Shown: positions 1-47,817 of the stretch, in pieces
How positions within the stretch are numbered: the first letter of the stretch is position 1
Layout of the letters: every line of letters begins with the position of its first letter
Source of the DNA: Rhodopseudomonas sp. AAP120
GTDB lineage: Bacteria > Pseudomonadota > Alphaproteobacteria > Rhizobiales > Xanthobacteraceae
Assembly (NCBI RefSeq): GCF_001295845.1
Contig: NZ_LJIC01000002.1
Coordinates: 1-47,817, forward strand
DNA: 47,817 nt
Direction: 5' to 3'
Notes under the pieces: model-generated
Told to the model about the DNA's origin: nothing
The model's input: only the letters and a program-made list of their open reading frames with translations
Databases searched by the model: none
Position numbers and translations under genes: made by a program

Positions 1-48
1 CCCCATCCTTCGAGACGCCCGGCTTCGCCGGGCTCCTCAGGATGAGGA
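1..48. repeat. REP-like palindromic repeat, single unit
   Basis: A hairpin built on CCCGGC-TTCG-GCCGGG and flanked by ATCCTTCGAGAC and CTCAGGATGAGG. The same unit recurs at about 18630, 29161 and 39007. The element may begin before the window. Confidence 0.8.
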
Positions 49-411
49 CTCAGTGCGTTCGGAAAGGTCCGATGGTTTCAATCAAACAATGAACCGCTCT
101 AAGACCAGCGAAATTCAGGAACGCTTCCGCCCTTGCCGCATTCTCCTCCCGCATGCCGGGTGACAACCGGCCGTAACGGGGAAGGCGGACGCAGCTGATT
201 TTGCCGGTTTCTGGCTGCGACATCAACGTATTGGTACGCGTTAACGCCTAACCTGTTCCCGGTATGCATCCCGCCCCGGATTGTGTCTGGCTGGGGATAA
301 CGGTGATAAGTGGCGCCCGAATGCTTCCCGCCACAATCGCGAGGAACTTGCGCCCCGATCGCCGCATTTGAGTCTGCTGTCAGCACCGCAGCATGATCAG
401 TGGGACACCTC
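49..411. other. Intergenic stretch without a recognisable gene
   Basis: Open frames here are short and have no recognisable protein character. No RNA gene, operator or terminator stands out. It lies between the repeat and the first small gene. Confidence 0.5.
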
Positions 412-588
412 ATGCCGACCCGTTTGGACAAGCAGATCGACCGGATCGTCGCCGAGAGCGGCGGCAGCATGCATGAGGCGCTGCGTGCGCTGATGCAGGT
501 GAACGAACACCTCGAGGCCGAGTTGGCGCGGCTGCGAGCCGCCGTCATCTTCAGCCACGCCAGCGTCGATGGCGAGTGGCTGCACTAA
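412..588 (+). CDS. Small hypothetical protein (58 aa)
   Basis: A 58-residue protein starting MPTRLDKQIDRIV. It is predicted to be almost entirely helical, with a heptad-like run (ALRALMQVNEHLEAELARLRA) at about residues 23-43 that suggests a short coiled coil. A GTG four codons upstream at 400 is an alternative start; the ATG at 412 was preferred because the helical pattern begins there. The Shine-Dalgarno sequence is weak. I do not recognise a family. The composition, without proline or serine excess, looks like real coding sequence, but the call is tentative. Confidence 0.45.
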   Translation: MPTRLDKQIDRIVAESGGSMHEALRALMQVNEHLEAELARLRAAVIFSHASVDGEWLH

Positions 589-630
589 CCGCAGATGCAC
601 TGACCGCAGCCGCCACGATCCTGTGTCGCG

Positions 631-849
631 TCACGACTTCTTCAAGAACTCCGTGCGCAGCACCAGGCCCTTGATCTTGTCGGTGCGGCCTTCGATTTCG
701 TCTTCATTGTCGGTGAGGCGGATGCCGCGGATCACGGTGCCCCGCTTCAGCACGGTGGACGAGCCTTTCAGCTTCAAATCCTTGATGATCGTGACGTTGT
801 CGCCATCGGCGAGCAGCGCCCCGTTGCTGTCCCTGACCTTGATGTCCAT
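631..849 (-). CDS. PhnA-like protein, C-terminal domain only
   Basis: A 72-residue protein matching the C-terminal PhnA/YjdM domain: VRDSNGALLADGDNV, followed by IIKDLKLKGSS and LKRGTVIRGIRL. The family is historically called alkylphosphonate utilisation protein, but its biochemical role is unclear and it is not part of the C-P lyase proper. The usual 111-residue E. coli protein has an N-terminal zinc ribbon that is absent here; domain-only versions are common in this order. The start is the internal ATG at 849, where the conserved domain begins; a longer frame reaches 924 with no conserved character. It stands alone, upstream of the convergently placed small gene at 412. Confidence 0.8.
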   Translation of the reverse strand: MDIKVRDSNGALLADGDNVTIIKDLKLKGSSTVLKRGTVIRGIRLTDNEDEIEGRTDKIKGLVLRTEFLKKS

Positions 850-999
850 GCCGTGCCTTTCGTGATGCCGCCGCGTGGAACCCGCGGCGCTGGTTGTCAA
901 ATCAGGAAAGGAGCGCGCCTGCAATGACGATCCGCGCCGCCGAAAGCAAACGCGGCGCGGACAGGTCCGCGCCGCGTCGTCCTGACGAAGCTCGAATTC

Positions 1000-1689
1000 T
1001 CAGAACTTGTAGGTGATGCCGGTGCCGATCAGCCAGGGATCGAGGTTGACCTTGCCGGTGACCGGGATGTTGCCGGCCAGCGTGCCGTTCCATTCGGGGC
1101 GCAGCCAGATCTTCTTGACGTCGACGTTCCAGCCCCAGTGCTTGTCGAACATGTAGTCGAAGCCGATCTGGGCGACGGGCGCGAAGCTGTCCTTGAGGTG
1201 GCTGTCGATGACGGTGCCGCCGGCCGCCTTCTGGCTGAAGAAGAAGGTGTAGTTCACGCCGGCGCCGACATAGGGCTTGAACGCGCCGAAGTCGGTGAAG
1301 TGATACTGCAGGGTCAGGGTCGGCGGCAGCAGCCAGGACTTGCCGACGTCGACGCCGTTGAGCGCATCCGTGCCGGAAATGCTGTGGCGGGTGACGCCGA
1401 GGATCAGTTCGGCGGCGATATTGCGGGTGAAGAAGTACGAGATGTCGAGCTCGGGCACCACCGCATCGGAGGTCTTGAGCGACGAACCGGGGACCTGATT
1501 GACGTAGCCGGAATCGCGCGGAATCACGCCGAGCACGCGCAGGCGGATCATCCAGGGATTCCATTCGTCGACGACCGGCGCCTTGTAGACGGGCCGCGCC
1601 GCGAGGTCGGCTGCGGCGGCGGAGGTCGGCAGGCCGTTCAGTGCCGCCACCATGGCGAGCGCCGATACTGCAGTGAGAAATTTGGTCAT
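1000..1689 (-). CDS. ompW: OmpW-family outer membrane protein
   Basis: A 229-residue eight-stranded beta-barrel protein of the OmpW family, predicted in the outer membrane, where such proteins act as small hydrophobic-channel porins. A Sec signal peptide covers residues 1 to about 26 (MTKFLTAVSALAMVAALNG to ASAAAA-type cleavage). The mature part has the alternating aromatic strands of OmpW (RLRVLGVIPRDSG, LTLQYHFT, FKPYVGAGVNYTFFF, GFDYMFDKHWGWNVDVKKIW) and ends in the typical C-terminal aromatic YKF. The start was set at the ATG that opens the signal peptide. About 80 bp upstream is a perfect FixK/FNR-type box, implying induction under low oxygen, as known for E. coli ompW. Confidence 0.88.
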   Translation of the reverse strand: MTKFLTAVSALAMVAALNGLPTSAAAADLAARPVYKAPVVDEWNPWMIRLRVLGVIPRDSGYVNQVPGSSLKTSDAVVPELDISYFFTRNIAAELILGVTRHSISGTDALNGVDVGKSWLLPPTLTLQYHFTDFGAFKPYVGAGVNYTFFFSQKAAGGTVIDSHLKDSFAPVAQIGFDYMFDKHWGWNVDVKKIWLRPEWNGTLAGNIPVTGKVNLDPWLIGTGITYKF

Positions 1690-1767
1690 AGGTGCCCCAT
1701 TGAGGTTCAGTCGCGCGGGCTGAAGCCCACACTTGCGAGCACAGATGCCTCCGAGTGGCACTCGGGT

Positions 1768-1781
1768 TTGATCTCGATCAA
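1768..1781 (-). promoter_or_regulatory. FixK/FNR-type box upstream of ompW
   Basis: TTGATCTCGATCAA is a perfect palindrome matching the FixK/FNR consensus TTGAT-N4-ATCAA, and more exactly the FixK form TTGATC-N2-GATCAA. Its centre lies about 85 bp upstream of the ompW start codon, compatible with activation from around -40 with a moderate leader. In Rhodopseudomonas the regulators that could use it are FixK or AadR/FnrL-type proteins; that assignment is inference. Confidence 0.8.
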
Positions 1782-1937
1782 ATCCTTGGGGCAGGTTGTC
1801 GCACCTTTCCGACCTCCGTGTCGTCCAGGCAACAGATTCTCAAGGGAGTCGCGACTAGGTCGAAAAAATTGACGTGCAACAATGCTTTCCGTCCCGCAAC
1901 GCGTGCAGGCGCGGCGATGACGGTCCAGGCCCCGAAC

Positions 1938-2192
1938 TCAGGGCCGGCTGGGATTCTGCATCATGTATTCGCCGAGATTGCGCTGGGCGCGATTGGCGCG
2001 GGTGATCGCATTGGAGCGCTGCACGTCGCGATCCCGTCGGCAGGCGACATATTCGGACGAGCCGACCGCGACGCCGTTCTGCTTGCAGAACGCGTCGTCG
2101 TCGCCGAGATCCGTCGGCGCATCGTTGCGGCTGGCGCAGCCGGCGAGCGCGAAGGCGGTGAAGGTCAGGGCGAGCAGCGTTCTAGGCAACAT
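1938..2192 (-). CDS. Small lipoprotein, unknown function
   Basis: An 84-residue protein with a lipoprotein signal peptide: MLPRTLLALTFTAFALAGC, with lipobox LAGC and the lipidated cysteine at residue 19. The mature part is short and polar, with two cysteines (FCKQNG and VACRRDRDVQRS) and an Arg/Asn-rich helix ending NLGEYMMQNPSRP. No catalytic motif is visible. Similar short lipoproteins occur widely in Bradyrhizobiaceae, but I know of no assigned role. It is a single gene followed by nothing on its strand until ompW. Confidence 0.75.
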   Translation of the reverse strand: MLPRTLLALTFTAFALAGCASRNDAPTDLGDDDAFCKQNGVAVGSSEYVACRRDRDVQRSNAITRANRAQRNLGEYMMQNPSRP

Positions 2193-2210
2193 GTATGACC
2201 CCGAGAGTTC

Positions 2211-2311
2211 GTCATTCCGGGGCGCGAGCGCAGCTCGCGAACCCGGAATCCATACTCACCGGCAGGGGTTATGGATTCCGGGTTCGCCGCGATGCAGCGC
2301 CTCGGAACGAC
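2211..2311. repeat. Imperfect-palindrome intergenic repeat (TTCCGG...CCGGAA family)
   Basis: Begins GTCATTCCGG and ends CGGAACGAC, with an inner pair ACCCGGAATCCAT / ATGGATTCCGGGT around a short spacer. The whole stretch can fold as a long imperfect hairpin. It differs from the neighbouring GTCATTGCGAGG element. No coding sequence is supported. Confidence 0.8.
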
Positions 2312-2373
2312 GTGGATAGGCCGTGCCTGTTTAGCGCGAATTGCGGGCTTTGTAAGTCCGCAAAGCTTCGCCA

Positions 2374-2443
2374 CCGTCATTGCGAGGAGCACCCAGCGCG
2401 GTGCACTGCGCCTGGATTGCTTCGCTTCGCTCGCAATGACGGG
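2374..2443. repeat. GTCATTGCGAGGAGC-type palindromic repeat
   Basis: Starts CCGTCATTGCGAGGAGC and ends CTCGCAATGACGGG, so its termini are complementary. A second, longer copy is at 4549-4664. This is a well-known type of interspersed palindrome in Bradyrhizobiaceae genomes. It sits just after the prpE stop codon and may act in mRNA 3'-end formation. Confidence 0.85.
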
Positions 2444-2457
2444 GGAGAGGTCTGTCC

Positions 2458-4368
2458 TCAGCCGTGGCTCTTCAGCGCGCTCGAGATGTCGTCCAGCGCG
2501 GTCGGGTCTTCGATCGTGGCCGGCATCGTCCAGGCGTCGCCGTCGGCGATTTTCTTGATGGTGCCGCGCAGGATCTTGCCGGAGCGAGTCTTCGGCAGCC
2601 GCGGCACGGTGATGGCGAGCTTGAACGCCGCGACCGGGCCGAGCTTGTCGCGCACCAGCTTGACGATCTCCTTCTCGATCTCGGCGTGATCGCGGGTAAC
2701 GCCGCTCTTCAGCACGATCAGGCCGCAGGGGACTTCGCCCTTGATGGTGTCGTTGATGCCCAGCACGGCGCATTCGGCGACGTCCGGATGCGAAGCCAAA
2801 ATCTCTTCCATACCGCCAGTCGACAGACGGTGGCCGGCGACATTGATGATGTCGTCGGTGCGGCCCATCACGAAGACGTAGCCGTCTTCGTCCAGGTAAC
2901 CGGCGTCGGAGGTTTTGTAGTAGCCGGGGAAGTCGGCGAAGTAGCTTTCCTTGCAACGCTCGTCCTGCTGCCACAGCGTCGGCAGATTGCCGGGCGGCAG
3001 CGGAAGCTTGATGACGATCGAGCCCATTGCGCCGGGCGCGACCGGCTTGGCGCCTTCGTCGACCACTTCGAGCTTGTAGCCCGGCATCGGCACCGTCGGC
3101 GAGCCGTGCTTGACCGGCAACAGGCCGAGGCCGACCGGATTGCCGGCGATGCACCAGCCGGTTTCGGTCTGCCACCAATGATCGATCACCGGCACTTTCA
3201 GTTGCTGCTCGGCCCATTCCACCGTCGGTGGATCGGCGCGCTCGCCGGCCAGGAACAGCGTGCGGAATTTCGACAGATCGTATTTGCGGATGAAGGCGCC
3301 CTCGCCGTCTTCCTTGCGGATGGCGCGGAAGGCGGTCGGCGCCGTGAACAGCGCCACCGCGCCGTGCTCGGAAATCACCCGCCAGAACGCGCCGGCATCC
3401 GGCGTGCCGACCGGCTTGCCCTCATACATGATCGAGGTCGCGCCGTGGATCAACGGGCCGTAGATGATGTAGCTGTGGCCCACCACCCAGCCGATGTCGG
3501 ACGCGCACCACCACACTTCGCCGGGCTTCACCCCGTACAGATTCTCCATCGACCATTTCAGCGCGACCAGATGCCCGCCATTGTCGCGGACGACGCCCTT
3601 CGGCTTGCCGGTGGTGCCTGAGGTGTAGAGGATGTACAGCGGATCGGTGGCGTCGACCGCAACGCAGTCGGCATTCTTGCCAGCGGCCAGCGCGTCGGCG
3701 CGCAGCTTCTGCCAGTCGTGATCGCGGCCGTCTTTCAGCTCGCAATCCTGCTGCGGTCGCTTCAGGATGATGCAGGCGTCCGGCTTGACGGAGGCGAGCT
3801 CGATCGCTTCATCGAGCAGCGGCTTGTACTTGACGATGCGGCCGGGCTCGATACCGCAGCTCGCCGACAGGATCAGCTTCGGCTTGGCGTCCTCGATGCG
3901 GGTGGCCAGCTCCTTGGCCGCAAAGCCGCCGAACACCACCGAATGCACCGCGCCGATGCGGGCGCAGGCCAGCATCGCCACCATCGATTCCGGCACCATC
4001 GGCATATAGAGAATGACGCGGTCGCCCTTCCCAACGCCAAAATCCTGCATGATCGCCGCGAGCGCCTGCACCTCGCAGAGCATCTCCGCGTAGGTGAAGG
4101 TGCTGATCGTGCCGGTCAGCGGCGAATCGTGAATCAGCGCGACCTGATCGGCGCGGCCGTTCGCGACGTGGCGGTCGAGCGCGTTGTAGCAGGTGTTGAC
4201 CTTGGCGCCGGGAAACCAGCGCCCATACAGCCCGAGCGAGGCGTCGAACACCTTGGTGGGCGGCTCGATCCAGTCGATCTCGCGCGCAGCCTCGCCCCAG
4301 AAGCCCTCCGGATCGGCCAGCGAGCGGGCATGGACCTCGTGATAACGACTCGTGTCGTGCATATTCAT
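2458..4368 (-). CDS. prpE: Propionyl-CoA synthetase
   Basis: A 636-residue AMP-forming acyl-CoA synthetase (ANL superfamily) that activates propionate, and probably acetate, with ATP and CoA. Visible features are the N-terminal ACAS domain (HARSLADPEGFWGEAAREI), the P-loop-like A3 motif YILYTSGTTGKPKGVV at about residue 240, the WWCASDIGWVVGHSY segment, the substrate-pocket motif WWQTETGW, the hinge region TSDAGYLDEDGYVFVMGR and the acetylatable-lysine motif PKTRSGKILR near the C terminus. The spacing and the WWCASDIGWVVGHSYIIYGPL form favour PrpE over Acs, which is usually about 650 residues. It is monocistronic here and no methylcitrate-cycle genes adjoin. The lysine in PKTRSGK is a known site of control by reversible acetylation in R. 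palustris acyl-CoA synthetases. Confidence 0.9.
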   Translation of the reverse strand: MNMHDTSRYHEVHARSLADPEGFWGEAAREIDWIEPPTKVFDASLGLYGRWFPGAKVNTCYNALDRHVANGRADQVALIHDSPLTGTISTFTYAEMLCEVQALAAIMQDFGVGKGDRVILYMPMVPESMVAMLACARIGAVHSVVFGGFAAKELATRIEDAKPKLILSASCGIEPGRIVKYKPLLDEAIELASVKPDACIILKRPQQDCELKDGRDHDWQKLRADALAAGKNADCVAVDATDPLYILYTSGTTGKPKGVVRDNGGHLVALKWSMENLYGVKPGEVWWCASDIGWVVGHSYIIYGPLIHGATSIMYEGKPVGTPDAGAFWRVISEHGAVALFTAPTAFRAIRKEDGEGAFIRKYDLSKFRTLFLAGERADPPTVEWAEQQLKVPVIDHWWQTETGWCIAGNPVGLGLLPVKHGSPTVPMPGYKLEVVDEGAKPVAPGAMGSIVIKLPLPPGNLPTLWQQDERCKESYFADFPGYYKTSDAGYLDEDGYVFVMGRTDDIINVAGHRLSTGGMEEILASHPDVAECAVLGINDTIKGEVPCGLIVLKSGVTRDHAEIEKEIVKLVRDKLGPVAAFKLAITVPRLPKTRSGKILRGTIKKIADGDAWTMPATIEDPTALDDISSALKSHG

Positions 4369-4548
4369 GGCGTCGCACTCCCATGTTTTCGGGCGGTTTG
4401 GCCCGCCATGTCCAGCTTTTAGGCGGCGCTGACAACCCCGCCTTTGTTCCTAATCAACACCGAAGCGTGTGCCGCGCCAGCGGTATTTTCGACGCGATCC
4501 GGCAGGATGCAAGTGGCGACCTCAACCGCGCGAGGCGATGAGCCTCGC

Positions 4549-4664
4549 CGTCATTGCGAGGAGCGAAGCGACGAAGCAATCCAGCCCCGCATACGGAGCT
4601 GGATTGCTTCGCGGAGCCTGTCATCGGGCGGCGCTCCGCGCCGACCCGTTGGCTCGCAATGACG
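4549..4664. repeat. GTCATTGCGAGGAGC-type repeat, long form
   Basis: Begins GTCATTGCGAGGAGCGAAGC and ends GGCTCGCAATGAC. Inner arms CAATCCAG / CTGGATTG make a second hairpin. It occupies most of the 300-bp gap between prpE and the gene ending at 4672. The rest of the gap (4369-4548) contains nothing I recognise beyond the presumed prpE promoter. Confidence 0.85.
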
Positions 4665-4671
4665 AAACAGA

Positions 4672-5463
4672 TCAATAGCCATCCTTACCGCTGAGCTGCT
4701 GCAGCCGGGCCTTCATGGCGGCCCGAAGGTCATAACCGGGCTTCCCATAGGCAGTATTCCGCCGCGCGAGAAAGCTGTCCTGCGCGCGCTTCAGCGCCTG
4801 CAACTCGGCCGGCTTCGCCATCGCATTGTCTTTGGCGTTGTCCTGCAGCACGCGCTGGTACATCGCGTTGATCTCGCGGTCGAGATTGGCGAGATCGCGG
4901 TCGGCGCAGATCGCCTTCTCGACGGCGCGGCGCGCACGGCGACAATCGAAGCTCGGCTTGCCGTCGACTGCCTTCTGCGCGCCGAGCCGCTCCAGCTCCG
5001 CCGCGAGAGATTTGTGGTTGGCGCGCGCGCCGGCGTGATCCGGCTGCAGCTTCAATGCGGCGGAGAAGTCGAGCAGTGCTTTCGGCCGGTCGCCCTTGAG
5101 GCGCCAGACCTCGCCGCGCGCATTCAGCACATCCGGCTGCTTCGGATCGAGCCGCAGCGCGTCGTCGTAATCGACGAGGGCGCGGTCGAGCTGCCCGCTC
5201 CGCGCCAGCGCGCCGCCTCGCGCGACCAGCGCCTTGAGGCGATCATCGCGTTCGAGCTTGCGGTTGCCGAGCAGGCGGGTGCACAGCGCGATCGTGTGAT
5301 CCGCCTCGTCCGGTTTGGCCGCAGCGGCGAGACACGGCGCCGGGTCGGCGGTCGGATCGTCAACGTCGTCCTTACCGGTTGCGAACGCAGGCGCGGCATG
5401 CATCAGCAGCGCGAGTGCAAACAAGCCGGATACGATGGAAACGCGACGCGTCGGAGTCATCAT
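4672..5463 (-). CDS. Exported TPR protein with LprI-like C-terminal domain
   Basis: A 263-residue exported protein. A Sec signal peptide ends about residue 29 (LFALALLMHAAPAFATG). Residues 40-160 carry TPR-like repeats (ALARSGQLDRALVDYDDALRL, then RPKALLDFSAALKLQPDHAG). Residues about 170-255 form an LprI/DUF1311-type domain: FDCRRARRAVEKAICAD, then DLANLDREINAMYQRVL and a terminal KARLQQL. The paired cysteines and the pattern C-x9-E-x2-IC are typical. LprI-type domains include periplasmic lysozyme inhibitors, but most have no known role. The first two codons are both ATG, so the start could be 5463 or 5460. It is a single gene with a 39-bp gap to the SDR gene upstream. Confidence 0.8.
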   Translation of the reverse strand: MMTPTRRVSIVSGLFALALLMHAAPAFATGKDDVDDPTADPAPCLAAAAKPDEADHTIALCTRLLGNRKLERDDRLKALVARGGALARSGQLDRALVDYDDALRLDPKQPDVLNARGEVWRLKGDRPKALLDFSAALKLQPDHAGARANHKSLAAELERLGAQKAVDGKPSFDCRRARRAVEKAICADRDLANLDREINAMYQRVLQDNAKDNAMAKPAELQALKRAQDSFLARRNTAYGKPGYDLRAAMKARLQQLSGKDGY

Positions 5464-5502
5464 CGGGAGCTGCGATCTTGCTCGAATTCTTTACTCGACT
5501 GT

Positions 5503-6306
5503 TCAATTCACCTTCAGCGTCAGGCCGCCGTCGACCACAAGTTCGATGCCAGTGACGTATTTCGACTCGTCGCTGGCGAGGAACAGTGCCGCGTTGGCGA
5601 CGTCCCAGGCTTCGCCCATATGGCCCATCGGCACCTGCGCGTCGCGGGCGCGCCACATCGCCTCGACGTCGCCGCCGGCGTAGCTCGCGGCGAGGCCGGC
5701 GGAGTGCGCCACCATCGGGGTCTTCATCAGGCCGGGCAGGATCGCGTTCACCCGGATGTGGTCCCTGGCGTACTCCACCGCGGTGGTCCGCGTCATCGCG
5801 TTCATCGCGGCTTTCGACGCCGCATAGGTGACGTAGGAAATGCCGAGATGCCGGATCGAGGCGATCGACGAGATGTTGACGATCGAACCGCCGCCCTGCC
5901 GCTGCATGATCGGGATGACGTGCTTCATCGCCAGATACGCACTCTTGAGGTTGACGGCGAACACGCGGTCCCACTCGGCCTCGGCAATCTCCACCACGCC
6001 GCCGGTCTCGGCGATGCCGACATTGTTGTCGAGCACGTCGATCTTGCCGTAGGCGTCCATACAGGCCCGGACCATCGCCTCGACATCCGCGGCGCGCGAC
6101 ACATCGGCGGCGAAGGCCGTGGCGCGGCCGCCGGTGCCGGTGATCAGGCTGGCGGTCTCCTCCGCCGCCTCGGCATTGCGATCGACGCAAAACACCTGCG
6201 CGCCCTCGCGCGCGAACGTCACCGCCGTCGCCTTGCCGTTGCCCCAGCCCGGCCCGATCGAACCAGCGCCGACCACCAGCGCGGTCTTGCCTTGCAGTCG
6301 TGGCAT
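5503..6306 (-). CDS. Short-chain dehydrogenase/reductase (SDR)
   Basis: A 267-residue classical SDR, probably NAD(P)-dependent and cytoplasmic. The cofactor motif is a variant, GAGSIGPGWGNG, in place of TGxxxGxG, with VDRN after the second strand. The usual NNAG is NNVG. The catalytic Ser (NISSIAS) and YxxxK (YAASK) are present, and the C-terminal VVDGGLTLKVN closes the Rossmann fold in the usual way. The start is the ATG at 6306 that opens MPRLQGKTALVVG; the frame extends further but without conserved sequence. The substrate cannot be deduced; GSIGPGWGNG-type SDRs are often annotated as 3-oxoacyl-ACP reductase-like or glucose dehydrogenase-like. It is probably transcribed on its own. Confidence 0.85.
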   Translation of the reverse strand: MPRLQGKTALVVGAGSIGPGWGNGKATAVTFAREGAQVFCVDRNAEAAEETASLITGTGGRATAFAADVSRAADVEAMVRACMDAYGKIDVLDNNVGIAETGGVVEIAEAEWDRVFAVNLKSAYLAMKHVIPIMQRQGGGSIVNISSIASIRHLGISYVTYAASKAAMNAMTRTTAVEYARDHIRVNAILPGLMKTPMVAHSAGLAASYAGGDVEAMWRARDAQVPMGHMGEAWDVANAALFLASDESKYVTGIELVVDGGLTLKVN

Positions 6307-6340
6307 GCGTGCTCTCTTTCGTTGTCGTCTGGAAGAGCGT

Positions 6341-6420
6341 TGTAGCCCGGATGAAGCGAAGCGCAATCCGGGGCAGCGGATCAACACTCCCGGATTTCGC
6401 TTCGCTTCATCCGGGCTACA
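6341..6420. repeat. TGTAGCCCGGATGAAGCG long palindrome
   Basis: An 80-bp near-perfect palindrome beginning TGTAGCCCGGATGAAGCGAA and ending TTCGCTTCATCCGGGCTACA. It lies between the SDR start and the DUF1850 stop, and could form a long transcript hairpin. It is a family known to recur in many proteobacterial genomes. Confidence 0.9.
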
Positions 6421-6426
6421 GAGCCA

Positions 6427-6798
6427 TCACTCGCACGCGCTGAGCGTCGTCGGCTCCGCACCGAGCTGATGCCCCACGATCTCCGACAACGTCCGGCAGG
6501 CGCCGTCGCCACACAGCCGCCATTCGCCCGCCATGCCGGAATTACCAAGGATCAGCTCGCGCTGCGGCGCGCGGTGCGGCGACCATTCGAACCAGCCGCC
6601 GCGCAATCGCGCCTCCGGCGGCGGCTCCATGCCGGCGCCGCTGCCTTTGACGCGGGCCTGCACCAGTTCGAGCCCCTGCGGGGTGACGCGCCAGTCTTCC
6701 TGCCACTCCACCTTCTCGATCGAATGCGTCCAGGCCAGCGTGAACGCGGCGAGCGCCAGCGTCTTGACGACGCCGGCGGACGCGACGCACAGGCTCAC
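6427..6798 (-). CDS. DUF1850 protein of a TAXI-TRAP cluster
   Basis: A 123-residue protein with one N-terminal hydrophobic segment (VVKTLALAAFTLAWTHSIE) followed by a compact beta-rich domain. The typical DUF1850 pattern is visible: sIEkveWqEdWrv near the start, ARVKGSGAGMEPPPEA in the middle, and WRLCGDGACRTLSE near the end with two cysteines. DUF1850 genes commonly lie beside TAXI-type TRAP transporters, as here, 10 bp downstream of the permease gene. Its function is unknown; a membrane-anchored periplasmic helper is plausible. Confidence 0.85.
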   Translation of the reverse strand: MSLCVASAGVVKTLALAAFTLAWTHSIEKVEWQEDWRVTPQGLELVQARVKGSGAGMEPPPEARLRGGWFEWSPHRAPQRELILGNSGMAGEWRLCGDGACRTLSEIVGHQLGAEPTTLSACE

Positions 6799-6808
6799 CG
6801 CGTGTGCC

Positions 6809-8932
6809 TTACGCGGTCGCCACCGCGTCGCGCGGCGGGCGCTGGCGCCATTGCCAGGCGACGATCAGCGCGGTGATGAGGAAGCCGACATAGTCGCTGT
6901 ACGGGAACTCGCCGAGCAGACAGATCGCGGCTGCGAAGGCAATCACGCGTTCGAGCAGGCTCATCCGTGTGTACAGGAAGCCGATAGCCACCATGCCGAA
7001 CAACGCGATCGCGATCAGCGCCTTCAGCGTGGCGTACACCACGGCGCCGTAGAAGCCGAGTTCGGCCGCCATCGGATCGCCGGGCTGCAGCATCAGGGCC
7101 GGCGAGTACACGGCGATGAACGGGATGACGTAGCCGGCGAGCGCGATGCGCATCGCCTCCCAACCGATCTTGTCGGGATTCTCGCGGGCGATCGGTGCTG
7201 CGGCCAGCGCCGCCAGCGCCACCGGCGGGGAGAGATCCGCCATGATGCCGTAATAGAACGCGAACATGTGGCTGACGATCAGCGGCACGCCGAGCTTGGC
7301 GAGCGCCGGCGCCGCCAGCGCCGCCGTGATGATGTAGGTCGGGATCGTCGGGATGCCGGTGCCGAGCAGGATCGACAGCAGCATCGTCATGATCAGCGCC
7401 AGGAACAGGCTCTTCTCGCCGAGCCCGATCACCCAGCTGCCGAACACGGTGCCGACGCCGGTCTGCGTCATCATGCCGATGATGGTGCCGACGATGGCGC
7501 AGGCCATGCCGACGGTGAGCGCCGACTTTGCACTGTCGGCCAGCGAGTCGCGGCAGGCCACCAGCGTGGCGCGGCCGCCGCGGGTGAACGCCGTGATCGC
7601 GATCAGCGCCGCGACGATCAGCACGATGCGCATGATATCGAGGCCGTTGCGCGACACCGCGCCGACCACCAGCGCCAGCCCGATCCAGAAGATGTAGCGC
7701 AGCACGGTGTTGGAGAAGCCGTGCACAATGCTGGCGCCGAGGATCAGCGCCACCGTCAGCGCCAGGCCCATCGAGCCGGCATAGAGCGGCGTAAAACCTT
7801 CGAACAGCATGAACACCAGCGCGGCGAGCGGCAGGATCAGGTACCAGCGCTCGACCGCCGCCTTCCAGGCGTTCGGGATCTCGGAGGCCTTCATCCCGAC
7901 CAGACCGTGCTTGCCGGCTTCGAGGTGCACCATCCAGAACGCCGAGGCGAAGTACAGGAACGCCGGGATCACCGCGGCCTTGACGATCACCGAATATTCG
8001 ACGCCGAGCGTCTCGGCCATGATGAACGCCACCGCGCCCATCACCGGCGGCATGATCTGCCCGCCCATCGAGGCGGTGGCCTCGACGCCGGCCGCGAAGG
8101 CGCGGCGATAGCCGAACTTGATCATCAGCGGAATGGTGAACTGACCGACCGTGACGACGTTGGCGACGCCGGAGCCGGAGATCGTGCCCATCATGCCCGA
8201 GGCGAACACCGCGACCTTGGCGGGCCCGCCGCGGCTGCGGCCGAACAGGCCTAGCGACACGTCGGTGAACAGCTGGATCATGCCGGCGCGCTCCAGGAAC
8301 GAGCCGAACAGGATGAACAGGAAGATGTAGGTCGCCGAAACATAGATCGGCACGCCGTAGAAGCCTTCGGTGCCGAATGACAGATGCGTGACGACCTGGT
8401 CGAAATCATAGCCGCGATGATTGAACGGCGCCGGCAGATACTGGCCGAAGAACCAGTACAAGAGACACACGCCGCACATGACCGGCAGCGCCGGTCCCAT
8501 CAACCGCCGCGTGCCCTCGAAGATCAGCACCGCCAGCAGCGTGCCGACCGCGAGGTCGAGATGCGTCGGGTCGCCGTCGCGCTGGATCAGGTCGGCGTAG
8601 AAGATCCATTGATACAGGCCGCACAGGAAGCCGAGCGCGCCGGTGATCCAGGCGATGGCGCGGCCAAAATCAGTACGCGCGGTGAAGTTGCCGATCAGCC
8701 CGAAGGTCAGCAGGATCAGGAAGCCGACATGGACGCCGCGCACGACCTGGCTCGGCAGCACGTTCCAGGCGGCGATCACCAGCTGAAACACAGCGAACGC
8801 GATCGCCACCGCATAGGCCAGATGCCGCCAGCCGCGCGGCCCGAACCCGGGCGGAAAACCGTGCTCGAAATTGTCGAACTCGACTTTCACCGTCTCCGGC
8901 TTGTGGTCGACCGTGGCTTCCGGCTGCAACAT
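6809..8932 (-). CDS. TRAP transporter fused permease subunit (TAXI family)
   Basis: A 707-residue integral membrane protein with about 16-18 hydrophobic segments. It combines the small (DctQ-like) and large (DctM-like) TRAP permeases in one chain, as in the TAXI subfamily. Characteristic segments include FGSFLERAGMIQLFTDVSLG, GVEATASMGGQIMPPVMGA and LGTGIPTIPTYIITAALAAPAL. TRAP importers use an ion gradient, usually Na+, rather than ATP. The N-terminal ~40 residues are cytosolic and acidic. It forms an operon with the binding protein upstream (gap 226 bp, filled by a repeat) and DUF1850 downstream. Substrates of TAXI systems are often C4/C5 dicarboxylates such as glutamate or 2-oxoglutarate, but cannot be read from sequence. 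Confidence 0.93.
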   Translation of the reverse strand: MLQPEATVDHKPETVKVEFDNFEHGFPPGFGPRGWRHLAYAVAIAFAVFQLVIAAWNVLPSQVVRGVHVGFLILLTFGLIGNFTARTDFGRAIAWITGALGFLCGLYQWIFYADLIQRDGDPTHLDLAVGTLLAVLIFEGTRRLMGPALPVMCGVCLLYWFFGQYLPAPFNHRGYDFDQVVTHLSFGTEGFYGVPIYVSATYIFLFILFGSFLERAGMIQLFTDVSLGLFGRSRGGPAKVAVFASGMMGTISGSGVANVVTVGQFTIPLMIKFGYRRAFAAGVEATASMGGQIMPPVMGAVAFIMAETLGVEYSVIVKAAVIPAFLYFASAFWMVHLEAGKHGLVGMKASEIPNAWKAAVERWYLILPLAALVFMLFEGFTPLYAGSMGLALTVALILGASIVHGFSNTVLRYIFWIGLALVVGAVSRNGLDIMRIVLIVAALIAITAFTRGGRATLVACRDSLADSAKSALTVGMACAIVGTIIGMMTQTGVGTVFGSWVIGLGEKSLFLALIMTMLLSILLGTGIPTIPTYIITAALAAPALAKLGVPLIVSHMFAFYYGIMADLSPPVALAALAAAPIARENPDKIGWEAMRIALAGYVIPFIAVYSPALMLQPGDPMAAELGFYGAVVYATLKALIAIALFGMVAIGFLYTRMSLLERVIAFAAAICLLGEFPYSDYVGFLITALIVAWQWRQRPPRDAVATA

Positions 8933-8981
8933 TCTTGTTACCTTATCGAAATGGGTCGATCGACTTCAATTCCGCCTCGAG

Positions 8982-9119
8982 CGTGCCCCGGATGCTGCGC
9001 AACGCGCCGCGAAGCGGCGTGGTGCGCTGCTGATCCGGGGCCCGGTTATTCGCGGTGGCGCTCAACCGGGGTCCCGGGTCTGCGGAGCAGCACTACGTGC
9101 TGCACCGCGCCCGGGACAC
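8982..9119. repeat. Composite GC-rich palindromic repeat (CCCGGG family)
   Basis: Two hairpins: GCCCCGGATGCTGCGC paired with GCGCTGCTGATCCGGGGC, then GGTCCCGGGTCTGCGG paired with CCGCGCCCGGGAC. It sits between the TAXI binding protein and its permease, so it lies inside the presumed transcript and could set the ratio of binding protein to permease by partial termination or mRNA stabilisation (inference). Confidence 0.8.
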
Positions 9120-9158
9120 AGAGCAATTCGAGCTGCAAGGCAGCGCGAAGTCAGCAGC

Positions 9159-10103
9159 TTACTTGAGTACGCCCTTTTCCTTGAAGTACTTGATGGCGCC
9201 CGGGTGCAGCGGGACCGGGCTGCCGGTGGCGGCGGTTTCCAGCTTGATCTCGCGGCCGGCGGCGTGGGAGCTCGCCAGCTCGGGCAGGTTCTCGTAGATC
9301 AGCTTGGTCATCTGATAAGCGAGATCGTCCGACACCGCCGTCGAGGTCACCAGATAGTTGACCACCGCGGCGGTCGGGACATCCTGCTCCTGGCCCGTGT
9401 AGGTCTTGGCCGGGATCGTCGTCGCGATGAACGGCGGGCCGATCTTGTCGACGGTCTCCTTCGGCACCGCCACGACGGTGATGGCCGAGGAGTTCGACAG
9501 ATCCTTCAGCGACGCGACGCCGAGGCCGGCGGACTGCAGCGTGGCGGCGAGCTGGCGGTTCTTCATCAGGTCGACCGACTCGGCGAACGGCAGGTACTCG
9601 ACCTTGCCGAGATCCTTGTAGTCCATCCCGGCGGCCTTCAGGATCGCGCGCGAGTTCAGCTCGGTGCCGGATTTCGGCGCGCCGACCGACAGGCTTTTGC
9701 CCTTCAAGTCCGCCAGCGTCTTGATACCGGATTCGGAGGTCGCGACGATCTGGATGTAGTTCGGATAGATCGCGCCGATCACCCGCAGCTTGTCGAGCTT
9801 GGCCTTGAAGCCGGCTTCGGTGTCGCCCTCCCAGGCGGCCTTCAGCGAGTCGCCGAGCGTGAAGGCGATCTCGCCGCGGCCCTGCTGCAGCAGGTTGAGA
9901 TTCTCGACCGACGCCTTGGTGGCCTGCACCTGGGCTTTGACGTTCGGAATCTTCTCGCCGTAGATCTTCGAGATCGCGACGCCGAGCGGGTAATACACGC
10001 CCGAGGTACCGCCGGTCAGCACGTTGATGAACTGCTGCGCGTGCGCCTGCGGAGCTACAACCACCGCCGCGGCCGCCGCCAGGGCGAACAATCTGGCCTT
10101 CAT
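9159..10103 (-). CDS. TAXI-family TRAP transporter solute-binding protein
   Basis: A 314-residue periplasmic binding protein. The signal peptide is residues 1-22 (MKARLFALAAAAAVVVAPQAHA|Q). The TAXI hallmark TGGTSGVYYPLGVAISKI begins about residue 30, and the family segment LKGKSLSVGAPKSGTELNSR lies in the middle. The length is normal for the family. It captures the solute and delivers it to the fused permease encoded downstream. It is the first gene of the TRAP operon and the most likely to be strongly transcribed. The AAATTC-rich stretch before it may hold the promoter but no clear -35/-10 pair was assigned. Confidence 0.93.
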   Translation of the reverse strand: MKARLFALAAAAAVVVAPQAHAQQFINVLTGGTSGVYYPLGVAISKIYGEKIPNVKAQVQATKASVENLNLLQQGRGEIAFTLGDSLKAAWEGDTEAGFKAKLDKLRVIGAIYPNYIQIVATSESGIKTLADLKGKSLSVGAPKSGTELNSRAILKAAGMDYKDLGKVEYLPFAESVDLMKNRQLAATLQSAGLGVASLKDLSNSSAITVVAVPKETVDKIGPPFIATTIPAKTYTGQEQDVPTAAVVNYLVTSTAVSDDLAYQMTKLIYENLPELASSHAAGREIKLETAATGSPVPLHPGAIKYFKEKGVLK

Positions 10104-10258
10104 GAACGAATTTCTCCCCTGAGTTGCTTAGTTGCGAAACTGAACGCGCAAAACGTCGCGGTCAACCCGTCAAATCGGCAATAACATGGTGGAGGCGGGA
10201 ACCAGGTTGCGGACTCGAAGGTTGCTGGCGTACCTTTTTGTCGCACCCTGGGGGCCGC

Positions 10259-11545
10259 GTGTCTGCAGATCACAAGCCTGACCTGAACAGGTCGCTCGAT
10301 GCCCTCAACTTCTTTCTCGCGGATGTTCGCGACGGCCTCGGGCCCTACTTGGCGATTTATCTGCTGGCGGTGCAGAACTGGAACGAGGCCTCGATCGGCC
10401 TGGTGATGTCGATCGCCGCCGCTGCCGGCATCCTGGCGCAGACACCGGCCGGCGCGCTGATCGACCGCTCGACCGCCAAGCGCGGCCTGATGGTCGCTGC
10501 GGCCGTGGTTGTGACGATCTCGTCGATCACGCTGCCGCTGCTGCACAGCTTCGAACTGGTTGCCGCCACCCAGGCGCTGGCCGGCGCCGCGGGCGCGATC
10601 TTCGCGCCCGCCGTCGCGGCCGTGACGCTCGGGGTTGTCGGCCCCCGCGCTTTCGCGCGGCGCACCGGCCGCAACGAGGCCTTCAACCACGCCGGCAACG
10701 CCACTGCCGCCCTGCTCGCCGGCGCATCCGCTTACTTCTTCGGGCCGATCGTGGTGTTCTGGCTGATGTCGGCGATGGCGGTCGCGAGTATCTTCGCGAC
10801 GCTGTCGATCCCCGCCGCGGCGATCGACGATCACGTCGCGCGCGGGCTCGACAGCGCCGAAGCCGCGGGGGCCGACACGCCGGCGGCCGCTCACCACGAT
10901 CAGCCGTCGGGCTTCAAGGTGCTGCTGACCTGCCGGCCGCTGCTGATCTTCGCCGGCGCCACCGTGCTGTTTCACTTCGCCAACGCCGCGATGCTGCCGC
11001 TGGTCGGGCAGAAGCTGGCGCTGGTGAACAAGAATCTCGGCACTTCGCTGATGTCGCTGTGCATCGTCGCCGCGCAGGTGGTGATGGTGCCGGTGGCGAT
11101 GCTGGTGGGACACAAGGCCGACGTCTGGGGCCGCAAGCCGATCTTCGCGGTGGCGCTCGCCGTGCTGGCGCTGCGCGGCGCGCTGTATCCCTTGTCCGAC
11201 AATCCCTACTGGCTGGTCGGCGTGCAACTGCTCGACGGCGTCGGCGCCGGCATCTTCGGTGCGCTGTTTCCGCTGGTGGTGGCCGACCTCACCCACGGCA
11301 CCGGCCACTTCAACGTCAGCCAGGGCGCGATCGCGACCGCTGCGGGCCTCGGCGGCGCGCTGTCCACCGCAGTCGCCGGCGTGATCGTGGTGTCGGCCGG
11401 CTACAGCGTGGCCTTTCTGACTCTGGCCGCGATCGCGGCTTTCGGATTGGCGCTGTTCGTGCTGCTGATGCCGGAGACGCGCCCGGAAAGTGCGTCTCCG
11501 CCGCCGTCGTCGCCGCTGCCAGCGCCGGCTGCCCCTGCCGGATAA
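10259..11545 (+). CDS. MFS transporter
   Basis: A 428-residue major facilitator with 12 predicted membrane segments. The loop 2-3 signature is present as GALIDRSTAKRGLM (usual GxLaDrxGrk). Other features are a central cytosolic loop rich in Ala/His (about residues 200-220) and a second-half motif VGHKADVWGRKP. The frame is open back to 10124, but upstream residues are not membrane-protein-like, so the GTG at 10259 (V-SADHKPDLNRSLDALNFF) is preferred. Its divergence from the TRAP operon gives a shared 155-bp promoter region. Proteins beginning SLDALNFFLADVRDGLGPYL are a recognisable MFS subgroup of unknown substrate. Confidence 0.85.
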   Translation: MSADHKPDLNRSLDALNFFLADVRDGLGPYLAIYLLAVQNWNEASIGLVMSIAAAAGILAQTPAGALIDRSTAKRGLMVAAAVVVTISSITLPLLHSFELVAATQALAGAAGAIFAPAVAAVTLGVVGPRAFARRTGRNEAFNHAGNATAALLAGASAYFFGPIVVFWLMSAMAVASIFATLSIPAAAIDDHVARGLDSAEAAGADTPAAAHHDQPSGFKVLLTCRPLLIFAGATVLFHFANAAMLPLVGQKLALVNKNLGTSLMSLCIVAAQVVMVPVAMLVGHKADVWGRKPIFAVALAVLALRGALYPLSDNPYWLVGVQLLDGVGAGIFGALFPLVVADLTHGTGHFNVSQGAIATAAGLGGALSTAVAGVIVVSAGYSVAFLTLAAIAAFGLALFVLLMPETRPESASPPPSSPLPAPAAPAG

Positions 11546-11565
11546 ATCGCACAGGGCAGCGATGG

Positions 11566-11922
11566 TCAGGGCGCCGTCAGTTGCGCCAGCACGGCGATCA
11601 GGCGCCGTGCGGTGGTCGGCTTGCCGGCATTCGGCACGCCGGCCAGCACGGCACCGCCGACTTTCTCCGGCTCGTCATAAGCACTCGCCACGGCGAACGG
11701 CACGCCGAGCGCTTTCAAGTTCTCGGCCACGGGGGTGACCAGCTCCCTGCCGAGATTGACATCCAGCAACGCGACCTGCGGGCGTTCGGCCTGCAGCAGC
11801 CGCAACGCGTCCTTCACGTTCGGGGCCGGGCCGATGACTCGCCAGCCGAGTTCTTCAAGCATGTGCGCGAGATCCATCGCGATCAGAAACTCGTCTTCGA
11901 CGATCAGAACCGTCTTCTGCAC
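11566..11922 (-). CDS. Single-domain response regulator
   Basis: A 118-residue CheY-like receiver with no output domain. The acidic pair D10-E11 (VEDE), the phosphoacceptor D54 (ALLDVNLGR) and the switch Ser in VASAYDEPE are visible. Stand-alone receivers of this type partner HWE/HisKA_2 kinases in alphaproteobacteria, for example in general stress or light signalling. The gene lies 20 bp downstream of the HWE kinase, in the same orientation, so they very likely form a pair. Whether the receiver passes phosphate on, or only inhibits the kinase, cannot be told. Confidence 0.88.
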   Translation of the reverse strand: MQKTVLIVEDEFLIAMDLAHMLEELGWRVIGPAPNVKDALRLLQAERPQVALLDVNLGRELVTPVAENLKALGVPFAVASAYDEPEKVGGAVLAGVPNAGKPTTARRLIAVLAQLTAP

Positions 11923-11942
11923 GATGGACTTTCGGCTCGGGG

Positions 11943-12878
11943 TTAAGCGCTCCGCAGCGGGATGGCGATCCTGGCCGTCAGGCCATCGGCGCCGAAGTCC
12001 TGATCGACGCGGCCGCCAAGATTGTAGCTGATGGTCGAGCGAATGAGCTGGGTCCCGAAGCCGGTCCGGGTCGGCGGCGTCGCCGCGGGGCCGCCGCTTT
12101 CGACCCAGTCGAACCGGACCTCGTTGTCGGCCTCATCGACCTGCCAGCCCACGCGAACCCGCCCCTCCGGCACCGACAAGGATCCGTACTTCACGGCATT
12201 GGTCGCGAGCTCATGAAATACCAGGCTGAGCGACACCAGCGTGCGCGGCTCCAGCTCCACGGGCGGACCGGGCTCGATCGTGATCGGATCCCGATCGGTC
12301 CGGTACGGCGCCAAAATGCGCTCGAACAAAGTGAGGAGGCCGGCCTCGTTCTGCGCGGCGAAAGCGAGATTCTCGGCCTCGACCAGAGCGCCGAAACGGC
12401 CGAGAAAATCGTCGCGATACTCCGTCGCGGAGCGGCCCTCGGTCCTGGTCTGGTGAGCCATCGACTGCGCGATACCCAGCAGGTTCTTCATCCGGTGGCG
12501 CAGCTCGCCGAGCAGCATGTCCTTGGCGACATCGCGCCGACTGCGCTCGGTATCGTCCACGATCGACAGCAGCATCGAGTGGCTGGCATTGTCGGGATGG
12601 GACAGCGTCCGGGCGGTCAGCAGCATGGTCCTGCGGCCGATCCCCGGAAACTCGTGCTCGACCTTGTAATTGAGAATGCTTTCGGCTTTGGGCAGCACGT
12701 CCAGCAGCAGTCGGCGCAGCTCCGGGATATCCCACTGCCCGTCACCGAGCTCATACAAGGGACGCCCGATCGTCTCGTCCCGATCGACCTTGAAGGTCTC
12801 GAGAAAGGCGCGGCTGGCATTCAGCACGTGGAGACCCGCGTCCAGCACCAGCATCGGATTGGACACCGTGTCCACCAC
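11943..12878 (-). CDS. PAS-HWE sensor histidine kinase, N terminus interrupted by amber codon
   Basis: A 311-residue open frame from an internal GTG. Residues 1-110 are a PAS domain (MLVLDAGLHVLNASRAFLETF). The HWE kinase core follows: phosphoacceptor H128 in ELRHRMKNLLG, N227 in HELATNAVKYGSLS, the W258-x-E260 motif (DWVES) and the G-box GFGTQLI. No membrane segment is present, so it is cytosolic. The frame continues upstream through TAG at 12888-12890 to MRMDDLYRMLRTTHV, which starts at ATG 12935 preceded by GAGGA at 12946-12950. That upstream part looks like the true N terminus, so the gene appears interrupted by one nonsense codon. The remaining frame may still be made from the internal GTG, which lacks a good ribosome site. 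Confidence 0.8.
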   Translation of the reverse strand: MVDTVSNPMLVLDAGLHVLNASRAFLETFKVDRDETIGRPLYELGDGQWDIPELRRLLLDVLPKAESILNYKVEHEFPGIGRRTMLLTARTLSHPDNASHSMLLSIVDDTERSRRDVAKDMLLGELRHRMKNLLGIAQSMAHQTRTEGRSATEYRDDFLGRFGALVEAENLAFAAQNEAGLLTLFERILAPYRTDRDPITIEPGPPVELEPRTLVSLSLVFHELATNAVKYGSLSVPEGRVRVGWQVDEADNEVRFDWVESGGPAATPPTRTGFGTQLIRSTISYNLGGRVDQDFGADGLTARIAIPLRSA

Positions 12879-13133
12879 GCCCTGCGCCTAAACGTGGGTG
12901 GTCCGCAACATGCGGTAAAGGTCATCCATACGCATCGACACCTGATCCTCGCGAGCGGGAGGCTAGAGAAAAGCGGCGCAGCGCGCAATCGCAGGTAGCT
13001 GTTTTTGCACGGAACCCGGCATAGGCGCCAGCGTCGGCTGTCGCGGCGGATTCACATCGCTTGTGGTAGTTTGCCTGACAGTGATAACGCGATGCGATCC
13101 GCATCGATCGAAACCTGCACGCTGAGCGTCCCA

Positions 13134-14753
13134 ATGCCCCGTCTTCCTTCTTCGTCCAACCTGACCTTCGACCGGCGTGAACTGCTGCGCGGAGCGCTCG
13201 GTGCGGGGCTTGGTGCAGGTCTCGGTGCCCTGCCGGCCGGCGCCGCCGAACCCGGCGCGGTGTCGTTCAAATCCAATCCATTCACGCTCGGCGTCGCCTC
13301 CGGCGATCCGGCGGCGGACGGCTTCGTACTGTGGACGCGGCTCGCGCCGGAGCCGCTGAAAGCCCGCGGCGGCATGTCGGCGCAGCCGGTCGAGGTCACG
13401 ATCGAGATCGCCGAAGATCCGGAGATGGCCAAAATCGTCCGCACCACCACCGAAACCGCCCGGCTCGAGCTCGCGCACTCGGTTCATGCCGAGATCGAGG
13501 GCCTCGCGCCGGGCCGCGACTATTTTTATCGCTTCCGCGCCGGCGACGCAGAAAGCCCGATCGGACGCGCCCGGACGCTGCCGGCTCCCGGCGATGCGCT
13601 TGCCCAGATCCGCTTCGCCGCCGCCGGCTGCCAGCGCTGGGAGGACGGCTACTACACCGCCTGGCGGGCGATCGCCGACGACAAGCTCGACTTCGTTTTC
13701 CACTACGGCGACTACATCTACGAATACGGCCATACCGATGTGGTCGGCTACGACAAGCGGCCGGCGCCCCGCACCATGCCGGCGGACTTTCCGGCCTGCT
13801 ACACGCTGACCGACTATCGCCGCCGCTACGCGCTGTACAAGACCGACGCCGACCTGCAGGCCGCACACGCCTCCTGTCCGTTCCTGCCGAGCTTCGACGA
13901 CCACGAGGTCGCCAACAACTGGGCGGCCGACGGTGCCCCCGGCCACACGCCGGCCGAGGCTTTCCTGTTTCGCCGCGCGATGGCGCTGCAGGCCTGGTAC
14001 GAGCACATGCCGGTGCGCCGCGCGCAGATTCCGCACGGGCCCGACGTGAGAGCCTATCGCGGTTTCCGCTACGGAGCGCTGCTCGACGTCGCGGTGCTGG
14101 ATACCCGGCAGTATCGCTCGCGCCAGCCCTGCGGCGACGGCTTCCTGGCCGGCTGCACCGAGGCCGATATCGAAAGCCGCACGATGCTGGGCGCCGCGCA
14201 GGAGCAGTGGCTCGCCGCGCGGCTGGCGCAGGCGCCGGCGACCTGGCAGGTGCTGGCCCAGCAGGTGCTGTTCGCGCAATTCGACTGGCGCGGCTTTCCG
14301 TTCGTCAAGGAAACCGCGGCACCGATCATCGACGTCGATACCTGGAACGGCGCCACTGCCGGGCGCGAACGCGTCACCGCGATGCTGCAGGCCGCCAAGA
14401 TCGCCAACCCGGTGGTGCTGACCGGCGACCTGCACCGAGCGCTCGCGCTGGAGCTGCGCCGCGACTGGCGCGACCCGGCCTCGCCCTGCATCGGCGTTGA
14501 GTTCCTGTCGACCTCGATCTCCTCGGTCGGCGACGGCCCGGCGACCGATGCGGACCGCGCCACCATGCTGCGCAACAATCCGCATCTGAAATTCTTCAGC
14601 GACAAGCGAGGCTACACCCGACACGTCGTCACGCCGAAGCAATGGCAGGCCGATTTCCGCGCCGTCGACAGCACCGCGACGCCCGGCCAGCCGGTTCGCA
14701 CCGTCCAGACGATGCTGGTGGAGGCCGGCAGGCCGGGACTGATCAGCCAATAG
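13134..14753 (+). CDS. phoD: Tat-exported PhoD-type alkaline phosphatase
   Basis: A 539-residue PhoD family metallophosphoesterase, exported folded to the periplasm. The twin-arginine signal is at residues 13-35 (DRRELLRG followed by a Gly/Ala-rich core, ending AGAAEP). The N-terminal PhoD domain follows (NPFTLGVASGDPAADGFVLWTRLAPEPL is its opening). Core motifs are AAAGCQRWEDGYYTAW, FVFHYGDYIYE, LPSFDDHEVANN, and VLTGDLHRALA near the C terminus, which bind Ca/Fe in the family. ATG 13134 was chosen because it gives a normal short Tat n-region; ATG 13092 is possible. It releases phosphate from phosphodiesters and monoesters. Pho control is expected but no clear Pho box was found. Confidence 0.92.
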   Translation: MPRLPSSSNLTFDRRELLRGALGAGLGAGLGALPAGAAEPGAVSFKSNPFTLGVASGDPAADGFVLWTRLAPEPLKARGGMSAQPVEVTIEIAEDPEMAKIVRTTTETARLELAHSVHAEIEGLAPGRDYFYRFRAGDAESPIGRARTLPAPGDALAQIRFAAAGCQRWEDGYYTAWRAIADDKLDFVFHYGDYIYEYGHTDVVGYDKRPAPRTMPADFPACYTLTDYRRRYALYKTDADLQAAHASCPFLPSFDDHEVANNWAADGAPGHTPAEAFLFRRAMALQAWYEHMPVRRAQIPHGPDVRAYRGFRYGALLDVAVLDTRQYRSRQPCGDGFLAGCTEADIESRTMLGAAQEQWLAARLAQAPATWQVLAQQVLFAQFDWRGFPFVKETAAPIIDVDTWNGATAGRERVTAMLQAAKIANPVVLTGDLHRALALELRRDWRDPASPCIGVEFLSTSISSVGDGPATDADRATMLRNNPHLKFFSDKRGYTRHVVTPKQWQADFRAVDSTATPGQPVRTVQTMLVEAGRPGLISQ

Positions 14754-14859
14754 GCGCACCTGCTCCCGCGTGGCGAGCAGACTGGTCACGCCGCAAGCGA
14801 CCGCGTAGTCTGCTCCCGCACCGGCCCGTCAGAGGCCGATCGACCGGGAGAACGCTCAT

Positions 14860-15878
14860 ATGTCGTCTTCGACTCGCCCGCCATTCCGACCGAGCCGCCG
14901 CAGCCTGCTGCGCGGCGCCGCAGCGCTCGGCGCGCTGCCGCTGCTGCCGGGCATCGCCCGCGCCGACACGCGCGCTGATACTTGGCCGAGCCGGCCGGTG
15001 AAATTCGTCGTGCCGTTCGCGGCCGGCGGCACCACCGACATTCTGGCGCGGCTGGTGGCGCAGAAGATGTCGGAGGAGTACGGCCAGCAGTTCGTCGTCG
15101 AGAACAAGGCCGGCGCCGGCGGCAACATCGCGGCCGAGTTCGTCGCCAAGGCAGAGCCGGACGGCTACACCTTCATCGTCGGAACGCCGGGCACCCACGC
15201 GATCAATCAGTTCGTGTTCAAGACGCTGGCCTACGACCAGGTCAAGGACATCGCCCCGGTGATCATCATCGCCAAGGTGCCCAACCTGTTTTCGGTGACC
15301 AATGCGCTGCCGGTGAAGAGCGTCGCCGAACTGATCGCCTATGCGAAGTGAAGCCGGGCGAATTGTTCTACGGCACGCCGGGGCTCGGCTCGACCGCGCA
15401 TGTCTCGACCGAATTGTTCAAGTCGATGGCCGACGTGCAGATGACGCACGTGCCCTACAAGGGCTCGGCGCCGATGCTGACAGACCTGATGGCCGGCCGC
15501 GTGCATCTGACCATCGACAATCTGCCGGCATCGCAGCCGCATGCCGATGCCGGCTCGATCCGGGCGATCGCGGTGTCGACCGCGACGCGCTGGCCGCTGC
15601 TACCCGACCTGCCGACCATCGCCGAGGCCGGCGTGCCGGGCTACGACGCCGCGGCGTGGTTCACGATCGGCGCCCCGGCCAAGACCTCGCCGGAGATCAT
15701 CGCCAAGCTCAATGCCAGCGTCGAGAAGTTCATCAAGACCGAAGACGGCACCGCGCGGCTGCGCAAGCTCGGCGCCGACCCGGTCGGTGGTTCGCCCGAC
15801 GACATGCAGCGCTACGTGCAGGCCGAGATCGACAAATGGGGCAAGGTCGCGAAGTTCGCCAAGATCGAGCCGCAATAG
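14860..15878 (+). pseudogene. Bug/TctC-type tricarboxylate transporter binding protein, frameshifted
   Basis: A Bug-family (TctC) periplasmic binding protein split by one frameshift. The first part, 14860-15351, has a Tat-like signal (RRSLLRGAAALGALPLLPG), the opening WPSRPVKFVVPFAAGGTTD, and ends LIAYAK-stop. The second part continues in another frame from about 15347 (VKPGELFYGTPGLGS) to the normal family end at 15878. Restoring one base in AAGTGAAG (to AAGGTGAAG) joins them into a protein of about 338 residues, a typical length. No tctA/tctB permease genes adjoin, which is common for orphan Bug proteins. It is a true pseudogene or a sequencing error; the sequence cannot tell which. Confidence 0.85.
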
Positions 15879-15910
15879 GCCGGCCTGAGCGCACGGCCTT
15901 ACCGCCACCG

Positions 15911-15942
15911 GCGTTTGCGGCGACTTCGGTCGTCGCAAACGC
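15911..15942. terminator. Strong hairpin after the Bug gene
   Basis: Arms GCGTTTGCGGCGAC and GTCGTCGCAAACGC with a TTCG loop; 13 of 14 positions pair, and the loop is an extra-stable tetraloop type. Only a weak T-rich tail follows (GCTTTCG), so it may be an intrinsic terminator of low U content or a site of mRNA 3'-end protection. Confidence 0.55.
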
Positions 15943-16036
15943 GCGTGCTTTCGTGAGCAAGACCGCACAGGCGGATTTGCGCCTGCTGCGCGCCGATTTT
16001 TCGCATCCTCCGCGATAACAACATGTTCCCGATCGC

Positions 16037-16052
16037 TGCGATTTAAATCGCA
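16037..16052. promoter_or_regulatory. 16-bp perfect palindrome upstream of the EAL gene
   Basis: TGCGATTTAAATCGCA is a perfect palindrome in an AT-richer island 107 bp upstream of the EAL protein start. A second short palindrome, GAACGCGTTC, lies at 16111-16120. They look like operators for an unidentified dimeric regulator. I do not recognise the half-site. Confidence 0.45.
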
Positions 16053-16158
16053 TTCGCCGGTTTAACCCTACCCGGGACTTCATGTGGGTCGCTGAACAAT
16101 TCCACAATTCGAACGCGTTCCAACCCGTAAAACTGATCCGGTAACGGGGGAAGCTACG

Positions 16159-17376
16159 ATGACGACTACCACCATCGAGGTTCAAGAGCGCGCGGCATCC
16201 GCAGCGTTCGGCCGCCGCAAGGTGTCGCCGCGCGCGTGCATCATCGACAGCAAGCCGCATCTACGGGCGTTTCTCGCCGACACGCTGGAAGAGCTGCGCT
16301 TCGTCACCAGCGAATGCGGCGATCCCGAAGAGCTGGCGTCGCGCATCGCCGAGCAGCAGCCCGACTTGCTGGTGATCGGCTCCTCGATCGGCGGGGTCGA
16401 GGCGGCGCGGATCATCGACACCGCGTGCAACGCCGGCTTTCGCGGCAGCGTGATTCTGATTTCGGCGCGCGAGACCATCGCGCTGCGTGGCATCCTGCAT
16501 CACGGGCTGGAACGCGGCCTGACCATGCTGCCGCCGCTGTCGACGCCGTTCAGCGCGCAGATGCTACGGGAATGCATCGCGCCGCTGCTGCCGCAGGAGC
16601 CGCCGCCGAAGCCGGAGGTGGATGTCGCCGAGGCGTTGAAAACCGGCTGGCTGGAGCTCTGGTACCAACGCAAGCTCGACGCGCGATCGCTGACGCCGTC
16701 CGGCGCCGAGGCGCTGGTGCGGATGCGGCACCCGAGCTGGGGCGTGGTGGTGCCGTCGGCGTTCCTGCCCGACCAGAACGATCCGCACTTTCGCGCGCTG
16801 TCGGAATTCGTCGTCGCCCGCGCGATCGCCGACTGGCGCTATCTGCTCGATCATCACGGCCCGGTGGACCTGTCGATCAACCTGCCGGCGAAATTCCTGC
16901 TCGACGCCCAGGCGGTCGAGGATCTGTGCGCCTGGATGCCGCGGCATCCGGCGTTCGGCGGCCTGATCATCGAGATCGATTCGCTCGAGGTTGCCCAGCA
17001 TCTCGACGCGATGATCGAGATCGCGCAGAGTCTGCGGCTGCACAACATCGCGATCGCGGTCGACAAGGTCGGCGCCGACTGGCCGGAGCTGATGCGTCTG
17101 GACGCGTTTCCGTTCGTCGAACTCAAGGTCGACCGCAGCTTCGTCACCGGCTGCGCCGACGACCGGCTGAAGCGCACGGTGTGCAAGCGCATCGTCGATC
17201 TCGCCGCCGATTACGGCGCCCGCTGCACCGCGACCGGGATCGAGAGCCGCTCCGACTACATCGCGGCCCACGAGCTCGGCTTCGACCTCGTGCAGGGCTA
17301 TCTGTTCGGCAAGCCGATGGGACTGAAGAAATTCGCTCGCGCGGTCTCCACCAAGCCGCTCGGCACGCTGGAGTAG
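16159..17376 (+). CDS. Receiver-like/EAL domain protein, degenerate catalytic site
   Basis: A 405-residue cytosolic protein. Residues about 25-145 resemble a receiver domain (CIIDSKPHLRAFL), but the position where the phosphorylated Asp normally lies is Gly/Ser (DLLVIGSSIGG), so it is probably not phosphorylated. Residues about 155-395 are an EAL domain. The EAL motif itself is E184-A-L (GAEALVRMRHP), and N241, E272, K323 (ELKVDRSF), E362 (GIES) and Q379 (LVQGYLFGKP) are kept. The metal-binding DDFGTG loop is DKVGAD, so one Asp is replaced by Lys303. Active c-di-GMP phosphodiesterase function is therefore doubtful; a binding or protein-interaction role is more likely. It is a single gene with a palindrome-bearing leader. 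Confidence 0.85.
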   Translation: MTTTTIEVQERAASAAFGRRKVSPRACIIDSKPHLRAFLADTLEELRFVTSECGDPEELASRIAEQQPDLLVIGSSIGGVEAARIIDTACNAGFRGSVILISARETIALRGILHHGLERGLTMLPPLSTPFSAQMLRECIAPLLPQEPPPKPEVDVAEALKTGWLELWYQRKLDARSLTPSGAEALVRMRHPSWGVVVPSAFLPDQNDPHFRALSEFVVARAIADWRYLLDHHGPVDLSINLPAKFLLDAQAVEDLCAWMPRHPAFGGLIIEIDSLEVAQHLDAMIEIAQSLRLHNIAIAVDKVGADWPELMRLDAFPFVELKVDRSFVTGCADDRLKRTVCKRIVDLAADYGARCTATGIESRSDYIAAHELGFDLVQGYLFGKPMGLKKFARAVSTKPLGTLE

Positions 17377-17410
17377 CACGGCCGCGTTACGTCCGCGGCT
17401 CGTCGCGAGA

Positions 17411-17905
17411 TCATTCGAACGTCATGTCGAGGCACTTCGAGACGTCGCTGCCGAGGCCCGACGCGATGGTGATGCAGCCGCGCAGCTTGCGGCTGCCCAC
17501 GTCGCTCGCCCAGATCGCGTAGCCGCCGGGACCGAAGAACGAGTTGGTGTTCGGCGGCTCGGTCTCGGCGGCGTCGAACTCGTAGTTGCCGTCGGTCTCG
17601 AAAATCCGGGCGCGCTTCGAGCAGCCGCCGTCGGTCTGGACGTTGATCACTTCCTTGTTGTCGCGCGTCATCGCCAGGCTGACGGCGCAGCGGAAGTATT
17701 CGGAGGTCTTGGCGTTGAACAGATAGGCGTAAGAGCGGCAGGTCGCGGTGGTGAGCTTACCGGGGCTGAGGCCGCGGCTGCACGAGATGCGCTGGTTGTT
17801 GCTGAGCTTGAAGTCGTCGGCCCGGACCGCCGCCGGCAGCATCAGCGCCACAGCGGCCGACAGCGCCGCGCCCTTCGTCAACGTCCGCCACGAACCCAAG
17901 CGCAT
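17411..17905 (-). CDS. Exported hypothetical protein (164 aa)
   Basis: A 164-residue protein with a clear Sec signal peptide (residues 1-29, GAALSAAVALMLPAAVRADD). The mature part has six cysteines (ISCSRG, TCRSYAY, RCAVS, GGCSKR, GCITI, KCLDM) that probably form disulfides in the periplasm, and a Ser/Gly-rich middle (NSFFGPGGYAIWASDVGSRKL). The ATG at 17905 follows GGGAGG at a good distance, which decides the start over a longer open frame. I do not recognise a family. It converges with the EAL gene and is divergent from the small exported gene at 18192. Confidence 0.75.
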   Translation of the reverse strand: MRLGSWRTLTKGAALSAAVALMLPAAVRADDFKLSNNQRISCSRGLSPGKLTTATCRSYAYLFNAKTSEYFRCAVSLAMTRDNKEVINVQTDGGCSKRARIFETDGNYEFDAAETEPPNTNSFFGPGGYAIWASDVGSRKLRGCITIASGLGSDVSKCLDMTFE

Positions 17906-18191
17906 CGTCTGCCTCCCGACTTGTTGATCGCCGCCGCGACGGCGCTTCTGGCGACCCATGCGGATCGCACATCCGAATCCGGTGCCGAATTGTTTCCGGA
18001 TTGCTGTAGTCCGGAATCGGCGCACGCGAAAGACACACCAAAGCGCACTGGCAAATTCCAAATCCGTACCGACATGGACGCGGGTGCGGCGAGCTCGGCT
18101 TGACGTAGAAACATCGTTCGTGATTTGTTCAGAACCTGCGACGCAGGACGCCGGGGCGCCGCTCGCATCGAGGCCCGAGGAGACGACAGCC

Positions 18192-18500
18192 ATGATCGCC
18201 CACTCTCTCGCGACGCTGCTGGCCGCGGCGGTCGTAATCACGCTTGCGGCACCGGCGATGGCGCAGACCGAGGAGGCCACGCCGTGGGTGCTGTCACGCG
18301 ACATGGGTTACGGCTACACCAAGGACGGCAAGACGTTCTCCTACAAGATGGGCACCAGCAACGCCAAGGACCTGTTCAAAGGCGCCCGGAAGGTACCGAA
18401 GGACACGCTGTTCTTCGTCGGCGCCAACGGCCAGCTCTACATGCGCAGCGGCCCGTTCCTCGAAGACGACGGCAGCTTCAAGTTCGGAACGAACCGCTGA
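18192..18500 (+). CDS. Small exported hypothetical protein (102 aa)
   Basis: A 102-residue protein with a Sec signal peptide (residues 1-25, LATLLAAAVVITLAAPAMAQ). The mature 77 residues have the pattern RDMGYGYTKDGKTFSYKMGT, then AKDLFKGARKVPKDTLFFVGANGQLYM and LEDDGSFKFG, which suggests a small beta-rich fold. GAGGAG lies a few bases before the ATG at 18192 and decides the start. No family is recognised, though similar short exported proteins occur in Rhodopseudomonas and Bradyrhizobium. The 286-bp gap before it (17906-18191) is a divergent promoter region with no other recognisable feature. Confidence 0.7.
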   Translation: MIAHSLATLLAAAVVITLAAPAMAQTEEATPWVLSRDMGYGYTKDGKTFSYKMGTSNAKDLFKGARKVPKDTLFFVGANGQLYMRSGPFLEDDGSFKFGTNR

Positions 18501-18573
18501 GGCGGACCACGCCGGTGCGCTGGCACGTCTCAGAGATCGTCTCTGGCTGTCTGACGCGATCGGCGAGGACGGT

Positions 18574-18674
18574 CTCATCGCGAGGAGGCGCGTAGCGCCG
18601 TCTCGAACCATGCGCCGCAGGCCGCGTGGCTCCATCCTTCGAGGCGCCCGGCTACGCCGGGCTGCTCGGATGCA
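18574..18674. repeat. Composite REP element (two hairpins), inverted orientation
   Basis: A GGAGGCGCGTAGCGCCGTCTC hairpin next to a CATCCTTCGAGGCGCCCGGC hairpin. The same pair, in the opposite order and orientation, is found at 29161-29264 and 39007-39111, so the pair is a single mobile-like unit. Confidence 0.8.
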
Positions 18675-18734
18675 GACGCAGTGCTGTGAGGCGCAGTCAC
18701 TTCAACCGCTGTCGCCTCATCAATGAACGAGGCC

Positions 18735-19922
18735 TCAGAACGCCGCGTAGAGTTCGCGCGCGCCGGGCTTGGCGCTGTTGGCGTCCATGCGGGCGTCGGT
18801 CACCGCCAGCAACTTCGCGACGGTGTTGTGACGGATCGCCACCGGATTGCGCTCATAGCCTGAGCGCTGAAAGAAGTTCGAGGTCGGCACGATCTCGCGC
18901 AGCTCCTGCGGCATCGTGACCATGTCGAAGCCGGTGCCGTCGCCGGTGAGATTCATCATCTCCAGTTCGGCGGCGGTCAGCGGTTCATTGTAGCCCTTCA
19001 GCTGGGCGAATTTCACCGAGGTCAGCAGCTTGTGGGTCTGCAGCAGCGGGCCGACATCGATGTCGAGCACCAGCGCGTGCGCGCCCCAGCCCTGCGGCGT
19101 GCGGCCGAGCTTCTCGTGCTCGCTCCAATTGCCCGGGATCGAGCGCGCCATCGCCACCATGCGCTTGACGATGCCGATCTTGTGCTCGAGCGCCTTGCGC
19201 TGCGGGCCGGACAGCGTCGAGGCGCGCTCGTTCAGCACCTTGAGAATATGATTGCCCTGTTCGGCGAGCAGCACCAGCGTGTTGGTGGTGAGCAGCTGAT
19301 TGTAACCGATCGCGGTCGAGATCGCGCGCGAGCCCGGGCGCAATTTGCTGAGGCCCGATTGCATATCGTAGCTGCCGTCGCCGCCGGTTTCGAACGCATA
19401 GACCCGCACAGCCTGCTCGCGGGTCAGCCCCATCGCGCGGGCGACGCGCGCATAAGCGCGCTTGAACTCCAGCTCGGAGGCCGGCCGCTGCGGCACGAAC
19501 TGATAGTAATCGGCGGCCGCCTTGACGAAATCCGCCACCACCGGCAACGACCGGCGCTCGCCCGGCGGCTGTGGCCGCGGCTCTGGATCGACCGGCCGTT
19601 TCGGCCCGGTATAGACCGGCGGCTGCACCAGCACGTAGTCGTCACTGGAGATTCGATCGCCGGCGCGGCGCTTGGCGTTGCGGATGCGGCGCTTCTCGGC
19701 GATCGCGTTCCAATAGGCCTCGGCGTCACGATCGAACTCGGCCCGTGCGGCCTGATATTGCTGCAGCCGGTAGCGATACTCGGCGATCGCTTCGGGCGAA
19801 GCCGCCTGGGCACGCGCATTCGCGACGGCGAGCGGCAGCGCGGTCTGGGCGAACGTGGCGGGCGCGAGCGCGAACAGCGCAAGCGACGCGAGGCTGACGG
19901 AGCGAATCAGACGAGTCGGCAT
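18735..19922 (-). CDS. Exported protein with possible lysozyme-like domain
   Basis: A 395-residue exported protein. The signal peptide is residues 1-25 (SLASLALFALAPATFAQ). Residues about 44-85 are helical and charged (YRYRLQQYQAARAEFDRDAEAYWNAI is part), then a proline-rich linker (residues 100-125). The C-terminal part (about 128-395) is a helical domain with YAFETGGDGSYDMQSG at 175-190 and AIGYNQLLTTNT at 204-215. A Glu in E-T-G-G followed by G-Y-N-Q resembles the ESxG...GxxQ pattern of lytic transglycosylase-type lysozyme folds, with E178 the candidate catalytic acid. That is inference from motif spacing; no standard SLT match is claimed. It is transcribed alone. Confidence 0.75.
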   Translation of the reverse strand: MPTRLIRSVSLASLALFALAPATFAQTALPLAVANARAQAASPEAIAEYRYRLQQYQAARAEFDRDAEAYWNAIAEKRRIRNAKRRAGDRISSDDYVLVQPPVYTGPKRPVDPEPRPQPPGERRSLPVVADFVKAAADYYQFVPQRPASELEFKRAYARVARAMGLTREQAVRVYAFETGGDGSYDMQSGLSKLRPGSRAISTAIGYNQLLTTNTLVLLAEQGNHILKVLNERASTLSGPQRKALEHKIGIVKRMVAMARSIPGNWSEHEKLGRTPQGWGAHALVLDIDVGPLLQTHKLLTSVKFAQLKGYNEPLTAAELEMMNLTGDGTGFDMVTMPQELREIVPTSNFFQRSGYERNPVAIRHNTVAKLLAVTDARMDANSAKPGARELYAAF

Positions 19923-20018
19923 GGCCGAATCATATCGCAGCCAGTGGTGAACGAATTGCTGCGCCGGCCGGGTTCCGTCTGCGGCAAATCGTGGCTCGGG
20001 CGCGTGCGCGGCCGCACG

Positions 20019-20645
20019 CTACTTCCAGGCGAACACCGGCTGTTCGAGATCTGCGACGCGCGTCACACGGCCGCCCAGCACTTCGCGGAACTGATAGATC
20101 AACGCCGCGGTCGGCGCGTGGATGTAGTCGCCGGCGTGGCGGAACCGAATCACGCGCCGCTCGCTCTCCGGGATGCGGGTGAAATCGAACGCTTCCGGCT
20201 CGGCGATAGCCGCGAGCGCGATGTGATGCACCGATGCGACCTCGGCCGGATTGGGTGCGAGCGGCCCGGCCGACGCCGCCCAGGCGACCACCGGGGTGAT
20301 CAGATAGCCGGAACGCGTCGGATAGTCGTCGAGCATGCCGAGTACGTCGCCGGCGCCGAGTTGCAACCCGAGTTCTTCGTGCAACTCGCGGAGCGCCGTC
20401 TCCGGCGCGGTCTCACCGGCATCGCAGCGCCCGCCGGGCAGCGCCCATTGGTTGCTGTGCGCGCGCAGGCTGGCGGCGCGGAAGGTCAGCAGGAACGAGG
20501 CCGCGCCGTCGGCGCCGGCCACCACGGCGATCGCGACCGCGGCGCGCTTCAGGCCTTGCGGCTCCAGCCCATCGTCGTGGCGCGGAAAATCGCGGCAGCG
20601 CGCGGCGATCTCGCTGCGCAAAGCATCGTTGTGCAGATGGCTCAT
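20019..20645 (-). CDS. Nudix hydrolase, CoA pyrophosphatase-like
   Basis: A 208-residue cytosolic Nudix hydrolase. The Nudix box G-x5-E-x7-RE-x2-EE-x-G is complete at about residues 70-92: GGRCDAGETAPETALRELHEELG is its span (written here with positions; key residues are G, E, R-E and E-E). Residues before it (FLLTFRAASLRAHSNQWALP) fit the NUDT7/CoAse subgroup, which splits CoA or acyl-CoA to 3',5'-ADP and phosphopantetheine. The helical N terminus, SEIAARCRDFPRH, is also typical. It diverges from the thioesterase gene with a 75-bp gap; both could handle acyl-CoA turnover, which supports but does not prove the substrate. Confidence 0.85.
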   Translation of the reverse strand: MSHLHNDALRSEIAARCRDFPRHDDGLEPQGLKRAAVAIAVVAGADGAASFLLTFRAASLRAHSNQWALPGGRCDAGETAPETALRELHEELGLQLGAGDVLGMLDDYPTRSGYLITPVVAWAASAGPLAPNPAEVASVHHIALAAIAEPEAFDFTRIPESERRVIRFRHAGDYIHAPTAALIYQFREVLGGRVTRVADLEQPVFAWK

Positions 20646-20720
20646 CCGGCTTGACTACACCGCGCGCGTGCCTGAGGAAACCTCGGCCGCGCCGTCGCTG
20701 CGGCGACAGGGACGAAACGC

Positions 20721-21140
20721 ATGACCGAGACTGCCCGCAGCCTGAAAGCCGACGGCTGGACCATCGTCCACGACGACGGCTTCATCGATCTGGTCGGGCC
20801 GATGTGGCATCGCGTCGTCGACGGGCAGCACGAATTCGCAATCGCCACCGGCGCCAAGCATCGCAATCGCCGCGGACTGGTGCAGGGCGGGCTGATGATG
20901 ACGCTGGCCGACCGCGCTTCCGGCATGGCGGCGCGCGAGCAGTCCGGTGCGCCACACGTCGCCACGGTGCAGCTCGACACGCACTTCATCGACGCCGGCG
21001 AGATCGGCGATCTGCTGATCGCGCGGCCGAAAGTGATCCGCTCGACCCGCAGCCTGATCTTCACCTCGACCGAAGTCAGCGTCGACGGCCGCTGCGTCAT
21101 CGTCGCCACCGGCGTGTTCAAGATCGTGCGGCCGCGCTGA
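20721..21140 (+). CDS. PaaI-family hotdog thioesterase
   Basis: A 139-residue hotdog-fold protein of the PaaI/4HBT type. Diagnostic elements are HEFAIATGAKHRNRRGLVQG, the helix GGLMMTLADRASGMAA, and the strands VATVQLDTHFIDAG and GDLLIARPKVIRSTRS. The catalytic Asp/Glu of the long helix is probably D in TLADRASG, where family members have (A/L)-D-x(2)-(S/G). The protein is expected to hydrolyse acyl-CoA thioesters in the cytosol; the chain is unknown. The start is a good ATG at 20721. It is a single gene, divergent from the Nudix gene. Confidence 0.85.
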   Translation: MTETARSLKADGWTIVHDDGFIDLVGPMWHRVVDGQHEFAIATGAKHRNRRGLVQGGLMMTLADRASGMAAREQSGAPHVATVQLDTHFIDAGEIGDLLIARPKVIRSTRSLIFTSTEVSVDGRCVIVATGVFKIVRPR

Positions 21141-21165
21141 GCCGGAGACATTCCGCCAGCGGCGC

Positions 21166-21912
21166 TCAACCCGCGGCGCGCCAGCGGCCCAGCGCATCGA
21201 GCGTCACCAGGGCTTCGCCGCCTCCCGCGCCGGCGAGATGCCGATACGGCGCGTCGGGTTCGCCGAGATCGCTCAGCACGGCGAACGCACCCGGGAAATC
21301 GTCGCCCTCGGTATAGATGCCGGGGGTGACGATGGTGGCGAGGCCCGCGCCCAGCGCCGCCTTCAGGCCGTTGGTCGAGTCCTCGAAAGCCACGCAGGCC
21401 GCAGCCGGCAGCGCCAGCCGGTCCAGCACATAGTTGTAGATGTCGGGCGCCGGCTTCTTGGCCGGCACAACGTCCCCTGCCCCCACGACATCGAACAGCG
21501 CCAGCGCGTCTGCCCCTAATGCAGCGCCGAGCAGCGCTTCGACGTTCGGCAGGCTGGTGGTGGTGGCGATCGCCAGACGGACGCCGGCGCGCCGGGCGTC
21601 GCGGATCAGCCGCGCCACGCCGGGGCGCAGCGGTGCGCCGACGGCCGCGAGCGCGGTGTAACGCCGCGTCTTGGCGGCATGCAGTTCCGCGATCCGGCCA
21701 ACGGCGCGCTCGGCACCATCAGGGCCCGACGTCAGGAAATGCGCAATCCTCTCCTTGCCGCCGGCCACGTCGAGCAGGCGTCGATACGCCGACTTGTCCC
21801 AATGCCAAGGCAGCAGCTCCGCCGCGAATGTCTCGTTGAAGGCCTGGCGGTGCAGCTCCTCGGTCTCGGCGAGCGTTCCATCGACGTCGAAGATCAAAGC
21901 TTTCGGTATCAT
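21166..21912 (-). CDS. HAD-superfamily hydrolase, CbbY-like
   Basis: A 248-residue cytosolic HAD phosphatase. Motif I is DVDGTLAETEELH (nucleophile Asp at residue 9 and the acid Asp at 11), motif II is ATTTSLPNV, motif III includes PAKKPAPDIYNYVLD with the conserved Lys, and motif IV is FEDSTNGLKAALGAG. The helical cap between motifs I and II fits the CbbY/beta-phosphoglucomutase subgroup; CbbY acts on xylulose 1,5-bisphosphate, the Rubisco inhibitor, in phototrophs, but the specific substrate here is not shown. The start ATG at 21912 follows GAGGTG; the frame is open further upstream. No Calvin-cycle gene is adjacent in this window. Confidence 0.85.
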   Translation of the reverse strand: MIPKALIFDVDGTLAETEELHRQAFNETFAAELLPWHWDKSAYRRLLDVAGGKERIAHFLTSGPDGAERAVGRIAELHAAKTRRYTALAAVGAPLRPGVARLIRDARRAGVRLAIATTTSLPNVEALLGAALGADALALFDVVGAGDVVPAKKPAPDIYNYVLDRLALPAAACVAFEDSTNGLKAALGAGLATIVTPGIYTEGDDFPGAFAVLSDLGEPDAPYRHLAGAGGGEALVTLDALGRWRAAG

Positions 21913-21980
21913 CGCACCTCTATGGCTGCTGCGCGGGCACACGTGAACAGAAATGATGCCTGACAAAACAACCAAGCCAC

Positions 21981-21998
21981 TGTAAAGTAAACTTTACA
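21981..21998. promoter_or_regulatory. Perfect operator-like palindrome TGTAAAG-N4-CTTTACA
   Basis: TGTAAAGTAAACTTTACA has 7-bp perfect arms around TAAA. It is in the 104-bp divergent promoter region between the HAD gene and the 50-residue zinc-ribbon gene, in an unusually AT-rich patch. It also fits TGT-N12-ACA, the very loose PpsR/CrtJ pattern, but the internal bases differ from that site. Confidence 0.6.
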
Positions 21999-22016
21999 AC
22001 TCAAGAGCTGTCCCGC

Positions 22017-22169
22017 ATGACCCAGACCTCCGACACGCCGTCGCGGAAGTGCGACCTGTGCGCAGGCGAGATGAAACTGCTCGGCCGCCTCCCGCGACGA
22101 GCGAACCAAACCCAACGGTTGGTTTTCCGCTGCTCCGCCTGCGACAATGTCATTCAAGAACAGACGTGA
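22017..22169 (+). CDS. Zinc-ribbon micro-protein (50 aa)
   Basis: A 50-residue protein starting MTQTSDTPSRKCDLCAGEMK and ending with CSACDNVIQEQT. It has two CxxC pairs, C12-x2-C15 and C39-x2-C42, 23 residues apart, the standard zinc-ribbon arrangement. The rest is basic (RLPRRANQTQRLVF). It could be a nucleic-acid or protein-binding adaptor. A perfect palindrome 19 bp before the start suggests dedicated regulation. No closer family is recognised. The four cysteines in the right pattern are the main evidence that it is real; it is too short for most gene finders. Confidence 0.7.
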   Translation: MTQTSDTPSRKCDLCAGEMKLLGRLPRRANQTQRLVFRCSACDNVIQEQT

Positions 22170-22206
22170 AACCGTCGAGCCCGGCTTGGCCGGGCCTTAG
22201 TGCCGT

Positions 22207-23124
22207 TCAGCGCCGGTATGGCTCGCCCAGCGTCGCCGGCGCCATCTGCCGGCCGACCAGACCGCCGACGGCGAGCAGCGCCAGCAGATAGGGCAGCATG
22301 ATCAGCAACGCATTCGGCACGTTGACGCCGAGCGCGGGGAGCTGGAATTGCAGCGCCGTCGCGGCGCCGAACAGCAGGCACGCCAGCGTGGTGCCGCCGA
22401 TCCGCCATTTGCCGAAGATCACCGAGGCGATCGCCAGATAGCCAGCGCCGCGGGTCATGCCCTCGGTGAAGGTGTGAATGTCGCCGATCGACAGGAAGGC
22501 GCCGGCCAGCGACGCCATGAAGCCGGCGAACACCACCACGCCGTAGCGCACCGCCGTCACCGACAGGCCGGATTTGTCGACCGCCTTCGGCTCAGCGCCG
22601 GCGGCGTGGATGGCGAGACCGAGCGACGTGTAGCGCAGCACCAATGCGGTGACGATGATGATGGCGATGCCGGCGTAGAGCAGCCAGACCTGCTCGAACA
22701 CCGCCGGGCCGATCATGGGAATATCGCCGAGCAGCGGCGGCTTGATCTTGGCGAGGCCAGGGATTTCGGCACGGGATCGCGCGCCAAAAATTTCGCGATA
22801 GGCCAGCGTGGTGGCGCCGAGCACCAGGATGTTGATGCCGATGCCGGAGACGATCTGGTTGGCGCGTAGCGTGTTGCTGAGAAAGGCTTGGAGCAGCGAC
22901 ACCGGCACCACCGAGATGATGCCGATCAACAGGCCGACCAGCGGATCGCCGGTCGCCCAGGCGCCGACCGCGGCGGCGAAGGCCGACATCAGCATCATGC
23001 CTTCGATGCTCATGTTGAGCACGCCAGCGCGCTCGCTGACCATCTCGCCGATGCCGGCCAGCAGCAGCGGCGTGGCGAGGCGGATCGACGAGCCGAGGAA
23101 GACGGCAAACAGCTCCCAGGTCAT
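22207..23124 (-). CDS. BMP-type ABC transporter permease 2
   Basis: A 305-residue membrane protein with about 8 hydrophobic segments, of the branched-chain-like permease family used by BMP/nucleoside importers (similar to YufQ and NupQ). The stretch ERAGVLNMSIEGMMLMSAF near the N terminus is the family signature, and GIGINILVLGATTLAYREIFG is conserved later. Its ATG overlaps the TGA of the previous gene by 4 bp (ATGA), so translation is coupled, and this decides the start at 23124 instead of 23136. It is the last gene of a four-gene importer operon (binding protein, ATPase, permease 1, permease 2). Confidence 0.92.
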   Translation of the reverse strand: MTWELFAVFLGSSIRLATPLLLAGIGEMVSERAGVLNMSIEGMMLMSAFAAAVGAWATGDPLVGLLIGIISVVPVSLLQAFLSNTLRANQIVSGIGINILVLGATTLAYREIFGARSRAEIPGLAKIKPPLLGDIPMIGPAVFEQVWLLYAGIAIIIVTALVLRYTSLGLAIHAAGAEPKAVDKSGLSVTAVRYGVVVFAGFMASLAGAFLSIGDIHTFTEGMTRGAGYLAIASVIFGKWRIGGTTLACLLFGAATALQFQLPALGVNVPNALLIMLPYLLALLAVGGLVGRQMAPATLGEPYRR

Positions 23125-24212
23125 TTGCGCTCCCACTTCTCGATGAACAGCGCCGCGCCGGCGAGCGTGATCACGATCAGGCCCTGGATCACCACCACCA
23201 GCGCGGTCGGTACCGCCGCGACCATCTCCATGTTGATGCCGCCCGAGCGCATAAAGCCGAACAGCAGCGAGGCGGCGATCACGCCCGGGATCGAGCCGCG
23301 CGACAGCAGGCCCGCGACCAGCCCGTCAAAGCCGTAGCCGGACGAGAAGCCGTCCTTCAGCGTGTGCTGCTCACCGAGCAGCATCAGCGCGCCGGCAAGG
23401 CCGCCCAGCGCACCGGCGCCGGCCAGCGCGAACACAACGGTCTTCGCATACGAGATCCCGGCACGATGCGCCGCGACCGGATTGAGCCCGACGGCGCGCA
23501 GCCGCACGCCGAAGATGGTCTTCGCTAGCAATACCCCGACCACCAGCGCGATCAGCAACGTCAGCGGCAGTCCGATATGCACCGGGAAGCCGTAATCGCC
23601 GGTGAGCAGCGGCAGCTGCGTCGAGTCCGGGATCTCCAGCGATTCCGGCAGTGTCGCCGAACTGGTCATCGGCTTGCGCAGCAGGGCCGGCGATTGCACG
23701 CACCAATACAGCAGCCAGACGCCGATGAACGACAGCAGCAGCGTCGAGATCACCTCGTTGGTGCCGGACTTCACCTTCAGCACCGCGGCGAGCGCGCCCC
23801 ACAGCGCACCGGCAATCACTGCGGCCAGCATCGGCAGCATGAAGGCGAGGCCGAGCGGCAGGTCGCTGACGTGGCCGTACAGCGCCACGGCGGTTGCGGC
23901 GATGCCGCCGACTGCGATCTGGCCTTCACCGCCGACATTGGTGAGGTTTGCGCGGTTGGCCAGCACGAAGCCGAAGCCGACCAGCGCGAACACGCAGGCG
24001 CGGTTGAGCGAGGCGGCGAGCGCATAGGGGGAGCCGATGGTGCCATCGACAAAAGCTTCGATCGCGTCGGGCACCGACACGCCAATCGCGGCGATCAACG
24101 CGAGACCGACCGCGGCGGCGAACGCCACGGCCGCGATCGGAACTAACAACGACGGTCGCAGCGTGAAACGCGGCGCGCGAGCGAGTGAGTTCTGCTGATC
24201 GAGCGTGGTCAT
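23121..24212 (-). CDS. BMP-type ABC transporter permease 1
   Basis: A 363-residue membrane protein with about 9-10 segments, partner of the downstream permease (YufP/NupP-like). Diagnostic stretches are FGFVLANRANLTNVGGEGQIAVGG, LKVKSGTNEVISTLLLSFIG and GLAGALMLLGEQHTLKDGFS. The ATG at 24212 overlaps the ATPase stop by ATGA, so the start is secure although the frame is open upstream. Both permeases form the membrane channel driven by the double-domain ATPase. The N-terminal 30 residues are cytosolic and carry no special motif. Confidence 0.92.
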   Translation of the reverse strand: MTTLDQQNSLARAPRFTLRPSLLVPIAAVAFAAAVGLALIAAIGVSVPDAIEAFVDGTIGSPYALAASLNRACVFALVGFGFVLANRANLTNVGGEGQIAVGGIAATAVALYGHVSDLPLGLAFMLPMLAAVIAGALWGALAAVLKVKSGTNEVISTLLLSFIGVWLLYWCVQSPALLRKPMTSSATLPESLEIPDSTQLPLLTGDYGFPVHIGLPLTLLIALVVGVLLAKTIFGVRLRAVGLNPVAAHRAGISYAKTVVFALAGAGALGGLAGALMLLGEQHTLKDGFSSGYGFDGLVAGLLSRGSIPGVIAASLLFGFMRSGGINMEMVAAVPTALVVVIQGLIVITLAGAALFIEKWERK

Positions 24213-25780
24213 TGTGCCTGCCCCGCCATCATGGCGCCGATCTCCGCCTTGCGGGCCGGATCGGCCGCGCATGTGCCCATGATCCGACCGCGATATAGCA
24301 CGACGATGCGGTCAGCGACGCTGAGCAGCTCGTCGAGTTCGGACGACACCAGCAGCACCGCGATGCCGCGGCCGCAGGCCTCGCGGATATGGCCGTACAC
24401 CGCCGCGACCGCGCCGACGTCGAGGCCGCGCGTCGGCTGCGACGCGACCAGGCACGACAGGTTCGGCAGCGTGATCTCGCGGGCCAGCACCGCCTTCTGC
24501 TGATTGCCGCCGGAGAGGCTCGAGAACGCCGCGCCCGGCCCGCGCGCGCGGACGTCGAAGCGCTGCATCAGCGTCGTCGCTTCGCGCTGCAAGGCGGTGC
24601 GGTTGAGGAAGCCGAAGCGGGTGAACTCATCGAGCCGGTTGAGATAGATGTTTTCGGCTAGGCTCATGCCGAGGACACAGCCGACGGCGTGGCGGTCTTC
24701 CGACACGATGCCGATTCCGGCCGCGGTGATCTCTTTCGGCGAACGGCCGGTGAGATCGGCCTCGCCCAAGTAATAGCGCCCGGAGGTCGGCGCCATCATG
24801 CCGGCCAGCACGGCGGCAAGTTCGCTCTGGCCGTTGCCTTCGACTCCGGCAACGCCGACGATCTCGCCGCGATCGACCGTCAGCGTGAAATTATCGAGCC
24901 GGGTGACGCCCTGGCGATCCTTCACCGTCAGCCCGTCGATCTGCAGCGCCTCGATCTTGCTACGCGGCGGCTGATAACCGACATGCGCGACCTTGCCGAG
25001 CCCGAGTGTCGAGGCCGCCGCGCCGTCGAGCTCGGCGACGTCGCCATGGATCATCGCCCGCACCAGCCCGTCGATATCGCGCGCCGGCGCATCCGAGGTC
25101 GCAACGGTGCGGCCGCCGCGCAGCACGGTGACACGATCGGCGACTTCCTTGATCTCGGCGAGCTTGTGGGTGACCAGCACCACGGCACGGCCGCTCGCCG
25201 CGACGCGGCGGCAGACCTGCAGCAGCGCCGCGATCTCATCCGGCAGCAGCACGGCGGTCGGCTCGTCCAGCACGAACAGCTGCGGATCGCGGATCAGGCA
25301 CTTGACGATCTCGACCCGCTGCCGCTCGCCGACGGAGAGGTCGTCGATCTTGGCATTCGGATCGAGCGGCAGGCCGTACTCATCCGCCAGCTTGGCGAGC
25401 TGCCGCGCGCAGTCCTTGCGATTGAGCACGCCGCGGCCGCGGCCGAGCAGCACGTTGTCGACGACACTCATGTCGCCGACCAGGCTGAAATGCTGGTGAA
25501 CCATGGCGATGCCCTGCGTCAGCGCATCGGCCGGCCCGGACGGCTGATAGGCGGCGCCGCGATAGGTCATCGCGCCGCCGTCCGGCCGGTGCACGCCGAA
25601 CATCACGTTGCACAGCGTCGACTTCCCGGCGCCGTTCTCGCCCAGGATGCAATGCACCTCGCCCGGTCGCAGGTCGAGCGAGACCTCCGACAATGCGGTG
25701 AAGCTGCCGAACCGCTTGGTCACCTGAGACAGGCTGAGCAGCGGCGTAGAGGCTTCGACGGCGGGCGAGGTGCTGATCAT
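24209..25780 (-). CDS. BMP-type ABC transporter, double ATP-binding protein
   Basis: A 523-residue protein with two fused ABC domains, as in RbsA/YufO. Domain 1 (about residues 15-245) has Walker A GENGAGKST, signature LSVGERQRVEI and Walker B FVLDEPTAVL. Domain 2 (about 265-510) has the degenerate P-loop usual for this family (GVAGVEGNGQSEL), signature LSGGNQQKAVLAREI and the motif SQPTRGLDVGAV. Domain 2 is thus hydrolysis-impaired by family rule, not by a local mutation. It powers the two permeases. The gene follows the binding-protein gene after only 2 bp and overlaps the next gene. Confidence 0.93.
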   Translation of the reverse strand: MISTSPAVEASTPLLSLSQVTKRFGSFTALSEVSLDLRPGEVHCILGENGAGKSTLCNVMFGVHRPDGGAMTYRGAAYQPSGPADALTQGIAMVHQHFSLVGDMSVVDNVLLGRGRGVLNRKDCARQLAKLADEYGLPLDPNAKIDDLSVGERQRVEIVKCLIRDPQLFVLDEPTAVLLPDEIAALLQVCRRVAASGRAVVLVTHKLAEIKEVADRVTVLRGGRTVATSDAPARDIDGLVRAMIHGDVAELDGAAASTLGLGKVAHVGYQPPRSKIEALQIDGLTVKDRQGVTRLDNFTLTVDRGEIVGVAGVEGNGQSELAAVLAGMMAPTSGRYYLGEADLTGRSPKEITAAGIGIVSEDRHAVGCVLGMSLAENIYLNRLDEFTRFGFLNRTALQREATTLMQRFDVRARGPGAAFSSLSGGNQQKAVLAREITLPNLSCLVASQPTRGLDVGAVAAVYGHIREACGRGIAVLLVSSELDELLSVADRIVVLYRGRIMGTCAADPARKAEIGAMMAGQAQ

Positions 25781-25782
25781 GG

Positions 25783-26751
25783 CTAGCCCTTCAGCACCTT
25801 GATCTTGCCGGCGAGCAGATCCTTCATGATGGCGTCGAGCTTGGCCTTCTGCTCCGGCGTCGCGCCGCAGATCACCATGTTGGAGGCTTCCGGCCCCATC
25901 TTCAGGCCGAACTCCTTGTAGCCCGGCGCCCAGCTCCCCTTCACGGCTTCGTCGATCGCGTATTGCACCTGATAGCCGGTGCCGGTGATCGAATAGGCGA
26001 CGTACAACGGATCGGTGCCGCAGCGATCGGTGTAGCTGCCGATGATGTGGGTGCCCTTCTCCTTCGCCGCCTGCTCCATGCCGCGCAGGCCGAGATTGAG
26101 GATGTGGTAGTGAATGTCGGCGCCCTGCGCGATCGCCGCCAGCGTCGCTTCCTTGGCTTTCGCCACGTCGTCGAAATCGCCGGTGTAGTTCTCGGTGTAT
26201 TTGATGTTGGGATTGATCGACTTGGCACCGTTGCCGAATTCCTTGCCGGCATTGACGATCGACGGGATCTCGAGGCCGCCCACATAGCTGATCGCGCCAT
26301 TCTTCGACAGCATTGCCGCCGCCGCGCCGGCCACATAGGCGATCTCGGCCTGCTTGACGTCGTAGCCGGCGACATTCGGCGCGCTCTCGCCGTCATTGCC
26401 GCCGACGATCGAGAAGTGAACTTTCGGGAAGCGCTTGGCGATCTTGTACACCGACGCCTGGGTCTGGCCGCCGACGCCGATCACCAGCGTGTTCTTGCTG
26501 GCCAGGTTGGTCAGCGCCTGATCCATATCGGCGTAGTTGATGTTCTCGATCATCTGCACCTTGATCTTGTCGCCGTACTTCTTCTCGGCGGCCATCAGGC
26601 CGTCGTACGACGACTCCATCCAGCCCTTGTCGGACTTCGACCCCGGAATCAGGATGCCGACCTTGAGCGGCTCGGCCTGCGCCAACGTGGCGGACAATGT
26701 CAGCGCGCCGGTGAGCAGCGCGGCTTTCAGAACGGAACGGCGTGACCTCAT
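25783..26751 (-). CDS. BMP-family ABC transporter substrate-binding protein
   Basis: A 322-residue periplasmic BMP (PnrA-like) binding protein. A signal peptide spans residues 1-26 (MRSRRSVLKAALLTGALTLSATLAQA). Family elements are VGILIPGSKSDKGWMESSYDGL, LASKNTLVIGVGGQTQASV, and KRFPKVHFSIVGG. BMP proteins usually bind purine nucleosides or related heterocycles. The ATG at 26751 was chosen because it starts the signal peptide and has AGAGGGG upstream. The operon is divergent from an amidase-TetR pair, which suggests a nitrogen-containing substrate such as a purine breakdown product; this is inference. Confidence 0.92.
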   Translation of the reverse strand: MRSRRSVLKAALLTGALTLSATLAQAEPLKVGILIPGSKSDKGWMESSYDGLMAAEKKYGDKIKVQMIENINYADMDQALTNLASKNTLVIGVGGQTQASVYKIAKRFPKVHFSIVGGNDGESAPNVAGYDVKQAEIAYVAGAAAAMLSKNGAISYVGGLEIPSIVNAGKEFGNGAKSINPNIKYTENYTGDFDDVAKAKEATLAAIAQGADIHYHILNLGLRGMEQAAKEKGTHIIGSYTDRCGTDPLYVAYSITGTGYQVQYAIDEAVKGSWAPGYKEFGLKMGPEASNMVICGATPEQKAKLDAIMKDLLAGKIKVLKG

Positions 26752-26828
26752 GAGACCCCTCTTTGGAAGCTGAATTGGTTGTGCGCCTCCCTGCAGCAAG
26801 CGGTATGCCAACACATCACCGCACTGAT

Positions 26829-26868
26829 TTTGTTTGGGAATTTCATAGACGCGGCCGCCCCAAACAAA
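26829..26868. promoter_or_regulatory. Perfect 10-bp inverted repeat between BMP importer and amidase operons
   Basis: Arms TTTGTTTGGG (26829-26838) and CCCAAACAAA (26859-26868) are perfectly complementary, with a 20-bp spacer. They lie in the 320-bp divergent region, about 78-117 bp upstream of the binding-protein start. The arm spacing (30 bp centre to centre, three helical turns) fits two half-sites on one DNA face. The TetR protein encoded at 28289 is a natural candidate regulator. The rest of the gap shows no other clear signal. Confidence 0.65.
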
Positions 26869-27071
26869 CAAATGCTTACTTTTTAAGCCGCTAGTTGCGT
26901 GTCATGTCGAATCCGCAAGCAGGCGGTCGGCTCACTTCGGCGACCAGCATTGAATCTCCTCACAAATCGCCGCTGGCAGCGAACTTGCAATCAACCTGAT
27001 CGGCACAGTTTGTAGTCGAGCCTTGTCAGCACCGCGCTTCGCAAGATGATGCGCGCAACGGAGAAACCACC

Positions 27072-28292
27072 ATGATGACCAGCGACGGCACCGATCCCCG
27101 CGTGACGCACGCGCACGATGTCGGCGCATTCGTTCCCGGCCCGCGGTTGCAGGTCGCCGCGACCTCGCCTGGTCCGCTCGACGGACTGAGCTTTGCGGTC
27201 AAGGATCTGATCGACGTTGCCGGCACCATCACCGGCGGCGGCAATCCGGACTGGCTGCGCACCCATGGCCCGGCGACGCGCTCCGCCCCCGTGGTCGAGC
27301 GCCTGCTCGCGGCCGGCGCCAGCATCCATGGCAAGACCATCACCGACGAACTCGCCTTCAGCCTCGAAGGCGTCAACGAACATTACGGCACGCCGCTCAA
27401 TCCGGCCTGCCCGGATCGGATCCCCGGCGGCTCATCCTCCGGGTCCGCCTCGGCGGTTGCCGCCGGACTGGTCGATTTCGCGCTCGGCACAGACACCGGC
27501 GGTTCGGTGCGGGTGCCGGCGAGCTTTTGCGGCATTTACGGCATGCGTCCCACTCACGACGCGTTGCCGCTCGACGGCGTGTTGCCGTTCGCGCCGAGCT
27601 ACGACACCGTCGGCTGGTTCGCGCGGGACGTGGACACGCTGGCGCGCGTCGGCGACGTGCTGCTGCCGAAAGCATCTCCTGCGCCGATCGAGAAGCTGAT
27701 CGTCGTCAGCGACGCCTTCGCGATCGCCGACGAGCCGGTCGCGGCCGCGCTGCGCGCGGTTTGTCAGGCGCTCGGCGCCACGGAGGAAATCACCGTCTTT
27801 GGCGGTGCCGATGCGGACTGGTTCGAGGCCTATCGCATCCTGCAAGGCACGGAGAACTGGCGCGAGCTCGGACCATGGATCAGCGCCACCAAGCCGCGTT
27901 TCGGCGAAGCGATCGCGCCGCGCTTTGCCGGCACGGAAGATATCACTGCGGAAGATGTCGAGCGCTGGCAGCCGGTGCGCGACGCCATCAGAGCCAAGCT
28001 CCGCGCGCAGCTCGGCGGCGGCGTTGCCTGGCTGATTCCCACCGCGCCCTGCATCGCGCTGCGCAAGGATGCGCCCGGCGCCGGCGAGCAGATCGGCCCG
28101 TTCTACGGACGCGCGCTGACGCTGACGTCGATCGCCGGCCATGCCGGGCTGCCGCAGATCAATCTGCCCGCAGCGACCGTCGACGGTTGTCCTGCCGGCC
28201 TCTCGATCGTCGCCGGCGCAAGCCAGGATCGCGCTTTGTTGGATGCGACGCGCGGCCTTGCTGCACGTCTGGCAGACCGGACGGCGGCATGA
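27072..28292 (+). CDS. Amidase (amidase-signature family)
   Basis: A 406-residue cytosolic amidase with the Ser-Ser-Lys triad: Lys44 in FAVKDLIDVAG, the Gly/Ser-rich loop PGGSSSGSASAV at about 118-129 (cis-Ser), and the nucleophile Ser145 in DTGGSVRVPA. The length is shorter than the usual 450-500, close to the AMI1/hydantoin-side amidase group. It hydrolyses a carboxamide to acid and ammonia. The TetR gene begins within its stop codon (ATGA), so they are co-translated, and the divergent BMP importer is a likely partner in substrate uptake. The two initial ATG codons at 27072 and 27075 are both possible starts. Confidence 0.88.
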   Translation: MMTSDGTDPRVTHAHDVGAFVPGPRLQVAATSPGPLDGLSFAVKDLIDVAGTITGGGNPDWLRTHGPATRSAPVVERLLAAGASIHGKTITDELAFSLEGVNEHYGTPLNPACPDRIPGGSSSGSASAVAAGLVDFALGTDTGGSVRVPASFCGIYGMRPTHDALPLDGVLPFAPSYDTVGWFARDVDTLARVGDVLLPKASPAPIEKLIVVSDAFAIADEPVAAALRAVCQALGATEEITVFGGADADWFEAYRILQGTENWRELGPWISATKPRFGEAIAPRFAGTEDITAEDVERWQPVRDAIRAKLRAQLGGGVAWLIPTAPCIALRKDAPGAGEQIGPFYGRALTLTSIAGHAGLPQINLPAATVDGCPAGLSIVAGASQDRALLDATRGLAARLADRTAA

Positions 28293-28957
28293 CGAATTCG
28301 ATGACTGATCTCAATGCCGACACCAAACCACGCCGACGGCCGCGCCGCTCGGCCGAACAGAACCGAGCCGCGATCCTGAAAGCCGCTACCGCCGAGTTCG
28401 CGACGCACGGCTATGCCGGCGCCCGCATCGACCGCATCGTCAAAAAGGCCGGCTCCAATCCGCGGATGATCTACGAGTTGTTCGGCAGCAAGGCGGCGCT
28501 GTATGTCGCGACGCTGGAAAGCGCGCTCGGCGCGCTGCGTAGCGAAGAACTCAAGCTGGACGTGATGCATCTCGATCCGCTCGAGGGGCTGCTCAAGCTG
28601 TTCGATTTCATGAACGGGCATCTGGAGCGCAACGGCCATCTGGTGAGCCTGCTGCGCAGCGAGAACATGATGAAGGCGCGGCACATGAAGAAGTCGCCGC
28701 GCATTCAGGAGATGTCGTCGCCGGTGCTCGGCATGACCCAGCGGCTGCTCGCACGCGGCGTTGCCGAGGGCCGGCTCGCGCCAGATATCGACCCGCTGCG
28801 GCTCTACGTGATGATCGCCGCGCTCAGCCAGTTTCACCTCGCCAACATGCACACGCTGTCGTCGGAATTCGAGACCGATGTCAGCTCCGCCGAATGGCGC
28901 ACCGCCCGCCGCGCCGACGCGCGAAAGATGCTGGCGGCGTATTTGGAGAAGACGTGA
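28289..28957 (+). CDS. TetR-family transcriptional regulator
   Basis: A 222-residue DNA-binding regulator. The N-terminal 20 residues are basic (PRRRPRRSAEQNR). The TetR helix-turn-helix is about residues 40-65: THGYAGARIDRIVKKAGSNP, then the recognition helix RMIYELFGSKAALY. The C-terminal ligand/dimer domain (70-222) has family-like helices (LLRSENMMKARHMKKS; LRLYVMIAALSQFHLANMHT). It overlaps the amidase stop by 4 bp. It probably controls the amidase and the divergent BMP importer through the inverted repeat at 26829-26868; the effector would be an imported nitrogen compound (inference). Confidence 0.9.
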   Translation: MTNSMTDLNADTKPRRRPRRSAEQNRAAILKAATAEFATHGYAGARIDRIVKKAGSNPRMIYELFGSKAALYVATLESALGALRSEELKLDVMHLDPLEGLLKLFDFMNGHLERNGHLVSLLRSENMMKARHMKKSPRIQEMSSPVLGMTQRLLARGVAEGRLAPDIDPLRLYVMIAALSQFHLANMHTLSSEFETDVSSAEWRTARRADARKMLAAYLEKT

Positions 28958-29027
28958 AACGTTGCACCTGTTCAGATGAGACGCAACTCCAACAGATCCG
29001 TTAGTTAGGCAATCAGCCTCTCGACCC

Positions 29028-29110
29028 GCCATGCCCGGGCTCGTCCCGGGCATCCACGCCTTCAGGCCTCACCGCGTGGCAAGGCGTGGATGGCCGGGAC
29101 AAGCCCGGCC
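29028..29110. repeat. GCCCGGGC..TCCCGGGC palindromic repeat
   Basis: ATGCCCGGGCTCGTCCCGGGCATCC at one end and GGCCGGGACAAGCCCGGCC at the other, with inner arms CCACGCCTT / AAGGCGTGG. Part of a 376-bp gene-free gap (28958-29333) that holds this element and the composite REP that follows, and nothing else recognised. Confidence 0.8.
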
Positions 29111-29160
29111 CGAGGGCTCGCGCAACCGAACCGGGACGTGGCCTTGCCACATACACGGTC

Positions 29161-29264
29161 CTCATCCTGAGGAGCCCGGCGAAGCCGGGCCTCTCGAAGG
29201 ATGTGGCGACGCAGCACCCGCGGCCCATGATTCGAGACGGCGCTTCGCGCCTCCTCACCATGAG
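29161..29264. repeat. Composite REP element (two hairpins)
   Basis: CTCATCCTGAGGAGCCCGGC with its loop TTCG-equivalent and GCCGGGCCTCTCGAAGGATG, then, after 20 bp, CCATGATTCGAGACGGCGC paired with GCGCCTCCTCACCATGAG. Nearly the same 100-bp unit is at 39007-39111 and, inverted, at 18574-18674. Confidence 0.88.
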
Positions 29265-29333
29265 GTCGTGCTTGTAGCAAGGCTTGAGATCATCAATTGC
29301 GGCAAGCGCTGCTAGGCATCTGGCGTAGATCGC

Positions 29334-30296
29334 CTACAGCGAAATCTCCATCAGGTCGCGGGCGACGACGAGCGGGCCGGTGTAGTGCTTCCTCACGTCC
29401 TGCATCCACATCTCGTCGCTGATCGTGTCGATGTCGCCCGGCACGAGGTGCGTCATCACCAGTTTCTTGACCTTGGCGGCGGCGGCGAGCTTGCCGAGGT
29501 CTTCGGTGGTGGTGTGCGAGGCGATCAGATGCTCCTTGAGCGTCGAGGCGTTCTTGATCCGCGCCGCCAGCGCGTCGACTCCCGGCACATAGAGCGCTTC
29601 GTGAATCAGCAGGTCAGCGCCTTCGGCGAACTTGGCGATCTCCGGATTGTAGGCGGAATCACAGACATAGACGATGACGCCCTTGGGCGTTTCGAACTTG
29701 TAGGCGTAGTTGCGCTCGAGGATCGGCGGATGCGGGGTGCGCAGCGCCGTGACCTTGACCTTGTCGGTGGTCAGCACCGGTCCGGACTCGATGATCTCCT
29801 TCACCACCAGGAATTTGCGCGGATCCGGCTTACCCTCGTCGGGCATCCGGATCTCGATGTCGTCCTTCATCGATGTCCAGAACGCCTGCGCCAGTGCGTC
29901 GAGCCCGACCGGCCCGAACGCGTCGATCTGGTGATTGAGGCCGGCAGACCAGGCGCCATAGACCATGTTGCCGAATTCGAGCACGTGGTCGGAATGCATG
30001 TGGGTGACGAACACGTAGCGCAAGCTCGGCAGCACGACCTTGGCCTCGACCAGCCGGCGCGCGACGCCGTAGCCGCAGTCGATCACGAACGGCACGCCGT
30101 CGACCAGCAGCACGTTGGCCGGGTTGGAACGGCCGGTGCCGATGCGCGGGCCGCCCTTGGTGCCGAGGCAAATCCACTTCACGCCGCTCTCGGCGCTGGC
30201 TTGCTGCGCCGCAGCGGTGCCGCTCTTCAGACCGAGCGCGCCAACGACACCGCCGGCCAGAGAGAGTTGCAGAAGCGTGCGCCGATCGAGAGACAT
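29334..30296 (-). CDS. Tat-exported metallo-beta-lactamase-fold hydrolase
   Basis: A 320-residue protein. A Tat signal covers residues 4-31 (DRRTLLQLSLAGG to AAAQQA). The MBL motif H99-x-H101-x-D103-H104 (VTHMHSDHV) is present, and TPHPPIL, DSAYNP and HEALYVPG supply the later metal ligands; final His is in ASHTTTEDL or MTHLVPGD. The fold and motif set resemble lactonases/AtsA-like hydrolases with two zinc ions. It is read away from the amide-importer operon that starts 630 bp off; the substrate is unknown. The start is preceded by AGAGGAG-like sequence, and the ATG at 30296 fits a normal Tat n-region. Confidence 0.87.
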   Translation of the reverse strand: MSLDRRTLLQLSLAGGVVGALGLKSGTAAAQQASAESGVKWICLGTKGGPRIGTGRSNPANVLLVDGVPFVIDCGYGVARRLVEAKVVLPSLRYVFVTHMHSDHVLEFGNMVYGAWSAGLNHQIDAFGPVGLDALAQAFWTSMKDDIEIRMPDEGKPDPRKFLVVKEIIESGPVLTTDKVKVTALRTPHPPILERNYAYKFETPKGVIVYVCDSAYNPEIAKFAEGADLLIHEALYVPGVDALAARIKNASTLKEHLIASHTTTEDLGKLAAAAKVKKLVMTHLVPGDIDTISDEMWMQDVRKHYTGPLVVARDLMEISL

Positions 30297-30406
30297 CCAG
30301 GTTCCTTTCAGAGGAGATCGCGCCGCGCGAAGCGACGGTGACGAACGAAGTAGAACGCGAGTCCGGCCGCGGCAAGGCGGGAGCCCGCCGCGTTTCGATC
30401 AATCAG

Positions 30407-30780
30407 TCATGCCAGAGCGGAATGGCGCGGGCGCGGCGCGCCAGCGTCCGTGGGCGGCGGCGCCTCACCCGCCCGGACGTTGCCGAGGAATTCCGAGATC
30501 CGTGTGGCCCGGTCGTTGCCGTGCGCCGCCAGATCGTCGCCTTGGCGATCATCCGCAGTGCCGCCACTTCGGCATCCACCATCGCCGACGACACCGAGCC
30601 GACATCGGCCGAGACGTCCATTATCTGGCCAGCGCGGCGAGGCAACCGCGCCTGTTTCCGCGCCATCCTGCGCGAGCCGTCGCCACCCTCGGCGCCGTTA
30701 CTTCGCAATCCTTCTGCACCTGCTCTGCCGTTGCTCTGCAACGTTGCTGATGACCACGGACTGGAGGTGCGCTGCACGAA
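30407..30780 (-). pseudogene. Remnant of a methyl-accepting chemotaxis protein C terminus
   Basis: No single frame is open across it, but fragments in different frames read as the end of a chemoreceptor signalling domain: HLQSVVISNVAEQRQ, then NGAEGGDGSRRM, GQIMDVSADVGSVSSAMVDA, AALRMIAK, and finally DDLAAHGNDRATRISEFLGN with NVRAG before a stop. This order is that of MCP proteins, where AEQQ..A..EIA leads into the C-terminal helix and ends FL..VRA. At least two frameshifts and a stop (TAA at about 30699) break it. The remnant lacks everything upstream. It fills part of the 630-bp gap before the amide operon. The alternative, chance resemblance, cannot be ruled out by eye. Confidence 0.4.
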
Positions 30781-30812
30781 TTTTCCTCATGAGAAATTCT
30801 TGTTCTTATGGA

Positions 30813-30840
30813 TTGACTTTGAAGAAACCTCTGCCCTAAT
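30813..30840 (+). promoter_or_regulatory. Candidate sigma-70 promoter of the amide operon
   Basis: TTGACT at 30813-30818 and CCTAAT at 30835-30840, 16 bp apart, in an unusually AT-rich stretch that ends 88 bp before the first gene. An alternative -10 (TAATCT) starts at 30837. It matches the consensus at -35 well and at -10 moderately. The sequence otherwise has no recognised operator. Confidence 0.4.
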
Positions 30841-30927
30841 CTTTTTTCGCCGGAAACAAGAAGCAGTCGCAGTTCGAGTGAGCGACTTCGATCGCATCGG
30901 ACGGCATTGCCCAACGAGGGGTAAGAG

Positions 30928-32253
30928 ATGAGCGGCGACGATTTGCCTGCAGCGACCATCCGTCCGGTGTCCAGACGCAAACTACTCAAGATCACTGCAG
31001 GCTCTGCAGCGGCCGCCGTTGCAGGCTTCGCGGCACCCAGCGTGATCGCCGCCGGCAAGGACAAAATCCTGATCGGCGTCCCGTCTTCGCTGTCCACGCC
31101 TTACGGCGTCGCCGACGACACCGATCATCTCAACGGCACAAAGCTCGCCGTGGAGGAGATCAATGCGGCCGGCGGTGTGCTCGGGCGCGAGATCGAGCTG
31201 TTCGTACCGGACGTCGATAAGCTCAATCCGGAAAGCTGCCGGCAGGCGATCGCCGCCTGCATCGACAAGAAGGTGCTGGCGATTTCCAACGCCTTCCTGT
31301 TCGCACCGATCCCCGCGATGGACGAATCCGCCAAGTACAAATGCCCGTATCTGCAGGGCAACACGCAGCGCACCGCGACGCTGGCCTACAAGGCGGACCC
31401 GAAGAAATACAGCCATGTGCTGCAGACCGATCCGTCGGAAGTCAACTACGGCTGGACCTATCCGCTGTGGCTCACCAAGATGGAAGAGACCGGCGTCTGG
31501 AAGCCTAAGAACCGCAAGATCCACATCGTCGCCGAGCAGGTCGGCTACTGCCAGACCATCCTCAAGGCGGCCAAGGAAGCGATCCCGAAATACAAGTTCG
31601 AACTCGCCGCCGTCACCGACATCCAGTATCCGGTCAACGACTGGAGCCCGGTGATCCAGAAACTCAAGGAAGTCGACGCCGGCGCGATCATGATCGACCA
31701 TTGGGTCGCCGCCGAATACGCCGCGTTCTGCAAGCAGTTCTCCGCCGACCCCGTGCCGGGATCGCTGGTCTATCTGCAATACGGCCCGTCGCAGCCGGAA
31801 TTCCTCGAACTCGGCGGCAATGCCACCGAAGGCTTCTGCTGGAGCACCGTGCTCGGCGTCTACGGCGACAAGACCGGCCAGGACTTCCGCGCCAAGTATC
31901 TCAAGAAATATCCGAAGTATGCCGGCAACATGGGCCTCGTCTACACCGGCAACGGCTACGACATCGTGCAGTACCTGAAGCGTTCGTGGGAGGCGACCAA
32001 GAAGCCGGAAGACTTCGAGGCGAACTGCACGTGGATCCGCGAGAATCCCTATCGCGGCGTCTGCGGCATGATGAACATGAACAACGAGTATCAGGAGGGG
32101 CTGCACTATCCCGACAACGGCTTCGGCAACCAGGCCGCCGAGCTCGAGAAGGGCATGAGTCAGCTGTTCGTGCAGGTGCAGGACGGCTCCCACAAGATCG
32201 TCTGGCCCAACGAGATCGCCGAGTCGAAGTTGAAGCCGGCTCCGTGGTGGTGA
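30928..32253 (+). CDS. ABC transporter substrate-binding protein, branched-chain/amide type
   Basis: A 441-residue periplasmic binding protein (peripla_BP_6 fold). A twin-arginine signal is at residues 15-42 (SRRKLLKITAG and AAVAGFAAPSVIAA), so it is exported folded, unusual but known for this family. The mature N terminus IGVPSSLSTPYGVADDTDHLNGTKLAVEEINAAGG matches Liv/urea/short-chain amide binding proteins. The ATG follows GAGGGGTAAG. It starts the operon that ends with the DMFase-type hydrolase, so it most likely binds the amide substrate. The C terminus, ESKLKPAPWW, is family-typical. Confidence 0.92.
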   Translation: MSGDDLPAATIRPVSRRKLLKITAGSAAAAVAGFAAPSVIAAGKDKILIGVPSSLSTPYGVADDTDHLNGTKLAVEEINAAGGVLGREIELFVPDVDKLNPESCRQAIAACIDKKVLAISNAFLFAPIPAMDESAKYKCPYLQGNTQRTATLAYKADPKKYSHVLQTDPSEVNYGWTYPLWLTKMEETGVWKPKNRKIHIVAEQVGYCQTILKAAKEAIPKYKFELAAVTDIQYPVNDWSPVIQKLKEVDAGAIMIDHWVAAEYAAFCKQFSADPVPGSLVYLQYGPSQPEFLELGGNATEGFCWSTVLGVYGDKTGQDFRAKYLKKYPKYAGNMGLVYTGNGYDIVQYLKRSWEATKKPEDFEANCTWIRENPYRGVCGMMNMNNEYQEGLHYPDNGFGNQAAELEKGMSQLFVQVQDGSHKIVWPNEIAESKLKPAPWW

Positions 32254-32272
32254 CGGAACGGGCGGCAGGCTG

Positions 32273-32992
<720 letters not shown>

Positions 32993-32994
32993 GC

Positions 32995-33705
32995 ATGACC
33001 GAAGTGCTGAAGATCGAGGGATTGTCGGCCGGCTACGGCCCGCTCCGGGTGATCCACGATCTCGATCTGGTGATCCAGCCGGGCGAACGGATCGGCATCG
33101 TCGGCCTCAACGGCCATGGCAAGACCACGCTGTTCTACGCCATCGCCGGTCTCACCGGCTGGCAGCGCGGCTCCATCCTGCTCAACGGGCGACAGATCGG
33201 CCGCACCCGCAGCCAGGGCGCCGGGCGTTACACCCACCAGATCGTGCGTCAGGGGCTGGCAATCATGCCGCAGGGCGACGAGATTTTTCAGGGACTGACG
33301 GTGGAGGAACATCTCGACTCCGGAGCGTTCACGCCCGAAGCGTGGCGCACCCGCAAGGAGCGCAAGGAGCGCGTGCTCGACATCTTCGAGCCGCTGCGCA
33401 AGCTGATGAAGACGCCGGTCGGCCGTCTGTCGGGTGGCGAGCGCCGCATGGTGTCGATCGGGCGCGGATTGATGACTGACGCCAAGTTGTATCTCGCCGA
33501 CGAGCCCTCGCTCGGCCTCGCACCGAAGATCGGCATCGCGGTGATGAACGCGCTGCTGGCGATCGACCTGAAGGACTCGGCGATGTTCATCGCCGAGCAG
33601 AACGTTGCGCTGCTCGAAGGAAAGGTCGACCGCATCATCGGCATGCACGCCGGCAAGCTGAAGGGCGAGGCCTCCTCGTCGTTCCGCCTCGGCGGCGGTC
33701 ACTGA
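32995..33705 (+). CDS. LivF-like ABC ATPase
   Basis: A 236-residue ABC ATPase. Walker A is GLNGHGKTT, the Q-loop region has MPQGDEIFQGLTVEEHL, the signature is intact (RLSGGERRMVSIGRGLM) and Walker B is LYLADEPSLGLAP. The ATG at 32995 (MTEVLKIEGLSAGYG) is preferred over TTG at 32989; it lies 2 bp after the previous stop. The middle contains an Arg/Lys-rich helix (EAWRTRKERKERVLDIFEPL) longer than in E. coli LivF. With the LivG-like ATPase it forms the motor of the amide importer. Confidence 0.93.
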   Translation: MTEVLKIEGLSAGYGPLRVIHDLDLVIQPGERIGIVGLNGHGKTTLFYAIAGLTGWQRGSILLNGRQIGRTRSQGAGRYTHQIVRQGLAIMPQGDEIFQGLTVEEHLDSGAFTPEAWRTRKERKERVLDIFEPLRKLMKTPVGRLSGGERRMVSIGRGLMTDAKLYLADEPSLGLAPKIGIAVMNALLAIDLKDSAMFIAEQNVALLEGKVDRIIGMHAGKLKGEASSSFRLGGGH

Positions 33706-33713
33706 GCGCGCCG

Positions 33714-34595
33714 ATGGATATCGCCTTCGTCCTCATCAACGCGATCACCGTGGCGGCGATCTACGGCCTGATCGCGATCGCGGTGTCGATCACCTGGTCG
33801 AGTCTCGGGCTGGTCAATCTCGCCTACGGCTTCATCTTCTCGTTCGCCGGCTACGCCGCCTGGCTGATGGCGACGCAAGTCTCCAAGGACCCGTTCCTGG
33901 TCGCCGGCACCGGCATCGCGGCCGGCGCACTCGGCGGCATCATCGTCTGTCTCCTGGTGTTTATCCCGCTGCACGACAAGCCGGCCTTCACGTCGCGCGG
34001 CATGATCGCCACGCTGGCGATCAGCCTGATCGGCAGCCAGCTGTTCCTGATGCTGTTCGGCCCGACGTCGAAGTCGCTGCCCGATCTGTTCGGCCGCTGG
34101 CGCACCAAGATCTTCGACGTCACGCTGACCGCCGACAAGATCGGCATCGTGGCCTGCTCGGTCGCGATGCTGATCCTTGTCGTGGCGTGGATGAAGTCGA
34201 GCCGGCGCGGGCTGGAAATCCGCGCCATGATGATGAACCCGCACGCCGCTGCGATCGTCGGCATCGGCGTCCGCCGCACCGGCTTCTACGTCATGGGCCT
34301 GACCGGCGCGATGGCCGGCCTCGCCTCGGTGCTGCTGTCGCAGACCTATTACATCGCGCCGTTCTCCGGCCTGACGCCGCTGATCAAGGGCGTCTCGATC
34401 GCGCTGTGCGGCGGCCTCGGCTCGGTGCAGGGCGCCGTGATCGCCGCCATCCTGCTCGGTCTGGTCGAAGCGCTCACCAACAAGTTCCTCGGCGGCCAAT
34501 ATGTGCTGATGACGCAGTTCCTGGTGATCATCGCCATCCTGATCGTGCGGCCGCGCGGCATCTCCGGCATCGTCGACAAGGCGCGCGAGCAATAG
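33714..34595 (+). CDS. LivH-like ABC permease
   Basis: A 293-residue integral membrane protein with about 8 segments (VLINAITVAAIYGLIAIAVSI starts the first). The family loop that contacts the ATPase is present near SRRGLEIRAMMMNPHAAAIVGI, and GLTPLIKGVSIALCGGLGSVQGAV is the conserved C-terminal part. It heterodimerises with the LivM-like permease encoded directly downstream (1 bp gap). It is of normal length for the family and has no added domain. Confidence 0.93.
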   Translation: MDIAFVLINAITVAAIYGLIAIAVSITWSSLGLVNLAYGFIFSFAGYAAWLMATQVSKDPFLVAGTGIAAGALGGIIVCLLVFIPLHDKPAFTSRGMIATLAISLIGSQLFLMLFGPTSKSLPDLFGRWRTKIFDVTLTADKIGIVACSVAMLILVVAWMKSSRRGLEIRAMMMNPHAAAIVGIGVRRTGFYVMGLTGAMAGLASVLLSQTYYIAPFSGLTPLIKGVSIALCGGLGSVQGAVIAAILLGLVEALTNKFLGGQYVLMTQFLVIIAILIVRPRGISGIVDKAREQ

Positions 34596-34596
34596 A

Positions 34597-36261
34597 ATGA
34601 CAGATCAACCGCGCATCACGCCCCCGCCACCAACCTGGAAAAATCCGCTGGCCGCCTGGGGCACCGCCACCGGCAATTCCGAAGCGGCGACCGTTGCGGT
34701 GCCGGATCCGCGCGAGATCTGGCGCAAATCCACCGCCTACAAGGTCAAGACCTATCCGGTCGGCCGGCTCAAATACTTCATCGTCTGGCGCGCGCACGGC
34801 GCGAAGCTGTGGGAGCGGCTGCGCTGGTGGCCGACCCGGCGCAACCTGCTGGCGGTCAAGGGCCTGTACAACCGCAAGACCGCGATCGCCGAAAAGCGCA
34901 TCCTCGACCGTCGACCGATCTATTGGGCGCTGGCGCTGATCGGCCTGCTGATCGCCCCGCTGCTGTTTCCGCAGGCGCAGACCAACGCGCTGCTCACCGC
35001 CGGCGCAACCTTCGGCATCTTCGCGGCAATCAACGTGTGCTGGACCCTGATCATCGGCACCGCGTCGATCTTCTCGCTCGCCACCTATGCGGTGGTCGGC
35101 ACCGCGGCCTTCGTCACCTCGCTGCTGTCGATCCACTACGGCGTGCCATGGTACGCGATGCCGCCGATCGGCGCCGGCATCGGTCTGGTGTTCGGCCTGC
35201 TGATCGCGCTGCCGGCGCTGCGGCTCGACGGCTTCTACTACGCACTGCTGACGCTGGGTCTGAACGAGCTGTTCCGGGTGTTCTTCACCACCTCCAAACA
35301 GTTCGGTGCGTCCTCCGGTGGCCTGTACGGCGCCGACTCGTTCATCAGCCAGGCGTGGCCGCCGATGACGCAGTCGATGGTCGCGTATTATTCGTCGTTC
35401 CTGCTGCTGGTGCTGGCGCTATTCGTGTTCCGCTTCATCAATGGCAAGCGGCTCGGCCGCGTCCTGCGGATGGCGCCGGAAAAACACGAGGCGTTCGCGG
35501 CCGCCGCCGGCGTCGACTACAAGCGCGCCCGCATCACCATCTTCCTGCTGACCTCCGCGGCGCTCGGCTTCATCGGCGGGTTCTACGCCGCGCAGTATCG
35601 CGGCGTCGCCTATTCGATCTTCGATTTCCAGACGGTGCTGCTCGGCCTCGCCATGATCACCATCGGCGGCATCGGGCGGGCCGAAGGCGCCGTGCTCGGC
35701 ACCCTGGCGGTGATCTTCCTGCGCGACGTGCTGCTCGAATGGGGGCCGTGGCGCTATCTGATCATCGGGACGTTGATGCTGGGCGCCGTGCTGTTTCTCA
35801 ACAACGGCTATTTCGGAATCCGCAAGCAGTTCACCGCCTGGCGCGCGAAGAAGCGCGGCGAATGGCGCTCCACTCGCACCGAGAAAGGCGGCGAGGCGCT
35901 GCCCGAGGAAGCCACCGAGATCGACGACAAGGACGCGCTGTATTTCCGCCGCTACGACAAGATGCAGCGCGACTACCTCAAAGGTTTGATCTCGCCCGAG
36001 ATCATCGAGGAGCATCGCCGCCAGCCGCTGGGCCAGCATTCCGAGGCCCTGGAACGCGTGCTGCTGTATTTCCGCCGCGCCAAGATGGACGACAAATACG
36101 CGCTGCACGCCGCGTCGCCGCACGGCCCCTACAAGATCATCGCCTTCTCGGGCGTGCGCGGCGTCTCGCCGCGGCTGGTGGACGATCGCGAATACGGCAC
36201 GCTGGACGAGGGCTATCACGCCGTCTTCATGCGGCGCGTCCACGACCTGATGGAAAGCTGA
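34597..36261 (+). CDS. LivM-like ABC permease fused to a DMFase small-subunit-like domain
   Basis: A 554-residue protein; normal LivM is about 300-420. Residues 1-107 are a soluble, basic N-terminal extension (PTRRNLLAVKGLYNRKTAIA lies near its end). Residues about 108-410 hold some 8 membrane segments with the LivM marks LPALRLDGFYYALLTLGLNE and GGIGRAEGAVLGTLAVIFLR. A charged linker (RAKKRGEWRSTRTEKGGEA) leads to a domain at 446-554 (FRRYDKMQRDYLKG, EEHRRQPLGQHSEALERVLL, DDREYGTLDEGYHAVFMRRV). That domain aligns over its whole length with the 119-residue protein encoded next, about one third identical by eye, and should face the cytosol. It thus joins an importer permease to a subunit-like module of the hydrolase. 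Confidence 0.9.
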   Translation: MTDQPRITPPPPTWKNPLAAWGTATGNSEAATVAVPDPREIWRKSTAYKVKTYPVGRLKYFIVWRAHGAKLWERLRWWPTRRNLLAVKGLYNRKTAIAEKRILDRRPIYWALALIGLLIAPLLFPQAQTNALLTAGATFGIFAAINVCWTLIIGTASIFSLATYAVVGTAAFVTSLLSIHYGVPWYAMPPIGAGIGLVFGLLIALPALRLDGFYYALLTLGLNELFRVFFTTSKQFGASSGGLYGADSFISQAWPPMTQSMVAYYSSFLLLVLALFVFRFINGKRLGRVLRMAPEKHEAFAAAAGVDYKRARITIFLLTSAALGFIGGFYAAQYRGVAYSIFDFQTVLLGLAMITIGGIGRAEGAVLGTLAVIFLRDVLLEWGPWRYLIIGTLMLGAVLFLNNGYFGIRKQFTAWRAKKRGEWRSTRTEKGGEALPEEATEIDDKDALYFRRYDKMQRDYLKGLISPEIIEEHRRQPLGQHSEALERVLLYFRRAKMDDKYALHAASPHGPYKIIAFSGVRGVSPRLVDDREYGTLDEGYHAVFMRRVHDLMES

Positions 36262-36271
36262 GGGCGGGCCG

Positions 36272-36631
36272 ATGGCGGAGCCCCCAACCATCGACGTGCC
36301 GGATCAGGACGACCACGTCCGCGATCTGTTCGACCGGATGACCCGGGCCTATCTGCGGTCGGTGCTGAGCGACGAACTGATCGCCGAGCACGCGCGCGGC
36401 GATCACGGCCATGTCAGCGAGCCCCTGGCGCGGCTGCTCGCCTGGTGCCATCGCCGGCCGCGGCAGCAGCAATATGCCGTCAAGGCCGAAGCCGACGGCA
36501 GCTTCCGGCTGATCCGCTTCGCCGGGCGCGGACAGAAGCCCGTTTACGTCGGCGACGAGCGCTTCGTCACCTTGCAGGCGGCGCGGCACGGCGCGTTCCT
36601 TCGCCACGTTCAGGACCTCACAGAGAAGTAG
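36272..36631 (+). CDS. Putative DMFase small subunit
   Basis: A 119-residue cytosolic protein. Its pattern is DRMTRAYLRSVLSDELIAEH, SEPLARLLAWCHRR, YAVKAEADGSFRLIRFAG and DERFVTLQAARHGAFLRHVQ. It is homologous to the C-terminal domain of the preceding permease. It lies 2 bp before the large-subunit gene. N,N-dimethylformamidase (DmfA1-DmfA2) has a small subunit of about 130 residues encoded immediately before the large one, so size and position make this the small subunit; sequence recognition is by context and general resemblance, not a residue-level proof. It would support the large subunit's assembly. The internal duplication with the permease is the chief oddity. Confidence 0.7.
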   Translation: MAEPPTIDVPDQDDHVRDLFDRMTRAYLRSVLSDELIAEHARGDHGHVSEPLARLLAWCHRRPRQQQYAVKAEADGSFRLIRFAGRGQKPVYVGDERFVTLQAARHGAFLRHVQDLTEK

Positions 36632-36633
36632 AG

Positions 36634-38955
36634 ATGGCTCAGCAGAAGATCTTCGGATACGCCGACCGCCTTTCTGTCCGCCCCGGCGAAAACATCACCT
36701 TCCATGTCAATTGCGACGGCGCCAGCGAAGCGGACGCCAGGCTGGTTCGGCTGATCCACGGCGACAGCAGCCCCGCCGGCCCCGGGCATGTCGAGGTCGA
36801 GGTCGACAGCGCGGTCAACGGCAGCTGGGCGGTGAAGAAGCAGTTCACCCAGCTCGGCAGCTATCTCGAGGTCGAAGACCCCTCGCGCAAACTGGACGTA
36901 TCCGGCAGCCTCACGCTGATGGCGTTCGTGTGGCCGACGCTGCCGCACAAGGGCAACCGCCAGACCATTCTCGGCCGCTGGGACACGCTGCGCAACGCCG
37001 GCTACGCGCTCGGTATCAACCCCGCAGGACATCTGGAGTTCTGGGTCGGCAACGGCACCGAGGTCGACTACGTCACCGCCGAGCTGCCGCTCGTCGCCAA
37101 GGTCTGGTACTTCGTCGCGGTGTCGTATGATCGCGCCAGCGGCCGCGCAGAGATCTATCAGGAGGGCGTGCTCAACCGCTACAATTCGCTGATCAGCAAG
37201 GTGGTGCCGCACGACTATGCCAGCCACGTCGCCCAGCACTTCCGCTTCGCGCCGGACAACCGGCCCGACGTGCCGTTCCTGATCGCCGGGGCACGCGACG
37301 AACACAAACTGCGCGGCCCGTTCGTCAGCGACCTATATGCGGGCAAGATCGACCGTCCGGCGATCTGCGGCCGCGCGCTGACCCGCGCCGAACTCGATCA
37401 TTGCCGCAAGGGCGGCCTGCCGCCGGAAGCCGACATCCTGGCCTATTGGGACACGTCGAAAGGCTACACCGCGCACGGCATCGGCCACGACGTCATCGAC
37501 ATCGGTCCGCACAAGCTCGACGCCAAAGGCTTCAACCACCCGGTACGCGGCATGACCGGCTGGAACTGGACCGGCAAGGACGACTGCTTCCGGCTCGATC
37601 CGTCGCAATATGGCGGCATCGAATTCCATCCCGACGCCGTCACCGATTGCCGCTGGGAGCCGACCAAGACCTTCACGGTTCCGGCCGATCTGAAGAGCGG
37701 CATCTATGCGATGCGGCTGCGGATCGGGCCCGGCACCGGCATCGCCGAAGAGTACATCGTGTTCGTGGTGCGGCCAGCGAAGCCGAACGGGAAGCTGTGT
37801 TTCCTGGTGCCGACCGCGAGCTATCTGGCGTACGGCAACGAGTCGCTCTCCTTCGACGCCCACATCATCCAGCCGATGACCGGCCAGCCGCCGGTCGTCA
37901 CCGATCTCGACGTCGAAACCTACGAGCATCGCGAATACGGCCTGTCGACCTACGATCACTACGAGGACGACGCCGGCGTCTGCTTCTCGTCCTACCTGCG
38001 GCCGATCGTCAACATGCGGCCGAAATATCGCATGTCGAGCATGAACATCACCTGGCAGTTCCCGGCCGATCTGTCGATCGTCGCCTGGATCGACCACATG
38101 GGCTACGATTGCGACTTCATCACCGACGAGGACCTCGACCGCGAAGGCGTCGAGTTGCTGAAGCCGTATCTATGCGTGATGAGCGGCACCCATCCGGAAT
38201 ACGTCTCGGAGAAGATGCTCGATGCGCAGGAGGATTACGTCGCCGGTGGCGGCCGGCTGATCTATATGGGCGGCAACGGCTATTACTGGGTGGTGGGATT
38301 CGACCCGGAAGTGCCGGCCTGCATGGAGGTGCGCAAGCTCGATAGCGGCATGCGCGCCTGGGCCGCCAAGCCCGGCGAGCACTATTTGCAGACCACCGGG
38401 GAGAAGAGCGGGCTGTGGCGCAATCGCGGCCGCGCGCCGCAGAAGCTGACCGGCGTCGGCTTCATCGCCGAAGGCTTCGAAACCGCCGCGCCGTATCGCA
38501 AGATGCCCGACGCCTGGCACCGCACGGTGTCGTGGATCACCGAAGGGGTCGAAGGCGAGATCATCGGCGATTGCGGCCTCGCCTATGGGGCCGCCGCCGG
38601 TGTCGAACTCGACCGCTACGACCTGTCGCTCGGCACGCCGCCGCACACCAAGATCATCGCCTCGTCGGGCGGGCATTCCGACAACTACGTGCTGGTGACG
38701 GAGGAACTGCTTTACGCCTATGCGGGCCTCACCGGCTCTCTGGATTATCGCATCCGCGGCGACATCACCTACTTCACCGCGCCGAACGACGGCGCGGTGT
38801 TTTCGACCGGCTCGATCGGCTACGGCCAGGCATTGCCGGCCAACGGCTTCGACAACTCCGCATCACGCGTCCTCGCCAATGTGGTGGACGCCTTCCTGAA
38901 GCCGGGCCGCCTGCCCGGTAGCCACTGGACCGTCGAGGAGAAGCAGTGGCGCTAA
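36634..38955 (+). CDS. N,N-dimethylformamidase-type large subunit
   Basis: A 773-residue protein of the DMFase large (beta) subunit family, whose known member hydrolyses dimethylformamide to dimethylamine and formate. Residues about 75-215 are a LamG/ConA-like jelly roll (TILGRWDTLRNAGYALGIN; VWYFVAVSYDRASGRAEIYQ). Residues about 380-720 are the catalytic part, with a glutamine-amidotransferase-like core (EDYVAGGGRLIYMGGNGYYW). The characterised enzyme holds one iron with two Tyr and one Glu, close to a His; matching candidates here are Y400 (SYLAYGN), Y440 (LSTYDHY), H520 and E522 (SGTHPEY). There is no signal peptide, so it is cytosolic. It ends the seven-gene operon, after the importer that would supply its substrate. 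The real substrate may be another N-substituted amide. Confidence 0.88.
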   Translation: MAQQKIFGYADRLSVRPGENITFHVNCDGASEADARLVRLIHGDSSPAGPGHVEVEVDSAVNGSWAVKKQFTQLGSYLEVEDPSRKLDVSGSLTLMAFVWPTLPHKGNRQTILGRWDTLRNAGYALGINPAGHLEFWVGNGTEVDYVTAELPLVAKVWYFVAVSYDRASGRAEIYQEGVLNRYNSLISKVVPHDYASHVAQHFRFAPDNRPDVPFLIAGARDEHKLRGPFVSDLYAGKIDRPAICGRALTRAELDHCRKGGLPPEADILAYWDTSKGYTAHGIGHDVIDIGPHKLDAKGFNHPVRGMTGWNWTGKDDCFRLDPSQYGGIEFHPDAVTDCRWEPTKTFTVPADLKSGIYAMRLRIGPGTGIAEEYIVFVVRPAKPNGKLCFLVPTASYLAYGNESLSFDAHIIQPMTGQPPVVTDLDVETYEHREYGLSTYDHYEDDAGVCFSSYLRPIVNMRPKYRMSSMNITWQFPADLSIVAWIDHMGYDCDFITDEDLDREGVELLKPYLCVMSGTHPEYVSEKMLDAQEDYVAGGGRLIYMGGNGYYWVVGFDPEVPACMEVRKLDSGMRAWAAKPGEHYLQTTGEKSGLWRNRGRAPQKLTGVGFIAEGFETAAPYRKMPDAWHRTVSWITEGVEGEIIGDCGLAYGAAAGVELDRYDLSLGTPPHTKIIASSGGHSDNYVLVTEELLYAYAGLTGSLDYRIRGDITYFTAPNDGAVFSTGSIGYGQALPANGFDNSASRVLANVVDAFLKPGRLPGSHWTVEEKQWR

Positions 38956-39006
38956 AGCGCTTCATCGCTTGATTGAAACGATCCGACCGTTCGCAGGCAC
39001 TGAGTC

Positions 39007-39111
39007 CTCATCCTGAGGAGCCCGGCGAAGCCGGGCGTCTCGAAGGATGGGGCAACCTATTCTTTGTAGCCCATGGTTCGAGACGGCGCTACGCGCCTCC
39101 TCACCATGAGG
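39007..39111. repeat. Composite REP element (two hairpins) after the amide operon
   Basis: CTCATCCTGAGGAGCCCGGC with GCCGGGCGTCTCGAAGGATG, then CCATGGTTCGAGACGGCGC with GCGCCTCCTCACCATGAG. It is the best-conserved copy of the 18574 and 29161 element, and sits 52 bp after the operon's last stop, between it and convergent bioA. The rest of the 256-bp gap shows nothing else. Confidence 0.88.
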
Positions 39112-39211
39112 TTGTGCGTGTGGCGGCAGTCACTGATCTTCCCCTTTGATTCCAAGAAAAGCAGAGCTGCTCTAATTGGAGTGCGCGTTTCAACTCGCGA
39201 TCCAGCCGACG

Positions 39212-40477
39212 TCAAACGGCACGCCGATCGACGATCTCGTCGATCGCGTCATACACGAGATCGAGATCCGCCTCCGTGCTGCAATAAGGCGGCATCAGGT
39301 AGATCGTGTTGCCGAGCGGCCTGACCAGTAGATTGCGGGCGCGGAAGGCCTCGTACAGCATGGGGCCGATATTCGCCATGTAGCCGGCATCGCCGGCGAC
39401 GACGTCGAGCGCCGCGATGGTGCCGAGTTGGCGCACGTTTTCGAAGCGGCCATCGACGCGGAAGCGATCGAGCTTGCGGGTCTGCAGCGTGGTGAGCGCG
39501 TCGATGCGCTGCATCACCGGCTCGCTATCCCAGACTTCGAGATTGGCCAGCGCCGCCGCGCAGGCGATCGGGTTGGCGGTGTAGGAGCTGGAGTGGAAGA
39601 AGGTGCGGGTGCGGTCGGGCGAGTAGTGCGCGTCGAAGATGTCGCCGCGGCACAGCGTCACCGCCAGCGGCAGCGAGCCGCCGGTGAGGCCCTTGGAGTA
39701 GCAGGCGATGTCCGGCGCGATGCCGGCCTGCTCGCAGGCGAAGCGGGTGCCGGTGCGGCCCCAGCCGGTCATCACCTCGTCGGCGATGAACAGGACATCG
39801 TGCCGCTCGCACACCCGCTTCATCTCCGCCAGCACCGCGGGCGGATAGATCAGCATGCCGCCGGCGCCAAGGATTAGCGGCTCGACGATCAGCGCCGCAA
39901 CGCCACCTGCCGCGCAAGCAGCGTCGAGCGCATCGAGTGTCATTTGCTCGCGGCCCGATTCCGGAAACGGAATGCGGTCCACGGCAAACAGCAGCGGATC
40001 ATACGGCGCGTTGAACACGCCGCGCTCGCCGACCGACATGCCGCCAATGGTGTCGCCGTGATACGCGCCCTGCAGCGCCAAAATGCGCGTGCGGCTTTCA
40101 CCGCGATGCCGCCAGAAGCCGAGCGCCATCTTAAGCGCGACCTCGACCGAGGTCGAGCCGCTGTCGGAGAAGAATACGTATTCCAGCTGCGGCGGCGTAA
40201 TCTCGATCAGCCGCCGCGCCAGTCGCTCCGCCGGCTCGTGGGTGAAGCCGGCGAAGATGACCTGATCGAGCCTGTCGGCCTGCGCCTTGATGGCCTGCAC
40301 GATGTGCGGATGGCGATGGCCGTGGGTGATCACCCACCAGGACGAGATCGCATCATAGATGCGCCGGCCGTCGGTTGCTTCCAGCCACGCGCCCTCGCCG
40401 CGCGCGATCGGGATCGCCTCAGGCTGCACCGCGTGCTGGGTGAACGGATGCCAGACGGGGGATTTGGAGGTCATCAA
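39212..40477 (-). CDS. bioA: Adenosylmethionine-8-amino-7-oxononanoate aminotransferase
   Basis: A 421-residue class-III PLP aminotransferase. It converts 8-amino-7-oxononanoate (KAPA) to 7,8-diaminopelargonate in biotin synthesis, with S-adenosylmethionine as amino donor. Visible marks are the opening [26 protein letters not shown], the dihydroxy-binding [16 protein letters not shown], the PLP-phosphate [17 protein letters not shown], the Asp in [14 protein letters not shown] and the Schiff-base Lys in [16 protein letters not shown]. It is the last of bioF-bioD-bioA; its ATG overlaps the bioD stop (ATGA). Length is normal for the family. Confidence 0.95.
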
Positions 40478-41109
40478 TCAGCCTTCAGGAAATCAGCAGC
40501 GTTGAAGTTCGCCGCGAACGCGGCGCGCAGCGCCGCAGCGTCGAGTGTCAGCAGATGCGGCAGCCGGCCGAGCCGCTTCGCGCCGCTGAAATCGCCAATG
40601 ACGCGCTCGGACTCGGCATTCTCGTCGCCGATAAAGGCGATGCCGAGCAGCGGGATGTGGCGGGCGCGCAGCGCCTCGACCGACAGCAGCGTGTGATTGA
40701 TGGTGCCGAGCGTGGTGCGGGCGCACAGCACCACGGGCGCCTGCCAGCGCGCGAACACATCGATGGTCAGCAGCGTCCGCGTCAGCGGCACCAACAGGCC
40801 GCCGGCGCCTTCGATCACCAGTGGCCGCTCGGTGCGCGGCAGCACCAGTCGCTCCGGATCGATCGTGATGCCATCGAGCTCAGCGGCGAGATGCGGCGAG
40901 GCCGGCGTGTTCAGTCGATACGCTTCCGGCAGCAGCCGCGCTTCGGGCAGCCCCGACAATTGCAGCACGCTGTCGCGATCGGTGCCGTCATCGAGCCCAG
41001 CCTGCACCGGCTTCCAATAATCAGCGTCGAGCGCGCCGGCGAGCGCGGCGGCGAACACGGTCTTGCCGACGCCGGTATCGGTGCCGGTGACGATGATGCG
41101 CGCGCTCAT
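40474..41109 (-). CDS. bioD: Dethiobiotin synthetase
   Basis: A 211-residue ATP-dependent carboxylase that closes the ureido ring to give dethiobiotin. The P-loop is [15 protein letters not shown] at residues 8-22, and [20 protein letters not shown] is the family's DE/GAGG motif with the Mg-binding Glu. [20 protein letters not shown] is the Thr-loop region. It overlaps both neighbours by ATGA, so the three bio genes are translationally coupled. Confidence 0.95.
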
Positions 41110-42236
41110 GCGGCCATCCGCATGTCTTCGGCCAGTGCCGCGAACAGATCTGCGACGATCGCCTCGTCGATATTCGCCGTCAGCGCGATGCGCAGCCGCG
41201 CGGTGCCCTCCGGCACGGTCGGCGGCCTAATGGCGCGAATGTCGAAGCCGCGCCGCTGCAGCGACGCCGCCACCGCGACCGCCGCCTGATCGGCGCCGAT
41301 CACCACCGGCACGATGTGCGAGCCCGACGCCTGCAGCCCGCAGGTCCGGCGCAATTCGCGCTCAGCGAAGGTCACCAGCCGCGCCAGCCGCTCGCGCCGC
41401 TCCGGATTGGTGCGCGACAGCTCGATCGCCGCGCGGGTGATCGCCGCAGTCAGCGGCGACGGCGCGGTGGCGAAGATGAAAGGCCGCGACCGGTTGACGA
41501 GAAAGTCGCGGATCACCCGCGGCGCCACGATGAAGCCGCCGACCGTGCCGAGCGCCTTGCCGCAGGTGTGCAGCGTGACGACGTTGGGCCGCCCCTCGAA
41601 CCGCGCCGCGAGGCCGCGGCCGTTCGGCCCGAGCACACCGGTGGCGTGCGCCTCGTCGATCACCAGCATGGCGTCGTGCCGATCGGCGATGGCGAACAGG
41701 CCGTCGAGATCGGGACTGTCGCCGTCCATGCTGTACAGGCTCTCGACCGACAGCCACGGCCGCCCCTTGCCGCCCGCCGTGCGCCAGCGCACGATCGCGG
41801 TCTCGAACGCGTCGATATCGTTGTGCGCCACGCCGACGAACTCGGCACGGCCGCGGCGCAGCCCCTCGTGCACGCTGGCGTGGATCAGCTCGTCATGCAC
41901 CACAAGATCGCCGCGCTGCGGCAGCGTCGAGAAGATCGCCTGATTGGCGACGAAGCCGCCGCCGAAATACAGCGCGGTCTCGGCGCCGAAATACGCCGCC
42001 GCCTCGGCCTCCAGTGCCTCGTGCTCCGGATGATTGCCGCGCAGCAGCCGCGACCCACCCGACCCGACCGGCACGCCCCGCGCCACCGCCGCGGCCGCCG
42101 CGCGGCTCAGCTCCGCGGATTCGGCGAGCCCCAGATAGTCGTTCGACGTGAAGTCGATCCCCGCCCGCGCCTTCAGCGCCCGCAGCCGCCCCCGCCCCGC
42201 CAACCCGCGCAGATCGGCCTCGAAAACCTCATGCAT
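41106..42236 (-). CDS. bioF: 8-amino-7-oxononanoate synthase
   Basis: A 376-residue PLP-dependent alpha-oxoamine synthase joining alanine and pimeloyl-ACP/CoA to KAPA. Marks: [76 protein letters not shown] and the PLP Lys in [15 protein letters not shown] (most family members have TLSKAxG). It is the first gene of the operon. bioB is not in the window, so it must be elsewhere, as in several alphaproteobacteria. Confidence 0.95.
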
Positions 42237-42503
42237 GATCGTGATTCATCCTGATGTGCCGCCCGTGCGGACCCTGCCCGCGCGGCGCCCAAAACACTTG
42301 CCCCAAGGCGCTGCGGCCGACGCCGACGGCCAGGCAGCCGCCCTGCTTAGCCGCGAAGCCTCATCCGCAAAACCCAGCGCTCCGCATGCCCGCCCGACCG
42401 GGCAGCAATGCGGCGGAGAGGGGCAGGCTCAAGTCTGCGCGCAGCGCTGCATTCAGCGCAAGCGGCTGAGAAACATCGATAAATATGTCTATCGGGGAAG
42501 GGA

Positions 42504-42579
42504 TGGTGCCCAGGGGCGGGATCGAACCACCGACACTGCGATTTTCAGTCGCATGCTCTACCAACTGAGCTACCTGGGC
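42504..42579 (-). tRNA. tRNA-Phe (GAA)
   Basis: Reads on the minus strand as a complete cloverleaf: acceptor GCCCAGG pairing with CCTGGGC, D-arm AGCTCAGTTGGTAGAGC, anticodon loop ACTGAAAAT with GAA, and T-arm with GGTTCGATCC. Discriminator A and CCA are encoded in the gene (42504-42506). It lies between bioF (downstream) and yacG (upstream), all on the minus strand. Confidence 0.98.
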
Positions 42580-42753
42580 GTTCCGCCGGGCGATGCCGGG
42601 GGAGCGCCGGTTTATAGTCAGCCGAACCGGCGCTGTCCACCCGTCCGCAACATCCAAATGACAGGAAAATCGGGGATGGTCCGGACGGCCCGATCGCGCC
42701 TCGGCCACGGCGGCAGACCGGGGCCCCGGAACCGCGGATCGCCGCCTGAAGGC

Positions 42754-42945
42754 TCAGTCCTCGTCGTCGTCCGCGGGTGCAGCCGGGATGGCGTAGGAGC
42801 CGGACAGCCAACGATTCAGATCGACGTCGCGGCAGCGCTCGCTGCAGAACGGGTGCGAGTCCGGCGTCGCCGGCTTGCCGCAGATCGGGCAGCTTTTGGC
42901 CTTGGCCGGCTTGGCGGCCTTTCCGGCGGGCGTCTCAGGAGGCAT
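42754..42945 (-). CDS. yacG: DNA gyrase inhibitor YacG
   Basis: A 63-residue zinc-finger protein. The C-P-I-C pair (SCPICGKPA) and C-S-E-R-C ([16 protein letters not shown]) bind one Zn. YacG binds GyrB and inhibits gyrase. The N-terminal 16 residues are Ala/Lys-rich, and the acidic C terminus DDDED is typical. The first 11 bp overlap the 3' end of maf, so the two are coupled. It is of normal length for an alphaproteobacterial YacG. Confidence 0.93.
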
Positions 42946-43558
42946 TGAGCCAGCCGTGGCGGATCGGGAAGCCTTCGCCGCCGAGCAGGTTCACCGTCTC
43001 GTACAGCGGCAGGCCGACGATGTTGGTGTAGGAGCCGACGATCTTGACCACGAAGCTGCCGGCGATGCCCTGCACCGCATAGCCCCCGGCCTTGCCGCGC
43101 CATTCGCCGGAGGCGACGTAGCCGTCGATATCCTCTTCGTTCAGCCGCTTGAACCGCACCTTGGTTTCGACCAGCCGCTGCCGGAAGCCGCCTTTCGGCG
43201 TCACCAGGCAGATCGCCGAATAGACCCGGTGGTTGCGGCCCGACAGCAGCCGCAGGCACTGCGACGCCTCGTCGACCAGTTCGGCTTTCGGCAGGATGCG
43301 GCGGCCGACGGCCACCACCGTATCGGCGGTCAGCACGAAGGCGCCGCGCAGGTCGTCGTCGAGCTGCACCGACTTCAGCGCCGCTTCGGCCTTGGCGCGG
43401 GCCAGCCGCGTGGCGCAGGCGCGCGGCAGCTCGCCCTTGGTCGGGGTCTCGTCGACATCGGCCGGGCGCAGCGCGTCGGGCTCGATGCCCGCCTGGTTGA
43501 GCAGAGCGAGCCGGCGCGGCGAAGCGGACGCGAGAACGAGTTTGGGACGGCCGGACAT
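42935..43558 (-). CDS. maf: Maf-like nucleotide pyrophosphatase
   Basis: A 207-residue Maf/YhdE/YceF family dNTP/NTP pyrophosphatase, which removes abnormal nucleotides. The N-terminal motif is [17 protein letters not shown] (S-x-SPRR), and [14 protein letters not shown] plus [11 protein letters not shown] are the Asp and substrate-binding motifs. The start is ATG 43558 at the conserved N-terminus; the open frame extends upstream with unrelated residues. It precedes yacG, the usual alphaproteobacterial order. Confidence 0.93.
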
Positions 43559-43653
43559 GCGGAACTTCGATTCGGGCGGGTGGCGGGAAAGGAGCCGGAA
43601 CCTATCGGAAGGCGAAAGCCGGGACAACAGGCCCCGCGCACCAGCATGACGCC

Positions 43654-44811
43654 TCAGCGCGCCGGCCAGTTCCAGGACGGCAGCTCGCCGTCCCGCACCA
43701 CCGTCTCGCTCAGCTCCTTTTCGAGGACGATCTCGCGGCACTCGGCTTCGCGGCCGAGCGCCGACACCAGGCCCGCGGCGTGCGACACCACCACGATCTG
43801 CGAATGCGCCGACGCCGCCGCGATCAACCGGGCGAGCGGGCGCAGCAGATCGGGATGCAGGCTAGCCTCCGGTTCGTTGAGGATCATCAGCTCGGGCGGA
43901 CGCGGCGAGCGCAGCGCGGCGACCAGCAGCAGATAGCGCAGCGTGCCGTCGGACAGTTCGGCGGCCTTCAGCGGCCGCAGCAGGCCGTGCTGCTGCATCG
44001 CCAGCTCGAAATAGCCGTCGAGCTCGGAGACGATCAGCCGCGCCCGCGGAAACGCGTCATCGATCGTGGCATCCAGAGCCTCCGGATCGCCGATCTCCAG
44101 AATGGTCTGAATCGCGGCGGCGAGGTCGGCGCCGTCGCCGCCGAGCACCGGCGTATGCGTGCCGATCTGCGGCCGCCGCGCCGGCGCGTCACGGTCGGTG
44201 CGCAGCTGATCGTAGAACCGCCAACTGCGCATCCGGTCGCGCAGCAGCAGGAGTTCGAGCGCGTCGCGCGGATCGGCGCCATGCGTCATCATGCTGTCGG
44301 AGGCGGCGAGCTGGCGATACACCTCGCGCCATTGCCCGCCCTCGTCGCGCACCCGCACCAGCGGCCCGCGCCGCTCGGCGAATGCATTGGCGCGGCCGAG
44401 CAGTTCGCCGGTCCACACGCTCTCGACCTTGATCTCCGGATCGCGCCCGAACAGCGAGGTCGCGTCCGGCAGCGGCAGGCCGAGATCAATCGCGTAGCCG
44501 TAATCGGGCCCGGCAAAGCCGAGCTTGAGGCCGACGCGGTTACTCCGCGTCGTGCCCTGCACCGGCTGCGCGCCGCGCTTCATCGCCCGCGACACCGTCT
44601 CCGGCCCCGCCCACAGCGTCGACTGCAACCCGCCTTCCGCCGCCAGCGACTGCACCACCCGCCCCTGCGCAATCTCCGCCAGCAGCCGCAACGCCCGGTA
44701 CAGGCTGGACTTGCCGGCGCCATTCGCCCCAGTGACGACATTGAGCCGCCCGAGCGTGAGCCGCACGTCGCGCAGCGATCGATAGCCGGAAACGGCGAGG
44801 CGGGTGATCAT
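43654..44811 (-). CDS. Predicted ATPase, COG4637/RecF-like
   Basis: A 385-residue ABC-type ATPase without membrane domain. Walker A is [14 protein letters not shown] at residues 28-41; the signature-like [14 protein letters not shown] and the Walker [18 protein letters not shown] come at the C-terminal side, with Asn replacing the usual Asp as is common in this family. [18 protein letters not shown] is the RecF/SMC-like opening. Role unknown; related proteins are called AAA_21 or chromosome-segregation-like ATPases. The start at 44811 was chosen at the conserved [13 protein letters not shown]. It occupies the place where infA is normally found between the LMW phosphatase and maf. Confidence 0.85.
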
Positions 44812-44920
44812 GAGGCGACCCGGACGTGGACGATGCGGACGGGATAGCAGATCGGGGCTGCGAGCCAAACGTAGGACGGCAACGTTATAAAGCACTGCGC
44901 TCGCTCCGCGCACGGCAGGC

Positions 44921-45070
44921 TCCCTCTCCCGCTTGCGGGAGAGGGCTGGGGTGAGGGCGACGCGGGCACTGCGTCGCTTGTCGCGACAAGCAGCAAGGCT
45001 CGGTCGCGCGGGGACGCCCCCTCACCCGCCCGGCTTCGCCGGGCGACCTCTCCCCGCGCGCGGGGAGAGG
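44921..45070. repeat. CTCCCTCTCCCGC palindromic repeat
   Basis: Hairpin CTCCCTCTCCCGCTTGCGGG-AGAGGG at one end, and CCGCCCGGCTTCGCCGGGCG plus CCTCTCCCCGCGCGCGGGGA-GAGG at the other, separated by about 60 bp. It fills most of the 310-bp gap between the ATPase and the LMW phosphatase genes. A small AT-rich patch (ACGTTATAAAG) precedes it. No small open frame here resembles infA. Confidence 0.85.
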
Positions 45071-45121
45071 TTACGCAATGCTCGGGGAGAGGTTCGGGGA
45101 CTGGTTGTGCACACGAGCAAA

Positions 45122-45571
45122 CTACTCATTCCCCCCTGAGTGCCGCCCGAACCGCTTGTAGATGCGTTGCATCAGGGTGTCCGCGACGTCCTGGTAGGCG
45201 GCGATGCGTTGGTCGCGGGTGCCTTCGGTGCCGGTCGGGTCGTAAGTCGGCCAGTATTCGACGTCGATGGCGTGGGTGCGGGTCAGTTCCAGCGCCTTGT
45301 GGTGCGCTTCGGGCGACAGCGTGACGATCAGGTCGAAGTTCAGCCCCTCCCAGTCGTCGAGTTCCTCGAACGTCGTCGGCTTGTGCTTGGAAATGTCGAT
45401 GCCGCGCTCGGCCATCGCCGCCACCGCGAATGGGTCAAGCTCCTGGGTCTTCACCCCGACCGAACGGATATACATCGTGCGCGGCGCGATGCTGCGCAGC
45501 AGGCCCTCGGCCATCGGCGAACGCACGCTGTTCAGGCCGCAGGCGAACAGCACCGCTTGCGGCTGCCGCAT
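45122..45571 (-). CDS. Low-molecular-weight protein tyrosine phosphatase / ArsC-like
   Basis: A 149-residue LMW-PTP-fold protein. The catalytic C-x5-R loop is CGLNSVR at residues 11-17, with the following Ser, and the general-acid Asp is in YWPTYDPTG at about 112. The Trp and Thr before it are unlike typical PTPs, and the wider family in alphaproteobacteria is annotated both as LMW phosphatase and arsenate reductase; only one extra Cys is not seen in the redox-active positions, so phosphatase is preferred. It lies 5 bp downstream of UPF0262, in the hisD operon. Confidence 0.85.
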   Translation of the reverse strand: MRQPQAVLFACGLNSVRSPMAEGLLRSIAPRTMYIRSVGVKTQELDPFAVAAMAERGIDISKHKPTTFEELDDWEGLNFDLIVTLSPEAHHKALELTRTHAIDVEYWPTYDPTGTEGTRDQRIAAYQDVADTLMQRIYKRFGRHSGGNE

Positions 45572-45576
45572 GCGCG

Positions 45577-46068
45577 TCAGCCCTTCCAGTGCAGCACCGA
45601 AATCAGCGTGAACAGCCGGCGCGCGGTTTCGAAGTCGATGCGGACCTTGCCGGCGAGGCGTTCCTGCAGGGTGCGCGAGCCTTCGTCGTGGATGCCGCGG
45701 CGGCCCATGTCGATGGCTTCGATCTTGTCCGGCGTCGCGGTGCGGATCGCCTGGTAGTAGCTGTCGCAGATCATGAAGTAATCCTTCACGATGCGCCGGA
45801 ACGGCGACAACGACAACAGATGCGTGATCACCGGCGTGCCGTCCTCGCGCCGGATGTCGAACATCAGCCGGTTGCCGGTGATGCCGATATGCAGCGTGAA
45901 CGGACCTTCTGCGCCGTTCTCCGGCGCGAACAGATTCTTCTCGACCAGATCGTAGATCGCGATCGCGCGCTCGTGCTCGATGTCCGGCCCGGACCGCCCG
46001 ATCGATTCCTCGTCGAGCGTCACCGCGACGATGCGATTGTTGGAATCGTCTGGTTCGGAATCACTCAT
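45577..46068 (-). CDS. UPF0262 family protein
   Basis: A 163-residue conserved alphaproteobacterial protein of unknown function. Family marks are [30 protein letters not shown], the middle [23 protein letters not shown], and the C-terminal [20 protein letters not shown] and [20 protein letters not shown]. It has no signal peptide or membrane segment. Its ATG at 46068 overlaps the hisD stop (ATGA), so it is co-translated; this decides the start over the longer open frame. Its constant link with hisD does not by itself show a histidine role. Confidence 0.9.
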
Positions 46069-47360
46069 CGCCGGTTCAGACGCAGTCCCACCGAGCGCGC
46101 ATGCGCGTCCAACCCCTCGGCGTCGCCGAGCGTCATCGCCGCCGGCCCCAGCGCCGCGAGCTGCTCCGGCCCGCATTTCAGGATCGAGGTGCGCTTCATG
46201 AAGTCGAGCACGCCGAGCCCGGACGAGAACCGCGCCGAGCGCGCGGTCGGCAGCACGTGGTTGGAGCCGCCCACATAGTCGCCGATCGCTTCCGGCGTAT
46301 GCGCGCCGAGGAAGATCGCGCCGGCATTGCGGATCTTGGCCGCGAAGGCTTCCGGATCGGCGGTGATGATCTCGAGGTGCTCGGCGGCGATCGCATCCGC
46401 CAGCGCCACCGCCTCGTCCAGCTTGCCGACCTTGATGATCGCGCCGAACTCGCTCCACGAGGCGCGCGCGATCTTCTCCCGCGGCAACGTGGTCAGCTGC
46501 CCCTCGACGGCGCGCTCGACCTGCGCGGCGAGGTCCGCATCGTCGGTGATCAGGATCGACTGCGCATTGGCGTCGTGCTCGGCCTGCGCCAACAGGTCGG
46601 CAGCGATCCAGTCCGGATTGCCGGTCTGGTCGGCCACCACCACGACTTCGGACGGGCCGGCGATCATGTCGATGCCGACGCGGCCGAACACCAGCCGCTT
46701 GGCGGCCGCCACATAGGCGTTGCCGGGCCCGACGATCTTCGACACCGGAGCGATCGTCGCGGTGCCGTAGGCCAGCGCGGCGACGGCCTGCGCGCCGCCG
46801 ACGCGATAGATCTCGGTGACGCCGCCGAGCGACGCCGCCGCCAGCACCAGCGGGTTGAGCTTGCCGTCCGGCGACGGCACCACCATCACCACGCGCTCAA
46901 CGCCGGCGACCTTGGCGGGGATGGCGTTCATCAGCACCGAGGACGGATACGCCGCAGTGCCGCCGGGCACGTACAAGCCGACCGCCTCGACGGCGCTCCA
47001 GCGCCAGCCGAGCTCGACACCGAGCGCATCGGTGAAGCGGTCGTCCTTCGGCAACTGCCGGCGGTGAAAGAACTCGATGCGGTCGCGCGCGAATTTCAGC
47101 GCGTCGATGGTCGCCGGATCGCAGGCCTTCACGGCCGCGTCGATCTCGGCCGCGGTGACGCGCAAGCCGTCCGCCGTCAGGGTCAGCCGGTCGAACTTCG
47201 CGGTGGCTTCGAGCAGCGCGACGTCGCCGCGCGCCGCGACGTCGTCGACGATCGCCCGCGTCGCCGCCTCGATGTCGGCCGCCACTTCCCGCTTCATGGC
47301 GAGGAAGGCCTTGAACTGCGAGGCAAAATCGGTGCTGGCGCTATCGAGACGAATGGGCAT
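46065..47360 (-). CDS. hisD: Histidinol dehydrogenase
   Basis: A 431-residue NAD-dependent enzyme that oxidises L-histidinol to L-histidine in two steps, the last of histidine synthesis. Visible marks are [25 protein letters not shown] (family core), the [17 protein letters not shown] segment with Ser, [16 protein letters not shown] (Zn-binding Glu/His) and [21 protein letters not shown] plus SNHVLPT for catalytic His. The start at 47360 was chosen at MPIRLDSAS, close to the family N terminus; 24 further codons upstream are open but unlike the family. It is coupled by ATGA to UPF0262. Confidence 0.95.
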
Positions 47361-47495
47361 TTGCAGGCTTCCGGAGGCATCTCGGCCCAAGCGGGCCTGA
47401 TGCTCAATGGCGCGGCGACTTACCGCCGTCAACCCTTATGCCGGAAGGCTTTCGCTTCGGTTGCCGGATCGGCGCCGGGCGCATGGGCAATCGGC

Positions 47496-47817
47496 TCAGC
47501 CGAGGCCGCCGAGCTCCTCGGACGGGTCGCGCTCGCCGTCTCCGACGCCGAGGTGATCCGGCCCGAGGTCGGTCAGCGCGCATTCCAGACACTCGACGTC
47601 CAGCCGCAGCATGCCGCCGCGGGCGAACATCAGCACCACGCTGCCGCCCGGCGGCTCCTGTGCCGGGTAGAACTCGATCCCGACCATCTCCAGCGCAATG
47701 TCCGGCTTGTCGATGTCGATGTTGCGCGACTTGCAGGCGAGCACGCGGTCGAACCGCAGCGCCGCGATCAGCCGACCGGGCACCGGCTCGCCCGCCAGCG
47801 TCTGCTCCCAATCAAGC
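47496..47817 (-). CDS. DUF2948 protein, 5' part outside the window
   Basis: A partial gene on the minus strand, open to the window edge: 107 codons visible, reading LDWEQTLAGEPVPGRLIAAL at the edge and ending GERDPSEELGGLG. The section with RFDRVLACKSRNIDI, PPGGSVVLMFARGGMLRLDVECLECALTDLG matches the DUF2948 family, typically about 150 residues and usually found directly upstream of hisD in alphaproteobacteria. GTG 47783 looks like a possible start only because the window ends; the true start lies outside. Function unknown. Confidence 0.88.
   Translation of the reverse strand, partial: LDWEQTLAGEPVPGRLIAALRFDRVLACKSRNIDIDKPDIALEMVGIEFYPAQEPPGGSVVLMFARGGMLRLDVECLECALTDLGPDHLGVGDGERDPSEELGGLG

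Follow-up and report, generated by a model that had tools for sequence, protein, structure and literature searches.

The operon described here raises the question of what an enzyme subunit would be doing at the end of a membrane permease. It lies on the forward strand of the window, meaning the whole stretch of 47,817 nucleotides of Rhodopseudomonas sp. AAP120 that was analysed (contig NZ_LJIC01000002.1). As read from its sequence, the window carries the genes of a LivFGHM/Urt-type ABC importer, and a dimethylformamidase (DMFase) small-subunit domain forms the end of the LivM-like subunit. The genes are those of a periplasmic substrate-binding protein of the transporter (30928-32253; weak NCBIfam matches to LivJ and UrtA types, best PDB match 3h5l), a LivG/UrtD-like ATPase (32273-32992), a LivF/UrtE-like ATPase (32989-33705), a LivH/UrtB-like permease (33714-34595), the fused LivM-type permease of 554 residues (34597-36261), a free small (alpha) subunit of 119 residues (36272-36631) and a DMFase-type large (beta) subunit of 773 residues (36634-38955), all on the forward strand. 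The free small gene stands directly before the large-subunit gene, and the fused copy one gene earlier.

Subunit set, gene order (binding protein, two ATPases, LivH, LivM) and permease family were those of LivFGHM/UrtABCDE-type importers. FmdDEF-type ABC importers have the same set and order, and we know of no enzyme subunit on LivM or UrtC. The fused permease consisted of an N-terminal stretch, a LivM-type core (residues 138-397; Pfam BPD_transp_2, above cut-off) and the small-subunit domain (residues 438-554; 35908-36258). It differed from LivM and UrtC proper in not reaching their curated equivalog cut-offs (69.6 of 366 bits and 48.8 of 296.2 bits, respectively), and is therefore called LivM-type. 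A second ABC importer, with a Bmp-type binding protein, an ATPase and two permeases, was present at 22207-28292 of the window, beside an amidase gene (27072-28292).

The preliminary description had taken the permease tail and the protein that follows it for relatives of about one-third identity, with the same order of sequence blocks and a single gap. Both open reading frames were found in place and were mutual homologues, with 41 of 113 positions identical (36%; BLASTP E 1e-20) and, relative to 5000 shuffles, z-scores of about 26 for global and 28 for local alignment. The block order held; the single gap did not, as the alignment had two one-residue gaps. The tail alone matched the DMFase small subunit in the PDB (6lvb_B; E 5.5e-10), the free copy alone matched it more weakly (E 4.7e-6), and a profile built from the fused and free kinds matched it at E 1.7e-19, so that sensitive profile comparison recovered the relation between the tail and DmfA1. 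With the whole permease as query, residues 433-551 aligned to positions 6-127 of the 132 in the chain, and the permease thus contains an almost complete subunit. No Pfam or NCBIfam family matched the tail or the free copy at E 1 or better.

When the permease was modelled with AlphaFold (27 sequences, mean pLDDT 74, pTM 0.57), the model had an ordered tail at about residues 445-553, with long first and last helices, after a poorly ordered linker (425-443). Foldseek ranked 6lvb_B first for this model (TM 0.82 over the target, E 6.4e-5), followed by two further DMFase small-subunit chains and then by BtuC-type permeases. The last membrane helix of the permease is followed by a Lys/Arg-rich stretch and no signal peptide is evident in the large subunit, from which both the tail and the large subunit should be cytosolic. 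Homology and fold agreed in this respect with the earlier proposal of a small-subunit-like module on the predicted cytosolic end of the permease, beside a DMFase-type large subunit.

The LivM::small-subunit fusion is widespread and old. Searching genomes for it yielded 52 fused and 68 free distinct small domains over all loci (identical domains collapsed; that of L154 is identical to that of L135 and was counted once), and the window's fusion is thus no one-off. A large-subunit gene followed 51 of the 52 fused domains, the contig ending in the remaining case (L027), and lay within 500 bases after 65 of the 68 free ones. That the tail is a general LivM extension, occurring in operons without a DMFase-like gene, was rejected, with no case among the 52 distinct fusions. 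A permease scan of one genome per species found 26 loci. In two of them (L031 and L032) the contig ends before the tail; the other 24 all have the fusion, although the contig of L027 stops within the tail.

In the genome samples, none of which was exhaustive, matches were obtained in 28 of 385 genomes of the class sample (E 1e-3; with fusions, in the loci retrieved, in no genome but the window's and G001), in 7 of 398 genomes of the phylum sample (E 1e-5; fused in three), in 17 of 397 genomes of the order sample (E 1e-20; fused in 15), in 5 of 350 genomes of the class of G724 (E 1e-20; the fusion in G724 and free small subunits in the remaining four) and in 8 of 389 genomes of the order of G387 (E 1e-30; fused locus in 8 of 8, three of these genomes being already in the set). 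Four free small subunits (L139-L142) each had a large gene after them. Large stop-to-stop frames at L034, L046 and L055 were rejected as further fusions, because the sequence upstream had no hydrophobic segments, and are free small subunits. One locus in a record titled Oceanobacillus (Bacillota; L012) grouped with proteobacterial loci, and its contig was probably misassigned.

The fused permeases were annotated only as branched-chain amino acid permease. Neither a printed description of the fusion nor a paper combining dimethylformamidase with an ABC transporter was found in the literature searched, outside which most subscription papers lay; within that literature, the earlier view that the fusion was undescribed held. 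A free small subunit beside a large subunit in the archaeon Halalkalicoccus (L125, 7779-8321) was annotated 'inner-membrane translocator', a label that presumably stems from the fusion and serves as a warning for annotation.

The large subunit of the window scored 584 bits as a DMFase large subunit vs 386 bits as the related acylase, and kept the Fe ligands Y400, Y440 and E522 and the catalytic H520. Residues Y399, Y440, H519, E521 and N547 of the Paracoccus enzyme were each kept in 33 or 34 of 34 aligned large subunits. Unlike the Paracoccus enzyme, which has Phe at pocket position F693, the window's large subunit has Tyr there, as did 29 of 30 fusion-operon large subunits, with His in the other one (1 of 30) and Phe in 4 others aligned. 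With F693 replaced in fusion operons, the substrate may differ, and DMF itself is not assured. By analogy with the enzyme family, the hydrolase substrate would be some amide; its assignment to DMF or to another amide is speculative. In operons with two tandem large subunits (L137, 3800-8902; L127, 8428-13168), one of the two had lost catalytic residues: in the first of L137, Y399 is replaced by F and H519 by R, and in the second of L127, E521 is replaced by A. Such pairs are perhaps a docking half plus a catalytic half.

According to the DMFase report (PMC7686228), the large subunit is inactive by itself, the N-terminal helix of the small subunit is wedged between two large subunits, and the active-site cavity runs between small and large subunit. 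On balance, we think that the tail is probably a working small subunit that ties the downstream hydrolase to the importer, with a second, untethered alpha needed. The tail would bind and activate the large subunit encoded downstream and would place part of the enzyme on the importer's cytosolic face, where the imported amide would be hydrolysed upon arrival. As the enzyme is alpha2beta2 and there is one LivM per importer, a second, untethered alpha would be needed to complete it. In the window this alpha would be supplied by the free gene at 36272, and in operons without a free gene probably by an internal start within the permease gene. From the sequences we infer the binding, the tethering and location, and the combination of one tethered with one free alpha; channelling of the amide from pore to enzyme is speculative.

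One argument for a working tail comes from the copy numbers of the small domain. Among the 52 fused loci, 19 had a free small gene between the permease and the large gene, as in the window (class A), 32 had no free small gene there (class B), and one cannot be called. One small domain, which was the fused one, and one large subunit were found in each of G663 and G724 (100% complete, 0% contamination). The fused domain was also the sole small domain in G001 (98% complete), whose one large subunit runs off the end of its contig. L028 and L030 come from genomes, with no completeness figures given, that likewise had one small domain, fused, and one large subunit. The large-subunit gene after 51 of 52 fused domains, the two complete genomes with a single, fused small domain and a large subunit inactive alone together make the tail most likely a working subunit. 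Elsewhere among the class B genomes searched, each extra small domain was near its own large-subunit match, except for an orphan in G886.

Other arrangements were also seen. The order was permease::alpha, beta, free alpha, beta in L137, and LivM::alpha, beta1, free alpha, beta2 in G965, where by its place the tail stands in for the alpha of beta1; on an Aminobacter plasmid the fusion was followed by two large genes. The window's genome had a further class B locus on C23, and on C90 a third set with a free small subunit, in which the LivM-type protein had 368 residues and no tail.

Regulatory domains on the cytosolic side of ABC importers are known to switch transport off, and the cytosolic end of a permease is a usual site for them. 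The tail is at that end, and an unlikely alternative is that it lies outside the working enzyme and senses it, the large subunit or the product binding the tail and shutting transport off; the tail would bind the large subunit either way. If the tail were only a sensor, the enzyme would lack its partner, unless an internal start supplied alpha, and such a sensor has to contend with genomes in which the tail is the sole small subunit found and with a published large subunit that is inactive alone (PMC7686228).

Some large subunits had no adjoining small gene. That of G400:C32 is well within the DMFase type, scoring 738 bits against the large-subunit profile (1430 for the window's), and has no small gene within 2.5 kb. 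No small domain was found near G395:C4, of the large-subunit family (489 bits), near G886:C1:740278 (27 bits to the large-subunit profile), or near the weaker Pfam matches G386:C7:384604, G393:C37, G920:C95 and G977:C18. These cases mean that relatives may work without alpha, or that their alpha is elsewhere or was missed by the profile. At L156 (2571-4907), in a genome that has a fusion operon as well, no small gene lay in the 2.5 kb before a good large subunit of the DMFase type. Conversely placed were the orphan small subunits of L121, L122 and L123 (about 1498-1863), which had no large subunit within 1.5 kb, were identical to each other at 95-100 of 105 residues, and are possibly regulatory; that of L122 had a response regulator and a binding-protein gene as neighbours.

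Further genes accompanied some of the fused loci. A 383-residue ORF between fused permease and large subunit in G724 (L132, 8912-10063; L092, 1890-3041) looks like an outer-membrane porin, as judged by eye. Divergently upstream in L010 (1315-4812), and similarly in L014 and L021, were genes for a PAS hybrid kinase, a LuxR-type response regulator and a protein of binding-protein fold that had no evident signal peptide. The binding-protein fold of L010 matched the orphan structure 3h5l at E 2.6e-105, and is possibly an amide sensor. In the window, the LuxR-type response regulator, hybrid kinase and signal-peptide-less binding protein that neighbour these relatives were not found.

A candidate internal start was located at the junction between permease and tail. 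The linker KGGE was followed by a start codon in all of the first 24 class B loci scored (21 ATG, 1 GTG, 2 TTG), a frequent junction sequence being AAA GGA GGC GAG ATG. None of the 19 class A loci had ATG at this place (L011 has GTG, L007 and L119 have TTG). The window reads GAG AAA GGC GGC GAG GCG CTG on the forward strand (35881-35901), and has no start codon and no strong Shine-Dalgarno sequence (-7.1 kcal/mol) there. The mean Shine-Dalgarno energy was -10.6 in class B vs -8.5 for synonymous versions (p < 0.05 in 8 of 24; -10 or lower in 19 of 24), and -7.2 in class A, again vs -8.5 (p < 0.05 in 0 of 19).

Nine further class B rows were scored after the start-site idea had formed, and in eight of them the domain sequence was new. 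A start codon was present in 8 of these 8 (5 ATG, 3 GTG) and a strong Shine-Dalgarno sequence in 5 of 8, the three without it being on Agrobacterium and Rhizobium plasmids; the synonymous comparison gave p < 0.05 in 2 of 9 rows. Over all of class B, the junction start codon was present in 32 of 32 and was preceded by a strong Shine-Dalgarno sequence in 24 of 32, and by a weak one (-7.0 to -7.7) in the other 8 (L109, L110, L132, L133, L137, L143-L145). L137, the only class B locus with a free small gene further downstream, has kept the ATG, with a weak Shine-Dalgarno sequence (-7.0). The junction Met had the strongest Shine-Dalgarno sequence among in-frame ATGs in all 15 class B permeases tested, and a stronger one than the assumed own start of the gene in 14 of them.

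Codon usage in the linker differed between the classes (L145 and L119 left out; L154, a near copy of L135, included). The first linker Gly was GGA in 20 of 32 class B rows and in 0 of 18 class A rows, and the class B share was the highest among 28 invariant Gly columns (mean 0.10). The linker Lys was AAA in 27 of 32 class B rows (mean 0.28 over 7 columns) and in 2 of 18 class A rows. On the LivM tree, class A forms a single clade and an independent-pairs test had one pair, so that the contrast between classes amounts to about one evolutionary event and makes a sign test impossible. The codon constraint over several old class B branches is better evidence for a start than the class contrast. 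In class B, one gene may make both the fused and the free small subunit.

The preliminary description had called the tail a copy of the small subunit, whereas the direction appears to be the reverse. In a small-domain tree (60 rows, 117 columns; long branches, few columns), the free operon copies nested inside the fused domains. In AU tests on groups picked after the tree was seen, the fused domains as one clade were rejected (p 5e-5), whereas the free operon copies as one clade (p 0.283) and the fused domains plus free operon copies as one clade (p 0.109) were allowed. Joining the free operon copies with other free subunits was disfavoured (p 0.039; free copy of L137, and L122, excluded), and so was, under the same post hoc choice of groups, a classical DmfA1 type for the free operon copy. 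Between the window and its nearest relative, identity was 96% for the tail and 81% for the free copy. Tail identity to relatives was 58-96%; in 22 of 26 rows the tail was at least as well conserved as the LivM core. From the nesting of the free copies in the fused ones and their faster evolution, the permease tail seems to have been duplicated to give the free protein.

The strength of the junction Met over other in-frame ATGs and over the assumed own start would also fit a fused gene that is chiefly a means of making the free small subunit, with the tail as a passive passenger; all working enzyme would then draw its alpha from internal initiation in class B or from the separate gene in class A. 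This is unlikely, and somewhat less likely than a sensing tail. Class A keeps its tail despite having a free gene, and the free copy was less conserved than the tail in all 14 rows with both. Chance similarity, a frameshift or an assembly artefact can be dismissed, in view of the E-values of the tail and free-copy matches and of the recurrence of the fusion in 52 distinct sequences, which come from isolates, plasmids and metagenome genomes.

For a tail that works as a small subunit, a more detailed history can be proposed tentatively, and we lean slightly against it as a whole. Tethered and free alpha would ancestrally come from one gene with an internal start; the window's clade would have duplicated the gene and lost the start, and docking would be asymmetric, with one alpha2beta2 hydrolase per importer and the amide caught at the pore exit.

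Among known systems, the SulP-carbonic anhydrase fusion of transporter and enzyme couples uptake to conversion. A whole enzyme domain is fused in that case, whereas the window's permease carries a non-catalytic but required subunit. DmfA1/DmfA2 of Paracoccus (PDB 6lvb; PMC7686228) resemble the window's proteins in subunit sequence and fold, small-then-large order, catalytic His and Fe ligands; DmfA1 stands free, and the pAMI2 stretch examined had no ABC transporter genes, whereas in the window an alpha lies within the permease. On the same plasmid, a predicted beta-lactamase gene (L126, 6096-6359) lay wholly within an IS3-type transposase gene and is probably a false call. Cas11b is a small subunit made by internal in-frame translation inside cas8b (PMC11899642). 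The fused permease gene resembles the Cas11 case in having a small subunit within a larger gene, where an internal start would also yield the small subunit on its own; the proteins are unrelated, the larger partner here is a membrane permease, and its internal start is only predicted.

If the tail is a working small subunit, the fused gene would be a further, non-CRISPR example in which one gene may encode a small subunit in two forms, one a domain and the other a separate protein, and a fold whose discoverers called its origin unknown would have a new role. Transport-coupled hydrolysis would become directly testable. The operon would then represent an ABC importer that is physically part of the enzyme consuming its own cargo, in a widespread and overlooked proteobacterial family.
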